Shown piece after piece: positions 1 to 49,544 of a stretch of 49,544 bases of DNA (the first letter of the stretch is position 1; the number at the start of each line of letters is the position of its first letter). Origin of the DNA: Pseudomonadota bacterium (GTDB taxonomy: Bacteria; Pseudomonadota; Gammaproteobacteria; Steroidobacterales; Steroidobacteraceae). Below the pieces are notes generated by a model that ran no database searches, was not told the origin of the DNA, and worked only from the letters and a program-made list of their open reading frames with translations. Location of the stretch: the NCBI GenBank assembly GCA_021785405.1, contig JAJYFF010000015.1, positions 1-49,544 of the forward strand. Reading direction: 5' to 3'. A program made the position numbers and the translations under genes.

Positions 1-1605
1 CGGTGCGGCCGCCGGGCTCGTCGCAGGCACCGCGCCACCCGGCGGCGTCGTGGGCGGCGCGATCGGCTCGACCCGCGGCGCACCCGTTCGCGCCGCCGCC
101 GCGGCCGAGTCGTCTCCCGGCAGCGTCGGCTCCTTGCGCTCGACCGGCGCCGGCGGCCGGCGCCGCGAGAGCCACCAGCCGAGCATCGTCGCGATCCACA
201 GGAAGCCGAGCGCGACGCTGACGCCGATCCAGCGCGAATCCGCGCCGAGCCACGCACGCCAGGAACGCGCGCCGGCCGGCGCCGCCACCTGCGGACCCGT
301 CGCGGCGACGGCGGGCGGCGCTGCGCTCGCGCCGGCACTCGGCGCGGCGCCGCTCGCCGCGGCCACGCCGCCGGCCGCCGGCGACACGTCGATCGTTTGC
401 GCGGGCCAATCGATCGACTGCGCCCGATCGGTCTGGGTGTTCCACCAGGACAGGTGCCATGCCGGGATCACGTAGTGCCCGGGACGATCGGCGATCAATG
501 CGATGCTCTGATCGCGCGTGCCGACGATCGCTCCGCCGCTCGCCGCGTTGCCGAGCTTCGCATCGTCCGGATAGGCCTTCAGACCCGCCGGCAGCGGGAG
601 CATCGACGCGAGATTCGGCAACTGCGCGGCCGCGAGTCCGTCGGCCGCGAGGTGCAGATCGAGGGTGATCGGATTGCCGGCCTCGACCTGCCGCGTCGGC
701 GGCTGCCACGTGGTGGTGAGCTCGAGTCCCGTCGCGGGCAACCACGGTCCGTTCCCCGCCGCGGCCGGCCGCGGCCGCACGGCGAGCACGATCGGCGGGC
801 CCTGCACGCGGACCCGCTTCGTGCGGGTCATCAGGCTGCCGAAGAATCGCGCGAACGGGTCGCCGGAGAACGGATCGCTGCGCTGCGCGACCGCGACTTC
901 GCCGTCGAGCATCGCGCCGGGGATCGTGAGCGTCCCGCTTCGCTGCGGAAAGAAGACGTAATGACGGGTGACGACGTCGTACGCTTGGCCGCCGCGAACC
1001 GCGGACGAGTGCTCGTCGCCAGAGAGACGTTGCATCAGCACGTCGTCGTCGGTCGGGAAATCGAGCGTCGCTTGGTACAGCGGCTCCGCCGCAAAGACGC
1101 GCACCGTGACGTCCACCGCCGATTGCACGTACGGATTCTTCGTGTCGACGGTCGTGTCGACGAACACCGCCCGGCCGGCACCCGCCGCCGCGCCGCTCGC
1201 TGGGCCGCCGGACGCCGCGTTGCCCGCGGCGGCCGGTCCGCCGGCCCCGGCGTCGCTCACCTGCAGCTGCAGCGGCGCACTCGTTTCGCCACCCCATTGA
1301 ATCGCCGGGACGGTCAAGGTCCCCGCGTGTTTCGGCTCGAGCTCGATCTCGGCCTGCGTCTGGGAAGAAATACGGCCATTGATGATCTGCAGATTGCTGC
1401 TGGTGTCGACCGACAGCACCGAAAAATCCTGCTTCAACGGCGCGAGATCCGGTTGCGAGTCCGTCTGTCCGTCGCGCTGCAAGGTCAACTGAACCGAACC
1501 GCCGACCGTGGTCTGCGTGCTGTCGAGCGACGCGCGAACCGCCGCCTGCGCGCTGCCCCCGATCACGAAGGCGCCCAGCAACACCGCGCGGAGCAACGCC
1601 CTCAT
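1..1605 (-). CDS. batD: BatD-like oxygen tolerance protein (3' end cut by window)
   Basis: Last gene of the Bat operon. The ATG at 1605 overlaps the stop of the TPR gene (ATGA, 1602-1605). 535 codons are visible and no stop is reached, so the C-terminus lies outside the window. A signal peptide covers about residues 1-22 (ending GGSAQA), followed by a beta-rich extracytoplasmic region beginning VRASLDSTQTTVGG, as in BatD. One membrane helix (about residues 457-475, IGVSVALGFLWIATMLGWW) precedes a basic cytoplasmic tail. BatD proteins act with the VWA proteins BatA/BatB at the membrane; the family is linked to aerotolerance and envelope stress, but no biochemical activity is established. The family assignment rests on order, topology and sequence style. 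Confidence 0.85.
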   Translation of the reverse strand, partial: MRALLRAVLLGAFVIGGSAQAAVRASLDSTQTTVGGSVQLTLQRDGQTDSQPDLAPLKQDFSVLSVDTSSNLQIINGRISSQTQAEIELEPKHAGTLTVPAIQWGGETSAPLQLQVSDAGAGGPAAAGNAASGGPASGAAAGAGRAVFVDTTVDTKNPYVQSAVDVTVRVFAAEPLYQATLDFPTDDDVLMQRLSGDEHSSAVRGGQAYDVVTRHYVFFPQRSGTLTIPGAMLDGEVAVAQRSDPFSGDPFARFFGSLMTRTKRVRVQGPPIVLAVRPRPAAAGNGPWLPATGLELTTTWQPPTRQVEAGNPITLDLHLAADGLAAAQLPNLASMLPLPAGLKAYPDDAKLGNAASGGAIVGTRDQSIALIADRPGHYVIPAWHLSWWNTQTDRAQSIDWPAQTIDVSPAAGGVAAASGAAPSAGASAAPPAVAATGPQVAAPAGARSWRAWLGADSRWIGVSVALGFLWIATMLGWWLSRRRPPAPVERKEPTLPGDDSAAAAARTGAPRVEPIAPPTTPPGGAVPATSPAAAP

Positions 1606-2681
1606 GGTCGCGACCCCTCTCGTTCCTGCTGCAGCAGATGCTCGATCATGAACTTGCGCCGCAAGAGTCCGCCCGGATTGTCCGGGATCCAGCGTAACCA
1701 TTGGTCGAGCGACAGGTTCCGTTCGGATTCCGGGTGCGGGGGAGACCGCGTGCCGCCAGCGCCCTGCGGCGCTCGACCGAGCGCGAATTCGGCATCGCGG
1801 CGTGCACGAGCCGCCGCCGCGGCGGCCGAGGCCGGCGAGGCTGCGGATGCGGGTGCGGCGCCGACCGAAGCCGGCGACGCGCCCTGTCCGGGCGCCGCGC
1901 CGCGACCGGCGGCCGAAGCGTTCTGAGCCGGTTGATCGGGTTGCGCTGACTGACCGCGCGAGCCTGGCTGGCCTTGCTGGCCCTGGTGCCCTTGTTGACC
2001 TTGCTGGCCTTGCTGACCTTGCTGACCCTGCGGACCTTGCTGGCCCTGCTGACCTTGCTGGCTTTGCTGACCTTGCTGGCCCTGCGGACCTTGCTGGCCC
2101 TGCTGACCTTGCTGGCTTTGCTGACCTTGCTGGCCCTGGTGCCCTTGTTGACCTTGTTGGCCTTGCTGACCTTGCTGACCCTGCTGGCCTTGCTGACCCT
2201 GCTGACCCTGCTGGCCTTGCTGTCCTGGCTGGCCTGGCTGACCCTGCGGCGGCGGCGTTGGCTGGCGCCGCTGCTGCGCCTTGATCTGCTGTTCGACGAT
2301 CGCGCGATTGTGCTGCGCGTCGCGATACACGCCGCTGCCGCGCGGCGCCGTACGCAGCGCCGCCGAGTAGGCGTCGACGGCCTCGGGCAATCGGCCCGCG
2401 CGCGCGAGCGCGTTGCCGCGATCGTATTCGGACAACGGATCGGTGAACCGCTTCAGTTGAGACGCCGCAGCCGCGTATTGCCGCGCGGCGCTCTCCGCGA
2501 ACGCACGGCGCCGCGGATCGTGGAACAGCCGGGCGGCCGCCGCCGCGTCACCGTGCTGCAGCAGCCGTTCCGCCCGTTGATCCGGCGTCAACCACAGATC
2601 CGCCCAGCCGAACGCATGCGCGGTGCCGCCGACGAACACCGCGGCGATCGCGAGCGCCGGCATGATCGGGTGCCGCGTCAT
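1602..2681 (-). CDS. batC: BatC-like TPR protein with long Gly-Gln-Gln repeat
   Basis: 359 residues. The ATG at 2681 overlaps the batB stop (ATGA); an in-frame TTG two codons upstream is less likely. A signal peptide or anchor lies at about residues 5-24 (ending GTAHA). The TPR part covers about residues 30-145 (for example YDRGNALARAGRLPEAVDAY). A low-complexity stretch of about 30 G-Q-Q-like triplets follows, then an Ala/Pro-rich linker. The C-terminal motif QWLRWIPDNPGGLLRRKF is typical of TPR proteins encoded with the Bat VWA genes. The protein probably scaffolds the membrane VWA complex in the periplasm. The repeat is collagen-like in period (G-X-Y) but Gln-rich, and is probably a flexible spacer whose length varies between strains. 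Confidence 0.85.
   Translation of the reverse strand: MTRHPIMPALAIAAVFVGGTAHAFGWADLWLTPDQRAERLLQHGDAAAAARLFHDPRRRAFAESAARQYAAAASQLKRFTDPLSEYDRGNALARAGRLPEAVDAYSAALRTAPRGSGVYRDAQHNRAIVEQQIKAQQRRQPTPPPQGQPGQPGQQGQQGQQGQQGQQGQQGQQGQQGQQGHQGQQGQQSQQGQQGQQGPQGQQGQQSQQGQQGQQGPQGQQGQQGQQGQQGHQGQQGQPGSRGQSAQPDQPAQNASAAGRGAAPGQGASPASVGAAPASAASPASAAAAAARARRDAEFALGRAPQGAGGTRSPPHPESERNLSLDQWLRWIPDNPGGLLRRKFMIEHLLQQEREGSRP
1960..2243 (-). repeat. Gly-Gln-Gln coding repeat with an exact 54-bp tandem duplication
   Basis: This part of the TPR gene is a run of 9-base units coding G-Q-Q, with scattered G-P-Q, G-H-Q and S-Q-Q variants. Within it, 2028-2081 and 2082-2135 are identical 54-base copies. The order of variants (P, then S, then P, then S) shows that the array grew by duplication of multi-triplet blocks. 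The region is likely prone to slippage and in-frame length change. Confidence 0.85.
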
Positions 2682-3676
2682 ACCCAACCCCGGCGCGCGA
2701 GCGTCGCGGCCACGATCAGCAACGGCAACAACAGCCAGTAACCTTCATTGCGCCACGCGTCCACCCGCGCACCCGGATCGATCCGGGCGTGCGCGAGCGG
2801 ATTGTGTCGCGCGGCATCGAGTCGATCGATGAGCCGCTGCGACGACTCCACGGCCCAGTAGCTTCCGCCGCCGGTCGCCGCGAGTTGCCGGAGCCGGCCG
2901 ACGCGCAACTTCGACAGCACGATCTTGCCGCTCGCGTCGCGCACGAAGCCGTCGCCGTCCGGCTCCGGGGCACCCGCGACGGTGCCGATCCCGACCACAT
3001 CCACCGAGGCACCGAGCGACCGCAGCCGCGCCGCCGCGGCGAACGCGCGCGCAGGATCGTCGAATCCGTCGGCGAGCACGATCACGTGGCCGTCGCGGCT
3101 GCCCGCCTGTCGCAGGAGCGACGCGGCCTGGTCGAGCGCCGGGGCGAGCGCATGGCCGGGCTGCGGCATGATGCTCGGAACGAGCGGCTCGAGCAGGGAT
3201 CGGATCGTCGCGACATCGTCGGTGAGCGGCACGACGGTGTGCGCGTCGCCGGAGAACACGATCAACGCGACGCGCGCATCGTGGGCCGCGCGCAGCAGAT
3301 CCTCGATCAGATAATGCGCCCGCGTGACCCGGTTGGGCGGCAGGTCGGCCGCGTTCATCGACGGCGAAAGATCGAGCACGATGACCCAGTTCGCGGGTTC
3401 ACGGTACGCGACGCTCGGTGCGCGCCGCCACGCGGGTCCGGCGAGCGCAAGCGCCGCGAGGGACCAGACCAGGGCGAGCGTGATCCATGGCGAGCGGCGC
3501 CGACCGTCCTCTTCCATGCGCAGCGCGTCGAGCAGGTCCGCGTCGACGATCTCGCCCCAGCGGCCCGCGCGGCGCGCCTTCCAGTGCCGCCAGAGCGCGA
3601 ACGCCACCAGCGGCGGAATCGCGAGCAACCAGCCGGGATACAGGAAATGGAACGCGGCGAGGGACTTCAGAGCCAT
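2678..3676 (-). CDS. batB: VWA-domain membrane protein, BatB type
   Basis: 332 residues, starting MALKSLAAFHFLYP. The start overlaps the end of the upstream VWA gene by 10 bases; the stop overlaps the TPR gene start. Membrane helices lie at about residues 11-29 and 63-81, and a third near the C-terminus (YWLLLPLLIVAATLA). The VWA domain between them carries a MIDAS metal site DLSPS at 102-106 and a later ADGFDD segment. The topology (two N-terminal helices, cytoplasmic or periplasmic VWA, C-terminal anchor) matches BatA/BatB. It presumably forms a membrane complex with the neighbouring VWA protein and is acted on by the MoxR ATPase. Assignment as BatB rather than BatA is by position. Confidence 0.87.
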   Translation of the reverse strand: MALKSLAAFHFLYPGWLLAIPPLVAFALWRHWKARRAGRWGEIVDADLLDALRMEEDGRRRSPWITLALVWSLAALALAGPAWRRAPSVAYREPANWVIVLDLSPSMNAADLPPNRVTRAHYLIEDLLRAAHDARVALIVFSGDAHTVVPLTDDVATIRSLLEPLVPSIMPQPGHALAPALDQAASLLRQAGSRDGHVIVLADGFDDPARAFAAAARLRSLGASVDVVGIGTVAGAPEPDGDGFVRDASGKIVLSKLRVGRLRQLAATGGGSYWAVESSQRLIDRLDAARHNPLAHARIDPGARVDAWRNEGYWLLLPLLIVAATLARRGWV

Positions 3677-4641
3677 GCGCGCGCTCCGGCCAGCGCGGCG
3701 GTCACGCTGAGCAGCAACGCCGCCGCGAGCGGATAGGCGAACCATTCGTCGGTCGGACGCAACCACTCGGCACGACCGCTCACCGGCTCCAGTCGGTCGA
3801 TCTCGCGATACACGGCCCGCAGCGTGTGCACGTCGGTCGCCCGGAAATATCGACCGCCGGTGATTCGCGCGATCCGCCGCAGGGCGTGCTCGTCGAGATC
3901 CTGGTTGCCGCCGAGGCCGAACGGGCCGCTGCCGGCCGGTGCGCCGACGCCGATCGTGTAGATCCGCAAGCCGACCTGCTTCGCGAAGCGCGCCGCCTGG
4001 ATCGGGTCGAGGACGCCGGTGTTGCTGCGCCCGTCGGTCAGGAGGATCAAGACCGTGTGCTTCGCGCCGTGACCCGCTCGAGCGCCGTTCGCGTCGCGCA
4101 ATCGCTTGATCGCCAGTCCGATCGCGTCGCCGATCGCGGTCTGCGGGCCCGCGACCCCGACCATCGCCTCGTCGAGAAAGCGTTTCACCGTCTGCAAATC
4201 GGCGGTCACGGGCGCCTGCAGGTACGGGTGCGTCCCGAACAGGATCAATCCCACCTGATCGCCGCGCCGGCCCGCGATGAAGCGCCCCGCGACCTGCTGC
4301 ACGACCTGCAGCCGGCTCGCGTCGTTCGCCATGTCCTCGGTCGCCATCGAGCCCGAGACGTCGACCGCGAGCAGGATCCGACGACCGCTCGTCGGTGCGG
4401 GCAGCGGCGGACCGAGCCATTGCGGTCGCATCGCCGCCAGCACGAGCAGTATCCACGCCAACGCGAACAGCGCTCGCGCGCCGCCCCTCGCGCCGCCGAT
4501 CGTCGCGTCGTGGGTCGTGAGCGACGCGGCGAACGGCAGGAACAGGGCGGCGCCTCCGATCGACGCCGCGCGGCGCCAGCGTCGGTGAATCCACGGCAGC
4601 GGCGCGAGCGCCGCCATCCACGGCCACGCGATGTGGATCAT
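3667..4641 (-). CDS. batA: VWA-domain membrane protein, BatA type
   Basis: 324 residues from ATG 4641 (MIHIAWPWMAAL), whose start overlaps the preceding DUF4381 stop as ATGA. Helices lie at about residues 3-17 and 56-71 and at the C-terminus (YPLAAALLLSVTAALAG). The VWA domain has a canonical MIDAS motif DVSGS at 94-98, a threonine-containing segment near TAIGDAIGLA and the LLTDGRSN motif, so metal binding should be intact. In this family the VWA domain is thought to bind partner proteins in a metal-dependent way under control of the cognate MoxR AAA+ ATPase, encoded four genes upstream in the same operon. Confidence 0.88.
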   Translation of the reverse strand: MIHIAWPWMAALAPLPWIHRRWRRAASIGGAALFLPFAASLTTHDATIGGARGGARALFALAWILLVLAAMRPQWLGPPLPAPTSGRRILLAVDVSGSMATEDMANDASRLQVVQQVAGRFIAGRRGDQVGLILFGTHPYLQAPVTADLQTVKRFLDEAMVGVAGPQTAIGDAIGLAIKRLRDANGARAGHGAKHTVLILLTDGRSNTGVLDPIQAARFAKQVGLRIYTIGVGAPAGSGPFGLGGNQDLDEHALRRIARITGGRYFRATDVHTLRAVYREIDRLEPVSGRAEWLRPTDEWFAYPLAAALLLSVTAALAGARAWL

Positions 4642-5129
4642 CGCCGCGCTCCGGCGTCGGCCGGCGGTCGCGCGCTGCGCACGAACCGCTCGGCGGCGGC
4701 GAACCAGATCTCCCGGTCGCCGACCCGATCCAGATCGAGCTGACCCGCGAACGTCGCGCGCAACAGCGATTGGCCGGGCGCACCCCGCAAGCTCTCGGCA
4801 CCGCCGTTCGCGAGGAACCGCAGCCACGCGTCGCCCTGCAGGCGCGCGACCCGCTCGCCGCCGAATCGCGCGAGCGCGTAACGGCGCAGCAAGTTCTGGA
4901 TCGCGCTGGCCGCGCGAATCACGTCACCTTCGTTCGCGCGAATCCGCCGCAGCTCGGCGAGCGCCGCACGCCGCAGTCGCCGCCGCGGATGGCGCCACCA
5001 CGCCACCGCGACGACGGCGAGCGTCACGCTCAACAAGAGCAAGCCCCACCAGCCGGGCGCCGGCGGCCACCAGCCGGGCGGCGGCGGCGCCCGGTCGGGC
5101 GCGAGCTGCGACAGCCAATCGGCGTTCAT
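4638..5129 (-). CDS. DUF4381 small membrane protein of the Bat operon
   Basis: 163 residues from ATG 5129 (MNADWLSQLAPD), chosen because it overlaps the preceding DUF58 stop as ATGA. A Pro/Trp-rich N-terminus (PPPPGWWPPAPGWW, about residues 16-29) leads into one membrane helix (about 30-46). A basic cytoplasmic domain follows, rich in Arg and Leu, with a segment IQNLLRRYALARFGGERVARL typical of DUF4381 proteins found between DUF58 and VWA genes in Bat operons. No enzymatic motif is seen. It probably links the DUF58 protein to the VWA pair. Confidence 0.82.
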   Translation of the reverse strand: MNADWLSQLAPDRAPPPPGWWPPAPGWWGLLLLSVTLAVVAVAWWRHPRRRLRRAALAELRRIRANEGDVIRAASAIQNLLRRYALARFGGERVARLQGDAWLRFLANGGAESLRGAPGQSLLRATFAGQLDLDRVGDREIWFAAAERFVRSARPPADAGARR

Positions 5130-6025
5130 GCCGCGGTCGGCGCGGCTCGCAGTTGCGGCGGCAGCGCCTCTTCGACACGCTCGGCGGTGTCGAGCCGAAT
5201 CGGGCGCCCCTGCAAGCGCTCCGCGAGGTCCTCGACGCGCTGCGCCCGCGTGCGCCACGCCTCGGTCCAACGCGGGCGCGCCGTGGCGCCGTCGAACGGC
5301 CGGACCCGGCCCGGAACCCCGCCGCGAAAGCGCCCATCGGGCAGACCCTGCGCCTCGAGCGCATCGGTGATCCAGTACAGGCGACATTCGGCGTGCGCGC
5401 CGAGCGAGAGCCAGCGCGGATCGATCTCCTCGGCGGCGCCCGAGAAGTCGCTGATCGCGAGCACCAGACTGCCCGGGTGCACCAGCGGCAACGCCGTACG
5501 CAGCATGTCGCCGAGCGTCTCGGGCCGCGGCGCCGCCGGGGCGCGCGGCTGCAAGTCGACGAGCGAATTCAGCACCGGCAAGGTACCGGCTTCGCGCGCG
5601 CGCGGCGGATGGCAGCGCAGCTGCGCGCCGTTCGCGACGATCGCACCGATCCGATCTCCCGCGCCGGCGACGGCCCACGCGAGCAGCGCGCTCGCGCGAA
5701 CCGCGAGCGCGGACTTCAATTGGCGCCGACTGCCGAAGAACATCCCGGGCTGCAAGTCGACGAGCAGCCACACCGGCCGCTCGCGCTCCTCGCGGTAGAG
5801 CTTCGTGTGCAGCCGGCCGCGGCGTGCCGTGACCCGCCAGTCGATGCTGCGCGAATCGTCGCCAGCCGCGTACGGACGGACCTCCTCGAACTCGAGACCC
5901 CGCCCGCGATGCGCCCCGCGGTGGCTGCCGAGCCATTGGGCGCGCGCGGTGCCCTGGACCCGCAAGCCGGTCGCCCGCGCGGCGCCGCGCAGGCCGAGCA
6001 GCTCGTCGAGGTCCGGCAGTGTCAC
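5126..6025 (-). CDS. DUF58 domain protein of the Bat operon
   Basis: 299 residues with a GTG start at 6025 (V-TLPDLDELLGL), picked because GTGA there overlaps the moxR stop at 6022. Upstream in-frame codons give Arg-rich nonsense typical of a shadow frame. The conserved DUF58 signature GRGLEFEEVRPYAAGDDSRSIDW is at about residues 40-62, followed by WRVTARRGRLHTKLYREERER. The C-terminal half resembles a VWA fold with a degenerate metal site (VLAISDFSG). No transmembrane segment is evident, so the protein is probably cytoplasmic. DUF58 proteins almost always sit next to MoxR ATPases and are thought to be their adaptors or clients. Confidence 0.87.
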   Translation of the reverse strand: MTLPDLDELLGLRGAARATGLRVQGTARAQWLGSHRGAHRGRGLEFEEVRPYAAGDDSRSIDWRVTARRGRLHTKLYREERERPVWLLVDLQPGMFFGSRRQLKSALAVRASALLAWAVAGAGDRIGAIVANGAQLRCHPPRAREAGTLPVLNSLVDLQPRAPAAPRPETLGDMLRTALPLVHPGSLVLAISDFSGAAEEIDPRWLSLGAHAECRLYWITDALEAQGLPDGRFRGGVPGRVRPFDGATARPRWTEAWRTRAQRVEDLAERLQGRPIRLDTAERVEEALPPQLRAAPTAA

Positions 6026-7056
6026 GGCGCCGGCACCCGCGCGAGCAGCTCTTCGACGCAGGTCTGCGCGGTCACGCCGCGCGCCTGCGCGCCGTAATCC
6101 AGCAGGATCCGGTGCCGCAGTGCGTCCGGAGCGATCGCCTGTACGTCCTCCGGGCTCACGTAGTCGCGGCCGTCGAGCCACGCGAGCGCGCGAGCGCCGC
6201 GCTCCATCGCGATCGCCGCGCGCGGGCTCACGCCCCAGCGCAGCCACTCGCCGAGCTTCGCGCTGTAGGGCGCCGGCCGACGGGTCGCATCGACGATCGC
6301 CGCGATGTACTCGGCGACCGGGTCGGACAGCGTCAAGCCGAGCACGTCGCGGCGGGCCGCGAAGATCGTCTCCTGCGGCAGTCGCTGCGGCGGCGGCGGC
6401 AGTTCGCGCTGCGCGATCGCCTCGGCCCGCGCGAGCTGCATGATCCGCAAGGTCGTCGCCCGATCCGGGTAGTCGACCGAGACGTGCAGCAGGAAGCGAT
6501 CGATCTGAGCCTCCGGCAAGGGGTAGGTGCCCTCTTGCTCGATCGGATTCTGCGTCGCCATCACGAGGAAGAGCCGCGGCAACGGATAGCTCGACTGGCC
6601 GACGCTGATTTGGCGTTCCGCCATCGCCTCGAGCAACGCCGACTGCACCTTCGCCGGCGCGCGGTTGATCTCGTCGGCGAGGATCAAGTTGTGGAACAAG
6701 GGCCCGCGCTGAAAGCGAAAGCCGCCCTCCTCCGGCCGATACACCTCGGACCCGGTCAGATCCGCGGGCAGCATGTCCGGCGTGAACTGGATCCGCTGGA
6801 CGTCGCCCTCGACCGCGTGCGCGAGCGCCTTGATCGCCCGCGTCTTCGCGAGGCCGGGCGGACCCTCGACCAACAAGTGGCCGTCGGCGAGCAAGGCCAC
6901 GAGCAATCGCTCGACCAGGGCTTCCTGACCGATGATTTGGCTCGACAGATAGTCGCGCAGCCGCTGGAACGCGGCGTTTCGGTCGAGCGGTGGCCGCTCG
7001 GGCGCGGGCGCTCCCGCCGGCTGCGATGCGCGCAGATCGATATTGGCTTCCGTCAT
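6022..7056 (-). CDS. moxR: MoxR-family AAA+ ATPase
   Basis: 344 residues, first gene of the operon. Walker A is EGPPGLAKT with Lys71; Walker B is LILADEINRA with Asp127/Glu128; sensor 1 is ATQNPIEQEGTYPLPEAQ; a sensor 2-like Arg-containing lid follows (GVSPRAAIAMERGARA). These are diagnostic of MoxR/RavA-type chaperone ATPases, here the subgroup paired with DUF58 and VWA proteins. It is expected to remodel or activate the VWA membrane complex encoded downstream. All six following genes overlap or nearly overlap, so the operon is likely one transcript starting in the 170 bases between this gene and sodB. Confidence 0.92.
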   Translation of the reverse strand: MTEANIDLRASQPAGAPAPERPPLDRNAAFQRLRDYLSSQIIGQEALVERLLVALLADGHLLVEGPPGLAKTRAIKALAHAVEGDVQRIQFTPDMLPADLTGSEVYRPEEGGFRFQRGPLFHNLILADEINRAPAKVQSALLEAMAERQISVGQSSYPLPRLFLVMATQNPIEQEGTYPLPEAQIDRFLLHVSVDYPDRATTLRIMQLARAEAIAQRELPPPPQRLPQETIFAARRDVLGLTLSDPVAEYIAAIVDATRRPAPYSAKLGEWLRWGVSPRAAIAMERGARALAWLDGRDYVSPEDVQAIAPDALRHRILLDYGAQARGVTAQTCVEELLARVPAP

Positions 7057-7171
7057 CCGATCCTCCAGATCACTAAGATTCGCGATCGAGCGCCGCGGCG
7101 ATTTCGACCGGGAGGATCGCGGTGAAGTTCCGCAGCGGGCGCGGGCGTGCCGGCGGGACGTGGAGGGTCAC

Positions 7172-7219
7172 CGCCCGGCGCTGCCGCCCCCGTGAGGGGC
7201 GGTGTTCCAGCGCCGGGCG
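7172..7219 (-). terminator. Strong hairpin downstream of sodB
   Basis: The 12-base arms CGCCCGGCGCTG (7172-7183) and CAGCGCCGGGCG (7208-7219) are exact complements. Inside them a second perfect 7-bp stem, CCGCCCC/GGGGCGG (7184-7190/7196-7202), closes a 5-base loop. It lies 8 bases after the sodB stop in the direction of transcription. No T-run follows, so it may need a factor to terminate, or may serve to stabilise the mRNA 3' end. Confidence 0.65.
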
Positions 7220-7226
7220 CGCGAGC

Positions 7227-7835
7227 TCAAGCCTTCTGCAGTTTCGCGGCCGCGTGCTCGTAATTCGCGAGCCGGTTGAGGAAGTTGTCGGTGAAGTCCG
7301 GCCGACGATTGCGGAAATCGACGTAGTACGCGTGCTCCCAGACGTCGAGCACGAGCAGCACCTTCCCGTCGCCGGTCGCGAGCGGCGTGCCCGCATTCGA
7401 CGTCTTCACGATCTTCAGCTTTCCGGTCGGCGCGAGCACGAGCCAAGCCCAGCCGGAGCCGAACTGTCCGAGCGCCGCGGCCTTGAATTGCGCCTTGAAC
7501 GGCTCGACGCCGCCGAAGTCCTCGATGAGCTTCTTCTCGAGAACGCCGGGGATGCCGCCGCCGTTCGGCGACAGTGACTCCCAGAACACGCTGTGGTTCC
7601 AGTGCTGGCCGGCGTTGTTGAACACCGGTTGCAGATCATCCTTGCCGTAGGCGAGGCGCACGAGGTCCTCGAGCGACTTGCCTTGCAGCGCTTCGTTCTT
7701 CTCGACCAGGCCGTTCAGTGCGGTCACGTACGCGTTGTGGTGCTTGCCGTGATGCAGCTCCAGCGTCTCTTGGCACATGCCCCGCGCGCTCAAGGCACCG
7801 ACGGCGAATGGCAAAGCGGGCAATGTAAAACTCAT
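7227..7835 (-). CDS. sodB: Superoxide dismutase, Fe type
   Basis: 202 residues. The enzyme disproportionates superoxide to peroxide and oxygen in the cytoplasm; there is no signal peptide. Metal ligands are visible: His28 (ELHHGKHH), His81 (QHWNHS), Asp164 and His168 (DVWEHAYY). Gln77 in NNAGQHWNH sits where iron enzymes carry the active-site Gln, whereas manganese enzymes usually have Gly there, so Fe is favoured. The length is normal, with a short insertion between the first two ligands relative to E. coli SodB. The ATG at 7835 follows GGAGG at a spacing of 8. It is a single-gene unit ending in a strong hairpin and has no overlap with the Bat operon, although both serve life in oxygen. Confidence 0.95.
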   Translation of the reverse strand: MSFTLPALPFAVGALSARGMCQETLELHHGKHHNAYVTALNGLVEKNEALQGKSLEDLVRLAYGKDDLQPVFNNAGQHWNHSVFWESLSPNGGGIPGVLEKKLIEDFGGVEPFKAQFKAAALGQFGSGWAWLVLAPTGKLKIVKTSNAGTPLATGDGKVLLVLDVWEHAYYVDFRNRRPDFTDNFLNRLANYEHAAAKLQKA

Positions 7836-8083
7836 TCTTCATACCTCCGGTAGTGCGGGTGCCCACCGAGCGCCGCCGAGGCGGCGTGGGACGGGCAGAA
7901 CGACCCTCCCCGGCGCGTCCGAGCGGCGCGCTCGCAAAGGGGGCGATAGGGTAACACGGCCGCGGCGAATCGTTGCCCCCCGCCCGCGGGGCGCGCCATC
8001 CGCGCGACTCGCGGGTAAGCTATCCGCGGGAAGCCGTCGCGACGACCCTGCGCCAATTCGTAGCCCCGCCGAGGAGAGACCGC

Positions 8084-8734
8084 ATGTCGAACGGACGCCG
8101 ATCGCCATTGGGTTCGCGGATCGCCTGCGCGGCCGCGTTGACGATGATCGCCGCGTGGTGCACGAGCGCGCAGGCCGGCGGCGGCCCGATCGGCATCGAC
8201 CACGAATGGTCGCTCGATCAAGGCGGGATCTGGGCGCGCAAGTACCAGGTCGCGCTCGAGTTCGGCACCGTCGCGGTCGAGGCGGCCGGTAGCCTTTGGC
8301 TCGGCAACGACAGCAAGCTCGGCCATACGTTCTGGCAGAGCGCGGATGCGTCGATCGTCGCCGGTCTCGGCGCGACGGCGCTGAAATACTCGTTCAGCCG
8401 CGCGCGGCCCTACCAGGACCGGGGCCCGAACGCCTGGTTCCAGGGCAGCTGCTGTCAAAGTTTCCCGAGCGGTGAGGTCACGCTGCAAGCGAGTTTCGTG
8501 ACGCCGTTCATCGTCAACTACCAGCAGGAGCATCCGTGGATCTGGTCGCTCGAGGCGCTGCCGGTCTACGACGCGTTCGCCCGCCTGAAGAGCCAGGCCC
8601 ACTGGCAGACCGACGTGCTCGCCGGCTGGGTGCTCGGCTCGGCGGTCGGTTACTGGTCGACGACCCGGCACGTGCCGATCATGGTCGAGATCCTGCCGCG
8701 CGGCCTGTCGGTCGGCTTCTACAAGAAATTCTGA
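8084..8734 (+). CDS. PAP2-like (phosphatidic acid phosphatase type 2) protein with altered PSGH motif
   Basis: 216 residues from ATG 8084 with GAGGAGA just upstream. A signal peptide or first helix ends near residue 31 (CTSAQA). PAP2 motifs are recognisable: motif 1 as Lys101-x6-Arg108-Pro109 (KYSFSRARP), motif 3 as Arg167-x5-His173-x3-Asp177 (RLKSQAHWQTD). Motif 2 reads PSGE (128-131) instead of PSGH, so the usual proton-donor His is replaced by Glu131. The family hydrolyses lipid phosphates or pyrophosphates such as undecaprenyl-PP, or acts as acid phosphatase. With the key His changed, activity or mechanism may differ. It is convergent with the pyrophosphohydrolase gene across a shared hairpin. 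Confidence 0.8.
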   Translation: MSNGRRSPLGSRIACAAALTMIAAWCTSAQAGGGPIGIDHEWSLDQGGIWARKYQVALEFGTVAVEAAGSLWLGNDSKLGHTFWQSADASIVAGLGATALKYSFSRARPYQDRGPNAWFQGSCCQSFPSGEVTLQASFVTPFIVNYQQEHPWIWSLEALPVYDAFARLKSQAHWQTDVLAGWVLGSAVGYWSTTRHVPIMVEILPRGLSVGFYKKF

Positions 8735-8744
8735 TGGGTCGAGC

Positions 8745-8784
8745 GCGCGCCTCGGGTCCGTGCGCGCGTCGGACCCGGGCGCGC
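8745..8784. terminator. Bidirectional hairpin between convergent genes
   Basis: Arm GCGCGCCTCGGGTCCG (8745-8760) pairs with CGGACCCGGGCGCGC (8770-8784), with a single bulged T at 8752 and a 9-base loop. It lies exactly between the two convergent genes and could end both transcripts. No clear T-run is present on either side. Confidence 0.55.
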
Positions 8785-8788
8785 CGCC

Positions 8789-9142
8789 TCACAGATCGGT
8801 GTATTTCTTGCTGCTACCGCGCGAGAGCGCGACCGGATATTTGAGCGCGTTGAGTTCGAGCTTGCGGCGCGCGGCGCTGATCAAGTCCACGTCCAGCTTG
8901 TCGGCGAGCCGGATCAAGTACAAGAACACGTCCGCGATCTCCATCGCCACCGCCTCGCGCTGCCGGGCGCTCAAGTCCTCCGGCGCCCCGCGGTCGAGCC
9001 ATTGGAAATGCTCGAGGAGTTCCCCCGCCTCGACGATCAGCGCACTCGCGAGATTCTTCGGCGAATGAAACACGTCCCAGTCCCGGTCCTTCGCGAACTG
9101 GCGCAGAGCGACCCTCAGGGTCGCGATATCGTCGTCGCTCAT
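8789..9142 (-). CDS. MazG-like nucleotide pyrophosphohydrolase
   Basis: 117 residues, all-alpha. The metal-binding signature is EAGELLEHFQW (about residues 38-48) and later EIADVFLYLIRLADKL (about 68-83), the ExxE...ExxD pattern of the MazG/RS21-C6 (dCTP pyrophosphatase-like) superfamily. Such enzymes hydrolyse non-canonical or excess dNTPs to the monophosphate and PPi. The start is ATG 9142 (MSDDDIATLRV). It is a single gene with convergent and divergent neighbours, and no operon partner suggests a particular nucleotide. Confidence 0.88.
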   Translation of the reverse strand: MSDDDIATLRVALRQFAKDRDWDVFHSPKNLASALIVEAGELLEHFQWLDRGAPEDLSARQREAVAMEIADVFLYLIRLADKLDVDLISAARRKLELNALKYPVALSRGSSKKYTDL

Positions 9143-9272
9143 CGTGGTCTCCGTCGCGGGCCTGCGAAACGCCCGATCGTGGCTGCGATCCTAGCGCGGT
9201 CGCGCGGCCGGCGCCGCGCGATCATTTGCTATCATCCGCGGCGTCCTCGAGCAGCCGCAGGGAGCCGCCGCG

Positions 9273-10742
9273 ATGCCGTTACACGATAAGGTCGACGTCC
9301 GGCGACTGGCGGCGGTCGCGCTCGTCGTCGTCGCGATGGCCGCGCCGGCCGTCGCCGGCGCTCGCAACGCGATCGGGATCGTCGACGTGTCGGCCTGCAC
9401 CCGCGACCCCGCGGCGTCGACCACCGTCCCGGGCTGGATCACGATCGCCGGCAGCCCCAGCCTGCGCTGCGCGACGCCGGCGGCCGCCGGCGCGGCGGAC
9501 CCGGTGCGAATCGTGAGCGGCCCCTACGGCTCGTCGACCCTCGAGCGGCGCATCGACCTGCGCCGGTTCGCGACGCGGATCGACCGCGGCCGCATCCGCT
9601 ACCGGCTCTCGGGCCGCCTCGGCGCGACCGGCGCCGCGGGTGCCCGCGCCGAACTCGCGCTGACGTTCCTCGACGGCGCCGGTCGCGCGCTCCGCCCTCG
9701 CCCGCGCCTGCAAGGGCCCACCGCGAGCTCCGCGCAGACCCCGCGTCTCGCGGCGCGGCGCGTCGCGGGCGTGCTGCCGCGCGGCACCCGTGCGCTGCGG
9801 GTCGTGTTGCACCTGGTCTCGCCGAACGCCGCGCAGGGGTCCGCGACGGCGCAGGACCTGCGACTCACGCTGCGGCCCCGCGTCCGGCTCGCCCGGGCGA
9901 CGCCGCCGCGGGCGCGCGTCCCGCATTTCGATCACGTGTTCCTGATCATGATGGAGAACACGAGTTACGGCGAAGTGATCGGCGACCGCCGGGACGCACC
10001 CTACATCAACGCGCTCGCGCGCCGCGGCGTGCTGCTCGCGAACTACCGCGCGGTTTACCACCCGAGCGACGAGAACTACCTGGCGATCGCGAGCGGCTCG
10101 GCCGGCGTGCGCGGACCGGTGTACTTCCCGCACATCCATATCGCGGCCCGTCACCTCGGCGACGTGCTCGAGGCGGCCGGGCTCAGCTGGAAGGCGTACG
10201 AGCAGGGCATGGGCACGCCGTGCAACATGACGACGATGTTCGACAAGTACTACGAGCCGGACGACGCGCCGTTCGTGAACTACGCGAACGTGATCGACGA
10301 CGCGGCGCGGTGCCGCGCGCATCTCGTCGATACGCAGCAACTGGCGGTCGACCTCGCGTCGGCGGCGACGACGCCGAATTTCGCGTGGATCGCGGCCGAC
10401 GATTACGACGACGGCGAGGACGCGGGCAACGGCTCGCCGCACAGCCTCGAGGTGCAGGACCGCTGGCTGCGGCGCACGCTCGAGCCGCTGTTCGCCTCGC
10501 CCGCGTGGCGCACGCAGCGCTCGCTGTTGATCCTGACCTGGGACGAATCGTCGACGACGCGGACGAACCACGTCGCGACGATCCTCCTGGGTTCGCGCGC
10601 GACGGTCCGACGCGGCGTCGTGAGCCACGTTCGTTACGATCATTACAGCACCGCCCGCACGATCGAGGCGGCGCTCGGGCTGCCCTCGCTCACCGCGAAC
10701 GACGCGTACGCGCGCCCGATCGACGATGCGTTCGCGCGTTGA
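9273..10742 (+). CDS. Secreted alkaline-phosphatase-superfamily phosphoesterase
   Basis: 489 residues. A signal peptide is at about residues 10-29 (ending APAVAGA). An N-terminal beta-rich region (about 30-210) of no recognised family is followed by a phosphoesterase domain like the acid phosphatase/phospholipase C group (PF04185-like). It begins HFDHVFLIMMENTSYGEVIGD, where the metal-binding Glu-Asn pair is visible, and continues with HPSDENYLAIASGS and the late LILTWDESSTT segment, also expected to carry metal ligands. It should hydrolyse phosphate esters outside the cytoplasm; the substrate cannot be told. It is the last gene before the gcv promoter and is not co-transcribed with it. Confidence 0.82.
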   Translation: MPLHDKVDVRRLAAVALVVVAMAAPAVAGARNAIGIVDVSACTRDPAASTTVPGWITIAGSPSLRCATPAAAGAADPVRIVSGPYGSSTLERRIDLRRFATRIDRGRIRYRLSGRLGATGAAGARAELALTFLDGAGRALRPRPRLQGPTASSAQTPRLAARRVAGVLPRGTRALRVVLHLVSPNAAQGSATAQDLRLTLRPRVRLARATPPRARVPHFDHVFLIMMENTSYGEVIGDRRDAPYINALARRGVLLANYRAVYHPSDENYLAIASGSAGVRGPVYFPHIHIAARHLGDVLEAAGLSWKAYEQGMGTPCNMTTMFDKYYEPDDAPFVNYANVIDDAARCRAHLVDTQQLAVDLASAATTPNFAWIAADDYDDGEDAGNGSPHSLEVQDRWLRRTLEPLFASPAWRTQRSLLILTWDESSTTRTNHVATILLGSRATVRRGVVSHVRYDHYSTARTIEAALGLPSLTANDAYARPIDDAFAR

Positions 10743-10769
10743 TCGGCGCGGCGGCGCCGGGTCGGCGCT

Positions 10770-10797
10770 TTGACACGCGCGCTCGCGCTGCTATAGA
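10770..10797 (+). promoter_or_regulatory. Sigma-70-like promoter for the gcv operon
   Basis: A perfect -35 TTGACA (10770-10775) and a -10-like TATAGA (10792-10797) are separated by 16 bases, about 25 bases before the riboswitch begins. The A/T content stands out locally. The predicted transcript would start near 10804 and include the whole riboswitch. Confidence 0.7.
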
Positions 10798-10821
10798 GTG
10801 CGTTGGCTCGAAGTGGCAGTC

Positions 10822-11028
10822 TGATCGGAGAGAGTCCGGCCGCGCGCCGGAACGCCGAAGGCGCAAGTTCCGCCCGGAAACGCTCAGGCCCAGCAACGAC
10901 CGACTGCGGAAGCCGTGCAGCTTCGACTCGAGCTCTGGAGAGTGGTGGATCCCCGCACGCGCGGGTCCGCCCACCGAAGGGGCGCGACGCCGATCCGGCG
11001 TCCGATCTCTCAGGTCGCAGGACAGAGG
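10822..11028 (+). promoter_or_regulatory. Tandem glycine riboswitch
   Basis: Two glycine aptamers in series. The first begins ATCGGAGAGAGTCC (about 10823) with the core GCCGAAGGCGCAAG and ends in a divergent CTCAGGCCCAGCA. The second begins CTCTGGAGAG (10933) with CCACCGAAGGGGC and the highly typical ATCTCTCAGGTCGCAGGACAGAG ending at 11027. P1 of aptamer 2 is CTCTG (10933-10937) with CAGAG (11023-11027), directly abutting the terminator stem. In known gcv riboswitches glycine binding permits transcription of the glycine cleavage genes. The position upstream of gcvT fits that. Confidence 0.95.
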
Positions 11029-11068
11029 GGCGGCAGACGTTCGCTGAACGTCTGCCGCCTTTTTTTTT
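11029..11068 (+). terminator. Intrinsic terminator of the glycine riboswitch
   Basis: Perfect 14-bp stem GGCGGCAGACGTTC (11029-11042)/GAACGTCTGCCGCC (11046-11059) with a 3-base loop, followed by nine T (11060-11068). It is 36 bases before the gcvT start and only one base after the aptamer 2 P1 strand, so it is the natural expression platform. Confidence 0.95.
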
Positions 11069-11104
11069 GGGTCCGCGCAGCGGTCGGGACGCGATGGAGG
11101 GCTC

Positions 11105-12193
11105 ATGGGACGACGCACGGCCTTGTTCGATCTGCATCACGCCCTCGGCGCCCGCACCGTGGATTTCGGCGGCTGGGACATGCCGCTGCATTACGGGTCC
11201 CAGGTCGCCGAGCACAACGCGGTACGCCGCACCGCCGGCGTCTTCGATGTCTCCCACATGGGCGTGGTCGATCTGGACGGCGCGAGATCGCGCGCGTTCC
11301 TCGAGCGGTTGCTCGCGAACGACGTCGCCAAGCTCACCGCACCGGGTCGGGCGCTGTACGGCTGCATGCTGAACGAGGCCGGCGGCATCATCGACGATCT
11401 GCTGGTCTACCGTCTGGAAGGCTCCGCGTACCGAATGGTCGTGAACGCCGGCCGCCGGGACGTGGATCTCGCGTGGATCCGCGGGCACGCGGCGGAGTTC
11501 GGCGTCTCGGTGGTCGAACGCGAGGATCTCGCGATGCTCGCGGTGCAAGGGCCCGAGGCGCGCGCGCTGACCGCGCAACGCCTGTCGCCGGCGCACGCGT
11601 CGCAGGCGCTGGCGCTCGCGCCGTTCCATGCGTGTCCGATCGACGATTGGTACGTCGCGCGGACCGGCTACACCGGCGAGGACGGCTTCGAGGTGATGCT
11701 GCCTGCGGCGCGCGCCGCGGACCTGTTCGAGGCGCTGCGCGCCGCGGGCGCGGTTCCGTGCGGCCTCGGCGCGCGGGACACCTTGCGACTCGAGGCCGGA
11801 TTGAACCTCTACGGCAACGACATGGACGAGCAGACCGACCCGTTCGAGTCGGCGCTCGGCTGGACGGTCGCGATGCAGCCCGCGACGCGGCGCTTCATCG
11901 GGCGCGACGCGCTGGAGGTGATCGAGCGGCGCGGGTCCACGCGCAAGCTCGTCGGTTTGCTGCTGGTCGACCGCGGCGTGCTGCGCCGGCATCAGCGGGT
12001 GATCGCCCCCGGCGTCGGCGAAGGCGAGATCACGAGCGGCGGCTTCTCGCCGACGCTCGATCGCTCGATCGCGTTCGCGCGGGTGCCAATCGCCACCGCC
12101 GGCGAGGTCGAAGTCGACGTGCGCGGCCGCGCGCTGCGCGCGCGCGTCGTGACGCCGCCGTTCGTACGACATGGTCAGCCGCTGGTTTCCTGA
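11105..12193 (+). CDS. gcvT: Glycine cleavage system T protein (aminomethyltransferase)
   Basis: 362 residues; ATG 11105 follows GGAGG. It transfers the methylene group from the aminomethyl-lipoyl H protein to tetrahydrofolate, releasing ammonia. Family motifs include DFGGWDMPLHYGSQVAEH at the N-terminus, FDVSHMG (about 47-53), RTGYTGEDGFE in the middle and LRLEAGLNLYGNDMDE before the C-terminal barrel domain, with SGGFSPTL near the end. The length is normal for the family. First gene of gcvT-H-PA-PB and directly under the glycine riboswitch, so glycine should induce it. Confidence 0.96.
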   Translation: MGRRTALFDLHHALGARTVDFGGWDMPLHYGSQVAEHNAVRRTAGVFDVSHMGVVDLDGARSRAFLERLLANDVAKLTAPGRALYGCMLNEAGGIIDDLLVYRLEGSAYRMVVNAGRRDVDLAWIRGHAAEFGVSVVEREDLAMLAVQGPEARALTAQRLSPAHASQALALAPFHACPIDDWYVARTGYTGEDGFEVMLPAARAADLFEALRAAGAVPCGLGARDTLRLEAGLNLYGNDMDEQTDPFESALGWTVAMQPATRRFIGRDALEVIERRGSTRKLVGLLLVDRGVLRRHQRVIAPGVGEGEITSGGFSPTLDRSIAFARVPIATAGEVEVDVRGRALRARVVTPPFVRHGQPLVS

Positions 12194-12217
12194 GCCCCAC
12201 CTGGAGAGCCCCCGAAC

Positions 12218-12613
12218 ATGAGCAACGTCCCCGCCGAACTCGAGTACACCGAGGCGCACGAATGGATCCGCCGGCTGCCCGACGGCACCGCCGAGGTGGG
12301 CATCACCGATCACGCGCAGCACGCGCTCGGCGACATCGTCTACGTCGAACTGCCGGAGGTCGGGCGCGCGGTGAACGCGGGCGAAGCCTGTGCGGTCGTC
12401 GAGTCGGTGAAGTCCGCGTCCGACGTCTACTCGCCGGTGAGCGGCGAGGTGATCGCCCGCAATGGCGCCCTCGAGACGACGCCCGAGGCGATCAATCAGG
12501 ATCCCTACGGCGCCGGATGGATGATGCGCGTGCGGCTCGCGCCCGGCGGCGGTGAGCCGAAGACGCTGTCGGCCGCGGCCTACACCGAACTCCTCAGCCG
12601 GGAGAGCGACTGA
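12218..12613 (+). CDS. gcvH: Glycine cleavage system H protein (lipoyl carrier)
   Basis: 131 residues. It carries the aminomethyl intermediate between P, T and L proteins on a lipoylated lysine. The lipoyl site is Lys65 in [16 protein letters not shown], with the conserved upstream [16 protein letters not shown] 12218 lies 24 bases after gcvT with a GGAGA nearby. The stop overlaps the gcvPA start (TGATG, 12611-12615), which suggests coupled translation of H with the first P subunit. Confidence 0.97.
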
Positions 12614-14001
12614 TGGCATTCATCCCGCATACGCGCGCGGACGTCGAGGAGATGCTCGCGGCGATCGGGGTCCCGAGCCTCGACGCGCTGTTCGATGAGA
12701 TCCCGGCGCCCTTGCGCGCCGCCGAACTCACCGGCGTCCCGACAGCGCTCAACGAGATGCAGATCGGCCGGCTGATGCGCGAGCGCGCGGCGCAGGACGG
12801 CACGCCGTTGTGCTTCATCGGCGCCGGCGCGTACGAGCATCATGTCCCGGCCGCGGTCTGGGCGATCACCACGCGCGGTGAGTTCTACACCGCGTACACG
12901 CCGTACCAGGCCGAAGCGAGCCAGGGCACGCTGCAACTGCTCTACGAGTTCCAGACGATGATTGCCGCGCTGACCGGGATGGAGGTCTCGAACGCGTCGC
13001 TCTACGACGGCGCCTCGGCGACCGGCGAAGCCTGCCTGATGGCGGTCCGCGCGAATCGCAAGTCCACCTCGCGGCGGATCCTCGTCCCCGCGACGCTCCA
13101 TCCGCGCTACCGGGAGGTCGCGCACGCGATCGCGGGCCAGCAAGGCCTCGCGTTCGACCCGGTGCCGTACGACCCGGCGCACGGCACGATCGCGCTCGCC
13201 GCGCTCGATGCGGCGGCGGCCGCCGGCGACGTCACCGCGCTGGTCGTGCAACAACCAAATTTCTTCGGCGGCTTCGAGGACGTCGACGCGCTCACCGACT
13301 GGGCTCACGCGCACGATGCGCTGTTGATCGCGGTCGTGAACCCGATCGCCCTCGGCGTGCTGCGGGCGCCCGGGGACTGGGGCCAGCGCGGCGCCGACAT
13401 CGTCGTCGGCGAGGGCCAACCGCTCGGCGTGCCGCTGTCCTCGGGCGGACCGTACTTCGGCTTCATGACTACCCGCAAGGAATTCGTGCGTCACATGCCG
13501 GGGCGCATCGTCGGGCGCACGCTCGACGCCGCCGGTCAGGAGGGCTATACGCTCACGCTGCAGGCGCGCGAGCAGCACATCCGCCGTGCGAAGGCGACCT
13601 CGAACATCTGCACGAACCAGGGGCTGCTGGTCACCGCGGCGACGATCTATCTGTCGCTGATGGGCGCCGAGGGGCTCGAGCGCACCGCGGCGGCGGCCCA
13701 CGCGCGGACGCGCGAATTGCGCGCCGCGCTCGTGCGCATCCCGGGCGTGCGCGGCGCGTTCGACGGCCCGTTCTTCCACGAGACCGTGCTGCGGCTCGAC
13801 CGTCCGGTCGCGCCGGTGCTCGCGGCGCTCGCCGCGCAAGGCATCCTGGGCGGCTACGACCTCGCGCACGACTACCCCGAGCTCGCCCCGGCGATGCTGG
13901 TGTGCGCGACCGAGACCAAGACGGACGCCGATATCGAGCGCTTTGCGACGGCGCTCGAGCGAATACTGACCCAAGCGCCGCATGCGGCGGCGAACACCTG
14001 A
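12613..14001 (+). CDS. gcvPA: Glycine dehydrogenase (decarboxylating) subunit 1
   Basis: 462 residues. N-terminal half of the P protein, encoded separately from the PLP-lysine subunit. Family features include [51 protein letters not shown] and [13 protein letters not shown]. Together with subunit 2 it decarboxylates glycine and passes the aminomethyl group to lipoyl-GcvH. The start overlaps the gcvH stop. The split PA/PB form is common in many bacteria, while the best-studied gammaproteobacteria have one fused gcvP. Confidence 0.96.
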
Positions 14002-14009
14002 GGCGGGCG

Positions 14010-15503
14010 ATGGCGATGCGTGAACCGACGATCTTCGAGTGCGGCGCGCCGCAACGCGGTGCGAGCGATCAATGGCCGACCCCGGCGCCGGACGCGATGG
14101 CGGACATCCCGCCGCGGCTGCGGCGCGAACGACGCCCGCGCCTCCCCGAAGCCTCCGAGCTCGACGTCGTGCGCCATTTCACGCGTCTGTCGCAACGCAA
14201 TTTCTGCATCGACACGCACTTCTACCCGCTCGGGTCGTGCACGATGAAGTACAACCCGAAGGCCTGCAATCAGTACGCGATGCTGCCCGAATTCCTCGGC
14301 CGGCACCCGCTCGCGCCCGTGGCCTCGAGCCAGGGCATGCTGCGTTGCCTGCACGAATTGCAGGAGATCCTGAAGAGCGTGACCGGCATGAGCGCGGTGT
14401 CGCTGGTGCCGATGGCCGGCGCGCAGGGCGAGTTCGCCGGCGTCTCGATGATCCGGGCGTATCACCGAGCACGCGGCGATCTCGGCCGCGACGAGATCGT
14501 CGTGCCGGAGGCGGCGCACGGCACCAACCCCGCGACCGCGACGATGTGCGGCTATCGGGTGCGCGAAATTCCGGTCAACGCCGACGGCGACGTCGATCTC
14601 GCGGCGCTGCGCGCCGCGGTGGGACCGCGAACCGCGGGGATCATGCTCACCAACCCCTCGACGCTCGGCGTCTTCGAACGGCATATCGTCGAGATCGAGC
14701 AGATCGTGCACGGCGCGGGCGGGCTCCTCTACTACGACGGCGCGAACCTGAACGCGATCCTCGGCCGCGTGCGCCCTGGCGACATGGGATTCGACGTGAT
14801 CCACATGAACCTGCACAAGACGTTCTCGACGCCGCACGGCGGCGGCGGACCGGGGGCCGGCGCGGTCGGGGTCAGCAACCGCCTCGCGCCGTTCCTGCCG
14901 ATCCCGATCGTCGGCGAGGACGATGGCAGGTACCGCTGGCTCGACGAGCACGACCTGCCGCAGACGATCGGCCGCTTGTCGACGTTCATGGGCAACGTCG
15001 GCGTGCTGCTGCGCGCGTACATCTACGTGCGCATGCTCGGGCGCGACGGCATGCGCGCGGTCGCCGACCACGCGACCTTGAACGCGAACTACCTGTGCGC
15101 CCGGCTCGCGGCGCTCGGCTTCGATCCCGCGTATCCGTCGCGGCGCGCGAGCCACGAGTTCTTGATCACGCTGAAGCGGCAAGCGCGGCTGTACGAGATC
15201 ACCGCGATGGACGTCGCGAAACGCCTGCTCGATCTCGGCTTCCACGCCCCGACGACCTATTTTCCGTTGATCGTGCCGGAATGCCTGCTGATCGAGCCGA
15301 CCGAGACCGAGAGCAAGGCGACCCTCGATGCGTTCGTCGATGCGATGGCGCGCATCCTCGCCGAGATGCAGAGCGATCGGGAGCGACTGAAGAGCGCGCC
15401 GCACACGATGCCGGTGCGCCGGCTCGACGACGTGCGAGCCGCCAAGCAGCTCGATCTCACCTGGCCCGGCGCGCCGGCGGCAGCGGAGTCAGCGGGCGCC
15501 TGA
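14010..15503 (+). CDS. gcvPB: Glycine dehydrogenase (decarboxylating) subunit 2, PLP-binding
   Basis: 497 residues from ATG 14010 ([11 protein letters not shown]), 8 bases after the gcvPA stop and preceded by GAGGCGGG; codons further upstream overlap gcvPA and give unconserved sequence. Lys270 in [18 protein letters not shown] is the expected PLP Schiff-base lysine, and [14 protein letters not shown] is the N-terminal signature. It catalyses the PLP-dependent decarboxylation with subunit 1. Its last 15 bases overlap the 3' end of the convergent cytochrome c gene, leaving no room for a separate terminator. No lpd (L protein) is in the window. Confidence 0.96.
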
Positions 15504-16028
15504 GCGCTCGCGCGCGCGGATCCGCCGCTGCAGTTCGCGGCGCAGGGCGGCCGCCTGCAAGCGCAGCGGGTGCGCGCGCAATCGGCCGATCTCGACGGCC
15601 GTGTACGGCCGGAAGTTCGCCGGCACGTCCCGCCGATCGAATCGGAACAGCATCCAGTTCACGAGCTCGGCGAGGCGCGCGTCCGACAACGGCGACGACG
15701 CGATCCCGGGGATGCGGCCGAGATACGCGCGCCCGCCGGCGACCTGCAGGTACTTCGCCACCTCGCCGGCGATCGCCGGCGCCGTCCGCGGCGAGCCGCC
15801 GCCGTCGACGCGGTGGCAGCCCTGACAATCGAGCGCCCAGTCGGCCCACGCGCGCCGCGGATCGGGAACGCCCGGGATCGAACCCGCGCCGCGGTACCCG
15901 ACCGCCGCGGCCGGGCTCGCGGTCGCGACCGCGTGCGCGACACCGAGCAAGGCGCCGAGCGCGAGCGCCGCCGCGGCGATCGTGGCGCCGCGGGCCGGGA
16001 CCGCGCGCATGGGCGGCCGAACGCTCAC
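15489..16028 (-). CDS. Monoheme cytochrome c of the TTQ amine dehydrogenase operon
   Basis: 179 residues. A signal or anchor helix is at about residues 14-37. A single heme-binding motif Cys68-Gln-Gly-Cys71-His72 follows, with Met126 in NWMLFRF as a candidate sixth ligand. The C-terminus is long and Arg-rich. It starts 4 bases after the amine dehydrogenase small-subunit gene, so it is almost certainly an electron acceptor, direct or after a cupredoxin, for the quinone enzyme in the periplasm. Only one CXXCH is present, so it is not the diheme MauG that finishes TTQ. Its substrate-specific role is inferred from position. Confidence 0.85.
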
Positions 16029-16032
16029 GCGC

Positions 16033-16593
16033 TTACGGCTTCTCCGGTTCGGCGCCGAGGATCACCGACACCGTACAGGTGTACGACTGGCTCTTGACGC
16101 CGAAACACCAGGTGATCTCATTGTTGTTCTGCGCGCGCACGACCGGCCGATCGCCCTCGTTGCGCTGGCAATTGCAGCGGCCCCACAGGATTCCGCCGCA
16201 ACAGTCGTTGTACGAGACGATGTAGTTGCGGCCGTCCGCGGGGTTCCGGCAGGTGCCGATCCAGCAGATCGGCGACATCTCGGTTCCCGGCGGGCACGCG
16301 TTCACGGCGCCGCCGTAGCACGCGCACAGCGAGCCGTCGATCGCGCAGTAACGCCAGTAATCGCAGCGGGTCTGATCGCCCGGATCCTGCGGATTGCCGC
16401 TGTACACCGGCGTGCGCTCGCCGGAATCGGGATTCTCCGCCGCGGATCGGCCGTCGGCGCGCGCGACCGGCAGCAAAGGCATCGACGCCGCCCCCGCCAG
16501 CATCCCACCCAGCACGCTGAACACGCTCCGGCGCGAGGTTCGGCTCGCGAACCCGCGCAACACCTTCTCGGTCAACTGGTCGAAGTCAGCCAC
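16033..16593 (-). CDS. mauA: TTQ amine dehydrogenase, small (quinone-bearing) subunit
   Basis: 186 residues, GTG start at 16593 overlapping mauD by 8 bases. Oxidises a primary amine to the aldehyde and ammonia in the periplasm using a tryptophan tryptophylquinone cofactor. Against Paracoccus methylamine dehydrogenase, Trp111 (ICWIGTC) and Trp162 (ITWCFG) match the two TTQ tryptophans (same 51-residue spacing); Asp86 and Asp130 match the catalytic/biogenesis aspartates. Twelve cysteines fit the six disulfides, and Cys110 is extra. The leader has a twin-arginine pattern SRRSVF (20-25) and a hydrophobic stretch, as in known MauA. Whether the natural substrate is methylamine or an aromatic amine (aauA) cannot be told from sequence alone. 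Confidence 0.93.
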   Translation of the reverse strand: MADFDQLTEKVLRGFASRTSRRSVFSVLGGMLAGAASMPLLPVARADGRSAAENPDSGERTPVYSGNPQDPGDQTRCDYWRYCAIDGSLCACYGGAVNACPPGTEMSPICWIGTCRNPADGRNYIVSYNDCCGGILWGRCNCQRNEGDRPVVRAQNNNEITWCFGVKSQSYTCTVSVILGAEPEKP

Positions 16594-17215
16594 GCCCGTC
16601 TCCCGTCGATGCCGTGATACGGCTCCGTCCTTCCAAGTAGTCCTGCAGGCTCGCCACCTGGCGTTCCTTCGCGATGAACAAGCTCTCGAGGTGCTCGCGA
16701 GTGTTCACGAGCCCCGCGGCCGCGAGCTTGCCGGTTTCGTCGATCAGCACCGCGAAGGGCAGCTTCGCGACGCCGAAAGTCCGCCCGAGCGGCTCCGACA
16801 GGACGTAGGGGAACTTCCCCAATCCCTTGTCGCGCACGAACTGGCGGTGCCGTTGCGGCTCGCCGTCGCTCGCGAGCACGACGTCGAGCCAGTTGCGCTC
16901 CGCGCCCTGCGCCGAACGGATCGCCGGCAGCAGCGACTCGCAGATCGGGCAGTCCGGCGACACGAACAACAAGAGCTGGCTGCGGCCGGCCGGTGCGCCG
17001 CCGATCCGCACCTCGGCGCCGTCGAGCGTCGGCAGCGCGAGCTGGGGCGCCGGATCGCCGACCTTCACGGCGGCCCGCTGCTGGAGCGCGAGCGCGCCCG
17101 CCGGCGCGAGACGCTGGTGCAGCACCCCGATCTGCCGAGCGAGCGCGAGGCACAGCAACCCGAGACCGAGCACCGCGATCCACATCACGATCTGCGAGGC
17201 GATCACGAAGCTCAT
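16586..17215 (-). CDS. mauD: MauD-like thioredoxin-fold maturation protein
   Basis: 209 residues from ATG 17215, which overlaps the mauE stop as ATGA. An N-terminal membrane anchor (about residues 4-25) is followed by a periplasmic thioredoxin-like domain with the redox motif Cys89-Pro-Ile-Cys92 (VSPDCPICESLLP) and a cis-Pro region AKLPFAVLIDETG. MauD is required for disulfide formation or isomerisation in the small subunit, which carries six disulfides. It works with the membrane protein MauE, encoded just upstream. Confidence 0.92.
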   Translation of the reverse strand: MSFVIASQIVMWIAVLGLGLLCLALARQIGVLHQRLAPAGALALQQRAAVKVGDPAPQLALPTLDGAEVRIGGAPAGRSQLLLFVSPDCPICESLLPAIRSAQGAERNWLDVVLASDGEPQRHRQFVRDKGLGKFPYVLSEPLGRTFGVAKLPFAVLIDETGKLAAAGLVNTREHLESLFIAKERQVASLQDYLEGRSRITASTGDGRG

Positions 17216-17787
17216 CGCAGGGCTCCGGCCGCGGGGCTTGGGAGGTTCATCAGTTGATCCAGCGCGAAAACCAGGGCGAGCAGTGCGAGTGCGCCGCCGA
17301 TCGTCGACAGCGAGACCGCGAACGAGTGTCGGGCGACCGCGGCGGGCGCCGCGGCGATCGTCGCCGCCACGAGCGCGAGTCCGCCCGCGCGCAGCACGTG
17401 ATACGGACCGAGCCGCGCGTGGGACTCGCCGAAGCTGCAGCCGCAATCGAGGTCGCGGCGACCCGCGGCGACCGCGCGAGCGAGCGCGACGCCGTAGCCG
17501 GCCCAGACCGTGGCTGCGAGCACCGCACCCGCAGTCCGCAGCGCGGGGATCAGCAACGCGACGCCCGCACCGGCCTCCGCGATCGCGAGGATCACGAGGG
17601 CGACCGCGGCCGTCGTCGCCGAAACGCCGGTGAGTGCTTCGATCGCGGCGCGCACGCGCGCCGGCCGCGCCAGCTTGTGTCCGGCCGACACGAGCGCGAG
17701 GGCCGCGAGGAACGCGGCGATCTGCACCGCGAGGGCGGCGCTCACCGCGACGGTCAGGCTCGTCGGGACGGTGGATCCGGGCGCCAT
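17212..17787 (-). CDS. mauE: MauE-like membrane protein for amine dehydrogenase maturation
   Basis: 191 residues, starting 3 bases after the large-subunit stop. Hydrophobic throughout, with about five membrane helices and a central Cys-x-Cys (Cys115, Cys117 in DLDCGCSFGES) typical of MauE/DoxX-like redox partners of periplasmic thioredoxins. It probably passes electrons to or from MauD during disulfide formation in the small subunit. The order large subunit-E-D-small subunit is the same as in both mau and aau clusters. Confidence 0.9.
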   Translation of the reverse strand: MAPGSTVPTSLTVAVSAALAVQIAAFLAALALVSAGHKLARPARVRAAIEALTGVSATTAAVALVILAIAEAGAGVALLIPALRTAGAVLAATVWAGYGVALARAVAAGRRDLDCGCSFGESHARLGPYHVLRAGGLALVAATIAAAPAAVARHSFAVSLSTIGGALALLALVFALDQLMNLPSPAAGALR

Positions 17788-17790
17788 CGC

Positions 17791-18948
17791 TCAGCGCACC
17801 GGTTCGATCAACAGGCGGGTGTGCAAGCCCGGGAGGTCCATGCTACGGATCAAGGCCCCGGTCTCGGGATCGTAGACGTCGAGCCGCTGATCGGCCTGGA
17901 CGAGCAGCGTCGGATGCGCGCCGTGGGTCAGCGCGATCGACGATCCGGGCCGCACGAGCCGCAGACGCCGCAGGCGCTGCTTCGTCGCGGCGTCGTACAC
18001 CCACACCTCGTCGGCCGCGTCCTTCTGCGTCCCCTCGTGCGCGTGCGCCTGCATCAGCACGTACAGTTCGCCGTGCGCATCGCTCGCGACCAGCTGCCAG
18101 CCGCTCGGGCGCCAGTGCGCCGCACGTTCGGCCGGCGTCACGAGCGGCCAGCTCGGCAAGACCCGCGCGTCGGCGTGGCGCATGTCGATCGGCTGCGCGT
18201 CGCCCCGCATCGTCACGAAATAACGTATCCCGTCGATCATCGTCGACGCCGTGAACAGCGGGTTGTGCCCGAGGTGATTGAAGGGCTTCGATTCCGAGTG
18301 ACCGACCACGTGACCCGCGGCATCGAGCTTCACCGAGAAGACCGTCCCGCTCGCGCACAGCGTCGAGAACCCGATGCGGCCCGACGGGAAGATCAGCGCG
18401 CAGCCGGGAATATCGACGTCGCCGAGCACCTTGCGATGTACGAGATCGACGACCGTGACCGAGGCGGCCGGTGTGAAGTTGAACACGAGACCCAGTCGCT
18501 CGTGATCGGTGAACTCGAACATGCCTTGCTGCGCGGTGATCAACGCCCGCTTCGCTCCGGGCAACACGATCTCGCCGATCGGCTCGAGCGTGCGCTTGTC
18601 GTAGACGGTGATGTAGTCCGTGCGGGTGCCGCGCGTGTACCGCGACCAGACCGTATCGGCGGTGTAGAATTCGGGGCGATCCTTCGGGATCAGCATCGTC
18701 GTCGAATCGCGCGCCTGCACCTCGCCGAGCACGCGGCGCGAATCGTCGCCGACGTCGCGGATCTCGATCCGCTCCGACGCGTAATCCAGGAACGCCCAGC
18801 GCCTCGGGTATTTCGCCGGCAGGGTCAGCACCACGCCGGTCTGGTCGCGCGGCAAGGGGTGCGCGAATCGCTGCGACGCGAACGACGGCGCCCACGCGAG
18901 GACACCGAGGATCACGGGTAAAGCCGTCCGAATGCCGTTGGCGCTCAT
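17791..18948 (-). CDS. mauB: TTQ amine dehydrogenase, large (beta-propeller) subunit
   Basis: 385 residues from ATG 18948 (MSANGIRTAL); sequence upstream of it in frame is Arg/Gly-rich and not family-like. The signal peptide ends near ASFASQ (about residue 24). The mature part matches the methylamine/aromatic amine dehydrogenase heavy chain: TVWSRYTRGTRTDYITVYDKRTLEPIGEI, FTPAASVTVVDL, DIPGCALIFPSG, HWRPSGWQLVASDAHGELYVLM and DEVWVYDAATKQRL. It forms a seven-bladed propeller that holds the TTQ subunit and shapes the amine channel. At 385 residues it is somewhat shorter than the roughly 415-430 of characterised precursors. First gene of the operon. Confidence 0.92.
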   Translation of the reverse strand: MSANGIRTALPVILGVLAWAPSFASQRFAHPLPRDQTGVVLTLPAKYPRRWAFLDYASERIEIRDVGDDSRRVLGEVQARDSTTMLIPKDRPEFYTADTVWSRYTRGTRTDYITVYDKRTLEPIGEIVLPGAKRALITAQQGMFEFTDHERLGLVFNFTPAASVTVVDLVHRKVLGDVDIPGCALIFPSGRIGFSTLCASGTVFSVKLDAAGHVVGHSESKPFNHLGHNPLFTASTMIDGIRYFVTMRGDAQPIDMRHADARVLPSWPLVTPAERAAHWRPSGWQLVASDAHGELYVLMQAHAHEGTQKDAADEVWVYDAATKQRLRRLRLVRPGSSIALTHGAHPTLLVQADQRLDVYDPETGALIRSMDLPGLHTRLLIEPVR

Positions 18949-19264
18949 GGAAGAATCGTTCCCCCTGCGGTTTCTCGCGCGCGTTCCGCGCCGCAGGCCG
19001 GCGCGGGATGCCCGCCGTTTTCCGTCCAGCATATCCGCTCGAGCGGCTTCGCGGTACTTCGGCGCAACGGGTGGCGAAAAAGCGAGCAATTCCGTTCCCG
19101 GTGCGGTAACTTGGTCCGGCCACGCGACCCGATGCCGGGACCTCCCGGGCCGGGAACCGCCGCGCCTCGACCCGCGGCCGGACGCCGGCGGCGGCCCACC
19201 CACGGGCCCCACGGCGAGACTCGCGGACATCCCAGCCCTACGGGCTTCGATCCGGAGGTCCTGA
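18949..19264. other. Divergent intergenic region, amine dehydrogenase / methyltransferase
   Basis: 316 bases between divergently transcribed genes. It must hold the promoter of the amine dehydrogenase operon on one strand and of the methyltransferase on the other. A Shine-Dalgarno GGAGG (19255-19259) precedes the methyltransferase start. I see no convincing -35/-10 pair, no RNA gene and no open frame of coding character. Confidence 0.5.
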
Positions 19265-19855
19265 ATGGCCCTGAACAAGACGGTTGATTTCTGGCGTGCA
19301 TGGATCCGGGCGCCACGCCGCGTCGGGGCGGTCGCCCCGTCGGGCCGAGCGCTGACGCGCTTGATGGTCGCCGCCGTCGACCACCGGCGCGGACCGGTGA
19401 TCGAACTCGGCCCCGGGACCGGCGTGTTCACCCGCGCCCTCCTCGCGAGCGGACTGCCGCCCCACCGGCTCGCGTTGGTCGAAGTCGATCCGATCCTCGC
19501 GCGCAATCTGCGCCGCGACTACCCCGACGCCCGGGTGGTGCGCATGGACGCCGCGCGGCTCGGCGACACCGGCCCGCTGTTCGGATCCGAACTGGCGGGC
19601 GCGGTGATCAGCGGGCTGCCCCTGCGATCGCTCCCGGCGAAGAAGGTCGCGCGATTGATCGAGGGCGTGTTCGAGCGCCAGCTCGACCCGCAGGGCGCGT
19701 TCTACCAGTTCACCTACGGGCCCGGCTGCCCGCTGCCGAGCGCGCTGCTCGAGCGGCTCGGCCTCGAAGCGACGCGCATCGGCAGCGCCTTGTTCAATCT
19801 ACCGCCGGCGACGGTCTACCGGATCCGCCGGGTCCGGCGCGACGACGTTCTTTAG
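19265..19855 (+). CDS. SAM-dependent methyltransferase, phospholipid N-methyltransferase-like
   Basis: 196 residues; ATG 19265 follows GGAGGTCCTGA. The N-terminus DFWRAWIRAPRRVGAVAPSGRAL is typical of PmtA-type phosphatidylethanolamine N-methyltransferases and related KsgA-like enzymes. Motif I VIELGPGTGVFTRALL (about residues 45-60) binds SAM, and LVEVDP is the acidic residue after beta-2. The later SGLPLRSLP replaces the NPPY-type motif of nucleic-acid methyltransferases, which favours a lipid substrate. It stands alone and precedes the efflux operon by about 100 bases. Confidence 0.8.
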   Translation: MALNKTVDFWRAWIRAPRRVGAVAPSGRALTRLMVAAVDHRRGPVIELGPGTGVFTRALLASGLPPHRLALVEVDPILARNLRRDYPDARVVRMDAARLGDTGPLFGSELAGAVISGLPLRSLPAKKVARLIEGVFERQLDPQGAFYQFTYGPGCPLPSALLERLGLEATRIGSALFNLPPATVYRIRRVRRDDVL

Positions 19856-19958
19856 ACCTGTTGGCGCCGCGGCGCAAGTCCGTACAAATGCCGAGTGGGT
19901 TCGAGGTTGCGGACCGGCGCACAATAGACGACCGTGTGATCGCTCGCCTCGAACCCGC

Positions 19959-21464
19959 ATGCTGAACCCGCCACTGCGTCTCCTCGGAACCGCCGCGCTC
20001 GCCGGTTGGATCGCCGGTTGCGCGACGGTGGGACCCTCGTTCCGGCGGCCGGCCGCGCCGGCCACGCGCGCGTACACCCGAACCGCCTTGCCGCGCGCGA
20101 CCGCGGCGGCGCCCGGCGCGCTCGGGGGCGCGCAAGCCTTCGTCACGGTGCCCCGCGTCGAGCGCGATTGGTGGCGCGCGTTCGGCTCCGCGAAGCTCGA
20201 TGCACTGGTCGAGCGCGCGCTGCGGGACAGCCCGACGCTCGCCGCGGCCGTCGCGACCTTGCGCGAAGCACGGCAACTCTACGCCGCGCAAGCGGGCTCG
20301 ACGCTCTACCCGCGCGTGGATGCGAAGCTCGGGGCGACCCGCGAAGAGATCAACGGCGCGAGCATCGGCCAGCCGCGGATCCCGCAATCGACCTTCACGC
20401 TCTACAACGCCGCGATCGGGGTCAGCTACGACTTCGACGCATTCGGCGGCAACCGCCGCGCCCTCGAGGCGCTCGCGGCGCAAGCGGACTACCGCGCCTG
20501 CCTGCTCGCCGGCGCGCGCCTCACCCTCGCGGGGAACGTCGCGACGACGGCCTTCCTCGAAGCGCAGCTCGCCGCGCAGATCGACGCGACGCGCGCGATC
20601 CTCGCCGCGGAACGCCGCCAGCTCGACATCACACGTCGCGGCGAGCGGCTCGGGACCGCCTCCCGGGCCGACGTGCTCGCGCTGCAAACCGAGGTCGATC
20701 AGACGCGCGCCGGCTTGCCGCCGCTGCGCAACCGCCTCGAGCAGGCGGCCCATCTGCTCGCGGTGCTCGCCGGGCATCCGCCCGGCGCCGGGGACGTCCC
20801 GCGGTTCACGATGAGCGATTTCAAGCTGCCCGTGCGCTTGCCGCTGGTCGTGCCGAGCGAGGTCGTGCGCGAACGCCCCGACGTGCAGGCGGCGACCGCG
20901 TTGCTGCACGCCGCGACCGCGCAATACGGCGTCGCGGTCTCGAACCTGTACCCGCACGTGAGCCTCTCGGCGAGCCTCGGGACCGCCGCGCTCACGACCG
21001 GTGCGTTGTTCGGTCCCGGATCGGCGATCTGGAGTCTCGCCGGCGGTCTCGCGCAACCCCTGTTCAACGCGGGGCTGAAGGCCGGTGCGAACGCGGCGCA
21101 GGCGAGCATGCAGGCGGTCGGCGCGAATTACCGGCAGACCGTGCTGCAGGCGCTGCGCGACGTCGCCGACGCGCTGCGCCAGGTCGACAACGACGCGCGC
21201 GTGCTGCGGCGGGAAGCCGCGGCGTACGCGTCCGCGCGGCAGACGCGCGCGCTCGTGCGTCGGCAAACCGCGCTCGGTGCGGCGAGCTATCTGCAATGGC
21301 TCGACGCCGATCGACAACTGCAGCAGATCCGCCTGAGCCTGATCGCCGCGCGCGCGGCGAAGCTCGCCGACAGCGCCGCGCTGTATCAGGCGATGGGGGG
21401 CGGCGTGCTCCCGGGAGGCCCGGACGCCGCGGCGGCGCCGGCCGCCGCTTCGAGGACACGCTGA
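19959..21464 (+). CDS. NodT-family outer-membrane efflux lipoprotein
   Basis: 501 residues. Lipobox Ile-Ala-Gly-Cys21 (AGWIAGCATVGPSF) marks lipidation after Cys21. Two repeats of the outer membrane efflux (TolC-like) family follow: helical hairpins such as ALRDSPTLAAAVATLREARQL and QVDNDARVLRREAAAY, plus the NodT signatures ERDWWRAFGSAKLD, VSYDFDAFGGNRR and VPSEVVRERPDVQAA. It forms the outer-membrane channel of a tripartite pump. It starts the operon that continues with HlyD, two ABC ATPases and two permeases. Confidence 0.94.
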   Translation: MLNPPLRLLGTAALAGWIAGCATVGPSFRRPAAPATRAYTRTALPRATAAAPGALGGAQAFVTVPRVERDWWRAFGSAKLDALVERALRDSPTLAAAVATLREARQLYAAQAGSTLYPRVDAKLGATREEINGASIGQPRIPQSTFTLYNAAIGVSYDFDAFGGNRRALEALAAQADYRACLLAGARLTLAGNVATTAFLEAQLAAQIDATRAILAAERRQLDITRRGERLGTASRADVLALQTEVDQTRAGLPPLRNRLEQAAHLLAVLAGHPPGAGDVPRFTMSDFKLPVRLPLVVPSEVVRERPDVQAATALLHAATAQYGVAVSNLYPHVSLSASLGTAALTTGALFGPGSAIWSLAGGLAQPLFNAGLKAGANAAQASMQAVGANYRQTVLQALRDVADALRQVDNDARVLRREAAAYASARQTRALVRRQTALGAASYLQWLDADRQLQQIRLSLIAARAAKLADSAALYQAMGGGVLPGGPDAAAAPAAASRTR

Positions 21465-21492
21465 ACGGACGGAGCATCGGGAGACACGGATC

Positions 21493-22488
21493 ATGGGTTC
21501 ACGTCGTCGCACGGTCCTGTTGGCAATCGCGGGGGCTCTCGCCGTGGCGCTCGTCGCCTGGTTCTGGCCCCCGGCCCACCGGTTCGTGTTCGGACCCGGG
21601 AAACCGACCGACCGGCTGTCGGTGTCGGGGAACATCGAGGCGCACGAGAGCGTGCTCAGCTTCACGAACGTCCAGGGGCGGATCACCCGCCTGCCGTTCG
21701 ACGAAGGCAAAGCGGTCGCCGCCGGCACCGTGCTCGCGCAAGTGGACGACGCGGTCTACCGCAAGCAGTGGCGGATCGACGCCGCGACGCGGGTGGTCGC
21801 GGAGCGCCAGGTCGACGTCGCGCGCGGCAACCTCGCCGCGGCGAGCAGCGCGGTCGCGAGCGCGGTCCTCGATCTCGCGGAGAAGCGCCGCGATCTCGCC
21901 CGCACCGCCGGCCAATTCGCGATCGGCTCGGCGTCCCGCCAGGCCTACGATCTCGCCCGCACGGCGGCGGGCCAGTCGGCCGCGGCGCTCGCGCACGATC
22001 GGGCACTGCAGTCGGTCGCGCGGACCGACGTCGCGCTGGCCGCGGCGAACGTCGCGGCGGCCCGCGCGAAAGTCGCGCTCGACCGGGTGATGCTCGGCTA
22101 CACGGTGCTCCGGGCGCCGTTCAGCGGCGTGCTCGCGGTACGCGAAGCCGAGCTCGGCGAACTCGCCGGCCCCGGCGTCGCGATCTTCACGCTCGACGAC
22201 CTGGATCACGTCTGGCTGCGCGCCTACGTCAACGAGCCCGATCTCGGCAAGGTCCGGCTCGGCGAGCCCGCCGAGATCACGACCGACGCGTATCCGGATC
22301 GGCGGTTCCGCGGCCACATCGCGTTCATCTCGTCGCAGGCCGAGTTCACGCCGAAGACGGTGCAGACCCACGCGCAGCGGATCACGCTCGTCTACCGCAT
22401 CCGCATCGACGTCGACAATCCGAGCCATGCGCTCCTCCCCGGGATGCCGGCCGACGCGAGCATCGCCTTGCTCCCTGCGCCGAAATGA
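21493..22488 (+). CDS. HlyD-type membrane fusion protein
   Basis: 331 residues; ATG 21493, 28 bases after the NodT gene. One N-terminal membrane helix (about residues 8-25), then VSGNIEAHESVLSFTNVQGRI (barrel-sandwich half), a long alpha-helical hairpin (about 90-200, Ala/Arg-rich coiled coil), and the second half-motif VLRAPFSGVLAVREAELGELAG. The beta-barrel domain contains AYVNEPDLGKVRLGEPAEITTDAYPDRRFRGHIAFIS. It bridges the inner-membrane ABC transporter and the NodT channel. It resembles YhiI/YbhG-type adaptors that go with double-ATPase ABC-2 exporters. The stop overlaps the next gene (ATGA). Confidence 0.93.
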   Translation: MGSRRRTVLLAIAGALAVALVAWFWPPAHRFVFGPGKPTDRLSVSGNIEAHESVLSFTNVQGRITRLPFDEGKAVAAGTVLAQVDDAVYRKQWRIDAATRVVAERQVDVARGNLAAASSAVASAVLDLAEKRRDLARTAGQFAIGSASRQAYDLARTAAGQSAAALAHDRALQSVARTDVALAAANVAAARAKVALDRVMLGYTVLRAPFSGVLAVREAELGELAGPGVAIFTLDDLDHVWLRAYVNEPDLGKVRLGEPAEITTDAYPDRRFRGHIAFISSQAEFTPKTVQTHAQRITLVYRIRIDVDNPSHALLPGMPADASIALLPAPK

Positions 22489-23423
22489 ACGCGAGCGCGG
22501 CGCCGGCCATCCGGGTGCGCGGGCTCAGCAAGCGCTTCGGCGCGGTGCAGGCGGTCCGCGGCATCGACTTCGACGTCTCGGCCGGCGAGATCTTCGGCCT
22601 GGTCGGTCCGGATGGCGCCGGCAAGACGACCACGATGCGCATGCTCGCGGGCGTGATGCGCCCCGACGCGGGCACGCTGTCGATCGACGGCGTCGACGTG
22701 ACCCGCGATCCGGAGAAGGCGAAGCTGCACCTCAGCTACATGCCGCAACGCTTCGGGTTGTACGAGGACCTGACCGTCGGCGAGAACGTGCTGTTCTACG
22801 CCGAGCTGTTCGCGGTGCCGCGCCGCGAGCGCGTCGTCCGCAGCGCCGAGCTGCTGCACGCCGCCGGGCTCGAGGGCTTCGAGCGGCGCCTCGCGGGACG
22901 GCTCTCCGGCGGCATGAAGCAGAAGCTCGGCCTCGTCTGCGCACTGATCCACACGCCGCGCGTGCTGCTGCTCGACGAGCCGACGACCGGCGTCGATCCG
23001 GTCTCGCGACGCGACTTCTGGGCGATCCTCTACAAGCTGCGCGAGAGCGGCGTGTCGATCGTGATGGCGACCGCCTACATGGACGAGGCCGAGCGCTGCT
23101 CGCGACTCGCGCTGTTCCACGCCGGCGAAGTGCGCCATTGCGACACGCCGGCGCGGTTGAAGGCCGCGATGCCCGGGGCGTTGCTCGCGGTGCTCGCCGC
23201 GCAGCCGCGCATCGTGCATCGAACGCTCGGCGGATTGCCCGGCGTGCTCGGTGCGCTGCTGATGGGCGATCGCGTCCACGTGCGCGTCGACGACGCCGCG
23301 CGGCGCACCCCGGAGCTCGAGGCCGCGCTGCGCGCCGCCGGGATCGCCGACGCGCGCATCGAGCCGACCGTACCCGGGATCGAAGACGTGTTCGTCGCGC
23401 TGCTCGGGACGCCGTCGACGTGA
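22485..23423 (+). CDS. ABC transporter ATPase 1 (drug-export type)
   Basis: 312 residues from ATG 22485, overlapping the HlyD stop. Walker A is GPDGAGKTTTM, where Asp replaces the usual Asn of GPNGAGKT; the Q-loop is YMPQRFGLYEDLTV; the signature is LSGGMKQKLGL; Walker B is VLLLDEPTTGVDP; the H-loop is replaced (IVMATAYMDEAERC has Ala-Tyr where most have Thr-His). The C-terminal about 80 residues form the regulatory tail seen in YbhF-like ATPases. In E. coli YbhF the two ATPases are fused in one chain; here they are separate genes. Confidence 0.93.
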   Translation: MNASAAPAIRVRGLSKRFGAVQAVRGIDFDVSAGEIFGLVGPDGAGKTTTMRMLAGVMRPDAGTLSIDGVDVTRDPEKAKLHLSYMPQRFGLYEDLTVGENVLFYAELFAVPRRERVVRSAELLHAAGLEGFERRLAGRLSGGMKQKLGLVCALIHTPRVLLLDEPTTGVDPVSRRDFWAILYKLRESGVSIVMATAYMDEAERCSRLALFHAGEVRHCDTPARLKAAMPGALLAVLAAQPRIVHRTLGGLPGVLGALLMGDRVHVRVDDAARRTPELEAALRAAGIADARIEPTVPGIEDVFVALLGTPST

Positions 23424-24394
23424 GCGCGAATCCCGCCGAACCCGCGTCCGCCGACGACGCAGTGACCGCCGAGGACCTGACCAAGCGCTTCGGGGCGTTC
23501 ACCGCGGTGGACCGATTGAGCATGCGGATCGCGCGCGGCGAGGTGATGGGCTTCATCGGGCCGAACGGCGCCGGCAAGTCCACCACGATCCGGATGCTGT
23601 GCGGCCTGGTCGCACCGAGCGAGGGACGCGCGTCGGTCGCCGGCTTCGACGTCGGCAGCCAGGCGCAACGCGTCCGCGAGAACATCGGCTACATGTCCCA
23701 GAAGTTCTCGCTGTACGGCGACCTCACGGTGCGCGAGAACCTGCGTTTCTTCGCGGGGATCTATCGAGTGCCCGCGAGCGAGGTCGCCGGGCGGATGCAG
23801 TACGCGGTGTCGATGGCGGGCCTCGAGGGTCAGGAGAACGCGCGGGTCGCGACGCTCGCGGGCGGCTGGAAGCAGCGCCTCGCGCTCGGCTGCGCGATCC
23901 TGCACCGTCCGCCGGTGCTGTTCCTCGACGAGCCGACGTCGGGCGTCGAACCCGAGGCGCGGCGCCGGTTCTGGGACCTGATCCACGACCTCGCGGCGAA
24001 CGGGGTGACGACCCTGGTCTCGACCCACTACATGGACGAGGCCGAGTACTGCAATCGGATCGCGCTGATCGACCGCGGCAAGCTGATCGCGATCGGCAGC
24101 CCGAGCGAGCTGCGGCAGCGCGGCCTCGGCGGCGTGCTCTACGAGATGGAGTGCTCGCCGCTCGGCGCCGCGCTCGAAGCCCTGCACGGCGCGCCGGGGA
24201 TCCTCGAGGCGGCGATCTTCGGCGACCGCTTGCACGTCGTGGTCGACCCGGGCACGACGCACGCGCCGGATCTGACCGAGCGCTTGCGCGCTCACGGGAT
24301 CGCGGTCGGCGCGATCCGACCGACGCTGCCGACGCTCGAGGACGTGTTCGTGCACCTCGTCGCGCGGGGCCTGGAAACGAGGTCGGTCGGATGA
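23420..24394 (+). CDS. ABC transporter ATPase 2 (drug-export type)
   Basis: 324 residues, GTG start at 23420 overlapping the first ATPase stop (GTGA). Walker A GPNGAGKSTT; Q-loop YMSQKFSLYGDLTV; signature LAGGWKQRLALG, a variant of LSGGQ; Walker B VLFLDEPTSGVEP; H-loop VSTHYMDEAEYC with His intact. This nucleotide-binding domain therefore has the catalytic His that its partner lacks, so the pair probably forms an asymmetric ATPase with one consensus and one degenerate site. The stop overlaps the first permease start. Confidence 0.93.
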   Translation: MSANPAEPASADDAVTAEDLTKRFGAFTAVDRLSMRIARGEVMGFIGPNGAGKSTTIRMLCGLVAPSEGRASVAGFDVGSQAQRVRENIGYMSQKFSLYGDLTVRENLRFFAGIYRVPASEVAGRMQYAVSMAGLEGQENARVATLAGGWKQRLALGCAILHRPPVLFLDEPTSGVEPEARRRFWDLIHDLAANGVTTLVSTHYMDEAEYCNRIALIDRGKLIAIGSPSELRQRGLGGVLYEMECSPLGAALEALHGAPGILEAAIFGDRLHVVVDPGTTHAPDLTERLRAHGIAVGAIRPTLPTLEDVFVHLVARGLETRSVG

Positions 24395-25527
24395 GCCCGC
24401 GCCGGCTGTTCGCGATGGTGTACAAGGAAGCGCTGCAGATCCTGCGCGATCCGCGCAGCCTCGCGATCGCGCTGTTGATGCCGCTGATGCAGATGGGCTT
24501 GCTCGGCTACGGCGTGAGCCTCGACATCAAGCACGTGCCGATCTGCGTCTACGACCAGGAGAACAGTCAGCTCACGCGCGCGATCGACAGCCGCTTCGAG
24601 GCGGCCGGTTGGTTCTCGACGGTCCACACGCTGCACGGCCAGGCCGGCGTCCGCCGCGCGATCGACGCCGGCGAGTGCATCGCCGCCGTGGTGATCCCGG
24701 TCGACTTCTCGCGCACGCTCGCCGCGACCGGCACCGCGTCCATCCAGGCCGTGTTCGACGCGACCGACGTGAACACCAGCAACATCGCGCAGGGCTACCT
24801 GCAAGGCGTCGTCGCGGAGGTCAACGCCGGGATCGAGGCGCAGTGGCTCGCCGCGCACGGCGCACAAGCCTCCGGGATCGGCCAGATCGATCTGCAGCCC
24901 AGCACCTGGTTCAACGAGACGCTGGACAGCCGCAATTTCATCATCCCGGGCGTGGTCGCGGTGATCCTGGCGCTGATCGGCGCCCAGCTCACCTCGTTGA
25001 CGGTCTCGCGGGAGTGGGAGCGCGGCACGATGGAGCAACTGATCTCGACGCCGGTGACCGCGCTCGAGGTGATGCTCGGCAAGCTGATTCCGTACTTCGT
25101 CGTCGGGATGGTCGACGCGGCGGTGTGCCTCGGGCTCGCGGTGTTCTGGTTCGACGTGCCGTTCCGCGGCAATCTCCTCACCCTGTTCACGGCGACCGCG
25201 TTGTTCAGCCTCGTCGTCCTCGGCATCGGGTATCTGATCTCGGTGAGGATCCGCAGCCAGCTCGCGGCGAGCCAGATCGCGCTGCTCGTGACCCTGCTGC
25301 CGACGACGCTGCTGTCCGGCTACACGTTCCCGATCGATCAGATGCCGCGGGTGATCCAGGCGATCACGCTGATCGTCTATCCACGCTACTACGTGACGAT
25401 CCTGCGCGGGATCTTCCTCAAGGCGAGCACGCTGCTCGACCTCTGGCAGCCCCTGATCGGCCTGATCGTGTTCGCGGTCCTGATCGTCTGGCTCGCCGCC
25501 CGAGCCTTCCACAAGCGACTGGACTGA
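24391..25527 (+). CDS. ABC-2 type permease 1
   Basis: 378 residues from ATG 24391 (MSPRRLFAMVYKEALQILRD). Topology is ABC-2/YbhS-YhhJ-like: one N-terminal helix (about 24-44), a large extracytoplasmic domain (about 45-190, DVNTSNIAQGYLQGV), then five helices including IIPGVVAVILALIGAQLTSL and LLVTLLPTTLLSGYTFP. The amphipathic segment SREWERGTMEQLISTPVTALEVMLGK is the coupling helix. It forms the membrane path with permease 2. Confidence 0.92.
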   Translation: MSPRRLFAMVYKEALQILRDPRSLAIALLMPLMQMGLLGYGVSLDIKHVPICVYDQENSQLTRAIDSRFEAAGWFSTVHTLHGQAGVRRAIDAGECIAAVVIPVDFSRTLAATGTASIQAVFDATDVNTSNIAQGYLQGVVAEVNAGIEAQWLAAHGAQASGIGQIDLQPSTWFNETLDSRNFIIPGVVAVILALIGAQLTSLTVSREWERGTMEQLISTPVTALEVMLGKLIPYFVVGMVDAAVCLGLAVFWFDVPFRGNLLTLFTATALFSLVVLGIGYLISVRIRSQLAASQIALLVTLLPTTLLSGYTFPIDQMPRVIQAITLIVYPRYYVTILRGIFLKASTLLDLWQPLIGLIVFAVLIVWLAARAFHKRLD

Positions 25528-25531
25528 ACCG

Positions 25532-26665
25532 ATGTTCGGACGCGTCGGCGTGATGCTGGTCAAGGAGTTGCTGCAGCTGCGCAGGGATCGCTCCGCGATG
25601 CTGCGCCTGATCGTGCCGCTCGTCGTGCAGATGCTGATGTTCGGCTACGCGGCGACGTTCACCGTGCATCACGTGCCGACGACCGTGCTCGATCTTGATC
25701 GCAGCGCGCCGAGCCGCGGCCTGGTGTCGCACTTCGTCGCGTCCGGGCGGTTCGACGTCGTCGACGAGGCCGAGAGCCAGAAGCAGTTGCAGAGCGACAT
25801 CGATCACAACGTCGCGATGATCGGGATCGTGATCCACGCGGGCTTCGCACGGGATCTCGGCAACGGCAAGACCGCGCCGCTGCAGGTGATCGTCGACGGC
25901 ACGAACTCCAATACCGCGTTGATCGCGTTCGGCTACATCAACCAGATCGTCGCGCAGTTCTCGGCCGAGGAGGTCGCCGCGCTCGCACGGCGGGTCGCCG
26001 GCGCCGCGCGCCCGCCGACCGGCGTGACCCTGCAAGTGGTGCCGTGGTTCAACGCGGGGCTCGAGGACACCTGGTTCTTCATCCCCGGGATCATCGGCAG
26101 CCTCACGCTGATGCAAGTCGTGAGCCTCACCGCGTTCGCGATCGTCCGCGAGCGCGAGGTCGGCACGCTCGAGCAGATCCTCGTGAGCCCGATCCGCTCG
26201 GTGGAGTTCATCCTCGGCAAGACGGTGCCGTTCTTCCTGATCGGGCTCGCGGACATCGCGCTGGTGTGCGCGATCGGGATCCTCTGGTTCAAGGTGCCGT
26301 TCGTCGGGGATCCCATGGTATTGCTCGTCGGGTCGACGCTGTTCCTGCTCGCGGTGGTCGGCATGGGCCTGCTGCTGTCGACGTACTCGCATACCCAGCA
26401 GCAGGCGTTCGCGCTGAACTTCTTCTTCGTGAACCCGTTCTTCATCCTGTCCGGCTTCGCGTTCCCGATCGCCGCGATGCCGAAGGCGCTGCAGTGGTTC
26501 ACGCTGATCAACCCGTTGCGCTACTTCCTGGTCGTGATCCGCGCGGTGTTCCTGAAGGGCGTCGGATTCTCGGTGCTCTGGCCGGACCTGACCGCGATGG
26601 CGGCGCTCGCGCTGGTGATGCTGACGGTGAGCGTCAGCCGCTTCCGGGCGTCGATGAGCGCATGA
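25532..26665 (+). CDS. ABC-2 type permease 2
   Basis: 377 residues, ATG 25532, 4 bases after permease 1. Same architecture as its neighbour: an N-terminal helix (LRLIVPLVVQMLMFGYAA), a soluble extracytoplasmic part (about 40-185), then five C-terminal helices (FIPGIIGSLTLMQVVSLTAFAI and onwards) with the REREVGTLEQILVSPIRSVEFILGK coupling segment. Presumed heterodimer partner of permease 1. The stop overlaps the start of the beta-lactamase-fold gene (ATGA). Confidence 0.92.
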   Translation: MFGRVGVMLVKELLQLRRDRSAMLRLIVPLVVQMLMFGYAATFTVHHVPTTVLDLDRSAPSRGLVSHFVASGRFDVVDEAESQKQLQSDIDHNVAMIGIVIHAGFARDLGNGKTAPLQVIVDGTNSNTALIAFGYINQIVAQFSAEEVAALARRVAGAARPPTGVTLQVVPWFNAGLEDTWFFIPGIIGSLTLMQVVSLTAFAIVREREVGTLEQILVSPIRSVEFILGKTVPFFLIGLADIALVCAIGILWFKVPFVGDPMVLLVGSTLFLLAVVGMGLLLSTYSHTQQQAFALNFFFVNPFFILSGFAFPIAAMPKALQWFTLINPLRYFLVVIRAVFLKGVGFSVLWPDLTAMAALALVMLTVSVSRFRASMSA

Positions 26666-27642
26666 GCGCCGACGACCTCGATGCGGCGCTGGCCGCCTAC
26701 CGCGGCGCCGTTCCGGGGGCCTCGCTGCTGGTCGTCGATCGGGGAATACCGCGGGTGCGCCGCGCCTACGGCTGCGCGGATCTCGAGGGCGGCGAGCGCG
26801 CGACGCCGGCGACGAACTACCGGCTCGCATCCTTGACGAAGCAGTTCACGGCGGCGGCGGTCGCGCTCCTGGTCGAGGACAAACGCCTGGGATTCGACGA
26901 TCGCGTGCGGGATTGGCTGCCGTCGCTGCCCGCGGCGTTGGCGCCGGTCACGCTGCGGCAACTCCTGACGCACACGGCCGGCCTGATCGACTACGAGGAC
27001 CTGATCGCACCCGATGCGACCGTCGCGCTGCGCGACGCGGACGTGCTCGCGCTCCTCGAGCGCGAGGATCGCACTTATTTCGCGCCCGGCACCGCCTACC
27101 GCTACAGCAACGGCGGCTACGCGCTGCTCGCGCTCACGGTCGAGCGCGCCGCCGGCGCGCGCTTCGCCGCGTTCCTGCGCGACCGGCTGTTCGAACCGCT
27201 CGGCATGCACGGCACGGTCGCCTTCGAGGCGGGCGTGTCGGCGGTGCCGCGCCGGGCATACGGTTACAGCGCCGCCGGCGCGTCGTGGGTGCGGACCGAT
27301 CAGAACCTGACGAGCTCGGTGCTCGGGGACGGTGGGATCTACTCCTCGATCGACGATCTCGCGCAATGGGATGCCGCGCTGTACGACGAACGGCTGTTGC
27401 GCGCCGGCTCGCTTCGCGAGCTGTTCACGCCCGCGACCCCGACGGACGATCCGGCCGTGCGCTACGCGATGGGTTGGCGCGTCACCGGCGAGACCCTGTG
27501 GCACTCGGGCGAGTCGATCGGGTTTCGCAACGTGATCGTGCGCTACCCCCGGCGCCGGCTCACGGTGATCCTGCTCACGAACCGGAACGATCCGGAGCCC
27601 TATCGAACGGCGCTGGCGATCGCCGCGCGCCATCTCGGTTAG
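26662..27642 (+). CDS. Serine beta-lactamase-fold hydrolase (class C/esterase-like) in the efflux operon
   Basis: 326 residues from ATG 26662, overlapping permease 2. Active-site motifs: Ser57-x-x-Lys60 (ASLTKQF), Tyr148-Ser-Asn150 (YRYSNGGY) and a C-terminal HSGES in place of KTG/HTG, together with LLTHTAGLIDYED. This is the penicillin-binding-protein-like/AmpC-esterase group (PF00144). It lacks a signal peptide, so it is probably cytoplasmic and more likely an esterase or peptidase than a beta-lactamase. Co-translation with the exporter suggests that it acts on the exported compound or a precursor; the substrate is unknown. Confidence 0.88.
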   Translation: MSADDLDAALAAYRGAVPGASLLVVDRGIPRVRRAYGCADLEGGERATPATNYRLASLTKQFTAAAVALLVEDKRLGFDDRVRDWLPSLPAALAPVTLRQLLTHTAGLIDYEDLIAPDATVALRDADVLALLEREDRTYFAPGTAYRYSNGGYALLALTVERAAGARFAAFLRDRLFEPLGMHGTVAFEAGVSAVPRRAYGYSAAGASWVRTDQNLTSSVLGDGGIYSSIDDLAQWDAALYDERLLRAGSLRELFTPATPTDDPAVRYAMGWRVTGETLWHSGESIGFRNVIVRYPRRRLTVILLTNRNDPEPYRTALAIAARHLG

Positions 27643-28394
27643 GCGCGCGGCGAAACGCCGAGACGCGCGTCGAGCGCCGCCCGGAACGCGCGGATGCGCT
27701 GCGCGTTCTTGCCGACGTCGCTCTCGCCGACGCGCGATTCGGAACGGATGTCGAGCCGGCTGCCGTGGCCGGACGGCTCGATCCGGATCACCACGTCGTC
27801 GGTGAAACCGAACCAGAACGTCGTATCGCTGGCCTCGATGAGCCCGGTGCGCGGATCGTCCGACACGCGCTTCCAGCCGAGCGCGTCCGCGGTGCGCAGC
27901 GCGGCGTCGAAGACCTTCGCGACGGGCAGGTCGAAGATCATCGGCCGAATGTCGGGATAGGCCTGCTCCTGGAGACGGGCGATCGACGCCCCCGCATACA
28001 CGGTCGAATTCGCCGCGTGCGCGGCGGCGCGCAGCGCGAGGATGTCCGGCTGGAATTGCGGCGGGTTCACGACGTCGGTGGTGATGTCGTGGATCATCGG
28101 CAAGGCCTCGACCTTCCGCAGCAGCGCATAGGGTATCCCCCACGCGACCGCCCCGAGCACGAGACCGAGGGCCGCGGGGACGACGCCGTCGGCACGCCGG
28201 GCGATCGCGGCCGCAATCAGCGCGATCAAGGCGATCCCGCCGCCGAGCAGGCCGGCGAACGCGCCGTATTGCATCGTGCGAAACGCGACCGACAGACCGG
28301 CCACGCCGAAGCGATAGAGGGGACCCGGCAGCACCACCGCGAGGATCGCGATTGCTGCGACGAGGACTGCGAGATTCGCAAGGCGTCGCGGCAT
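27639..28394 (-). CDS. DUF1499 membrane protein
   Basis: 251 residues from ATG 28394, chosen because GGGAGAG sits 5-6 bases upstream; an in-frame GTG 8 codons earlier lacks such a site. Three or four membrane helices cover about residues 5-105. A soluble DUF1499 domain follows (YPDIRPMIFDLPVAKVFDAAL, DPRTGLIEASDTTFWFGFTDDVVIRI, SRVGESDVGKNAQRIRAF). Function unknown; members are often encoded near envelope genes. The stop overlaps the convergent hydrolase gene by 4 bases. Confidence 0.85.
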   Translation of the reverse strand: MPRRLANLAVLVAAIAILAVVLPGPLYRFGVAGLSVAFRTMQYGAFAGLLGGGIALIALIAAAIARRADGVVPAALGLVLGAVAWGIPYALLRKVEALPMIHDITTDVVNPPQFQPDILALRAAAHAANSTVYAGASIARLQEQAYPDIRPMIFDLPVAKVFDAALRTADALGWKRVSDDPRTGLIEASDTTFWFGFTDDVVIRIEPSGHGSRLDIRSESRVGESDVGKNAQRIRAFRAALDARLGVSPRA

Positions 28395-28478
28395 CGGTCG
28401 CTCTCCCTGTGGCGTCACGGGCGCTCGGACGGGATCACCGATCCGAACGGCCGCATGATACCAGCCGCGGCGCGGGAA

Positions 28479-29573
28479 TCATCTCTGGCCGACGACCCCC
28501 TGGACCAGCAGACTGCTGACCGCCACCGCCACCCACACCCCGGTCCCGAGCAGGATCGGCCGGATCCCGGTCGCGGCGATGCGCCGCAGGTCGGCGGACA
28601 GGCCGATCGAACTCAGCGCCATCACGATCAGGAAGGTCGCGGCCGTCGCGATGCCCGGCAGCCACGCGACGGGGATCCAGCCCGCGGTGCGCACCGCGGA
28701 GGCGGCGAGAAACCAGAGGATGAACCACGGAAAGACCCGCGCCAGGTCGAGCTGCACCCCGTTGCGGCGGTGACGCACCGATTCGACGATCGCGAGCACG
28801 ATGCACACCGGAATGATCAGCGTCGAGCGGGTCAACTTCACGATCGTCGCGAAATTCCCCGCGACGTGACTCCAGCTGTAGGCCACGGCCACCACCGACG
28901 AGGTGTCGTTGACGGCGGTGCCGGCCCACATGCCGAACCCGAGGTCCGACAGGTGCAGCCAATGGCCGAAGATCGGGAAGATCAACACGGCGACCAGGTT
29001 GAACAGGAAGATCGTCGAGATCGCGAACGCCGTGTCGTGTTCGTCCGCCTTGATCACGGGAGCGACGGCCGCGATCGCCGAGCCGCCGCAGATCGCGGTG
29101 CCGACCCCGATCAGCACCTTCAGGTGATCCGGGACGCGCAGCACCCGTCCCAGCCCCCAGGCCGCGAGGAAGGCCGTCGTCATCGTCACGCCGGTGACGG
29201 CGAGCGACCGCACGCCCGTATGGGCGACCGTGACGAGACTGAGGCCGAAGCCGAGCAGCACGATGGACCATTGCAACACGTGTTTCGCGGCGAAGCGCAC
29301 GCCGGGAAGGAAGACCGCCGACGGGGTGACCAGATTGCGCACCGCGACGCCGAGCAGGATGCCGCAGACGGGCGCGCCGAGCAGCGGCAAGGCCCGGCCG
29401 ATCTGCCAGGCGAGGCTCGCGATCGCGGTGGTCAGGAAGAGTCCGGGCAGCAGCTGCGCGATCCCGGACGAGTCGATGAACGGCCATCCGGTCCGCCGCG
29501 TGGCCGCCCGCGCCCGGTCCGGGGCGACGACGGCGACGGTGGCCGCGGTAGCAGGCAGGCGTTCTGAGGACAT
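28479..29573 (-). CDS. YeiH-family putative membrane transporter
   Basis: 364 residues, about ten membrane helices after a roughly 30-residue cytoplasmic start. Family motifs (PF03601, conserved hypothetical 698) include ILLGFGLSLVTV, GVGTAICGGSAIAAVAPVIKA, FGMWAGTAVNDTSSVVAVAYSW and KLTRSTLIIPVCIVLAI. Members are annotated as putative sulfate exporters, and several are controlled by an adjacent LysR regulator, as here. The transported ion is not proven for the family at large. It is divergent from the LysR gene across a 90-base A/T-rich region. Confidence 0.9.
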   Translation of the reverse strand: MSSERLPATAATVAVVAPDRARAATRRTGWPFIDSSGIAQLLPGLFLTTAIASLAWQIGRALPLLGAPVCGILLGVAVRNLVTPSAVFLPGVRFAAKHVLQWSIVLLGFGLSLVTVAHTGVRSLAVTGVTMTTAFLAAWGLGRVLRVPDHLKVLIGVGTAICGGSAIAAVAPVIKADEHDTAFAISTIFLFNLVAVLIFPIFGHWLHLSDLGFGMWAGTAVNDTSSVVAVAYSWSHVAGNFATIVKLTRSTLIIPVCIVLAIVESVRHRRNGVQLDLARVFPWFILWFLAASAVRTAGWIPVAWLPGIATAATFLIVMALSSIGLSADLRRIAATGIRPILLGTGVWVAVAVSSLLVQGVVGQR

Positions 29574-29666
29574 CGATCGGCTCCGAATTTCCTGGGAGCA
29601 CCACTGTAGGGACGAATCTCAGCTAAGAATATTTTTAAATGTTGATGACGTTGATAAACTTAATTG
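29574..29666. promoter_or_regulatory. A/T-rich divergent control region for yeiH-like and lysR genes
   Basis: The segment 29618-29668 is strikingly A/T-rich in a 70% GC neighbourhood (CTAAGAATATTTTTAAATG, then TTGATGACGTTGATAAACTT). The repeated TTGATGA / TTGATAA / TTGATGA words and the overlap with both promoters fit a LysR-type binding region controlling its own gene and the divergent transporter. Exact operator boundaries cannot be set by eye. Confidence 0.6.
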
Positions 29667-30641
29667 ATGATTGGGATCAGCCCCCGCCAGCTCGAGGCGT
29701 TCGCCGCCGTCGCGGAGCTAGGCAGCGTCCGCGCGGCGGCCGAGCGACTGCACCTGACCCAGCCCGCGGTGAGCATGGCGCTCGCCCAGATGGAATCGCG
29801 GCTCGAGGAGCGGCTGTTCGATCGGGCGCGTCGCCGACTGCACCTCAACGAGCGCGGTCGAGCGTTGTTGCCGCGGGTCCAGGAAGCCCTGGTGCGGCTT
29901 CGCGAGATCGACCGTCCCCGGCCGTCGGACCGCACCGCCCTCGGCGGCGCGCTGCGCATCGGCGCGAGCAATACCGTCGGCAACTACCGGATCGGCGAAC
30001 TGCTCGGCGGCTTCGTCGCGAAGCATCCGAGCGTGTCGATCGACCTCGCGATCGGCAACACCGAAACCGTCCTCGAGCGCTTGCTCGACTTCGCGCTCGA
30101 CGTCGCCTGCGTCGAGGGTGCGGTCACGCATCCCGGTTTGCGGGCCACGGCCTGGCGCGAGGATCGGCTCGTCGTCTGCGCGGGGCCGGATCACCCGCTC
30201 GCGCGACGACGCCGGCTGCGTGCGGCGGATTTCGCCGGCCAGCAGTGGATCCTGCGCGAGCCCGGTTCCGCGACCCGGTCGCTCGCCGAGCGCGCGCTGG
30301 CGCGCTTGCCCGATGCGCGCGCGTCGATCGAACTGCCGCAGACCGAGGCGATCAAGCAAGCGGTCATCGCCGGCCTGGGGCTCGCGTTCCTGCCCGCCGT
30401 CGCGGTCGCCGATTCGGTCGCGCGCGGACGCCTCGCGCAGCTGTCGACGCCGTTCCTCGACCTGCATCGCACGCTGTGGCTCGCGATCGGCCGGGACCGC
30501 TATCGGAGCGAGGTGCTCGCCGCGCTGCTCGCCGATCTGCGGACGCCGGCGGTCGCGGGACCGCGGCCACCGGCCCGGCGGGGCATCCGCACCCGTGCCG
30601 CCGATGCGCGCACTCGCGCCGCCGCACCGCACCAGCGATGA
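29667..30641 (+). CDS. LysR-family transcriptional regulator
   Basis: 324 residues from ATG 29667; an immediately preceding TTG is an alternative, and neither has a good ribosome site. The N-terminal winged helix-turn-helix is clear (ISPRQLEAFAAVAELGSVRAAAERLHLTQPAVSMALAQME). The C-terminal periplasmic-binding-like effector domain runs from about residue 90 (GALRIGASNTVGNYRIGELL) to 295, followed by an Arg/Pro-rich tail. It resembles regulators of the CysB/CbbR/YeiE group that sit beside yeiH. Likely controls the divergent transporter. Confidence 0.92.
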   Translation: MIGISPRQLEAFAAVAELGSVRAAAERLHLTQPAVSMALAQMESRLEERLFDRARRRLHLNERGRALLPRVQEALVRLREIDRPRPSDRTALGGALRIGASNTVGNYRIGELLGGFVAKHPSVSIDLAIGNTETVLERLLDFALDVACVEGAVTHPGLRATAWREDRLVVCAGPDHPLARRRRLRAADFAGQQWILREPGSATRSLAERALARLPDARASIELPQTEAIKQAVIAGLGLAFLPAVAVADSVARGRLAQLSTPFLDLHRTLWLAIGRDRYRSEVLAALLADLRTPAVAGPRPPARRGIRTRAADARTRAAAPHQR

Positions 30642-30733
30642 TCCGCGGCGCGCCGCCGGGGTTTCGGCACGGAATCGCTCCAAACCGACCGATTCGGGAT
30701 ACTATCGGTCATCTTGCATCGGAGGGCCGTTCC

Positions 30734-31303
30734 ATGAAAACAATGACATGGCGAAGCGTCGCGTGCGTCGCGCTGGTGTTGGTCGCCCCGCTCGCGCTCG
30801 CCGATCGCTACACGGATACGGTCGCCTTGTTCCGGCATGCGGGTCAGACGGCGGAATTCTTCAGGACGAGTTACGGGTATGCCGTCTTCCCGACGATCGG
30901 CAAGGGCGGCTTCATCGTCGGTGCGGCGCACGGCGACGGCCGCGTGTACCGACAGGGCCGGTACATCGGCGATACCTCGATGACCCAGGTCAGCGTCGGC
31001 TTTCAGCTGGGTGGCCAGGCCTACAGCGAGATGGTGTTCTTCCAGAACCCGGCGGCCCTCGCGCGCTTCGAGTCCGGCAAGTACGCGTTCAGCGCCGACG
31101 TGAGCGCGGTCGCGATCACCGCGTCCGCATCCGCGAGCGCCGGCACCGCGGGCGCGACCGCAGGCGCGAGCGGCACCGAGACGCATGCGACCGCCGCGGG
31201 CGTGTACCAGGACGGCGTCGCGGTGTTCACGATCGCGAAGGGCGGCCTGATGTACCAGGCGGCGGTGGCCGGGCAGAAGTTCTCGTTCACGCCGGCGCAT
31301 TGA
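30734..31303 (+). CDS. Secreted SYLF-domain (YSC84-like) lipid-binding protein
   Basis: 189 residues from ATG 30734, with GGAGGG 8-13 bases upstream. The signal peptide ends ALALA-D (residue 23). The SYLF domain is recognisable from FFRTSYGYAVFPTIGKGGFIVGAAHGDGRVY, GDTSMTQVSVGFQLGGQAYSEMVFF and the C-terminal GVAVFTIAKGGLMYQAAVAGQKFSF. An Ala/Ser/Gly/Thr-rich insert (about 128-155) is in the usual variable position. Bacterial SYLF proteins are thought to bind phospholipids in the envelope. It appears to be transcribed alone. Confidence 0.87.
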   Translation: MKTMTWRSVACVALVLVAPLALADRYTDTVALFRHAGQTAEFFRTSYGYAVFPTIGKGGFIVGAAHGDGRVYRQGRYIGDTSMTQVSVGFQLGGQAYSEMVFFQNPAALARFESGKYAFSADVSAVAITASASASAGTAGATAGASGTETHATAAGVYQDGVAVFTIAKGGLMYQAAVAGQKFSFTPAH

Positions 31304-31428
31304 CGGGACTGGCGTCCGCGGGCGTCTCCTGACGGGGCTCCTATCGCTGGTAGTACTCGCCCCCGCGTGGAACGATTCGCCTCGCCGGATCCGCGGTATC
31401 GCAAGGGATCCGTCCTGGGGAGGCTTCC

Positions 31429-33729
31429 TTGCATCGGGGTCGTTCGCGAACGCCGGCCGCGCGTCGAGGTTGGATCGCGCTCCTGATCGCCGGCTCGCTG
31501 GCCCCGTGGTCGGCGCGGGCCGCCGATCAGCGAGCCCACGATGCGCACGCCGCAGCCGATGACCGGCGGCCGCTGCGCGAGATCGTCGTCACCGCGACCC
31601 GTCGCGCCGAGCCCGCCCAGGACGTCGGCATCGCGCTGACCGCGGTCAGCGGCCGCTTGACCCATTCGCTGCGCGTCGAGCAGCCGCTCGACCTGTCGTT
31701 GGTCGACCCCAGCCTGTCGACGATGAACGCGCAAACCGACAGCACGCCGCTCTTCCTGCTGCGCGGCATCGGGCTCGACGACTTCAACAACAACAACAGC
31801 AGCGGCGTCGGCATCTACCAGGACGGGGTGTTCGCGAGTTTTCCCGGATTCCTGACGGACACGCTCTACGACGTCGCTCGGGTCGAGATCCTCAAAGGTC
31901 CGCAAGGCACGCTGTACGGCAAGAACACCGACGGCGGCGCGATCAACATCATCTCGGCGCAGCCCACCGAGCATTTCGGCGGCTATGTCGAAGTCGATTA
32001 TGGCCGATGGAACACCGTCGACCTGACGAGCGCGGTGAGCGGGCCGTTGAACGACCGGGTCAAGGCGCGGCTCGCCGGCACGATGACGACCCAGCGCGAG
32101 GGTTACCAGACCGACCTCACCACGGGACGGCGGTACGGCAAGCGCGATCGGGGCGGCGCCCGGGCCTTGCTCGACGTCCGGCTCAGCGACGCCGCAAACC
32201 TGGAGCTCAATGGGCATTGGGTCTACGACCATTCGGTGCCCTCCTCCCCGTCGACCCCGAACGTCGAAGCGCTGATCCCGCCCGAACCGTTTCCGACCGC
32301 GGGCTTGATGGACAGTCCTCCGGGCGGCACGCAGGTCCGGGTCGGCGGCCTGCCGCTCTACCAGCACGAGCTCGGCGGCGGTGCCTCGGCGACCTTGAAG
32401 GTCGACTTCGCCCGCTGCAAGCTCACCTCGATCAGCGCCTACGACGCCTTCACCGATCATAGCCTCGACAACTACGACGGCTATCCGGCCGCCGACAACA
32501 ACTGGACCAAGAACTTCCAGCAGTGGCAACTGAGCCAGGAAGTCCGCTTGACGTCGCAACGCGGCGGCCCGGTCGATTGGATCGTCGGTGCCCTCTACTC
32601 GCAGAACGGTTACCACAATCGCGACGCGCTCGACTGGACCTTCGTGTACGGCCTCGCGACTTACATGACCCAACAAGGCCTGGCGATCACGGCCGAGAAC
32701 TTCGTCCAGCGACAACGGTCGAGCGGGGTCTATGCGAACGTCGACACCCATCTCTCGCGGCGTTTGACGCTCGTGACGGGGCTGCGCTACTCGCACGACC
32801 AAACGTCGTTCGACGGCGTCACGATCGACCCGACCGGCCTGTTGACCTACGCGGCCCACCATTTCACCGGACCGATCGTGCCGAACACCGTGCTCGCCCG
32901 ATTGGACGAGTCACGCGCGAACCAGAACCTGTCCTATCGCGTCGGACTCGACTACCACTTGCGGCCGGAAGTCCTGCTCTACGGCAGCCTCGCGAGCGGA
33001 TACAAGGCGGGGATCTACTACGGCCAGCCCGCGCAGGTCCAGGTCGACTGGGGGTACGTCCAGCCCGAGACGAACCTCACGAGCGAGCTCGGCATCAAGA
33101 GCCGGTTGCTCGATGATTCGGTGCAACTGGACCTGGACGTGTTCGACTCCGTGATTCGCAATCGCCAGTCGAGCTTGTCGCTGTGGGCGGGTCCGGTCGG
33201 CACGCAACCCTTGATCGCCGGCCTCGGCAACGTCCCGCGGTCGAGGATCGACGGCGTCGAGGCGGAAATCGACTGGCGACCGGTTCGAGGTCTCGCGCTG
33301 CATCTCGCCGCGACGCGCCTCGACGCGCGCGTGACCGACACCTTGACGAACGACAACGGACTCGCGCTCTACACGCCGGTCCGGGTCGGCCAAAGGCTGC
33401 CGGACGCGCCGAACTTCGCGTGGAGTTACATCGTCCATTACGAGCATCCGGTGGCCACGCACTTGATCGCATTCGTGCAAGCGAACGATCGCTTCGTCAG
33501 CGCGATCCATCCGTACCTCGGCGACCCCACGACGTTCGGCCAAGGGCACGACATGGGCGCCCGCATCGGGATCCGCGATCCGGACGCGCACTGGAATGCC
33601 AGCCTGTGGACCAAGAACCTCACCGACACGCGGCCGCTGACCTACGCGTTCGCCGGCAGCGAAGGCCAGCGCGTGTCCTTCTACCAGCGGCCCCGCTCGA
33701 TCGGCATCGATTTCACCTACGACTTCTGA
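31429..33729 (+). CDS. TonB-dependent outer-membrane receptor
   Basis: 766 residues. The start is a TTG at 31429, favoured by GGGGAGG (31417-31423) at correct spacing; the signal peptide ends SARA-ADQR. The plug domain begins LREIVVTATRRAEPAQDVGIALTAVSG and contains FLLRGIGLDD and RVEILKGPQGTLYGKNTDGGAINII. A 22-strand barrel follows, ending IGIDFTYDF with the terminal Phe expected for outer-membrane insertion. It imports siderophores, vitamins or other large substrates with energy from TonB. No regulator or inner-membrane transporter gene is adjacent. The next gene, a secreted hydrolase, may act on the same substrate. Confidence 0.93.
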   Translation: MHRGRSRTPAARRGWIALLIAGSLAPWSARAADQRAHDAHAAADDRRPLREIVVTATRRAEPAQDVGIALTAVSGRLTHSLRVEQPLDLSLVDPSLSTMNAQTDSTPLFLLRGIGLDDFNNNNSSGVGIYQDGVFASFPGFLTDTLYDVARVEILKGPQGTLYGKNTDGGAINIISAQPTEHFGGYVEVDYGRWNTVDLTSAVSGPLNDRVKARLAGTMTTQREGYQTDLTTGRRYGKRDRGGARALLDVRLSDAANLELNGHWVYDHSVPSSPSTPNVEALIPPEPFPTAGLMDSPPGGTQVRVGGLPLYQHELGGGASATLKVDFARCKLTSISAYDAFTDHSLDNYDGYPAADNNWTKNFQQWQLSQEVRLTSQRGGPVDWIVGALYSQNGYHNRDALDWTFVYGLATYMTQQGLAITAENFVQRQRSSGVYANVDTHLSRRLTLVTGLRYSHDQTSFDGVTIDPTGLLTYAAHHFTGPIVPNTVLARLDESRANQNLSYRVGLDYHLRPEVLLYGSLASGYKAGIYYGQPAQVQVDWGYVQPETNLTSELGIKSRLLDDSVQLDLDVFDSVIRNRQSSLSLWAGPVGTQPLIAGLGNVPRSRIDGVEAEIDWRPVRGLALHLAATRLDARVTDTLTNDNGLALYTPVRVGQRLPDAPNFAWSYIVHYEHPVATHLIAFVQANDRFVSAIHPYLGDPTTFGQGHDMGARIGIRDPDAHWNASLWTKNLTDTRPLTYAFAGSEGQRVSFYQRPRSIGIDFTYDF

Positions 33730-33872
33730 GCCGCCGCCAGGGTCCGTTCGTCTCGACCGCATCCCGGCCATTCGCTAGGATGGCGACGGCCTCGAGCACG
33801 TCCAGCCCGATGGCTGGAACCGGCCGGTGCCGCCGATCACCACCCAGACGACCACCTACCGAGCGAATCCTC

Positions 33873-35510
33873 ATGCGCCTTGCGAACTCGACCGTGTTAC
33901 TCGGCGCCCTCGGCGCGATCGCGCTCTGTGCGCGGGCGTCCGCGGGACTCCCGGCGCCGCCCCACCGCGCCGCGGCGACCCTGCTGGCGGGTCCGCTCGG
34001 CGCGCCCGCGACGCTGTCGGTCCAGGCGCTCGACACGATGCTGCGGCGGGACTTCGCGACGCAACCGACCCTCGCAAGGCTGATCGGCAAGCCGGTTTGC
34101 GGCGTGCGGGTGTACAAGTTCTCCTACGCGACCGTCGGCGGCGAGGGCGAGGCCACGGACGCCTCGGGCGCGTTGATGGTGCCCTCGGGCAACGCCGCTC
34201 GGTGCCACGGCGCACGTCCGGTCGTGCTGTATACGCATGGCACGGCGATCAACCATGCCGAGGACATGGCGGCGGTCACCGATCCCGGGAATCCGGCGTA
34301 CGGCACCGCGACCCGCGTCGCGCTCGTGTTCGCCGCCCACGGCTACATCGCGGTGGCGCCGAACTACGCCGGCTATGACCTGTCGACGCTGCGCTACCAC
34401 CCGTACCTCAACCGGGCACAGCAGTCGCGCGACGCGATCGACAGTCTCACCGCCGGGCGACAACTGCTGCGGCGGCTCGGCGGATCGACGCGGGACGACG
34501 GTGAGTTGTTCGTGACTGGGTATTCGCAAGGCGGATTCGTGTCGATGGCGACGCTGCGCGCGCTCGACCGGCGCGGCACCCCCGCGACCGCCGGCGCGCC
34601 GATGTCCGGCCCTTACGCGCTGCTTGCGATGGCCGACGAGATCTTCCTCGGCCATCCGGACTTCGGCGGCACCGCGTATCTGCCGTTGGTCCTGAACTCC
34701 TACGCCCATCTCACGCACGGATCCATCGACCCGCGGCGGGTGTTCAGTCGCCGCTTCCGTGACGCGGCGAGCCTGTTTCCCGGGCCCCACGGCTTCCGTG
34801 ACCTCGCGAAACTCGTCGCTGCCGGTCAGCTCCCGGCGAACGCGTTGTTCCAGTCGACATCCGCCGCCCCGGGGGCGCCGGGCTTCTCCGCCAAACGATA
34901 CCCCGCGCTCGCCGCGCTCCCCGAGGGAGGGCCGCTCGCTCGCGCCGGGTTCGATCCATCGGTCTACCTGGTGAGCACGGCGTTCCGCGCCGCGTACGTC
35001 GCGGACGTCGAGGCGCATCCGGACGCGGCCGCGCCGCCTCCCGGGTCCGGACCGAGGCCGTCGACCACCGCGCCGACGCTGCCCGCCGATCCGCAATTAC
35101 CGATGCGGCGGGTCGCAAAGGCCAACGACCTGCGCAACTACACACCGAGCATGCCGCTGCTGATGTGCGGCGGTCATCGCGACCCCGAGGTGTTCTGGCA
35201 ACAGGGAGCGGGTGCGATGACCGCGGTGCTGCGATCCAAGATCCCCAGCGACCCGCGGCTGCGATTCGCGACCGTGGATCTCGATACGTCGGCGGGCGCC
35301 ACGCGGACGGTTGTCGAACACGGCATCGGCGCCGCGCGCGACGCGATCTTGCGCGGCGTGGCGACGCGGCTGCAGCACGCATTCACCGCCTATCAACAGG
35401 GCGTGGATGCCGCCCGCGGGCCCGTCGTCGGCATGGAGGCCTACCACACGGATGCGACCCCGTATTGCATGGTGCTGGCGCGATCGTTCTTCGATCGCTA
35501 CCAGCGCTGA
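33873..35510 (+). CDS. Secreted alpha/beta hydrolase
   Basis: 545 residues from ATG 33873 ([18 protein letters not shown]); signal peptide about 1-24. Alpha/beta hydrolase features: oxyanion-region [16 protein letters not shown] (about 117-132), nucleophile Ser218 in GYSQGGF, and [16 protein letters not shown], where the Asp is likely the catalytic acid. It belongs to the group of large secreted lipases/esterases and tannase- or depolymerase-like proteins; an insertion rich in Pro/Ala (about 375-410) separates core and C-terminus. Possible substrates include polyesters or plant esters, by analogy only. It follows the TonB receptor on the same strand with a 143-base gap. Confidence 0.85.
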
Positions 35511-35566
35511 ACGACGCAGGGAACCGACGCAGGATCGAGCGGTCGACTTCTGCAGGAGACGAACTG

Positions 35567-36307
35567 ATGAACGACGGTATCCAGGACAAGATCATCGTGA
35601 TCACCGGCGCGAGCAGCGGGCTCGGTGAGGCCGCCGCGCGGCACCTCGCACGCGCCGGTGCGAAGCTCGTGCTCGGTGCGCGGCGCCTCGACCGCCTGCA
35701 GGCGCTGGCCGGCGAGCTCGGGCTGCCGCGAGGCGCGGCGGTGCAGACCGACGTCACCCGTGCGGAGCAGGTCCGCCGACTCGTCGACGGCGCGGTGCAG
35801 CTGCATGGCCGGATCGACGTGCTGATCAACAACGCCGGGCTGATGCCGCACTCGCTGCTGGAGCAGGGCCGGATCGAGGACTGGGACCGCATGATCGACG
35901 TCAATCTCAAGGGCGTGCTGTACGGGATCGCCGCCGCGCTGCCCCACATGAAGGAGCGCCGCAGCGGACACATCATCAACGTCTCGTCGGTCGCAGGGCA
36001 CAAGGTGCGCCCCGGCAGCGCGGTCTACGCGGCGACGAAGACCGCGGTGCGGGTGATCTCCGAGGGTCTGCGACAAGAGGTCAAGCCGTACCACATCCGC
36101 ACGACGATCATCTCGCCCGGCGCGGTGCAGTCGGAGTTGCCGCTCAGCGTGACCGAGCCCGAGATGGCGAAGCGCATCGGCGCGTTCTACGAGACCCATG
36201 CGATACCGGCCGAGGCGTTCGCGCGGGTGGTCGCGTTCGCGATCCGCCAGCCGGACGACGTCGACGTCAACGAGATCCTGTTTCGACCGACCACGCAGGA
36301 ATTGTGA
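35567..36307 (+). CDS. Short-chain dehydrogenase/reductase
   Basis: 246 residues from ATG 35567, preceded by GCAGGAGAC. The Rossmann motif TGASSGLG (13-20), NNAG (88-91) and the catalytic Ser140/141, Tyr154 and Lys158 (YAATK) are all present. It belongs to the classical SDR family, close to serine/3-hydroxy acid dehydrogenase-type (YdfG-like) members by the [19 protein letters not shown] and [12 protein letters not shown] segments. It reduces or oxidises a carbonyl/alcohol with NAD(P); the substrate is not predictable. It sits 57 bases after the hydrolase on the same strand. Confidence 0.92.
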
Positions 36308-36406
36308 GTCGCGGTCCCCGACGCTCAGGATCACGCGAGGCGCCGGGAGTATCATCGCAGCGGCGGCGCACGTCGCCGTGACCGGATCGTACCCACCGAT
36401 GGACGC

Positions 36407-36744
<338 letters not shown>

Positions 36745-36748
<4 letters not shown>

Positions 36749-37476
36749 AGACGGCGACCCTCCGCGCGCTCGCGAGCGCCCGCGCGGCACGGCAGCCGGT
36801 CGTCGTCGTGACGCGGCTTCGCGACGGCGCGCAGTCGCTGGTTCAGGCGGGCCATCCGCAGGGCGATCTCGAGCTCGTGGAGCCGGTGCTCGCGGAGGTT
36901 CGGGAACGTGGCTTGCACGATCGCAGCGGCCGGCTGCAGACCGATCCCGGACTCTTCATGCGCTGCTACACCCCGGCACGTCGACTGATCCTCGTCGGCG
37001 CGGTGCACATCGCGCAAGCGCTCGCGCCGGCGGCGGTCATGGCGGGGTTCGACGTCACGATCGTCGATCCGCGCACGGCCTTCGCCACCGTCGAGCGCTT
37101 CCCCGACACGCGGCTGGCGCACGACTGGCCGGACGTCGCGCTCGCGAAGCTCGCGCCGGACGCGCAGACGGCGGTGGTGGCGCTCTCGCACGACCCGAAG
37201 CTCGACGATCCCGCGCTCATCGCCGCACTGGCGAGCCCGGCGTTCTACGTCGGCGCTCTGGGCAGCCGGCGCACCCACGCGGCGCGGCTCGAGCGGTTCG
37301 CCGCTCGCGGAATCACCGGCACGGAGCGGTTGCGGGCGCCGGTGGGCCTCGATCTGGGCGGACGCTCCGCCGGCGAGATCGCGATCGCGATCATCGCCGA
37401 GATCATCCAGACGCGCTATCGGCCGATCGAGCGGATCCCGCATCCGCATCACCCAACGCCTGGAGCATCAGCATGA
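36745..37476 (+). CDS. XdhC C-terminal (Rossmann) domain protein
   Basis: 243 residues from ATG 36745, overlapping the previous gene (ATGA). The N-terminal part includes RQPVVVVTRLRDGAQSLVQ. The C-terminal Rossmann-like XdhC domain runs from about residue 84: RRLILVGAVHIAQALAPAAVMAGFDVTIVDPRTAFAT, TAVVALSHDPKLDDPAL and FYVGALGSRRTHAARLERF. Together the two genes make a complete XdhC-like Moco maturation factor. No molybdenum hydroxylase gene is in the window, so the client enzyme must be elsewhere. The stop overlaps the next gene. Confidence 0.88.
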
Positions 37477-38408
37477 CGGCAGCGACCCCCATCGACAGCG
37501 CTTACGATCGCCGGCTGCGGGCGGTGGTGCGAACATTCGGCGCGATCTGGCTGGCGAACGCGGCGTTCCAGGCCATGGCCTGGCTGGCGGTTCCGGCGGC
37601 CGAGGCGAACTTCCTCCACGCGCTCGCGAAACCCGCCTCGAAGGTGCCGGCAGGGATCCGGCCCCTGCTGCTCGCGGCCCTGCACGGCACGCAATGGCTG
37701 GGCCCGCAGATCGTCGCCGCCTCCCTGGTGGTGATCGCCGTGCTGCTGGGCGTTGCATTGCTGAGTGGCACGAAGGTCGCGCTCGCGGCCCGTGTCGGCA
37801 TCGTATTCAGCGCCGTCTGCTGGGTGTTCCTCGACGGCTTCGGATTCCCGTACAGCGGCGGACAGACCGACCCGGGCGTGTTCGTCGCCTATGCGAGCGC
37901 CTTCCTGTTCGTGCTGGCCGCCGCGCCGGTCCCGCCGGGTCGCCGCACGGAGGGGCCCGCGGCCGACCGACTCTGGCGCGCCGCGCGGATCAGCTTCGGC
38001 GTGCTGTGGCTGTTCGATGCCGCGCTGAAATGGCTGCCGGCATTTCTGTTCCATTTCAGCAGCCAGATCACGTCGGTCATCCCCGGTCAGCCGCACTGGA
38101 TCGCCGCGTGGCTTGGATTCGTCGTCGACATCGTCCACGCGGTCGGGCCGGTTCCGGTCGCCGTTCTCGTCGGTCTGTCCGAGCTCGCGATCGCGATCTC
38201 ACTGCTCAGCGGCAAAGGGCTGCGCGTCTTCATTCCGTTCGGCCTGGCGTATTCCCTGGCGGTCTGGGCGACCGCGGAGGCCTTCGGGGGACCTTACTCG
38301 ACCGCCGGAACGGGAGTCCGCGGCAACGTGCTCGGCAATGTCCTGATCTATCTGATCCCGTTCCTGTTCCTCTGGGTGGCGGGCGATCGGCACTCGCGAC
38401 CGGCCTGA
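37473..38408 (+). CDS. DoxX-like integral membrane protein
   Basis: 311 residues, overlapping the XdhC stop (ATGA). About eight membrane helices. It looks like two homologous halves: the second (FGVLWLFDAALKWLPAFLFHF ... PHWIAAWLGFVVDIVH ... VLVGLSELAIAISLLSGKGLRV) has the pattern of DoxX-like quinone-linked membrane proteins. The co-translation with the XdhC pair suggests a shared process, perhaps electron transfer from a molybdoenzyme, but this is only inferred from position. No catalytic motif is seen. Confidence 0.7.
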   Translation: MTAATPIDSAYDRRLRAVVRTFGAIWLANAAFQAMAWLAVPAAEANFLHALAKPASKVPAGIRPLLLAALHGTQWLGPQIVAASLVVIAVLLGVALLSGTKVALAARVGIVFSAVCWVFLDGFGFPYSGGQTDPGVFVAYASAFLFVLAAAPVPPGRRTEGPAADRLWRAARISFGVLWLFDAALKWLPAFLFHFSSQITSVIPGQPHWIAAWLGFVVDIVHAVGPVPVAVLVGLSELAIAISLLSGKGLRVFIPFGLAYSLAVWATAEAFGGPYSTAGTGVRGNVLGNVLIYLIPFLFLWVAGDRHSRPA

Positions 38409-38469
38409 GCGCCGCGGCAGACTCGCCGCCGCAACCGGACCGCGCCGATCGGCGAGCGCCGCGCCGCTC

Positions 38470-38661
38470 TCAGCGGCCGCCCAAGACCCGCGCTGGCAGC
38501 ATGACCACCGCCCGCAGCAGCGCGAACGCCCCATCGAGGGCGATCCCCACGGCGCGCAACGGCAATGACAGCAACCAGAGCAATGGCCATGCCAGCAGCG
38601 CCAGAATGGCCAATGGCCAGCAGATCACGAACAGCAGCAACCACAGCAGGAGCTTCAGCAT
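38470..38661 (-). CDS. Small conserved membrane protein
   Basis: 63 residues, almost entirely hydrophobic (MLKLLLWLLLFVICWPLA then a second helix ending GIALDGAFALLRAVVMLPARVLG). Two membrane helices. Proteins of this length and pattern recur in proteobacteria without a known function. It lies between the DoxX-like gene (convergent) and the VOC gene, with no operon partner within 100 bases. Confidence 0.7.
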   Translation of the reverse strand: MLKLLLWLLLFVICWPLAILALLAWPLLWLLSLPLRAVGIALDGAFALLRAVVMLPARVLGGR

Positions 38662-38764
38662 CGATCATTCCTGTGTCGGTCGACCCGCCGGTCCTCGGTC
38701 GTGAGCCGTTGCAATCGCAGGACGCGCGGGCGTGCACCGCACACGAGGTCCTGCCGCGCGACGC

Positions 38765-39139
38765 TCACAGCCGGTGCAATGCACAGAGCTTGTGCCCGTC
38801 CGGATCCCGAAGATAGGCCAGATAGAGTTTGCCCACGCTGCCCTCGCGCACGCCCGGGGGGTCTTCGCAGGAGATCCCGCCGGCGGCGAGTCCGGCCGCG
38901 TGCCAGGCATCCGCCTGCGCGGGCGATGCGGCCGCGAAACCGATCGTCATCCCATTCGCGCAGGTCGCAGGCTCGCCGTTGATGGGCGTCGTCACGGAGA
39001 AGATACCGGTCGGCGTCCGATAGAAGATCCGGTGTCCATCGACTTTCGCCGGCGGTACACCGAGCGTGCCGAGCAACGAATCATAGAAGGCTTTCGCGCG
39101 CGCGAGATCATTGGTACCGATCATGATGTGGGAGAACAT
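38765..39139 (-). CDS. VOC-family (glyoxalase-like) protein
   Basis: 124 residues. Two beta-alpha-beta-beta-beta modules: MFSHIMIGTNDLARAKAFYDSLLGTLG starts module 1, and the C-terminal LYLAYLRDPDGHKLCALHRL ends module 2. His4 and the His in DGHK are likely metal ligands. Members include glyoxalases, dioxygenases and antibiotic-binding proteins; the small single-domain form and the neighbours do not fix a substrate. ATG 39139. Confidence 0.88.
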   Translation of the reverse strand: MFSHIMIGTNDLARAKAFYDSLLGTLGVPPAKVDGHRIFYRTPTGIFSVTTPINGEPATCANGMTIGFAAASPAQADAWHAAGLAAGGISCEDPPGVREGSVGKLYLAYLRDPDGHKLCALHRL

Positions 39140-39224
39140 CGATGTTCCTTTGGGTTGGCGATCCGGGCCGTCAGTATACGGATCCGGGGCGCCGCCGCAT
39201 CCTCGGGTGGCGCACGTCGCCTCC

Positions 39225-39683
39225 CTAGAGCGTCAAGCGGAGGAACTGACTGAACTCGTCCGCGCGGTACGCGGCGAACGCCTCGCAGTCGACGAATCCG
39301 CGTTGGCGGTAAAGGCCAAGCGCCGGTTCGAACGCCGCACCCCGTCCGGTCTCGAGATAGAGATGCCGCAGCCCGCGGCGACGCGCTTCACCGATGATGT
39401 GCTCGAGCAGCGCACGGGCAACGCCCTTGCGCAGGTGTTCAGGATGCGTGCGCATCGACTTCAACTCACCGGTTCCACCCCCGAGCTCCTTCAGCGCGGC
39501 GATGCCCACCACCGCGGGCCCCTCCCACGCCGACCAGACGGTGACGTTGGACGCGGTCAGCCCCGCCAGGTCGAGCGCGAACACGTGCCCGGGCGGCGTG
39601 TGCCGATGCATTCCCGCGAGGTGCAGCGCCACGAGCTCGCGAGTTGGCGCACCGGAGAGATCGTCCCGACGAATATCGATCAT
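39225..39683 (-). CDS. GNAT-family N-acetyltransferase
   Basis: 152 residues. GNAT core: AVVGIAALKELGGGTGELKSMRTHPEHLRKGVARALLEHIIGEARRRG, where the RKGVAR segment is the acetyl-CoA pyrophosphate loop, then LYLETGRGAAFEPALGLYRQRGFVDC. This resembles PhnO/YsnE-like small-molecule acetyltransferases. The substrate is unknown. ATG 39683; single gene on the minus strand next to the RIO kinase. Confidence 0.88.
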   Translation of the reverse strand: MIDIRRDDLSGAPTRELVALHLAGMHRHTPPGHVFALDLAGLTASNVTVWSAWEGPAVVGIAALKELGGGTGELKSMRTHPEHLRKGVARALLEHIIGEARRRGLRHLYLETGRGAAFEPALGLYRQRGFVDCEAFAAYRADEFSQFLRLTL

Positions 39684-39791
39684 TCGCGCTCCCCCTCCTC
39701 GACACGCGGATGCTGAAGCAGCCGGCGGTCGCGGCCTCCAGGTCCCGTGCCCGCGCGTGCGATCGACCCCCGGGCCGGCGCCGACGATGGC

Positions 39792-40646
39792 CTAGGCAGC
39801 GTCGGCCTCCTGCCGCCGTTGCTGGCGAAACTCGGCTTCCCGGCGCTCCTCTTCGATGTGATCGAGCACCGCATCGACGTCGGCTGCGGTCGTGTCGGCG
39901 GCATAGCGCCCGGTGAGCGGCGTATCCGTCGTCAATTCGCCCGCTTCATACAAAGCCCAGATCTCGCGCGCGTACTCGGTATCGAGCAGCGCCGGCGCGC
40001 TGCGGCCGAACGCCGCGCGCATGTTGTTCACGTCGCGCTCGAGCATCGCGAACGCGTTGTTGTTGCTCGCGGCGTGCACCGCCTGCGGTAGATCGATGAT
40101 GACCGGCCCGCCCGCGCCCACCAGCACGTTGAAGTCCGAAAGATCGCCGTGAATCAGGCCGGCGCACAGCATGCGCACGATCTGCGAGATCATGAACGCG
40201 TGCCACTCGCCGGCTTGTTCGGCCGAGAGCTCGACGTCATTGAGTCGCGGCGCGGGGTGGCCCTCGGCGTCGCACACCAGTTCCATGAGCAGCACGCCTT
40301 CGTGGACCAGGTACGGCGTCGGGACCCGCACACCCGCGGCGGCGAGCAGGTACAACGCGTCCACTTCGGCATTCTTCCACTCGACGTCCTGCACCCGTCG
40401 CCCGTGACGCCCGCGCTTGCTCATCGCGCGCTGATCGCGGCTGTTGCGCATCTTGCGGCCCTCGGTGTACTGCGCGAGCCGGTGGAAGCCGCGGTGCTGC
40501 GCTTCCTTGTAGACCTTGGCGCAGCGGACCTGATCGCCGCAGGCGACGATGAACACGGAGGCTTCCTTGCCGCTCTTCAGGCGGCGCACGACGGCATCGA
40601 CCATTCCGTCCTCGATCAGCGGCTGCAGCCCCGTGGGCGTCTTCAT
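39792..40646 (-). CDS. RIO-family serine protein kinase/ATPase
   Basis: 284 residues from ATG 40646 (MKTPTGLQPLIEDGMVD), which matches the usual beginning of bacterial RIO proteins; the in-frame extension upstream is not conserved-looking. Kinase motifs: SGKEASVFIV (25-34) with Lys44 in CAKVYK, catalytic loop IHGDLSDFNVL with Asp168 and Asn173, and the metal-binding IIDLPQAV with Asp185 in place of DFG. RIO1/RIO2 act in ribosome maturation in eukaryotes and archaea; the role of bacterial members is not established. Confidence 0.92.
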   Translation of the reverse strand: MKTPTGLQPLIEDGMVDAVVRRLKSGKEASVFIVACGDQVRCAKVYKEAQHRGFHRLAQYTEGRKMRNSRDQRAMSKRGRHGRRVQDVEWKNAEVDALYLLAAAGVRVPTPYLVHEGVLLMELVCDAEGHPAPRLNDVELSAEQAGEWHAFMISQIVRMLCAGLIHGDLSDFNVLVGAGGPVIIDLPQAVHAASNNNAFAMLERDVNNMRAAFGRSAPALLDTEYAREIWALYEAGELTTDTPLTGRYAADTTAADVDAVLDHIEEERREAEFRQQRRQEADAA

Positions 40647-40922
40647 ATGGCGTTGAAACTCATTGAGTGTTGCGGGCCCCAGCGGAGCCCGACAGTGCAA
40701 CCAGCGCGTGCAGTCCATTGGCTTGCGACGGCGACCGTCGCGGCAAGTGCCGGCGCATGGCGGCTCGGTTCTTGACGATGGCGGGCATTGTAGGGGCAAA
40801 CCCGCTCCGGGATCGGGGAATTCGCGGCGCCGGCGTGCGAGCAGGTAGAATCCTGGCGGTTAGGCCGGCGAAGACGCCGAGCGCCAGCGACCGATCGTGC
40901 TCTCCAATCCGAGGACTCCCCC

Positions 40923-41030
40923 ATGAGCAAGGCAATGGACACCAAGAAGGACACGAAGAAGAAGCCCGCCAAGAACCTGATGGAAAAGCGCGCGGCGAAG
41001 AAGGAGAAGAAGGCGAATCGAGGGCGTTGA
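40923..41030 (+). CDS. Small lysine-rich basic protein (35 aa)
   Basis: 36 codons from ATG 40923 (MSKAMDTKKDTKKKP) to TGA 41030, with GAGGA about 10 bases upstream. Fourteen of 35 residues are Lys, with few hydrophobic residues, so it is likely disordered and may bind nucleic acid or the ribosome. The second half is KNLMEKRAAKKEKKANRGR. Lys codons AAG are used almost exclusively. It is divergent from the RIO kinase gene, with a 276-base gap that holds no other clear feature. Small Lys-rich proteins like this occur widely in proteobacteria with no known role. Confidence 0.6.
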   Translation: MSKAMDTKKDTKKKPAKNLMEKRAAKKEKKANRGR

Positions 41031-41125
41031 GCCCGGCTCCCGGCCCGACCCGCCCGGCATCGTGAGCTCGGTCCCGGGCCTCGGTCCCAGCGTCGGGTCG
41101 GCCCGTCACCCGACCGAATGACCGG

Positions 41126-42046
41126 TCACGGCTCCTGGCGCGTCGATGGCCCGAGTCGAACGCCGGGGGAGCGGTCCGCCGCGCCGGCGCGCTCGCGCGC
41201 CAGAAACCGGCGTTTGCGCTCGATGCCCCAGCGATAGCCGGCCAGCGCGCCGTCGGCGCCGATGACCCGGTGACAGGGTATGAGTATGGCGACCGGATTC
41301 CTCGCGCACGCCGCCGCGACGGCTCTCGCGGCGGTTGCCTCGCCGATCGCCGCGGCGATGTCGCCATAGCGACGCGTCTCGCCCAGGGGAATTTCCCGCA
41401 AGGCCCGCCAGACGCGCGACTGGAAGGCCGTGCCCTGGACGTCCACCGGCAGGTCGAGCGCCTCTCGAGGTAACAGGATGAAGTCCCTGACCTGCTCGAA
41501 CCACCCGTAAAGACGATCTTCCTCGTTGTGCAGGATCGCCCTGGGGAAGGCGCTGCGCAGCTCCTCGAGCATCGCGCCCGGCTCCTCCCCGAATGCCAGC
41601 CAACACACGCCGCGATCCGACGCACCCAACAGCATCCAGCCCAGATCCGAAAGGCCCATCCACCAGCCGATGCGTAGGTCGCGTCGGAGCTGTCCGGGGG
41701 ACGCGCCGAAAGCGCGCTTGGCGGCGTCATACGCCGTGGAGTTCGAGGTGAATCCGGCCTCGAGGAGCGCGTCGAGCGCGTGACGGCCCGCGTTCGATGC
41801 TCGCGCGAGGCGGTGCAAGGCCAGTGCCTGGGCGTAGGCTTTCGGACTCACCCCAAGCCGGCGCACGAATTGACGCTGCAATTCCGCGCGACCGACGCCG
41901 AGTCCGGCCGCCAAGGCCTCGAGGTTGGTGGTCCCTCGTTCGATCCGCTGACAAGCGTCCTTCAGGACGCCCGGCCAATCGACGCGACGTGGACGTCGAC
42001 CGAGTGTCGGCTTCGCTCCATGACGCGTGGTCACATCGGCTGACAT
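41126..42046 (-). CDS. ada: Ada-like bifunctional regulator / O6-alkylguanine-DNA alkyltransferase
   Basis: 306 residues, ATG 42046. An AraC-type helix-turn-helix (about 28-125: NLEALAAGLGVGRAELQRQFVRRLGVSPKAYAQALALHRLA) is joined to an alkyltransferase domain (about 130-300) with the acceptor Cys258 in ILIPCHRVIGADG and the FQSRVWRALREIPLGETRRYGDIA helix. It removes methyl groups from O6-methylguanine in a suicidal reaction. The N-terminal Cys4 zinc domain that repairs phosphotriesters and switches E. coli Ada into an activator is missing, so methylation-dependent activation through it is not possible here. Confidence 0.93.
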   Translation of the reverse strand: MSADVTTRHGAKPTLGRRPRRVDWPGVLKDACQRIERGTTNLEALAAGLGVGRAELQRQFVRRLGVSPKAYAQALALHRLARASNAGRHALDALLEAGFTSNSTAYDAAKRAFGASPGQLRRDLRIGWWMGLSDLGWMLLGASDRGVCWLAFGEEPGAMLEELRSAFPRAILHNEEDRLYGWFEQVRDFILLPREALDLPVDVQGTAFQSRVWRALREIPLGETRRYGDIAAAIGEATAARAVAAACARNPVAILIPCHRVIGADGALAGYRWGIERKRRFLARERAGAADRSPGVRLGPSTRQEP

Positions 42047-42311
42047 CGAGAACCCCCTGCGCGACGACGGAAAGTCTGCACTACGGAGCGCGACCGCGGC
42101 AGGTCGGGGACCGAGGCGGGTCGCGCTGCGAGGTAACGCATGGGCAGATGATCCACCGCAAGCCGTCGCCGCGCTTCCGAAAACGTGCGCGAGGGTCAGC
42201 GGCTCGCAAAGGGTCTCAGGAGTTCATCGATCCACCGCTTGCCGCGGCGCGGGTCGCCGGCGGACTGCTTCATGTCCTCGCGCCGCCCACGAACGAGCGC
42301 CCGTTCCGCCG
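42047..42311. other. Short gap with a possible 25-aa ORF
   Basis: 265 bases between ada and the rhomboid gene, both on the minus strand. A 25-codon frame on the minus strand (start ATG 42273, stop at 42196) reads MKQSAGDPRRGKRWIDELL then RPFASR, with GAGG 5 bases upstream. Its composition is plausible for a tiny gene or for the remnant of a larger one, but nothing more supports it. This gap is also where base composition shifts from the GC-rich left to the more mixed right side. Confidence 0.3.
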
Positions 42312-45300
42312 TCAAAATGGCTTGACGAGTTCCATGCCATACGACTTCACGACGCCGTGCCGGAGACAGGCAAACACACCGTTCGCAAAGTACTCACAAA
42401 TGGCACTCGTTGTCTGACGCTGCTTGTGATGAACGCCGTTGAACTCGTCCAGCAACTGGGCTTTGGACAATCCCTTCAGATAGGCGATCTGATGAGGCGA
42501 GGACGCCCGGTCGCCGAAGTATTCAATCGCGTATACACGAGATTCCTGAGGGTCTGGCCCCGTGGTGAAATAGACACTCAAGACCCCGTCGTGACTGTCA
42601 TCGATCGAGTTGTAGGTCCAGGAATGCCGATCCTTCGAGAGCGGCTTCCCGACCGCCCCCAGCAACTGCTGCTTCGTCATCCCAAGCGCGATCGGCCCCA
42701 GCGAATGTTCCGCGAGCGAGTCGATCCAGCGGCTGCGCATCTCGCGCCTGCTCGCTTCTGCCGGCGACCCATCCGGCCACGTCTTGGACCCCGCGTCGCA
42801 TTTCGCCAGCGTATAGGACTTCGTCCATACGCTCGGCAGCACGCGACGACCGATCATCGTACGAAGACGTCGATAGACGTTCCGATCCCGCGCGCGACAC
42901 GCGAAATTATCGTACCGATTGAGCAGGTACTCGCTATGCGGATAGCGGGCGATCAATTCGTCGTACCCCGCTTTCATCGTCGACCAATCGGCCGGAACGG
43001 CTGTGAAAGGATCGAAATCCGGCCCCTCGAGATCCGAATACATCGTATAGAGGCGCGCGTACCGAGCAGCATCGAATCGGGATCCCTTGTCGACGCTCAT
43101 CGCCAATATGAAGCCGTCCACTTGCCCGTACGATCCTCCCCAGCGCGGCATCAGGGCCCGCAACATGGCCTGATACATGGGCCAGTATCTCGGGAACTTC
43201 GCGCGCCCGGCCTCGAATCGAGACCGCATCTGAATCGCGGTCTCGGAATCGTCCAGACGGTTATTCAACGACCACTGATACCAAAGGGGATTCGTCTGCG
43301 CGGGAATCGCGATATCCGCGAGGTCGGCGGCGGCCATTTCGACTCGAAAATTGAACAGCGCCATCTGCCCCGGCATCACGGCGTTTGCATAGCCATGGCC
43401 GCGCGCCGACCACGCCCAGTTCTCGAGTGCGTCCGCCTCGACGAGATCTGCATTGACCGGATTCCGAATGCTGCGCCTCCAATCGGCGGTTCGCGCCAGA
43501 ACCTCCTGGATCGATAGGCCGCCGTAACTCATGAGCGCATCGATGCCGGCGACGAGTCCGGATAACCTGGAAGTCCCGTCGGGCAATCGGTCCCGTGGAT
43601 CCTCGACCTTGCGCATCAGACCCTCGAGGTCTCGATAGTCGCCGGCCATGAAGAGCCGCTGCGCTCGACAGCCGATCGCATGCCGTAGGGACGGCCCGTC
43701 GGTCGCGTCGTCCTTGGGGTCGAAATCGGTGACATCCCCGGGCGGCGCGGTCACGCAATGGGAGTACGCCCGTTGGAAGAGCGAACGAAGCGCGACGATC
43801 GGTCGCGCTTCCGACAAGGGCCTCGCACGCTGTGCCATGTTCGCCCGAACGGCCATCAGATTCAGCTGCGCCGCCGTGCGATTCGTCTCCTTCATCAGCT
43901 TCTGAGCGGTCGCCAATGCCGCCGGGTCCTGGTCGAGCGTCGCGGCAATCAGTGCCTTGGCCCATCGCACGCGCAGCCGGACGAAATGACCGACCAACAG
44001 CGCATAGGGTCGTTCCGGGCCGGTCAATGTCCGGTTTTCGCTCGTGATGCGCGCGTCCGCAGTCTTCCAAAACGGCAGGATGTCGCTTTGAAATCTCTGA
44101 CCCAGCTGGGCGTCACTGATCGCCCCGGCGCTGACGGCGACGCCGAGCGCTTGCCACTCGCGCAAATTCTTATCCTGGCCGAGCACATACCAGGCGTGCG
44201 CGCGCAGATAGCGATCTGGCGGCGACATTTGCGGGCTCTTGCCGTGAATCCAGCCGAAAGCGCCGATGACGGCGACCACGAAAAACGCGGCCGCGGCCAT
44301 CACCTGCCGATGCGGGAAGTCGACCCGTCGGTCACTTTCCAGCGGGCGCGCCAGACACCAGCCTATGACCAAGCCACCGACCAAACCACCCACATGGGCG
44401 GCGTTGTCGATGCTTGGGTTCGTCGCGCCCGCGTATAGGCTATACAAGGCGAAAACGATCGTGCTCAACCAGTGGCGTCGCGCAATCGATCGAGGCACCC
44501 CGCACCCCGGACGCAGCAAGAAGGCGATATACGCGCCAATCAGGCCAAATATCGCGCCAGACGCGCCGACGCTGCTGAGCGTCGGCGCCCAGACGATGCT
44601 CGTCAGGCCGGCGATGACTCCGGCGCCAAAGTAGATCGCCATTGCCGCGAAGTTGCCGAACAACTGTTCGGTTCGACGCCCGATATTCCATAGAACCCAC
44701 AGATTGACGAGCAGATGAACGATCGAGTAGTGAATGAACAGCGCCGTCAGCAGGCGCCACCACTGACCTCCGGTCGTCAACGGGCCGAAATTCGCACCCC
44801 ACGCCCACAACGTCGGCAGGTCGAACCCGAGCACCTGTTTCGTCGATATCGCCATCGCGACGAATACGGCGAGATTCGCGAGCACGAGCGCTGGCGTCAT
44901 CCAGATGCGTGTGCCCGTTTCGCGCAAGCGCCTTTGAAAGTCGCGTACGTCGTTCCAGCGCTCGTCGAAGTCCGAAGTGCGCGCCGTCGGTAGAGATTCC
45001 ACGAGTCGCGCAGCCGCTTCCGCCGAGTTCGCGACGAATTCGATACGCCGCTTCACCAGACCTTGACGGTCGACGTCGAAGCGAATCGATGCATCGACGC
45101 GCGCGACGTTGCGGATCTGTTCCGTCGGGATCGCCACTTCGGCTTTCATGGCCACGCCGAGCCAGGTGCGCTGCCACCCGAGCAAGGCGACCGTGTCGGG
45201 GCGCGTCTCGATCGCACCCGCACCGTACACCAGGCGTCGGTGCAGCTTGGCGGCGAACCAACCGCCCCAACCCCCGAAGCGCGTGAATCGTCCCTCGCAA

Positions 45301-45512
45301 ACGAAGCCCGACCGCGAATGTCTCAGGCTGCGCGCCTCGCGTGCCGCGATTTCATCGTGCAGATTGTGCGCGTTCTGCGGAAATTGCCGTGCATCGAGCC
45401 GCTCGCGGAGCGCGTGCAGTTGCGCGGTCGAGTACTGGGAGTAGTCCACCGTTCCATCGGTGGCATCGGCCGGAGTCTCGGGATCGTCGCTCGCGATGGT
45501 CTGGTCGGTCAT
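42312..45512 (-). CDS. Rhomboid-family intramembrane protease fused to a large C-terminal region (DUF4034-like and BamE-like parts)
   Basis: 1066 residues; ATG 45512 follows AAAGGGG. Residues 1-200 are soluble, with a PH-like basic segment. A rhomboid core occupies about 204-390: His261-x4-His266-x3-Asn270 (HYSIVHLLVN) in the second helix, catalytic Ser318 in VGASGAIFG, and His373 in NAAHVGGLVGG. The dyad and accessory residues are all present, so it should be active. A further helix (404-421) would put the remaining 640 residues in the periplasm if the N-terminus is inside. That part is helical and TPR-like (430-780), then DUF4034-like (about 780-900: MPRWGGSYGQVDGF, YDELIARYPHSEYLLNRYDNFAC), then a BamE/SmpA-like end (about 938-1000: LGMTKQQLLGAVGKP). 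Domain names beyond rhomboid are by eye. The substrate is unknown. Confidence 0.85.
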   Translation of the reverse strand: MTDQTIASDDPETPADATDGTVDYSQYSTAQLHALRERLDARQFPQNAHNLHDEIAAREARSLRHSRSGFVCEGRFTRFGGWGGWFAAKLHRRLVYGAGAIETRPDTVALLGWQRTWLGVAMKAEVAIPTEQIRNVARVDASIRFDVDRQGLVKRRIEFVANSAEAAARLVESLPTARTSDFDERWNDVRDFQRRLRETGTRIWMTPALVLANLAVFVAMAISTKQVLGFDLPTLWAWGANFGPLTTGGQWWRLLTALFIHYSIVHLLVNLWVLWNIGRRTEQLFGNFAAMAIYFGAGVIAGLTSIVWAPTLSSVGASGAIFGLIGAYIAFLLRPGCGVPRSIARRHWLSTIVFALYSLYAGATNPSIDNAAHVGGLVGGLVIGWCLARPLESDRRVDFPHRQVMAAAAFFVVAVIGAFGWIHGKSPQMSPPDRYLRAHAWYVLGQDKNLREWQALGVAVSAGAISDAQLGQRFQSDILPFWKTADARITSENRTLTGPERPYALLVGHFVRLRVRWAKALIAATLDQDPAALATAQKLMKETNRTAAQLNLMAVRANMAQRARPLSEARPIVALRSLFQRAYSHCVTAPPGDVTDFDPKDDATDGPSLRHAIGCRAQRLFMAGDYRDLEGLMRKVEDPRDRLPDGTSRLSGLVAGIDALMSYGGLSIQEVLARTADWRRSIRNPVNADLVEADALENWAWSARGHGYANAVMPGQMALFNFRVEMAAADLADIAIPAQTNPLWYQWSLNNRLDDSETAIQMRSRFEAGRAKFPRYWPMYQAMLRALMPRWGGSYGQVDGFILAMSVDKGSRFDAARYARLYTMYSDLEGPDFDPFTAVPADWSTMKAGYDELIARYPHSEYLLNRYDNFACRARDRNVYRRLRTMIGRRVLPSVWTKSYTLAKCDAGSKTWPDGSPAEASRREMRSRWIDSLAEHSLGPIALGMTKQQLLGAVGKPLSKDRHSWTYNSIDDSHDGVLSVYFTTGPDPQESRVYAIEYFGDRASSPHQIAYLKGLSKAQLLDEFNGVHHKQRQTTSAICEYFANGVFACLRHGVVKSYGMELVKPF

Positions 45513-45823
45513 CCTGACCCCTTTCGCATTATTGCTGGCGCCGCCGGCTCAGAAGTATAGCCGGGGCGCTCATCCGAGCGTCAGCGCCCTGCACGGTCGC
45601 ACGGGGGTGATTTCGCTCCTCCGGCCGCCGGATCCTGGGCGGCGGTTACGAAAGGCATCGCGAAGCGGTGATTGCGATACGCAGACGTTCGTTCGGCGCT
45701 GGACCGTCACCCCAGGCGGAACCCGTCATCGAATCCGACGGACATGGGTTGCCTCGCAGGCGTCGCCGGCCACTTACGCCCGAGCCCCCGAATTGGTGTC
45801 CACATGAAGGCGGTCTTGATGGT
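45513..45823. other. Intergenic region upstream of the rhomboid fusion gene
   Basis: 311 bases between the PP2C-type gene and the rhomboid gene, both on the minus strand. A -10-like TATACT on the minus strand lies at 45554-45559, 42 bases before the start codon, but I see no good -35. Frames here lack coding character. A promoter for the rhomboid gene is likely inside, so it may be transcribed apart from the PP2C gene. Confidence 0.4.
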
Positions 45824-46468
45824 TTATTGGGTCGACGGCGCCGCATCGCCTGCCGGTGACGGTGCATTCTCGATCAAGATGATGCCGACATCGTCGTGTA
45901 AATCGCCACTGCCAAACCGCAGGCCCGCGATCAAATCGTGGACGGCGACCGCGAGCGATGCCTCGGTCGCGCGTCGCGCAATGTCTTCCCCGGCCGCGTA
46001 TTTGAATAAGCCGTCGGTGGCGATCAGCAGCCGCCCGGTTAGCGCGGTTGGCCCAAAGCACAGGGGCAGGGCTTCATCGGACCCGAGCAGGGGCTTACGA
46101 TTCTGGCTCTCGGTGAGATCGAGCGTCCCTTTACCCGTGAGCATCCATGCCGCGGAGTCCCCTACGCTCGCACCGAAGACTCGGCCCTCCGCGATTTCGA
46201 CGAGGACGGCGGTACACTGACCACCGGTCCGCACCAGTGCCTGGTCGATCTCGTATAGGCACCTCGCCCAATCCTCGGCTGTGCCTGCATCCCTTTCGCG
46301 AAATCTCTTGGCGGCGAAGGAACAGGTCAATTCCGCCGCAACGGCGCCGTGCCCCGAACCGCCCGCCCCGTCCGCGACGATCGCCAGCGTTCGTGCCCCA
46401 CGACGTTCGACGTGAACACGATCCTCGCCTCTCCCTCCGCTGACGACCTGATGCGCGATCATTAGCAT
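45824..46468 (-). CDS. PP2C-type serine/threonine protein phosphatase
   Basis: 214 residues from ATG 46468, chosen because GGAGGA (46475-46480) is 6 bases upstream; an in-frame GTG abuts the ribosome site and is unlikely. PPM/PP2C motifs in order: GEDRV (Asp17), VADGAGGSGHG (Asp33-Gly34, metal), QCTAVLVEI, FGASVGDSAAW, LLIATDGLFKYAAGED and a C-terminal HDDVGIILIE with metal-binding Asp. The metal site appears complete. It should dephosphorylate phospho-Ser/Thr proteins. No partner kinase is nearby; a PPP-family phosphatase is encoded two genes upstream on the same strand. Confidence 0.88.
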   Translation of the reverse strand: MLMIAHQVVSGGRGEDRVHVERRGARTLAIVADGAGGSGHGAVAAELTCSFAAKRFRERDAGTAEDWARCLYEIDQALVRTGGQCTAVLVEIAEGRVFGASVGDSAAWMLTGKGTLDLTESQNRKPLLGSDEALPLCFGPTALTGRLLIATDGLFKYAAGEDIARRATEASLAVAVHDLIAGLRFGSGDLHDDVGIILIENAPSPAGDAAPSTQ

Positions 46469-46797
46469 GGCCACTCCTCCGAGAAAATAAAGCCATTGCG
46501 CCCGGTAATCGACGCTGTCGTTGCCTTCGCGCCCATCCGATGCGCTCGAGGCCGCCGGCCAGATTCTCCCATGCCAGAGGTCGACGGCGATTCCTCAGAT
46601 ACGGTATCAGTGCGAGGTAAGCGCCGTCGCTGCGGCAAAGTCGATCTCGACCAGAAGGTCAGATCCTCCCGCGCTCCGTGCTCGCGCAGCAGCTCGAGCG
46701 GCATATAGCGTTCCTGCACCGAGGCGAGCCAGATCAGGGCCGCCACCTTGCCGGGGTAGGCAGGTTGGCAGGAGCGCGAGGGCATTTCTTCACGCAC
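46462..46797 (-). CDS. Uncertain small ORF upstream of the PP2C gene
   Basis: 111 codons with a GTG start (46797); ATG 46785 is a later option. Its TAA (46462-46464) overlaps the PP2C start by 7 bases, as expected for a coupled gene. The first half (AYPGKVAALIWLASVQERYM then PLELLREHGAREDLTF) looks like real protein, but the second half turns Arg/Ser/Pro-rich. A different frame over the second half gives more protein-like sequence (GAYLALIPYLRNRRRPLAWENL), so a frameshift is possible. No family recognised. Confidence 0.35.
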   Translation of the reverse strand: MREEMPSRSCQPAYPGKVAALIWLASVQERYMPLELLREHGAREDLTFWSRSTLPQRRRLPRTDTVSEESPSTSGMGESGRRPRAHRMGAKATTASITGRNGFIFSEEWPC

Positions 46798-46899
46798 GAG
46801 GACAGAAATGCGCCGTCAATTCGCACGGTCGATCACAACGGCCCCACACGCGATACGTCCAATGCGTATCGCGCTCACCTACCACTCGGCGGCCGGATC

Positions 46900-47100
46900 T
46901 CAACAGGGGCTGTCGATGTCCAATGGGCCGATCCCGAGCCAGCATGCCAGGCAGTACTTCTCGCAGCCGTGCTCATAGTTGTACGGGGCCGCGAAGTAGT
47001 GCGCGGCGCTCGACAAGTAGGCTTGTATCGAGTACTGCTGTCCGCACTCGGTGCAGCGACGAAGATCCGTTTCGCTGGAGGAGTCGTTCTGATCTGCCAT
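46900..47100 (-). CDS. Small Cys-rich, probably metal-binding protein
   Basis: 66 residues from ATG 47100, with GGGAGG 6 bases upstream (47107-47112). A Ser/Asp-rich start (MADQNDSSSETD) is followed by Cys16-x2-Cys19 (RRCTECGQQ) and a second cluster HGCEKYCLACWLG, about 27 residues later. The spacing suggests a zinc ribbon or knuckle. It lies between the metallophosphatase and the uncertain ORF, on the same strand. No family recognised. Confidence 0.7.
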   Translation of the reverse strand: MADQNDSSSETDLRRCTECGQQYSIQAYLSSAAHYFAAPYNYEHGCEKYCLACWLGIGPLDIDSPC

Positions 47101-47253
47101 GATCAACCTCCCACCTCTGTTATCGAGTTTGACCCTTTGGGGACGTTTGCGCGACTACCCTCGCGTGCGAGAAGACGACTCGGAGCCGTCATCGACGCTA
47201 CCACAGCGCAGCGACGATCGGTTCGTCCACGATGCCCTGTCGTTCGACCGGAC

Positions 47254-48345
47254 TTACTGGTGCACACACTCCGGCGGGTCGTGGTCAAAGACGACTTCCT
47301 GCTCAGGCCAGCGCAGCGCCGCCAGCCGGCCATGAAATTTCGCGGTTCGACCATGCTTTCGCTCCTTGAACCGGGCACCCGCGCTGTAATCGATACAAAA
47401 AGCGACTGCTCGCCCTTCCGCGTTCCGGTGCCAGCCGCAAGGTTGCTCCTCGTCGAATAGGTTGGGCTCGCCTTTGCTATAGATCGCGTGAGAGGATCGG
47501 TCCCACCAGCGCCAATAGTGACCAAATACCACGGGCGTTGCGTCCTGGTAGTCAGTCCACCAGCGTACCCGCTCCACAAAGCGCCATTTCCCAGCCGCAT
47601 AGAAAGGCGACTTCGCAATCCGCTCAACGCCCGAGGTCAGGACCCGTATCGGATTGCTCATCTGGTAGTACTCCTCGTGGGCGGCGACGTTATGCAGGAA
47701 CGGTGGCGCCGGAGTCTCCGCCTTGATGGCTTTGTCGTACGCATGTCTTTCCGCTCTACCCGCGACGGCGAGGCGTTTGGCTTGTTCTGTCTCCTGCGCC
47801 TGCCGGTCGAAATCATCATAGGCCGCGAGTACCGTGCCATGGCATGCGCGGCATGCCTCGACGTCCGCCGTTCTCCACGCCGCGTGGACGACTCGCAAGT
47901 CCGTCCGCTCGAGTGCTACCGGCAGCGTGCAGAGAAACGCTCGAATCGCGATTGCCTCCTCTGCAGTCACCCGCTTGGTTGGACCGAAGGTCGCCTCGTG
48001 GTGCGAGTGATCGCCTTCGAAGTACCAGTGGTTCCCATGCTTTTGTTCATTACGCAGCAAGTTCAGCTCATGATTGCCGACGACACATTGCGCCCGGCCA
48101 CGCTCGACGAGACCCTTTACGAGTTCGATGACCGCAGGACTGTCGGGTCCGCGATCGCAGAGGTCGCCGACAAATACGAGTCGGCGTGCGTCGGGATGGG
48201 ACCCCGCCTCGTCATACCCGAGCTTCCCGAACAGCGCCCTGAGTGCGTCGATCTCCCCATGGACATCACCGACGATGTCGAGCGGGCCTTCGACCAGCGG
48301 CTGTATCAACCGCTGCTCGCGGCTTGCTACGTTGTTTGTTATCAC
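47254..48345 (-). CDS. PPP-type metallophosphoesterase
   Basis: 363 residues, GTG start at 48345 with GGAGCAGGA upstream. The three metal-binding motifs are complete: GDVHG (26-30), GDLCDRG (60-66) and GNHE (90-93); a further His is in VVHAAWRT and another in VVFGHYWRW. This places it with the calcineurin-like PPP group that includes PrpE/ApaH-like and bacterial serine/threonine phosphatases. Between the core and the C-terminal metal histidine is a long insert (about 165-265). Substrate (protein or dinucleoside polyphosphate) undetermined. First gene of the minus-strand accessory set. Confidence 0.9.
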   Translation of the reverse strand: MITNNVASREQRLIQPLVEGPLDIVGDVHGEIDALRALFGKLGYDEAGSHPDARRLVFVGDLCDRGPDSPAVIELVKGLVERGRAQCVVGNHELNLLRNEQKHGNHWYFEGDHSHHEATFGPTKRVTAEEAIAIRAFLCTLPVALERTDLRVVHAAWRTADVEACRACHGTVLAAYDDFDRQAQETEQAKRLAVAGRAERHAYDKAIKAETPAPPFLHNVAAHEEYYQMSNPIRVLTSGVERIAKSPFYAAGKWRFVERVRWWTDYQDATPVVFGHYWRWWDRSSHAIYSKGEPNLFDEEQPCGWHRNAEGRAVAFCIDYSAGARFKERKHGRTAKFHGRLAALRWPEQEVVFDHDPPECVHQ

Positions 48346-48932
48346 GATTCCTGCTCCTTGCGAGCGCGTGACACCGATTCCCTGACAAAATCACGCGCGG
48401 TTGTCCCGCCCGCCGTCTTCGACGGCCGCATCGCTCAGTCTAGAAAATTGGGCCCGGGCACGCCCTGGATTGTCGCCCGCAGAGGCCAGCCTGACGGCGG
48501 ACCCGTTTGCCTTTCGGCCATGTGCCCCGTTTGCCGGGTAAACCACCGTGGCCATTTCGGCTCGGTTGGCGGAAGCGCTCGCTTCACTCCGCACTCGCCT
48601 ATTTTAATGCATTCGTTCGCGCGGGTGAAGTTGCCGCAACAAGACCCACTACCCTGGACGGCCATCCACCCACAGGGGCGGCACTTTGAACGACTGGTTT
48701 GCGGCTACCGTGGTGATCTGATCAGCGTCGGCCTTTGACCGAGGTCGGCGGTGTACCAGAGGCTCTCGGCTGCGGATCCGGCGATGCGGAAATGCGTTCA
48801 CCACGCATTGCGCATCGAGCGGACTTGTCGTGTCACCGCCGTACGCAGAAGCCGCTGGAATCGCCCTGACGACCATCACACCAGCGATTGCGCCGTGTGG
48901 TCCCCGACCAGTGCGCGCGGATCCACCCGGTG
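48346..48932. other. Gene-poor spacer between metallophosphatase and integrase remnant
   Basis: About 590 bases with only short frames of no coding character on either strand. It must include the promoter of the metallophosphatase gene near its left edge. The right part probably once held the missing upstream portion of the integrase gene, but I cannot align it to an integrase by eye. No RNA gene or repeat is evident. Confidence 0.45.
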
Positions 48933-49302
48933 AGCCCTCGGGCGTGGTATCTCGCGATGAAGCGCGTCCGCATCGAGAACTTTCGCCGGCACGAACTAGG
49001 GCACACCAGGGCGAGTTGGCACGTTCAGAACGGCACGCCGCTACGCGCACCTGAACGCCGAGCACGTCGCGCCGTACGCCGCCAACCGGGAAGTGCCTGG
49101 CGTGGACCCGACGATCGGAATTTCACGGTGCAGTCCGATTGAAATTCTTGAAAAATTAGAGGCTTATGTGATGGCCAGGGAGGGAATTGAACCCCCGACA
49201 CGCGGATTTTCAGCCCGTAGCCCAAATCAAGGTAACCCCCGGATATATATGGAATTCCGACCGCCGCGTTGTGGAATATTTCGGGGAGTTACGACGACTT
49301 AA
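48933..49302 (+). pseudogene. Broken tyrosine recombinase (phage-type integrase), C-terminal remnant
   Basis: Frame 1 (48942-49043) reads RAWYLAMKRVRIENF then RRHELGHTRASWHVQNGTPL, the box of phage integrases normally seen as RWHDLRHTWASWHVQNGTPL. The catalytic Arg of HxLRHT is Gly here. A second frame from 49039 reads RYAHLNAEHVAPYA, which carries the catalytic Tyr and normally follows about 16-17 residues later, so a deletion with frame change joins the two. That second frame runs on through the tRNA fragment (MAREGIEPPTRGFS) to a stop at 49302. No N-terminal half is found. The gene is dead by at least three lesions. Confidence 0.85.
49172..49213 (-). other. Attachment-site scar: 3' fragment of tRNA-Phe(GAA), positions 32-73
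   Basis: On the minus strand this is the anticodon loop CTGAAAA, the 3' anticodon arm TCCGC, variable loop GTGTC, T arm GGGGG-TTCAATT-CCCTC and 3' acceptor strand CCTGGCC with discriminator A. All segments fit tRNA-Phe with acceptor GGCCAGG, but sequence on the 5' side (GGGCTACGGG upstream of CTGAAAA) has no 5' anticodon strand, D arm or acceptor, so it is not a functional tRNA. Breaks at the anticodon loop are typical of integrase crossover sites. An integrase remnant abuts it. Confidence 0.85.
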
Positions 49303-49544
49303 GTGGCTGATTCGCGTCAATACGGCGCGTTGATATTCCACGCTCCCGTCCGGCCATGAGTGCGAAGAACGGTACGCCCAATCAACAATATCGGTTCCGA
49401 AATTGACATCACAGACGAACGCCATCGCGAACGGCAACATGAGCGACGCGGCCGATGTCGACGTTACCTTGAACGGCAATGCCGCCGGTGTTACTTTGGT
49501 AATACTTGCCGGTTGGAGCCATTCATGAGCAGCCCTCTAGCGAC
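49214..49544. other. Window end: A/T-richer unassigned sequence beyond the att scar
   Basis: 331 bases of visibly lower GC. On the + strand a frame ending at TGA 49526-49528 (SQTNAIANGNMSDAADVDV then TLNGNAAGVTLVILAGWSHS) has coding character, and an ATG at 49525 overlaps its stop and opens a frame that leaves the window (MSSPLA). An 89-codon frame on the opposite strand (49479-49210) also looks possible, and it runs into the scar. I cannot decide between them. Confidence 0.35.

Follow-up and report, generated by a model that had tools for sequence, protein, structure and literature searches.

A rhomboid protease with three C-terminal modules in a family-specific clade of the Steroidobacteraceae

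Active rhomboid proteases are defined by a Ser-His dyad together with the residues of an HxxxxHxxxN motif. To our knowledge, most bacterial rhomboids have no assigned substrate, and we know of no large C-terminal arm in GlpG. The Bacillus subtilis rhomboid YqgP (GluP) has a seventh membrane helix. As far as the accessible part of its description goes, YqgP is also the closest published system to the protein reported here (PMC7231995). There, a cytosolic N-terminal domain with a restriction-endonuclease-type fold binds Mn/Zn, and an extracellular domain of three TPRs is thought by the authors likely to bind proteins or peptides. YqgP acts as a substrate adaptor of FtsH, independently of its own protease activity (accessible part of PMC7231995). 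Judged from titles and the beginnings of abstracts, the open-licence literature yielded nothing on the architecture, family or substrate of our protein, and no paper found there names DUF4034; to that extent the family lacks a prior description or a known substrate.

The protein is encoded in what we call the window, the whole 49,544-nucleotide stretch of DNA analysed, from a genome (G000) of the family Steroidobacteraceae. A sequence-only reading of this stretch had proposed a rhomboid fused to a C-terminal region of about 640 residues. The fusion is borne out: one uninterrupted frame runs exactly from 42312 to 45512 on the minus strand, with an ATG start, 1066 amino acids plus a stop, no internal stop, and a coding-type third-position GC of 0.76. 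From the N to the C terminus, it encodes a PH/PTB-like domain, the rhomboid core, a further transmembrane helix and some 640 residues in three modules, namely a helical, a DUF4034-related and a BLIP/BamE-like one (Table 1). The window protein is a real, conserved, multi-domain rhomboid in a family-specific clade with varied tails. Our computations show an intact reading frame and its domain content, conservation of the active site, variation among the tails and purifying selection outside the tail.

Table 1. Features of the rhomboid gene, in window positions and protein residues
Feature	Residues	Window position	Strand	Basis or remark
Whole gene		42312..45512	(-)	1066 aa + stop
PH/PTB-like domain	66-175	44988..45317	(-)	model and Foldseek; cytosolic by inference
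Rhomboid core	205-390	44343..44900	(-)	Pfam, invariant catalytic residues, Foldseek to iRhom and GlpG
Ser318	318	44559-44561	(-)	catalytic residue
His373	373	44394-44396	(-)	catalytic residue
Further (seventh) TM helix	404-422	44247..44303	(-)	hydropathy 2.38; helix 401-425 in model
Helical domain (LINK)	436-575	43788..44207	(-)	helical model; profile match in 14/18 clade copies, two weak
DUF4034-related helical domain	600-915	42768..43715	(-)	Cys615, Cys872, Cys905 inside
BLIP/BamE-like tail	936-1065	42318..42707	(-)	profile match; second degenerate repeat by eye only

How does this build compare with YqgP? Both have a cytosolic N-terminal domain, a rhomboid core and a C-terminal helical domain outside the membrane, the sides being predicted for the window protein. 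They seem to differ at both ends. The N-terminus of the window protein looks PH/PTB-like in a model of moderate quality, and in place of three TPRs there is an arm of about 640 residues, DUF4034-related and ending in a BLIP/BamE-like tail (accessible part of PMC7231995). Pfam lists no TPR family for the window protein, whether searched whole or by its C-terminal region. On the features compared, we do not class it as an orthologue of YqgP. Its mode of action is nevertheless most likely similar: proteolysis within the membrane, with outlying domains that bring in substrates or partners. The form of this idea that we favour, with a confidence somewhat above even, is a rhomboid protease with a periplasmic arm for docking substrates or partners and a PH/PTB-like domain that binds on the inner face. 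In this proposed docking role, the arm would grip a substrate or partner by its periplasmic portion and deliver the bound protein to the intramembrane active site. The PH/PTB-like domain would bind something on the inner face, and the choice of proteins for cleavage or transfer would lie with the arm. The sequence-only reading had suggested a sensor or sheddase, roles that would be further candidates.

A complete, probably active core had been proposed, and its residues are where the proposal put them. Pfam Rhomboid (PF01694) matches residues 249-389 at E=1.8e-32 and 112.9 bits against a cut-off of 22.6; DUF1751 is listed as well, below its cut-off. Ser318 and His373, together with the HxxxxHxxxN residues His261, His266 and Asn270, are invariant in all 18 copies of the clade described below. 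Every one of the 21 matches in a PDB sequence search with the window protein is an iRhom or GlpG, aligned over the core, and the three Foldseek matches at E up to 0.001 for a model of residues 1-429 are all iRhom or GlpG, over the membrane part. The protein has the core and catalytic pair of GlpG, but lies far under the GlpG equivalog cut-off (TIGR04239; 55.2 bits vs 250). It also falls short of the curated cut-off for rhombosortase (TIGR03902; 36.5 vs 84). The window protein retains its catalytic residues and is most likely a rhomboid protease of the inner membrane, predicted to be active.

Might cleavage be secondary? The rhomboid could instead serve as an adaptor, rather like a pseudoprotease, mainly recruiting membrane proteins for a protease such as FtsH with the arm as a scaffold. 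YqgP provides the precedent, since it acts on behalf of FtsH independently of its own proteolysis (accessible part of PMC7231995), and the inactive iRhoms rank first in the Foldseek search with the N-terminal half. A pure scaffold, however, would have no need of Ser318, His373 and the HxxxxHxxxN residues that all 18 copies retain, and we consider the adaptor role unlikely.

For the protease with a docking arm, the inner-face contact would fall to the N-terminal domain, which presumably lies on the cytosolic side. The model of residues 1-429, built from a five-row alignment, has a mean pLDDT of 61.3; its PH/PTB-like part ranges from 40 to 85 by block of ten, with strands over residues 71-161 and a helix at 164-173. 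With this model Foldseek finds PH and PTB domains at E about 0.003-0.02, among them those of Dok7, Dok1 and IRS-1 (probability 1.00, E about 0.008-0.02, target TM 0.36-0.66), matches that we infer to lie on the N-terminal domain. Our PH/PTB-like profile detects 13 of the 18 clade copies, the exceptions being G432, G433, G464, G478 and the second copy of G508. The inner-face part of the reading therefore does not extend to every member of the clade.

After the core, the sequence-only reading had placed a seventh helix and, beyond it, a periplasmic region. A strongly hydrophobic segment does follow the core: residues 404-422 are the strongest of five segments that pass the threshold in a plain hydropathy scan of the protein. 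Because only these five pass, we place the remaining membrane helices from the Pfam rhomboid match and the model. In the stretch examined, four Arg/Lys residues precede the further helix of the window protein and two follow it. The same bias is seen in 13 of the 14 clade copies in which the stretch is complete (it is incomplete in G487, G497, G507 and G589); in G588, Arg/Lys residues are fewer before the helix than after. Four cysteines lie within residues 430-920, among which we expect disulfides. Cys586, just before the DUF4034-related domain, and Cys615 are invariant in 9/9 of the clade copies that reach this pair, and Cys872 and Cys905 in 7/7 of those that reach theirs. The latter pair is also present in three stand-alone rows, from two proteins. 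By eye, the stand-alone DUF4034 proteins L032 and L048 have starts that resemble signal peptides. The further helix, the Arg/Lys bias, the invariant cysteines and the signal-like starts fit an exported, disulfide-bonded arm without proving it, and the reversed count in G588 goes against it. The arm is probably periplasmic.

What is the arm made of? In a model of residues 425-1066 (mean pLDDT 54.8), the chain is helical to about residue 950 and then forms strands and a helix. Of the 14 blocks of ten in the first module, 12 have pLDDT values of 59-88, and the final two drop to 31-40. This poor model gave no Foldseek match at E up to 0.001, and a PDB profile search with the helical and DUF4034 region gave two chance-level matches, unlike the tail profile discussed below.

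The kinship with DUF4034 (PF13226) had been proposed from the sequence, and it is supported through relatives. The whole window protein has no Pfam match to this family at E up to 1; its C-terminal region alone reaches 13.7 bits (E=0.041), under the gathering score of 21.3 bits, and the search of the window genome with the DUF4034 family found nothing. A contig search with four C-terminal rows, in which 72 stretches matched the pattern, contained five relatives, L072-L076. (None of the 17 stretches picked up in a pattern search of contigs with the full-length protein was a relative.) L073, L074 and L075 align with the first 900 or so residues of the window protein at 37-41% identity. L074, from Peristeroidobacter soli, a member of the same family Steroidobacteraceae, scores 34.8 bits against DUF4034, and L075, from Steroidobacter agaridevorans, scores 36.5 bits, both over the cut-off; the full-length relative L073 stays below it at 15.8 bits. 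L076, from Actinomadura, is a weak match outside the family. We accept the DUF4034 link on the strength of L074 and L075, which share the architecture and score over the cut-off; the window protein does not and would be insufficient alone.

Relatives of the arm also occur on their own. Residues 430-1066 have a match in 10 of 369 genomes of the class, the window genome included. In seven of the nine others, which were scanned for DUF4034, L032, L033, L037 and L040 exceed the cut-off, and L034, L035 and L036 do not. The rhomboid profile is absent from the stand-alone DUF4034 relatives listed. L048 (481-2598, genome G529) has a signal-like start followed by two DUF4034-related domains in tandem, and lacks a rhomboid. 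L035 (167-1780, genome G090), DUF4034-like below the Pfam cut-off, appears by eye to be membrane-bound; its C-terminal end carries a ClpS-like domain that is barely over the cut-off (23.3 vs 23 bits).

The last module had been read as ending in a BamE-like fold. We made a profile from five tails (the window, L049, L050, L051 and L055) and compared it with 177,635 PDB sequences. At E up to 10 there are 24 matches, and these belong to BLIP and BamE only: nine BLIP sequences at E about 0.004 over 30 residues and fifteen BamE sequences at E 0.06-0.14 over about 50. None falls under E 0.001. Many are variants of one protein, so that they count as two families rather than 24 witnesses. An hhalign comparison of the tail with eleven BamE sequences of the family gives a probability of 30.7 and an E of 5e-4 over 32 columns. 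The tail part of the model has pLDDT under 50, and Pfam lists no BamE (PF04355) match for the window protein at E up to 1. The data thus support a resemblance in sequence to BLIP and BamE, the sole two PDB families that the tail matches, weakly and over 30 to 50 residues; membership of the Pfam BamE family did not hold up.

The tail profile is found in at least 4 of 200 family genomes. Among 321 genomes of the class it is found in the window genome, plus one weak match with internal stops. An independent case is the tail of G589, which was found through its rhomboid core and matches the profile at 7.5e-28; it is 35% identical to the window tail, the highest among the five other tails. It had gone unreported in the 200-genome search, in which G589 may or may not have been included, so the tail counts are lower bounds.

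To place the window protein, we ran a profile of residues 1-429 against 217 family genomes. Eighteen copies in 17 genomes score at least 220 bits, and the next score is 89.5; the distribution is patchy (17/217). In 326 genomes of the order, seven match at E up to 1e-30, all of the same family. These searches score a limited number of candidates per genome. At least one module follows the core in all 18 copies, in G588 and G478 by weak matches only (E 2e-4 and 4e-4). Five copies have the helical module only (G432, G433, G464, G478 and G588, weakly in G478 and G588). Eight have the helical and DUF4034 modules (G015, G454, both copies of G508, G523, G563, G571 and G602), of which the G015 copy is cut by a contig end and the second G508 copy is shortened in frame. 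Four have the BLIP/BamE-like module only (G487, G497, G507 and G589), and the window protein alone has all three. Some of these assignments hold by construction: the helical and DUF4034 profiles were built from G000, G454, G508 and G523, and the tail profile from G000, G487, G497, G507 and L055. The independent rows are G015, G563, G571, G602, the second G508 copy, G432, G433, G464 and G589.

The helical and DUF4034 profile is present in 20 of the 217 family genomes. Eight have the rhomboid-DUF4034 fusion, three have a rhomboid with the helical domain, and nine have DUF4034-like frames without the rhomboid profile, including the tandem of G529. The second G508 rhomboid (L137, 4415-6451) matches window residues 172-746 and looks shortened at both ends.

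Do the tailed rhomboids form a group of their own? In a tree with all 49 rows, the long-branch rows L063 and L004, which lack modules, fall weakly among the tailed rhomboids. Once L063, L004, L059, L027 and L067 are omitted, with L064 kept out as the same gene as L004, 15 clade cores are split at 100/100 from 29 cores that lack modules and were sampled from relatives. This clean split appears only after removal of the long branches, and G588, G589 and G478 are in neither tree. L064 (1403-3115, genome G009) is a different long rhomboid from the genus of the window genome, a 571-residue frame with extensions on both sides by eye.

The core is constant across the clade and the arm varies, so it is probably the arm that decides which proteins the protease cleaves or passes on; the pattern suggests such a choice of targets. 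A bolder version, which we hold to be doubtful, is that the clade rhomboids have interchangeable periplasmic arms that are the substrate receptors. One conserved membrane cutter would be retargeted by module swapping, and the tail would bind either an enzyme of the envelope or the machinery of outer-membrane assembly, tying intramembrane cleavage to the state of the envelope.

Could the tail instead be a tether? The protein would then be an envelope sensor, its protease anchored through the BLIP/BamE-like tail either to the machinery that assembles the outer membrane or to the cell wall. This idea draws on the restriction of the profile matches to BLIP and BamE, and on a TonB_C protein of G487, L055, that bears the same tail. 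The similarity is, however, short and weak, as the hhalign comparison indicates, and a true BamE gene is present elsewhere in the window genome. Furthermore, 13 of the 18 clade copies show no tail (two of these, G015 and the second of G508, are incomplete), so a function common to the clade does not require it. We judge the tether quite improbable. L055 is encoded at 3698-5248 of L133.

Selection was estimated for four domains in two species pairs, with the tail excluded. Between G000 and G015, a 79% relative whose copy ends at residue 673 at a contig end, dN/dS is 0.14-0.35 by domain, up to that residue; between G508 and G523 it is 0.19-0.30. The compared part of residues 1-673 is under purifying selection. 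That the gene is a recent fusion or read-through with a functionless tail is very improbable: the three-module form is seen in the window genome alone, and the dN/dS values stop short of the tail where the relative ends, but each module occurs on clade rhomboids of other genera and selection maintains the compared part.

The clade offers natural swap experiments on how a rhomboid chooses its targets, with one core bearing different, probably periplasmic modules. DUF4034 is now tied to an enzyme open to assay.

The surroundings of the gene contain, downstream, an Ada-type methyltransferase and a RIO kinase (39795-40799) and, upstream, a PP2C-type phosphatase (45827-46474, minus strand) and a calcineurin-like phosphoesterase (47257-48345, minus strand). 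The PP2C-type phosphatase gives a weak PADLOC match, PDC-M21C. Among the 18 clade loci no shared operon was found, and the only neighbours to recur do so in closely related genomes or at a distance from the rhomboid. The recurring families are confined to the pairs G464/G478, G432/G433 and G508/G523; G000 and G015 have two genes in common, away from the rhomboid in both, and G015 has single neighbour genes in common with G588 and with G589. The loci compared are of unequal lengths, and their genes were picked by a composition rule that missed the G432 rhomboid. Promoter and terminator patterns around the gene are no more frequent than in shuffles. A role as a defence gene was rejected, the window protein having no PADLOC match at E up to 0.01. 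Among mobile elements, a search of 72,556 plasmid records with residues 430-1066 brought up nothing related at E up to 0.01. Matches in phages come from 8 of 50,697 records, and all of them lie between residues 222 and 373, within the core.
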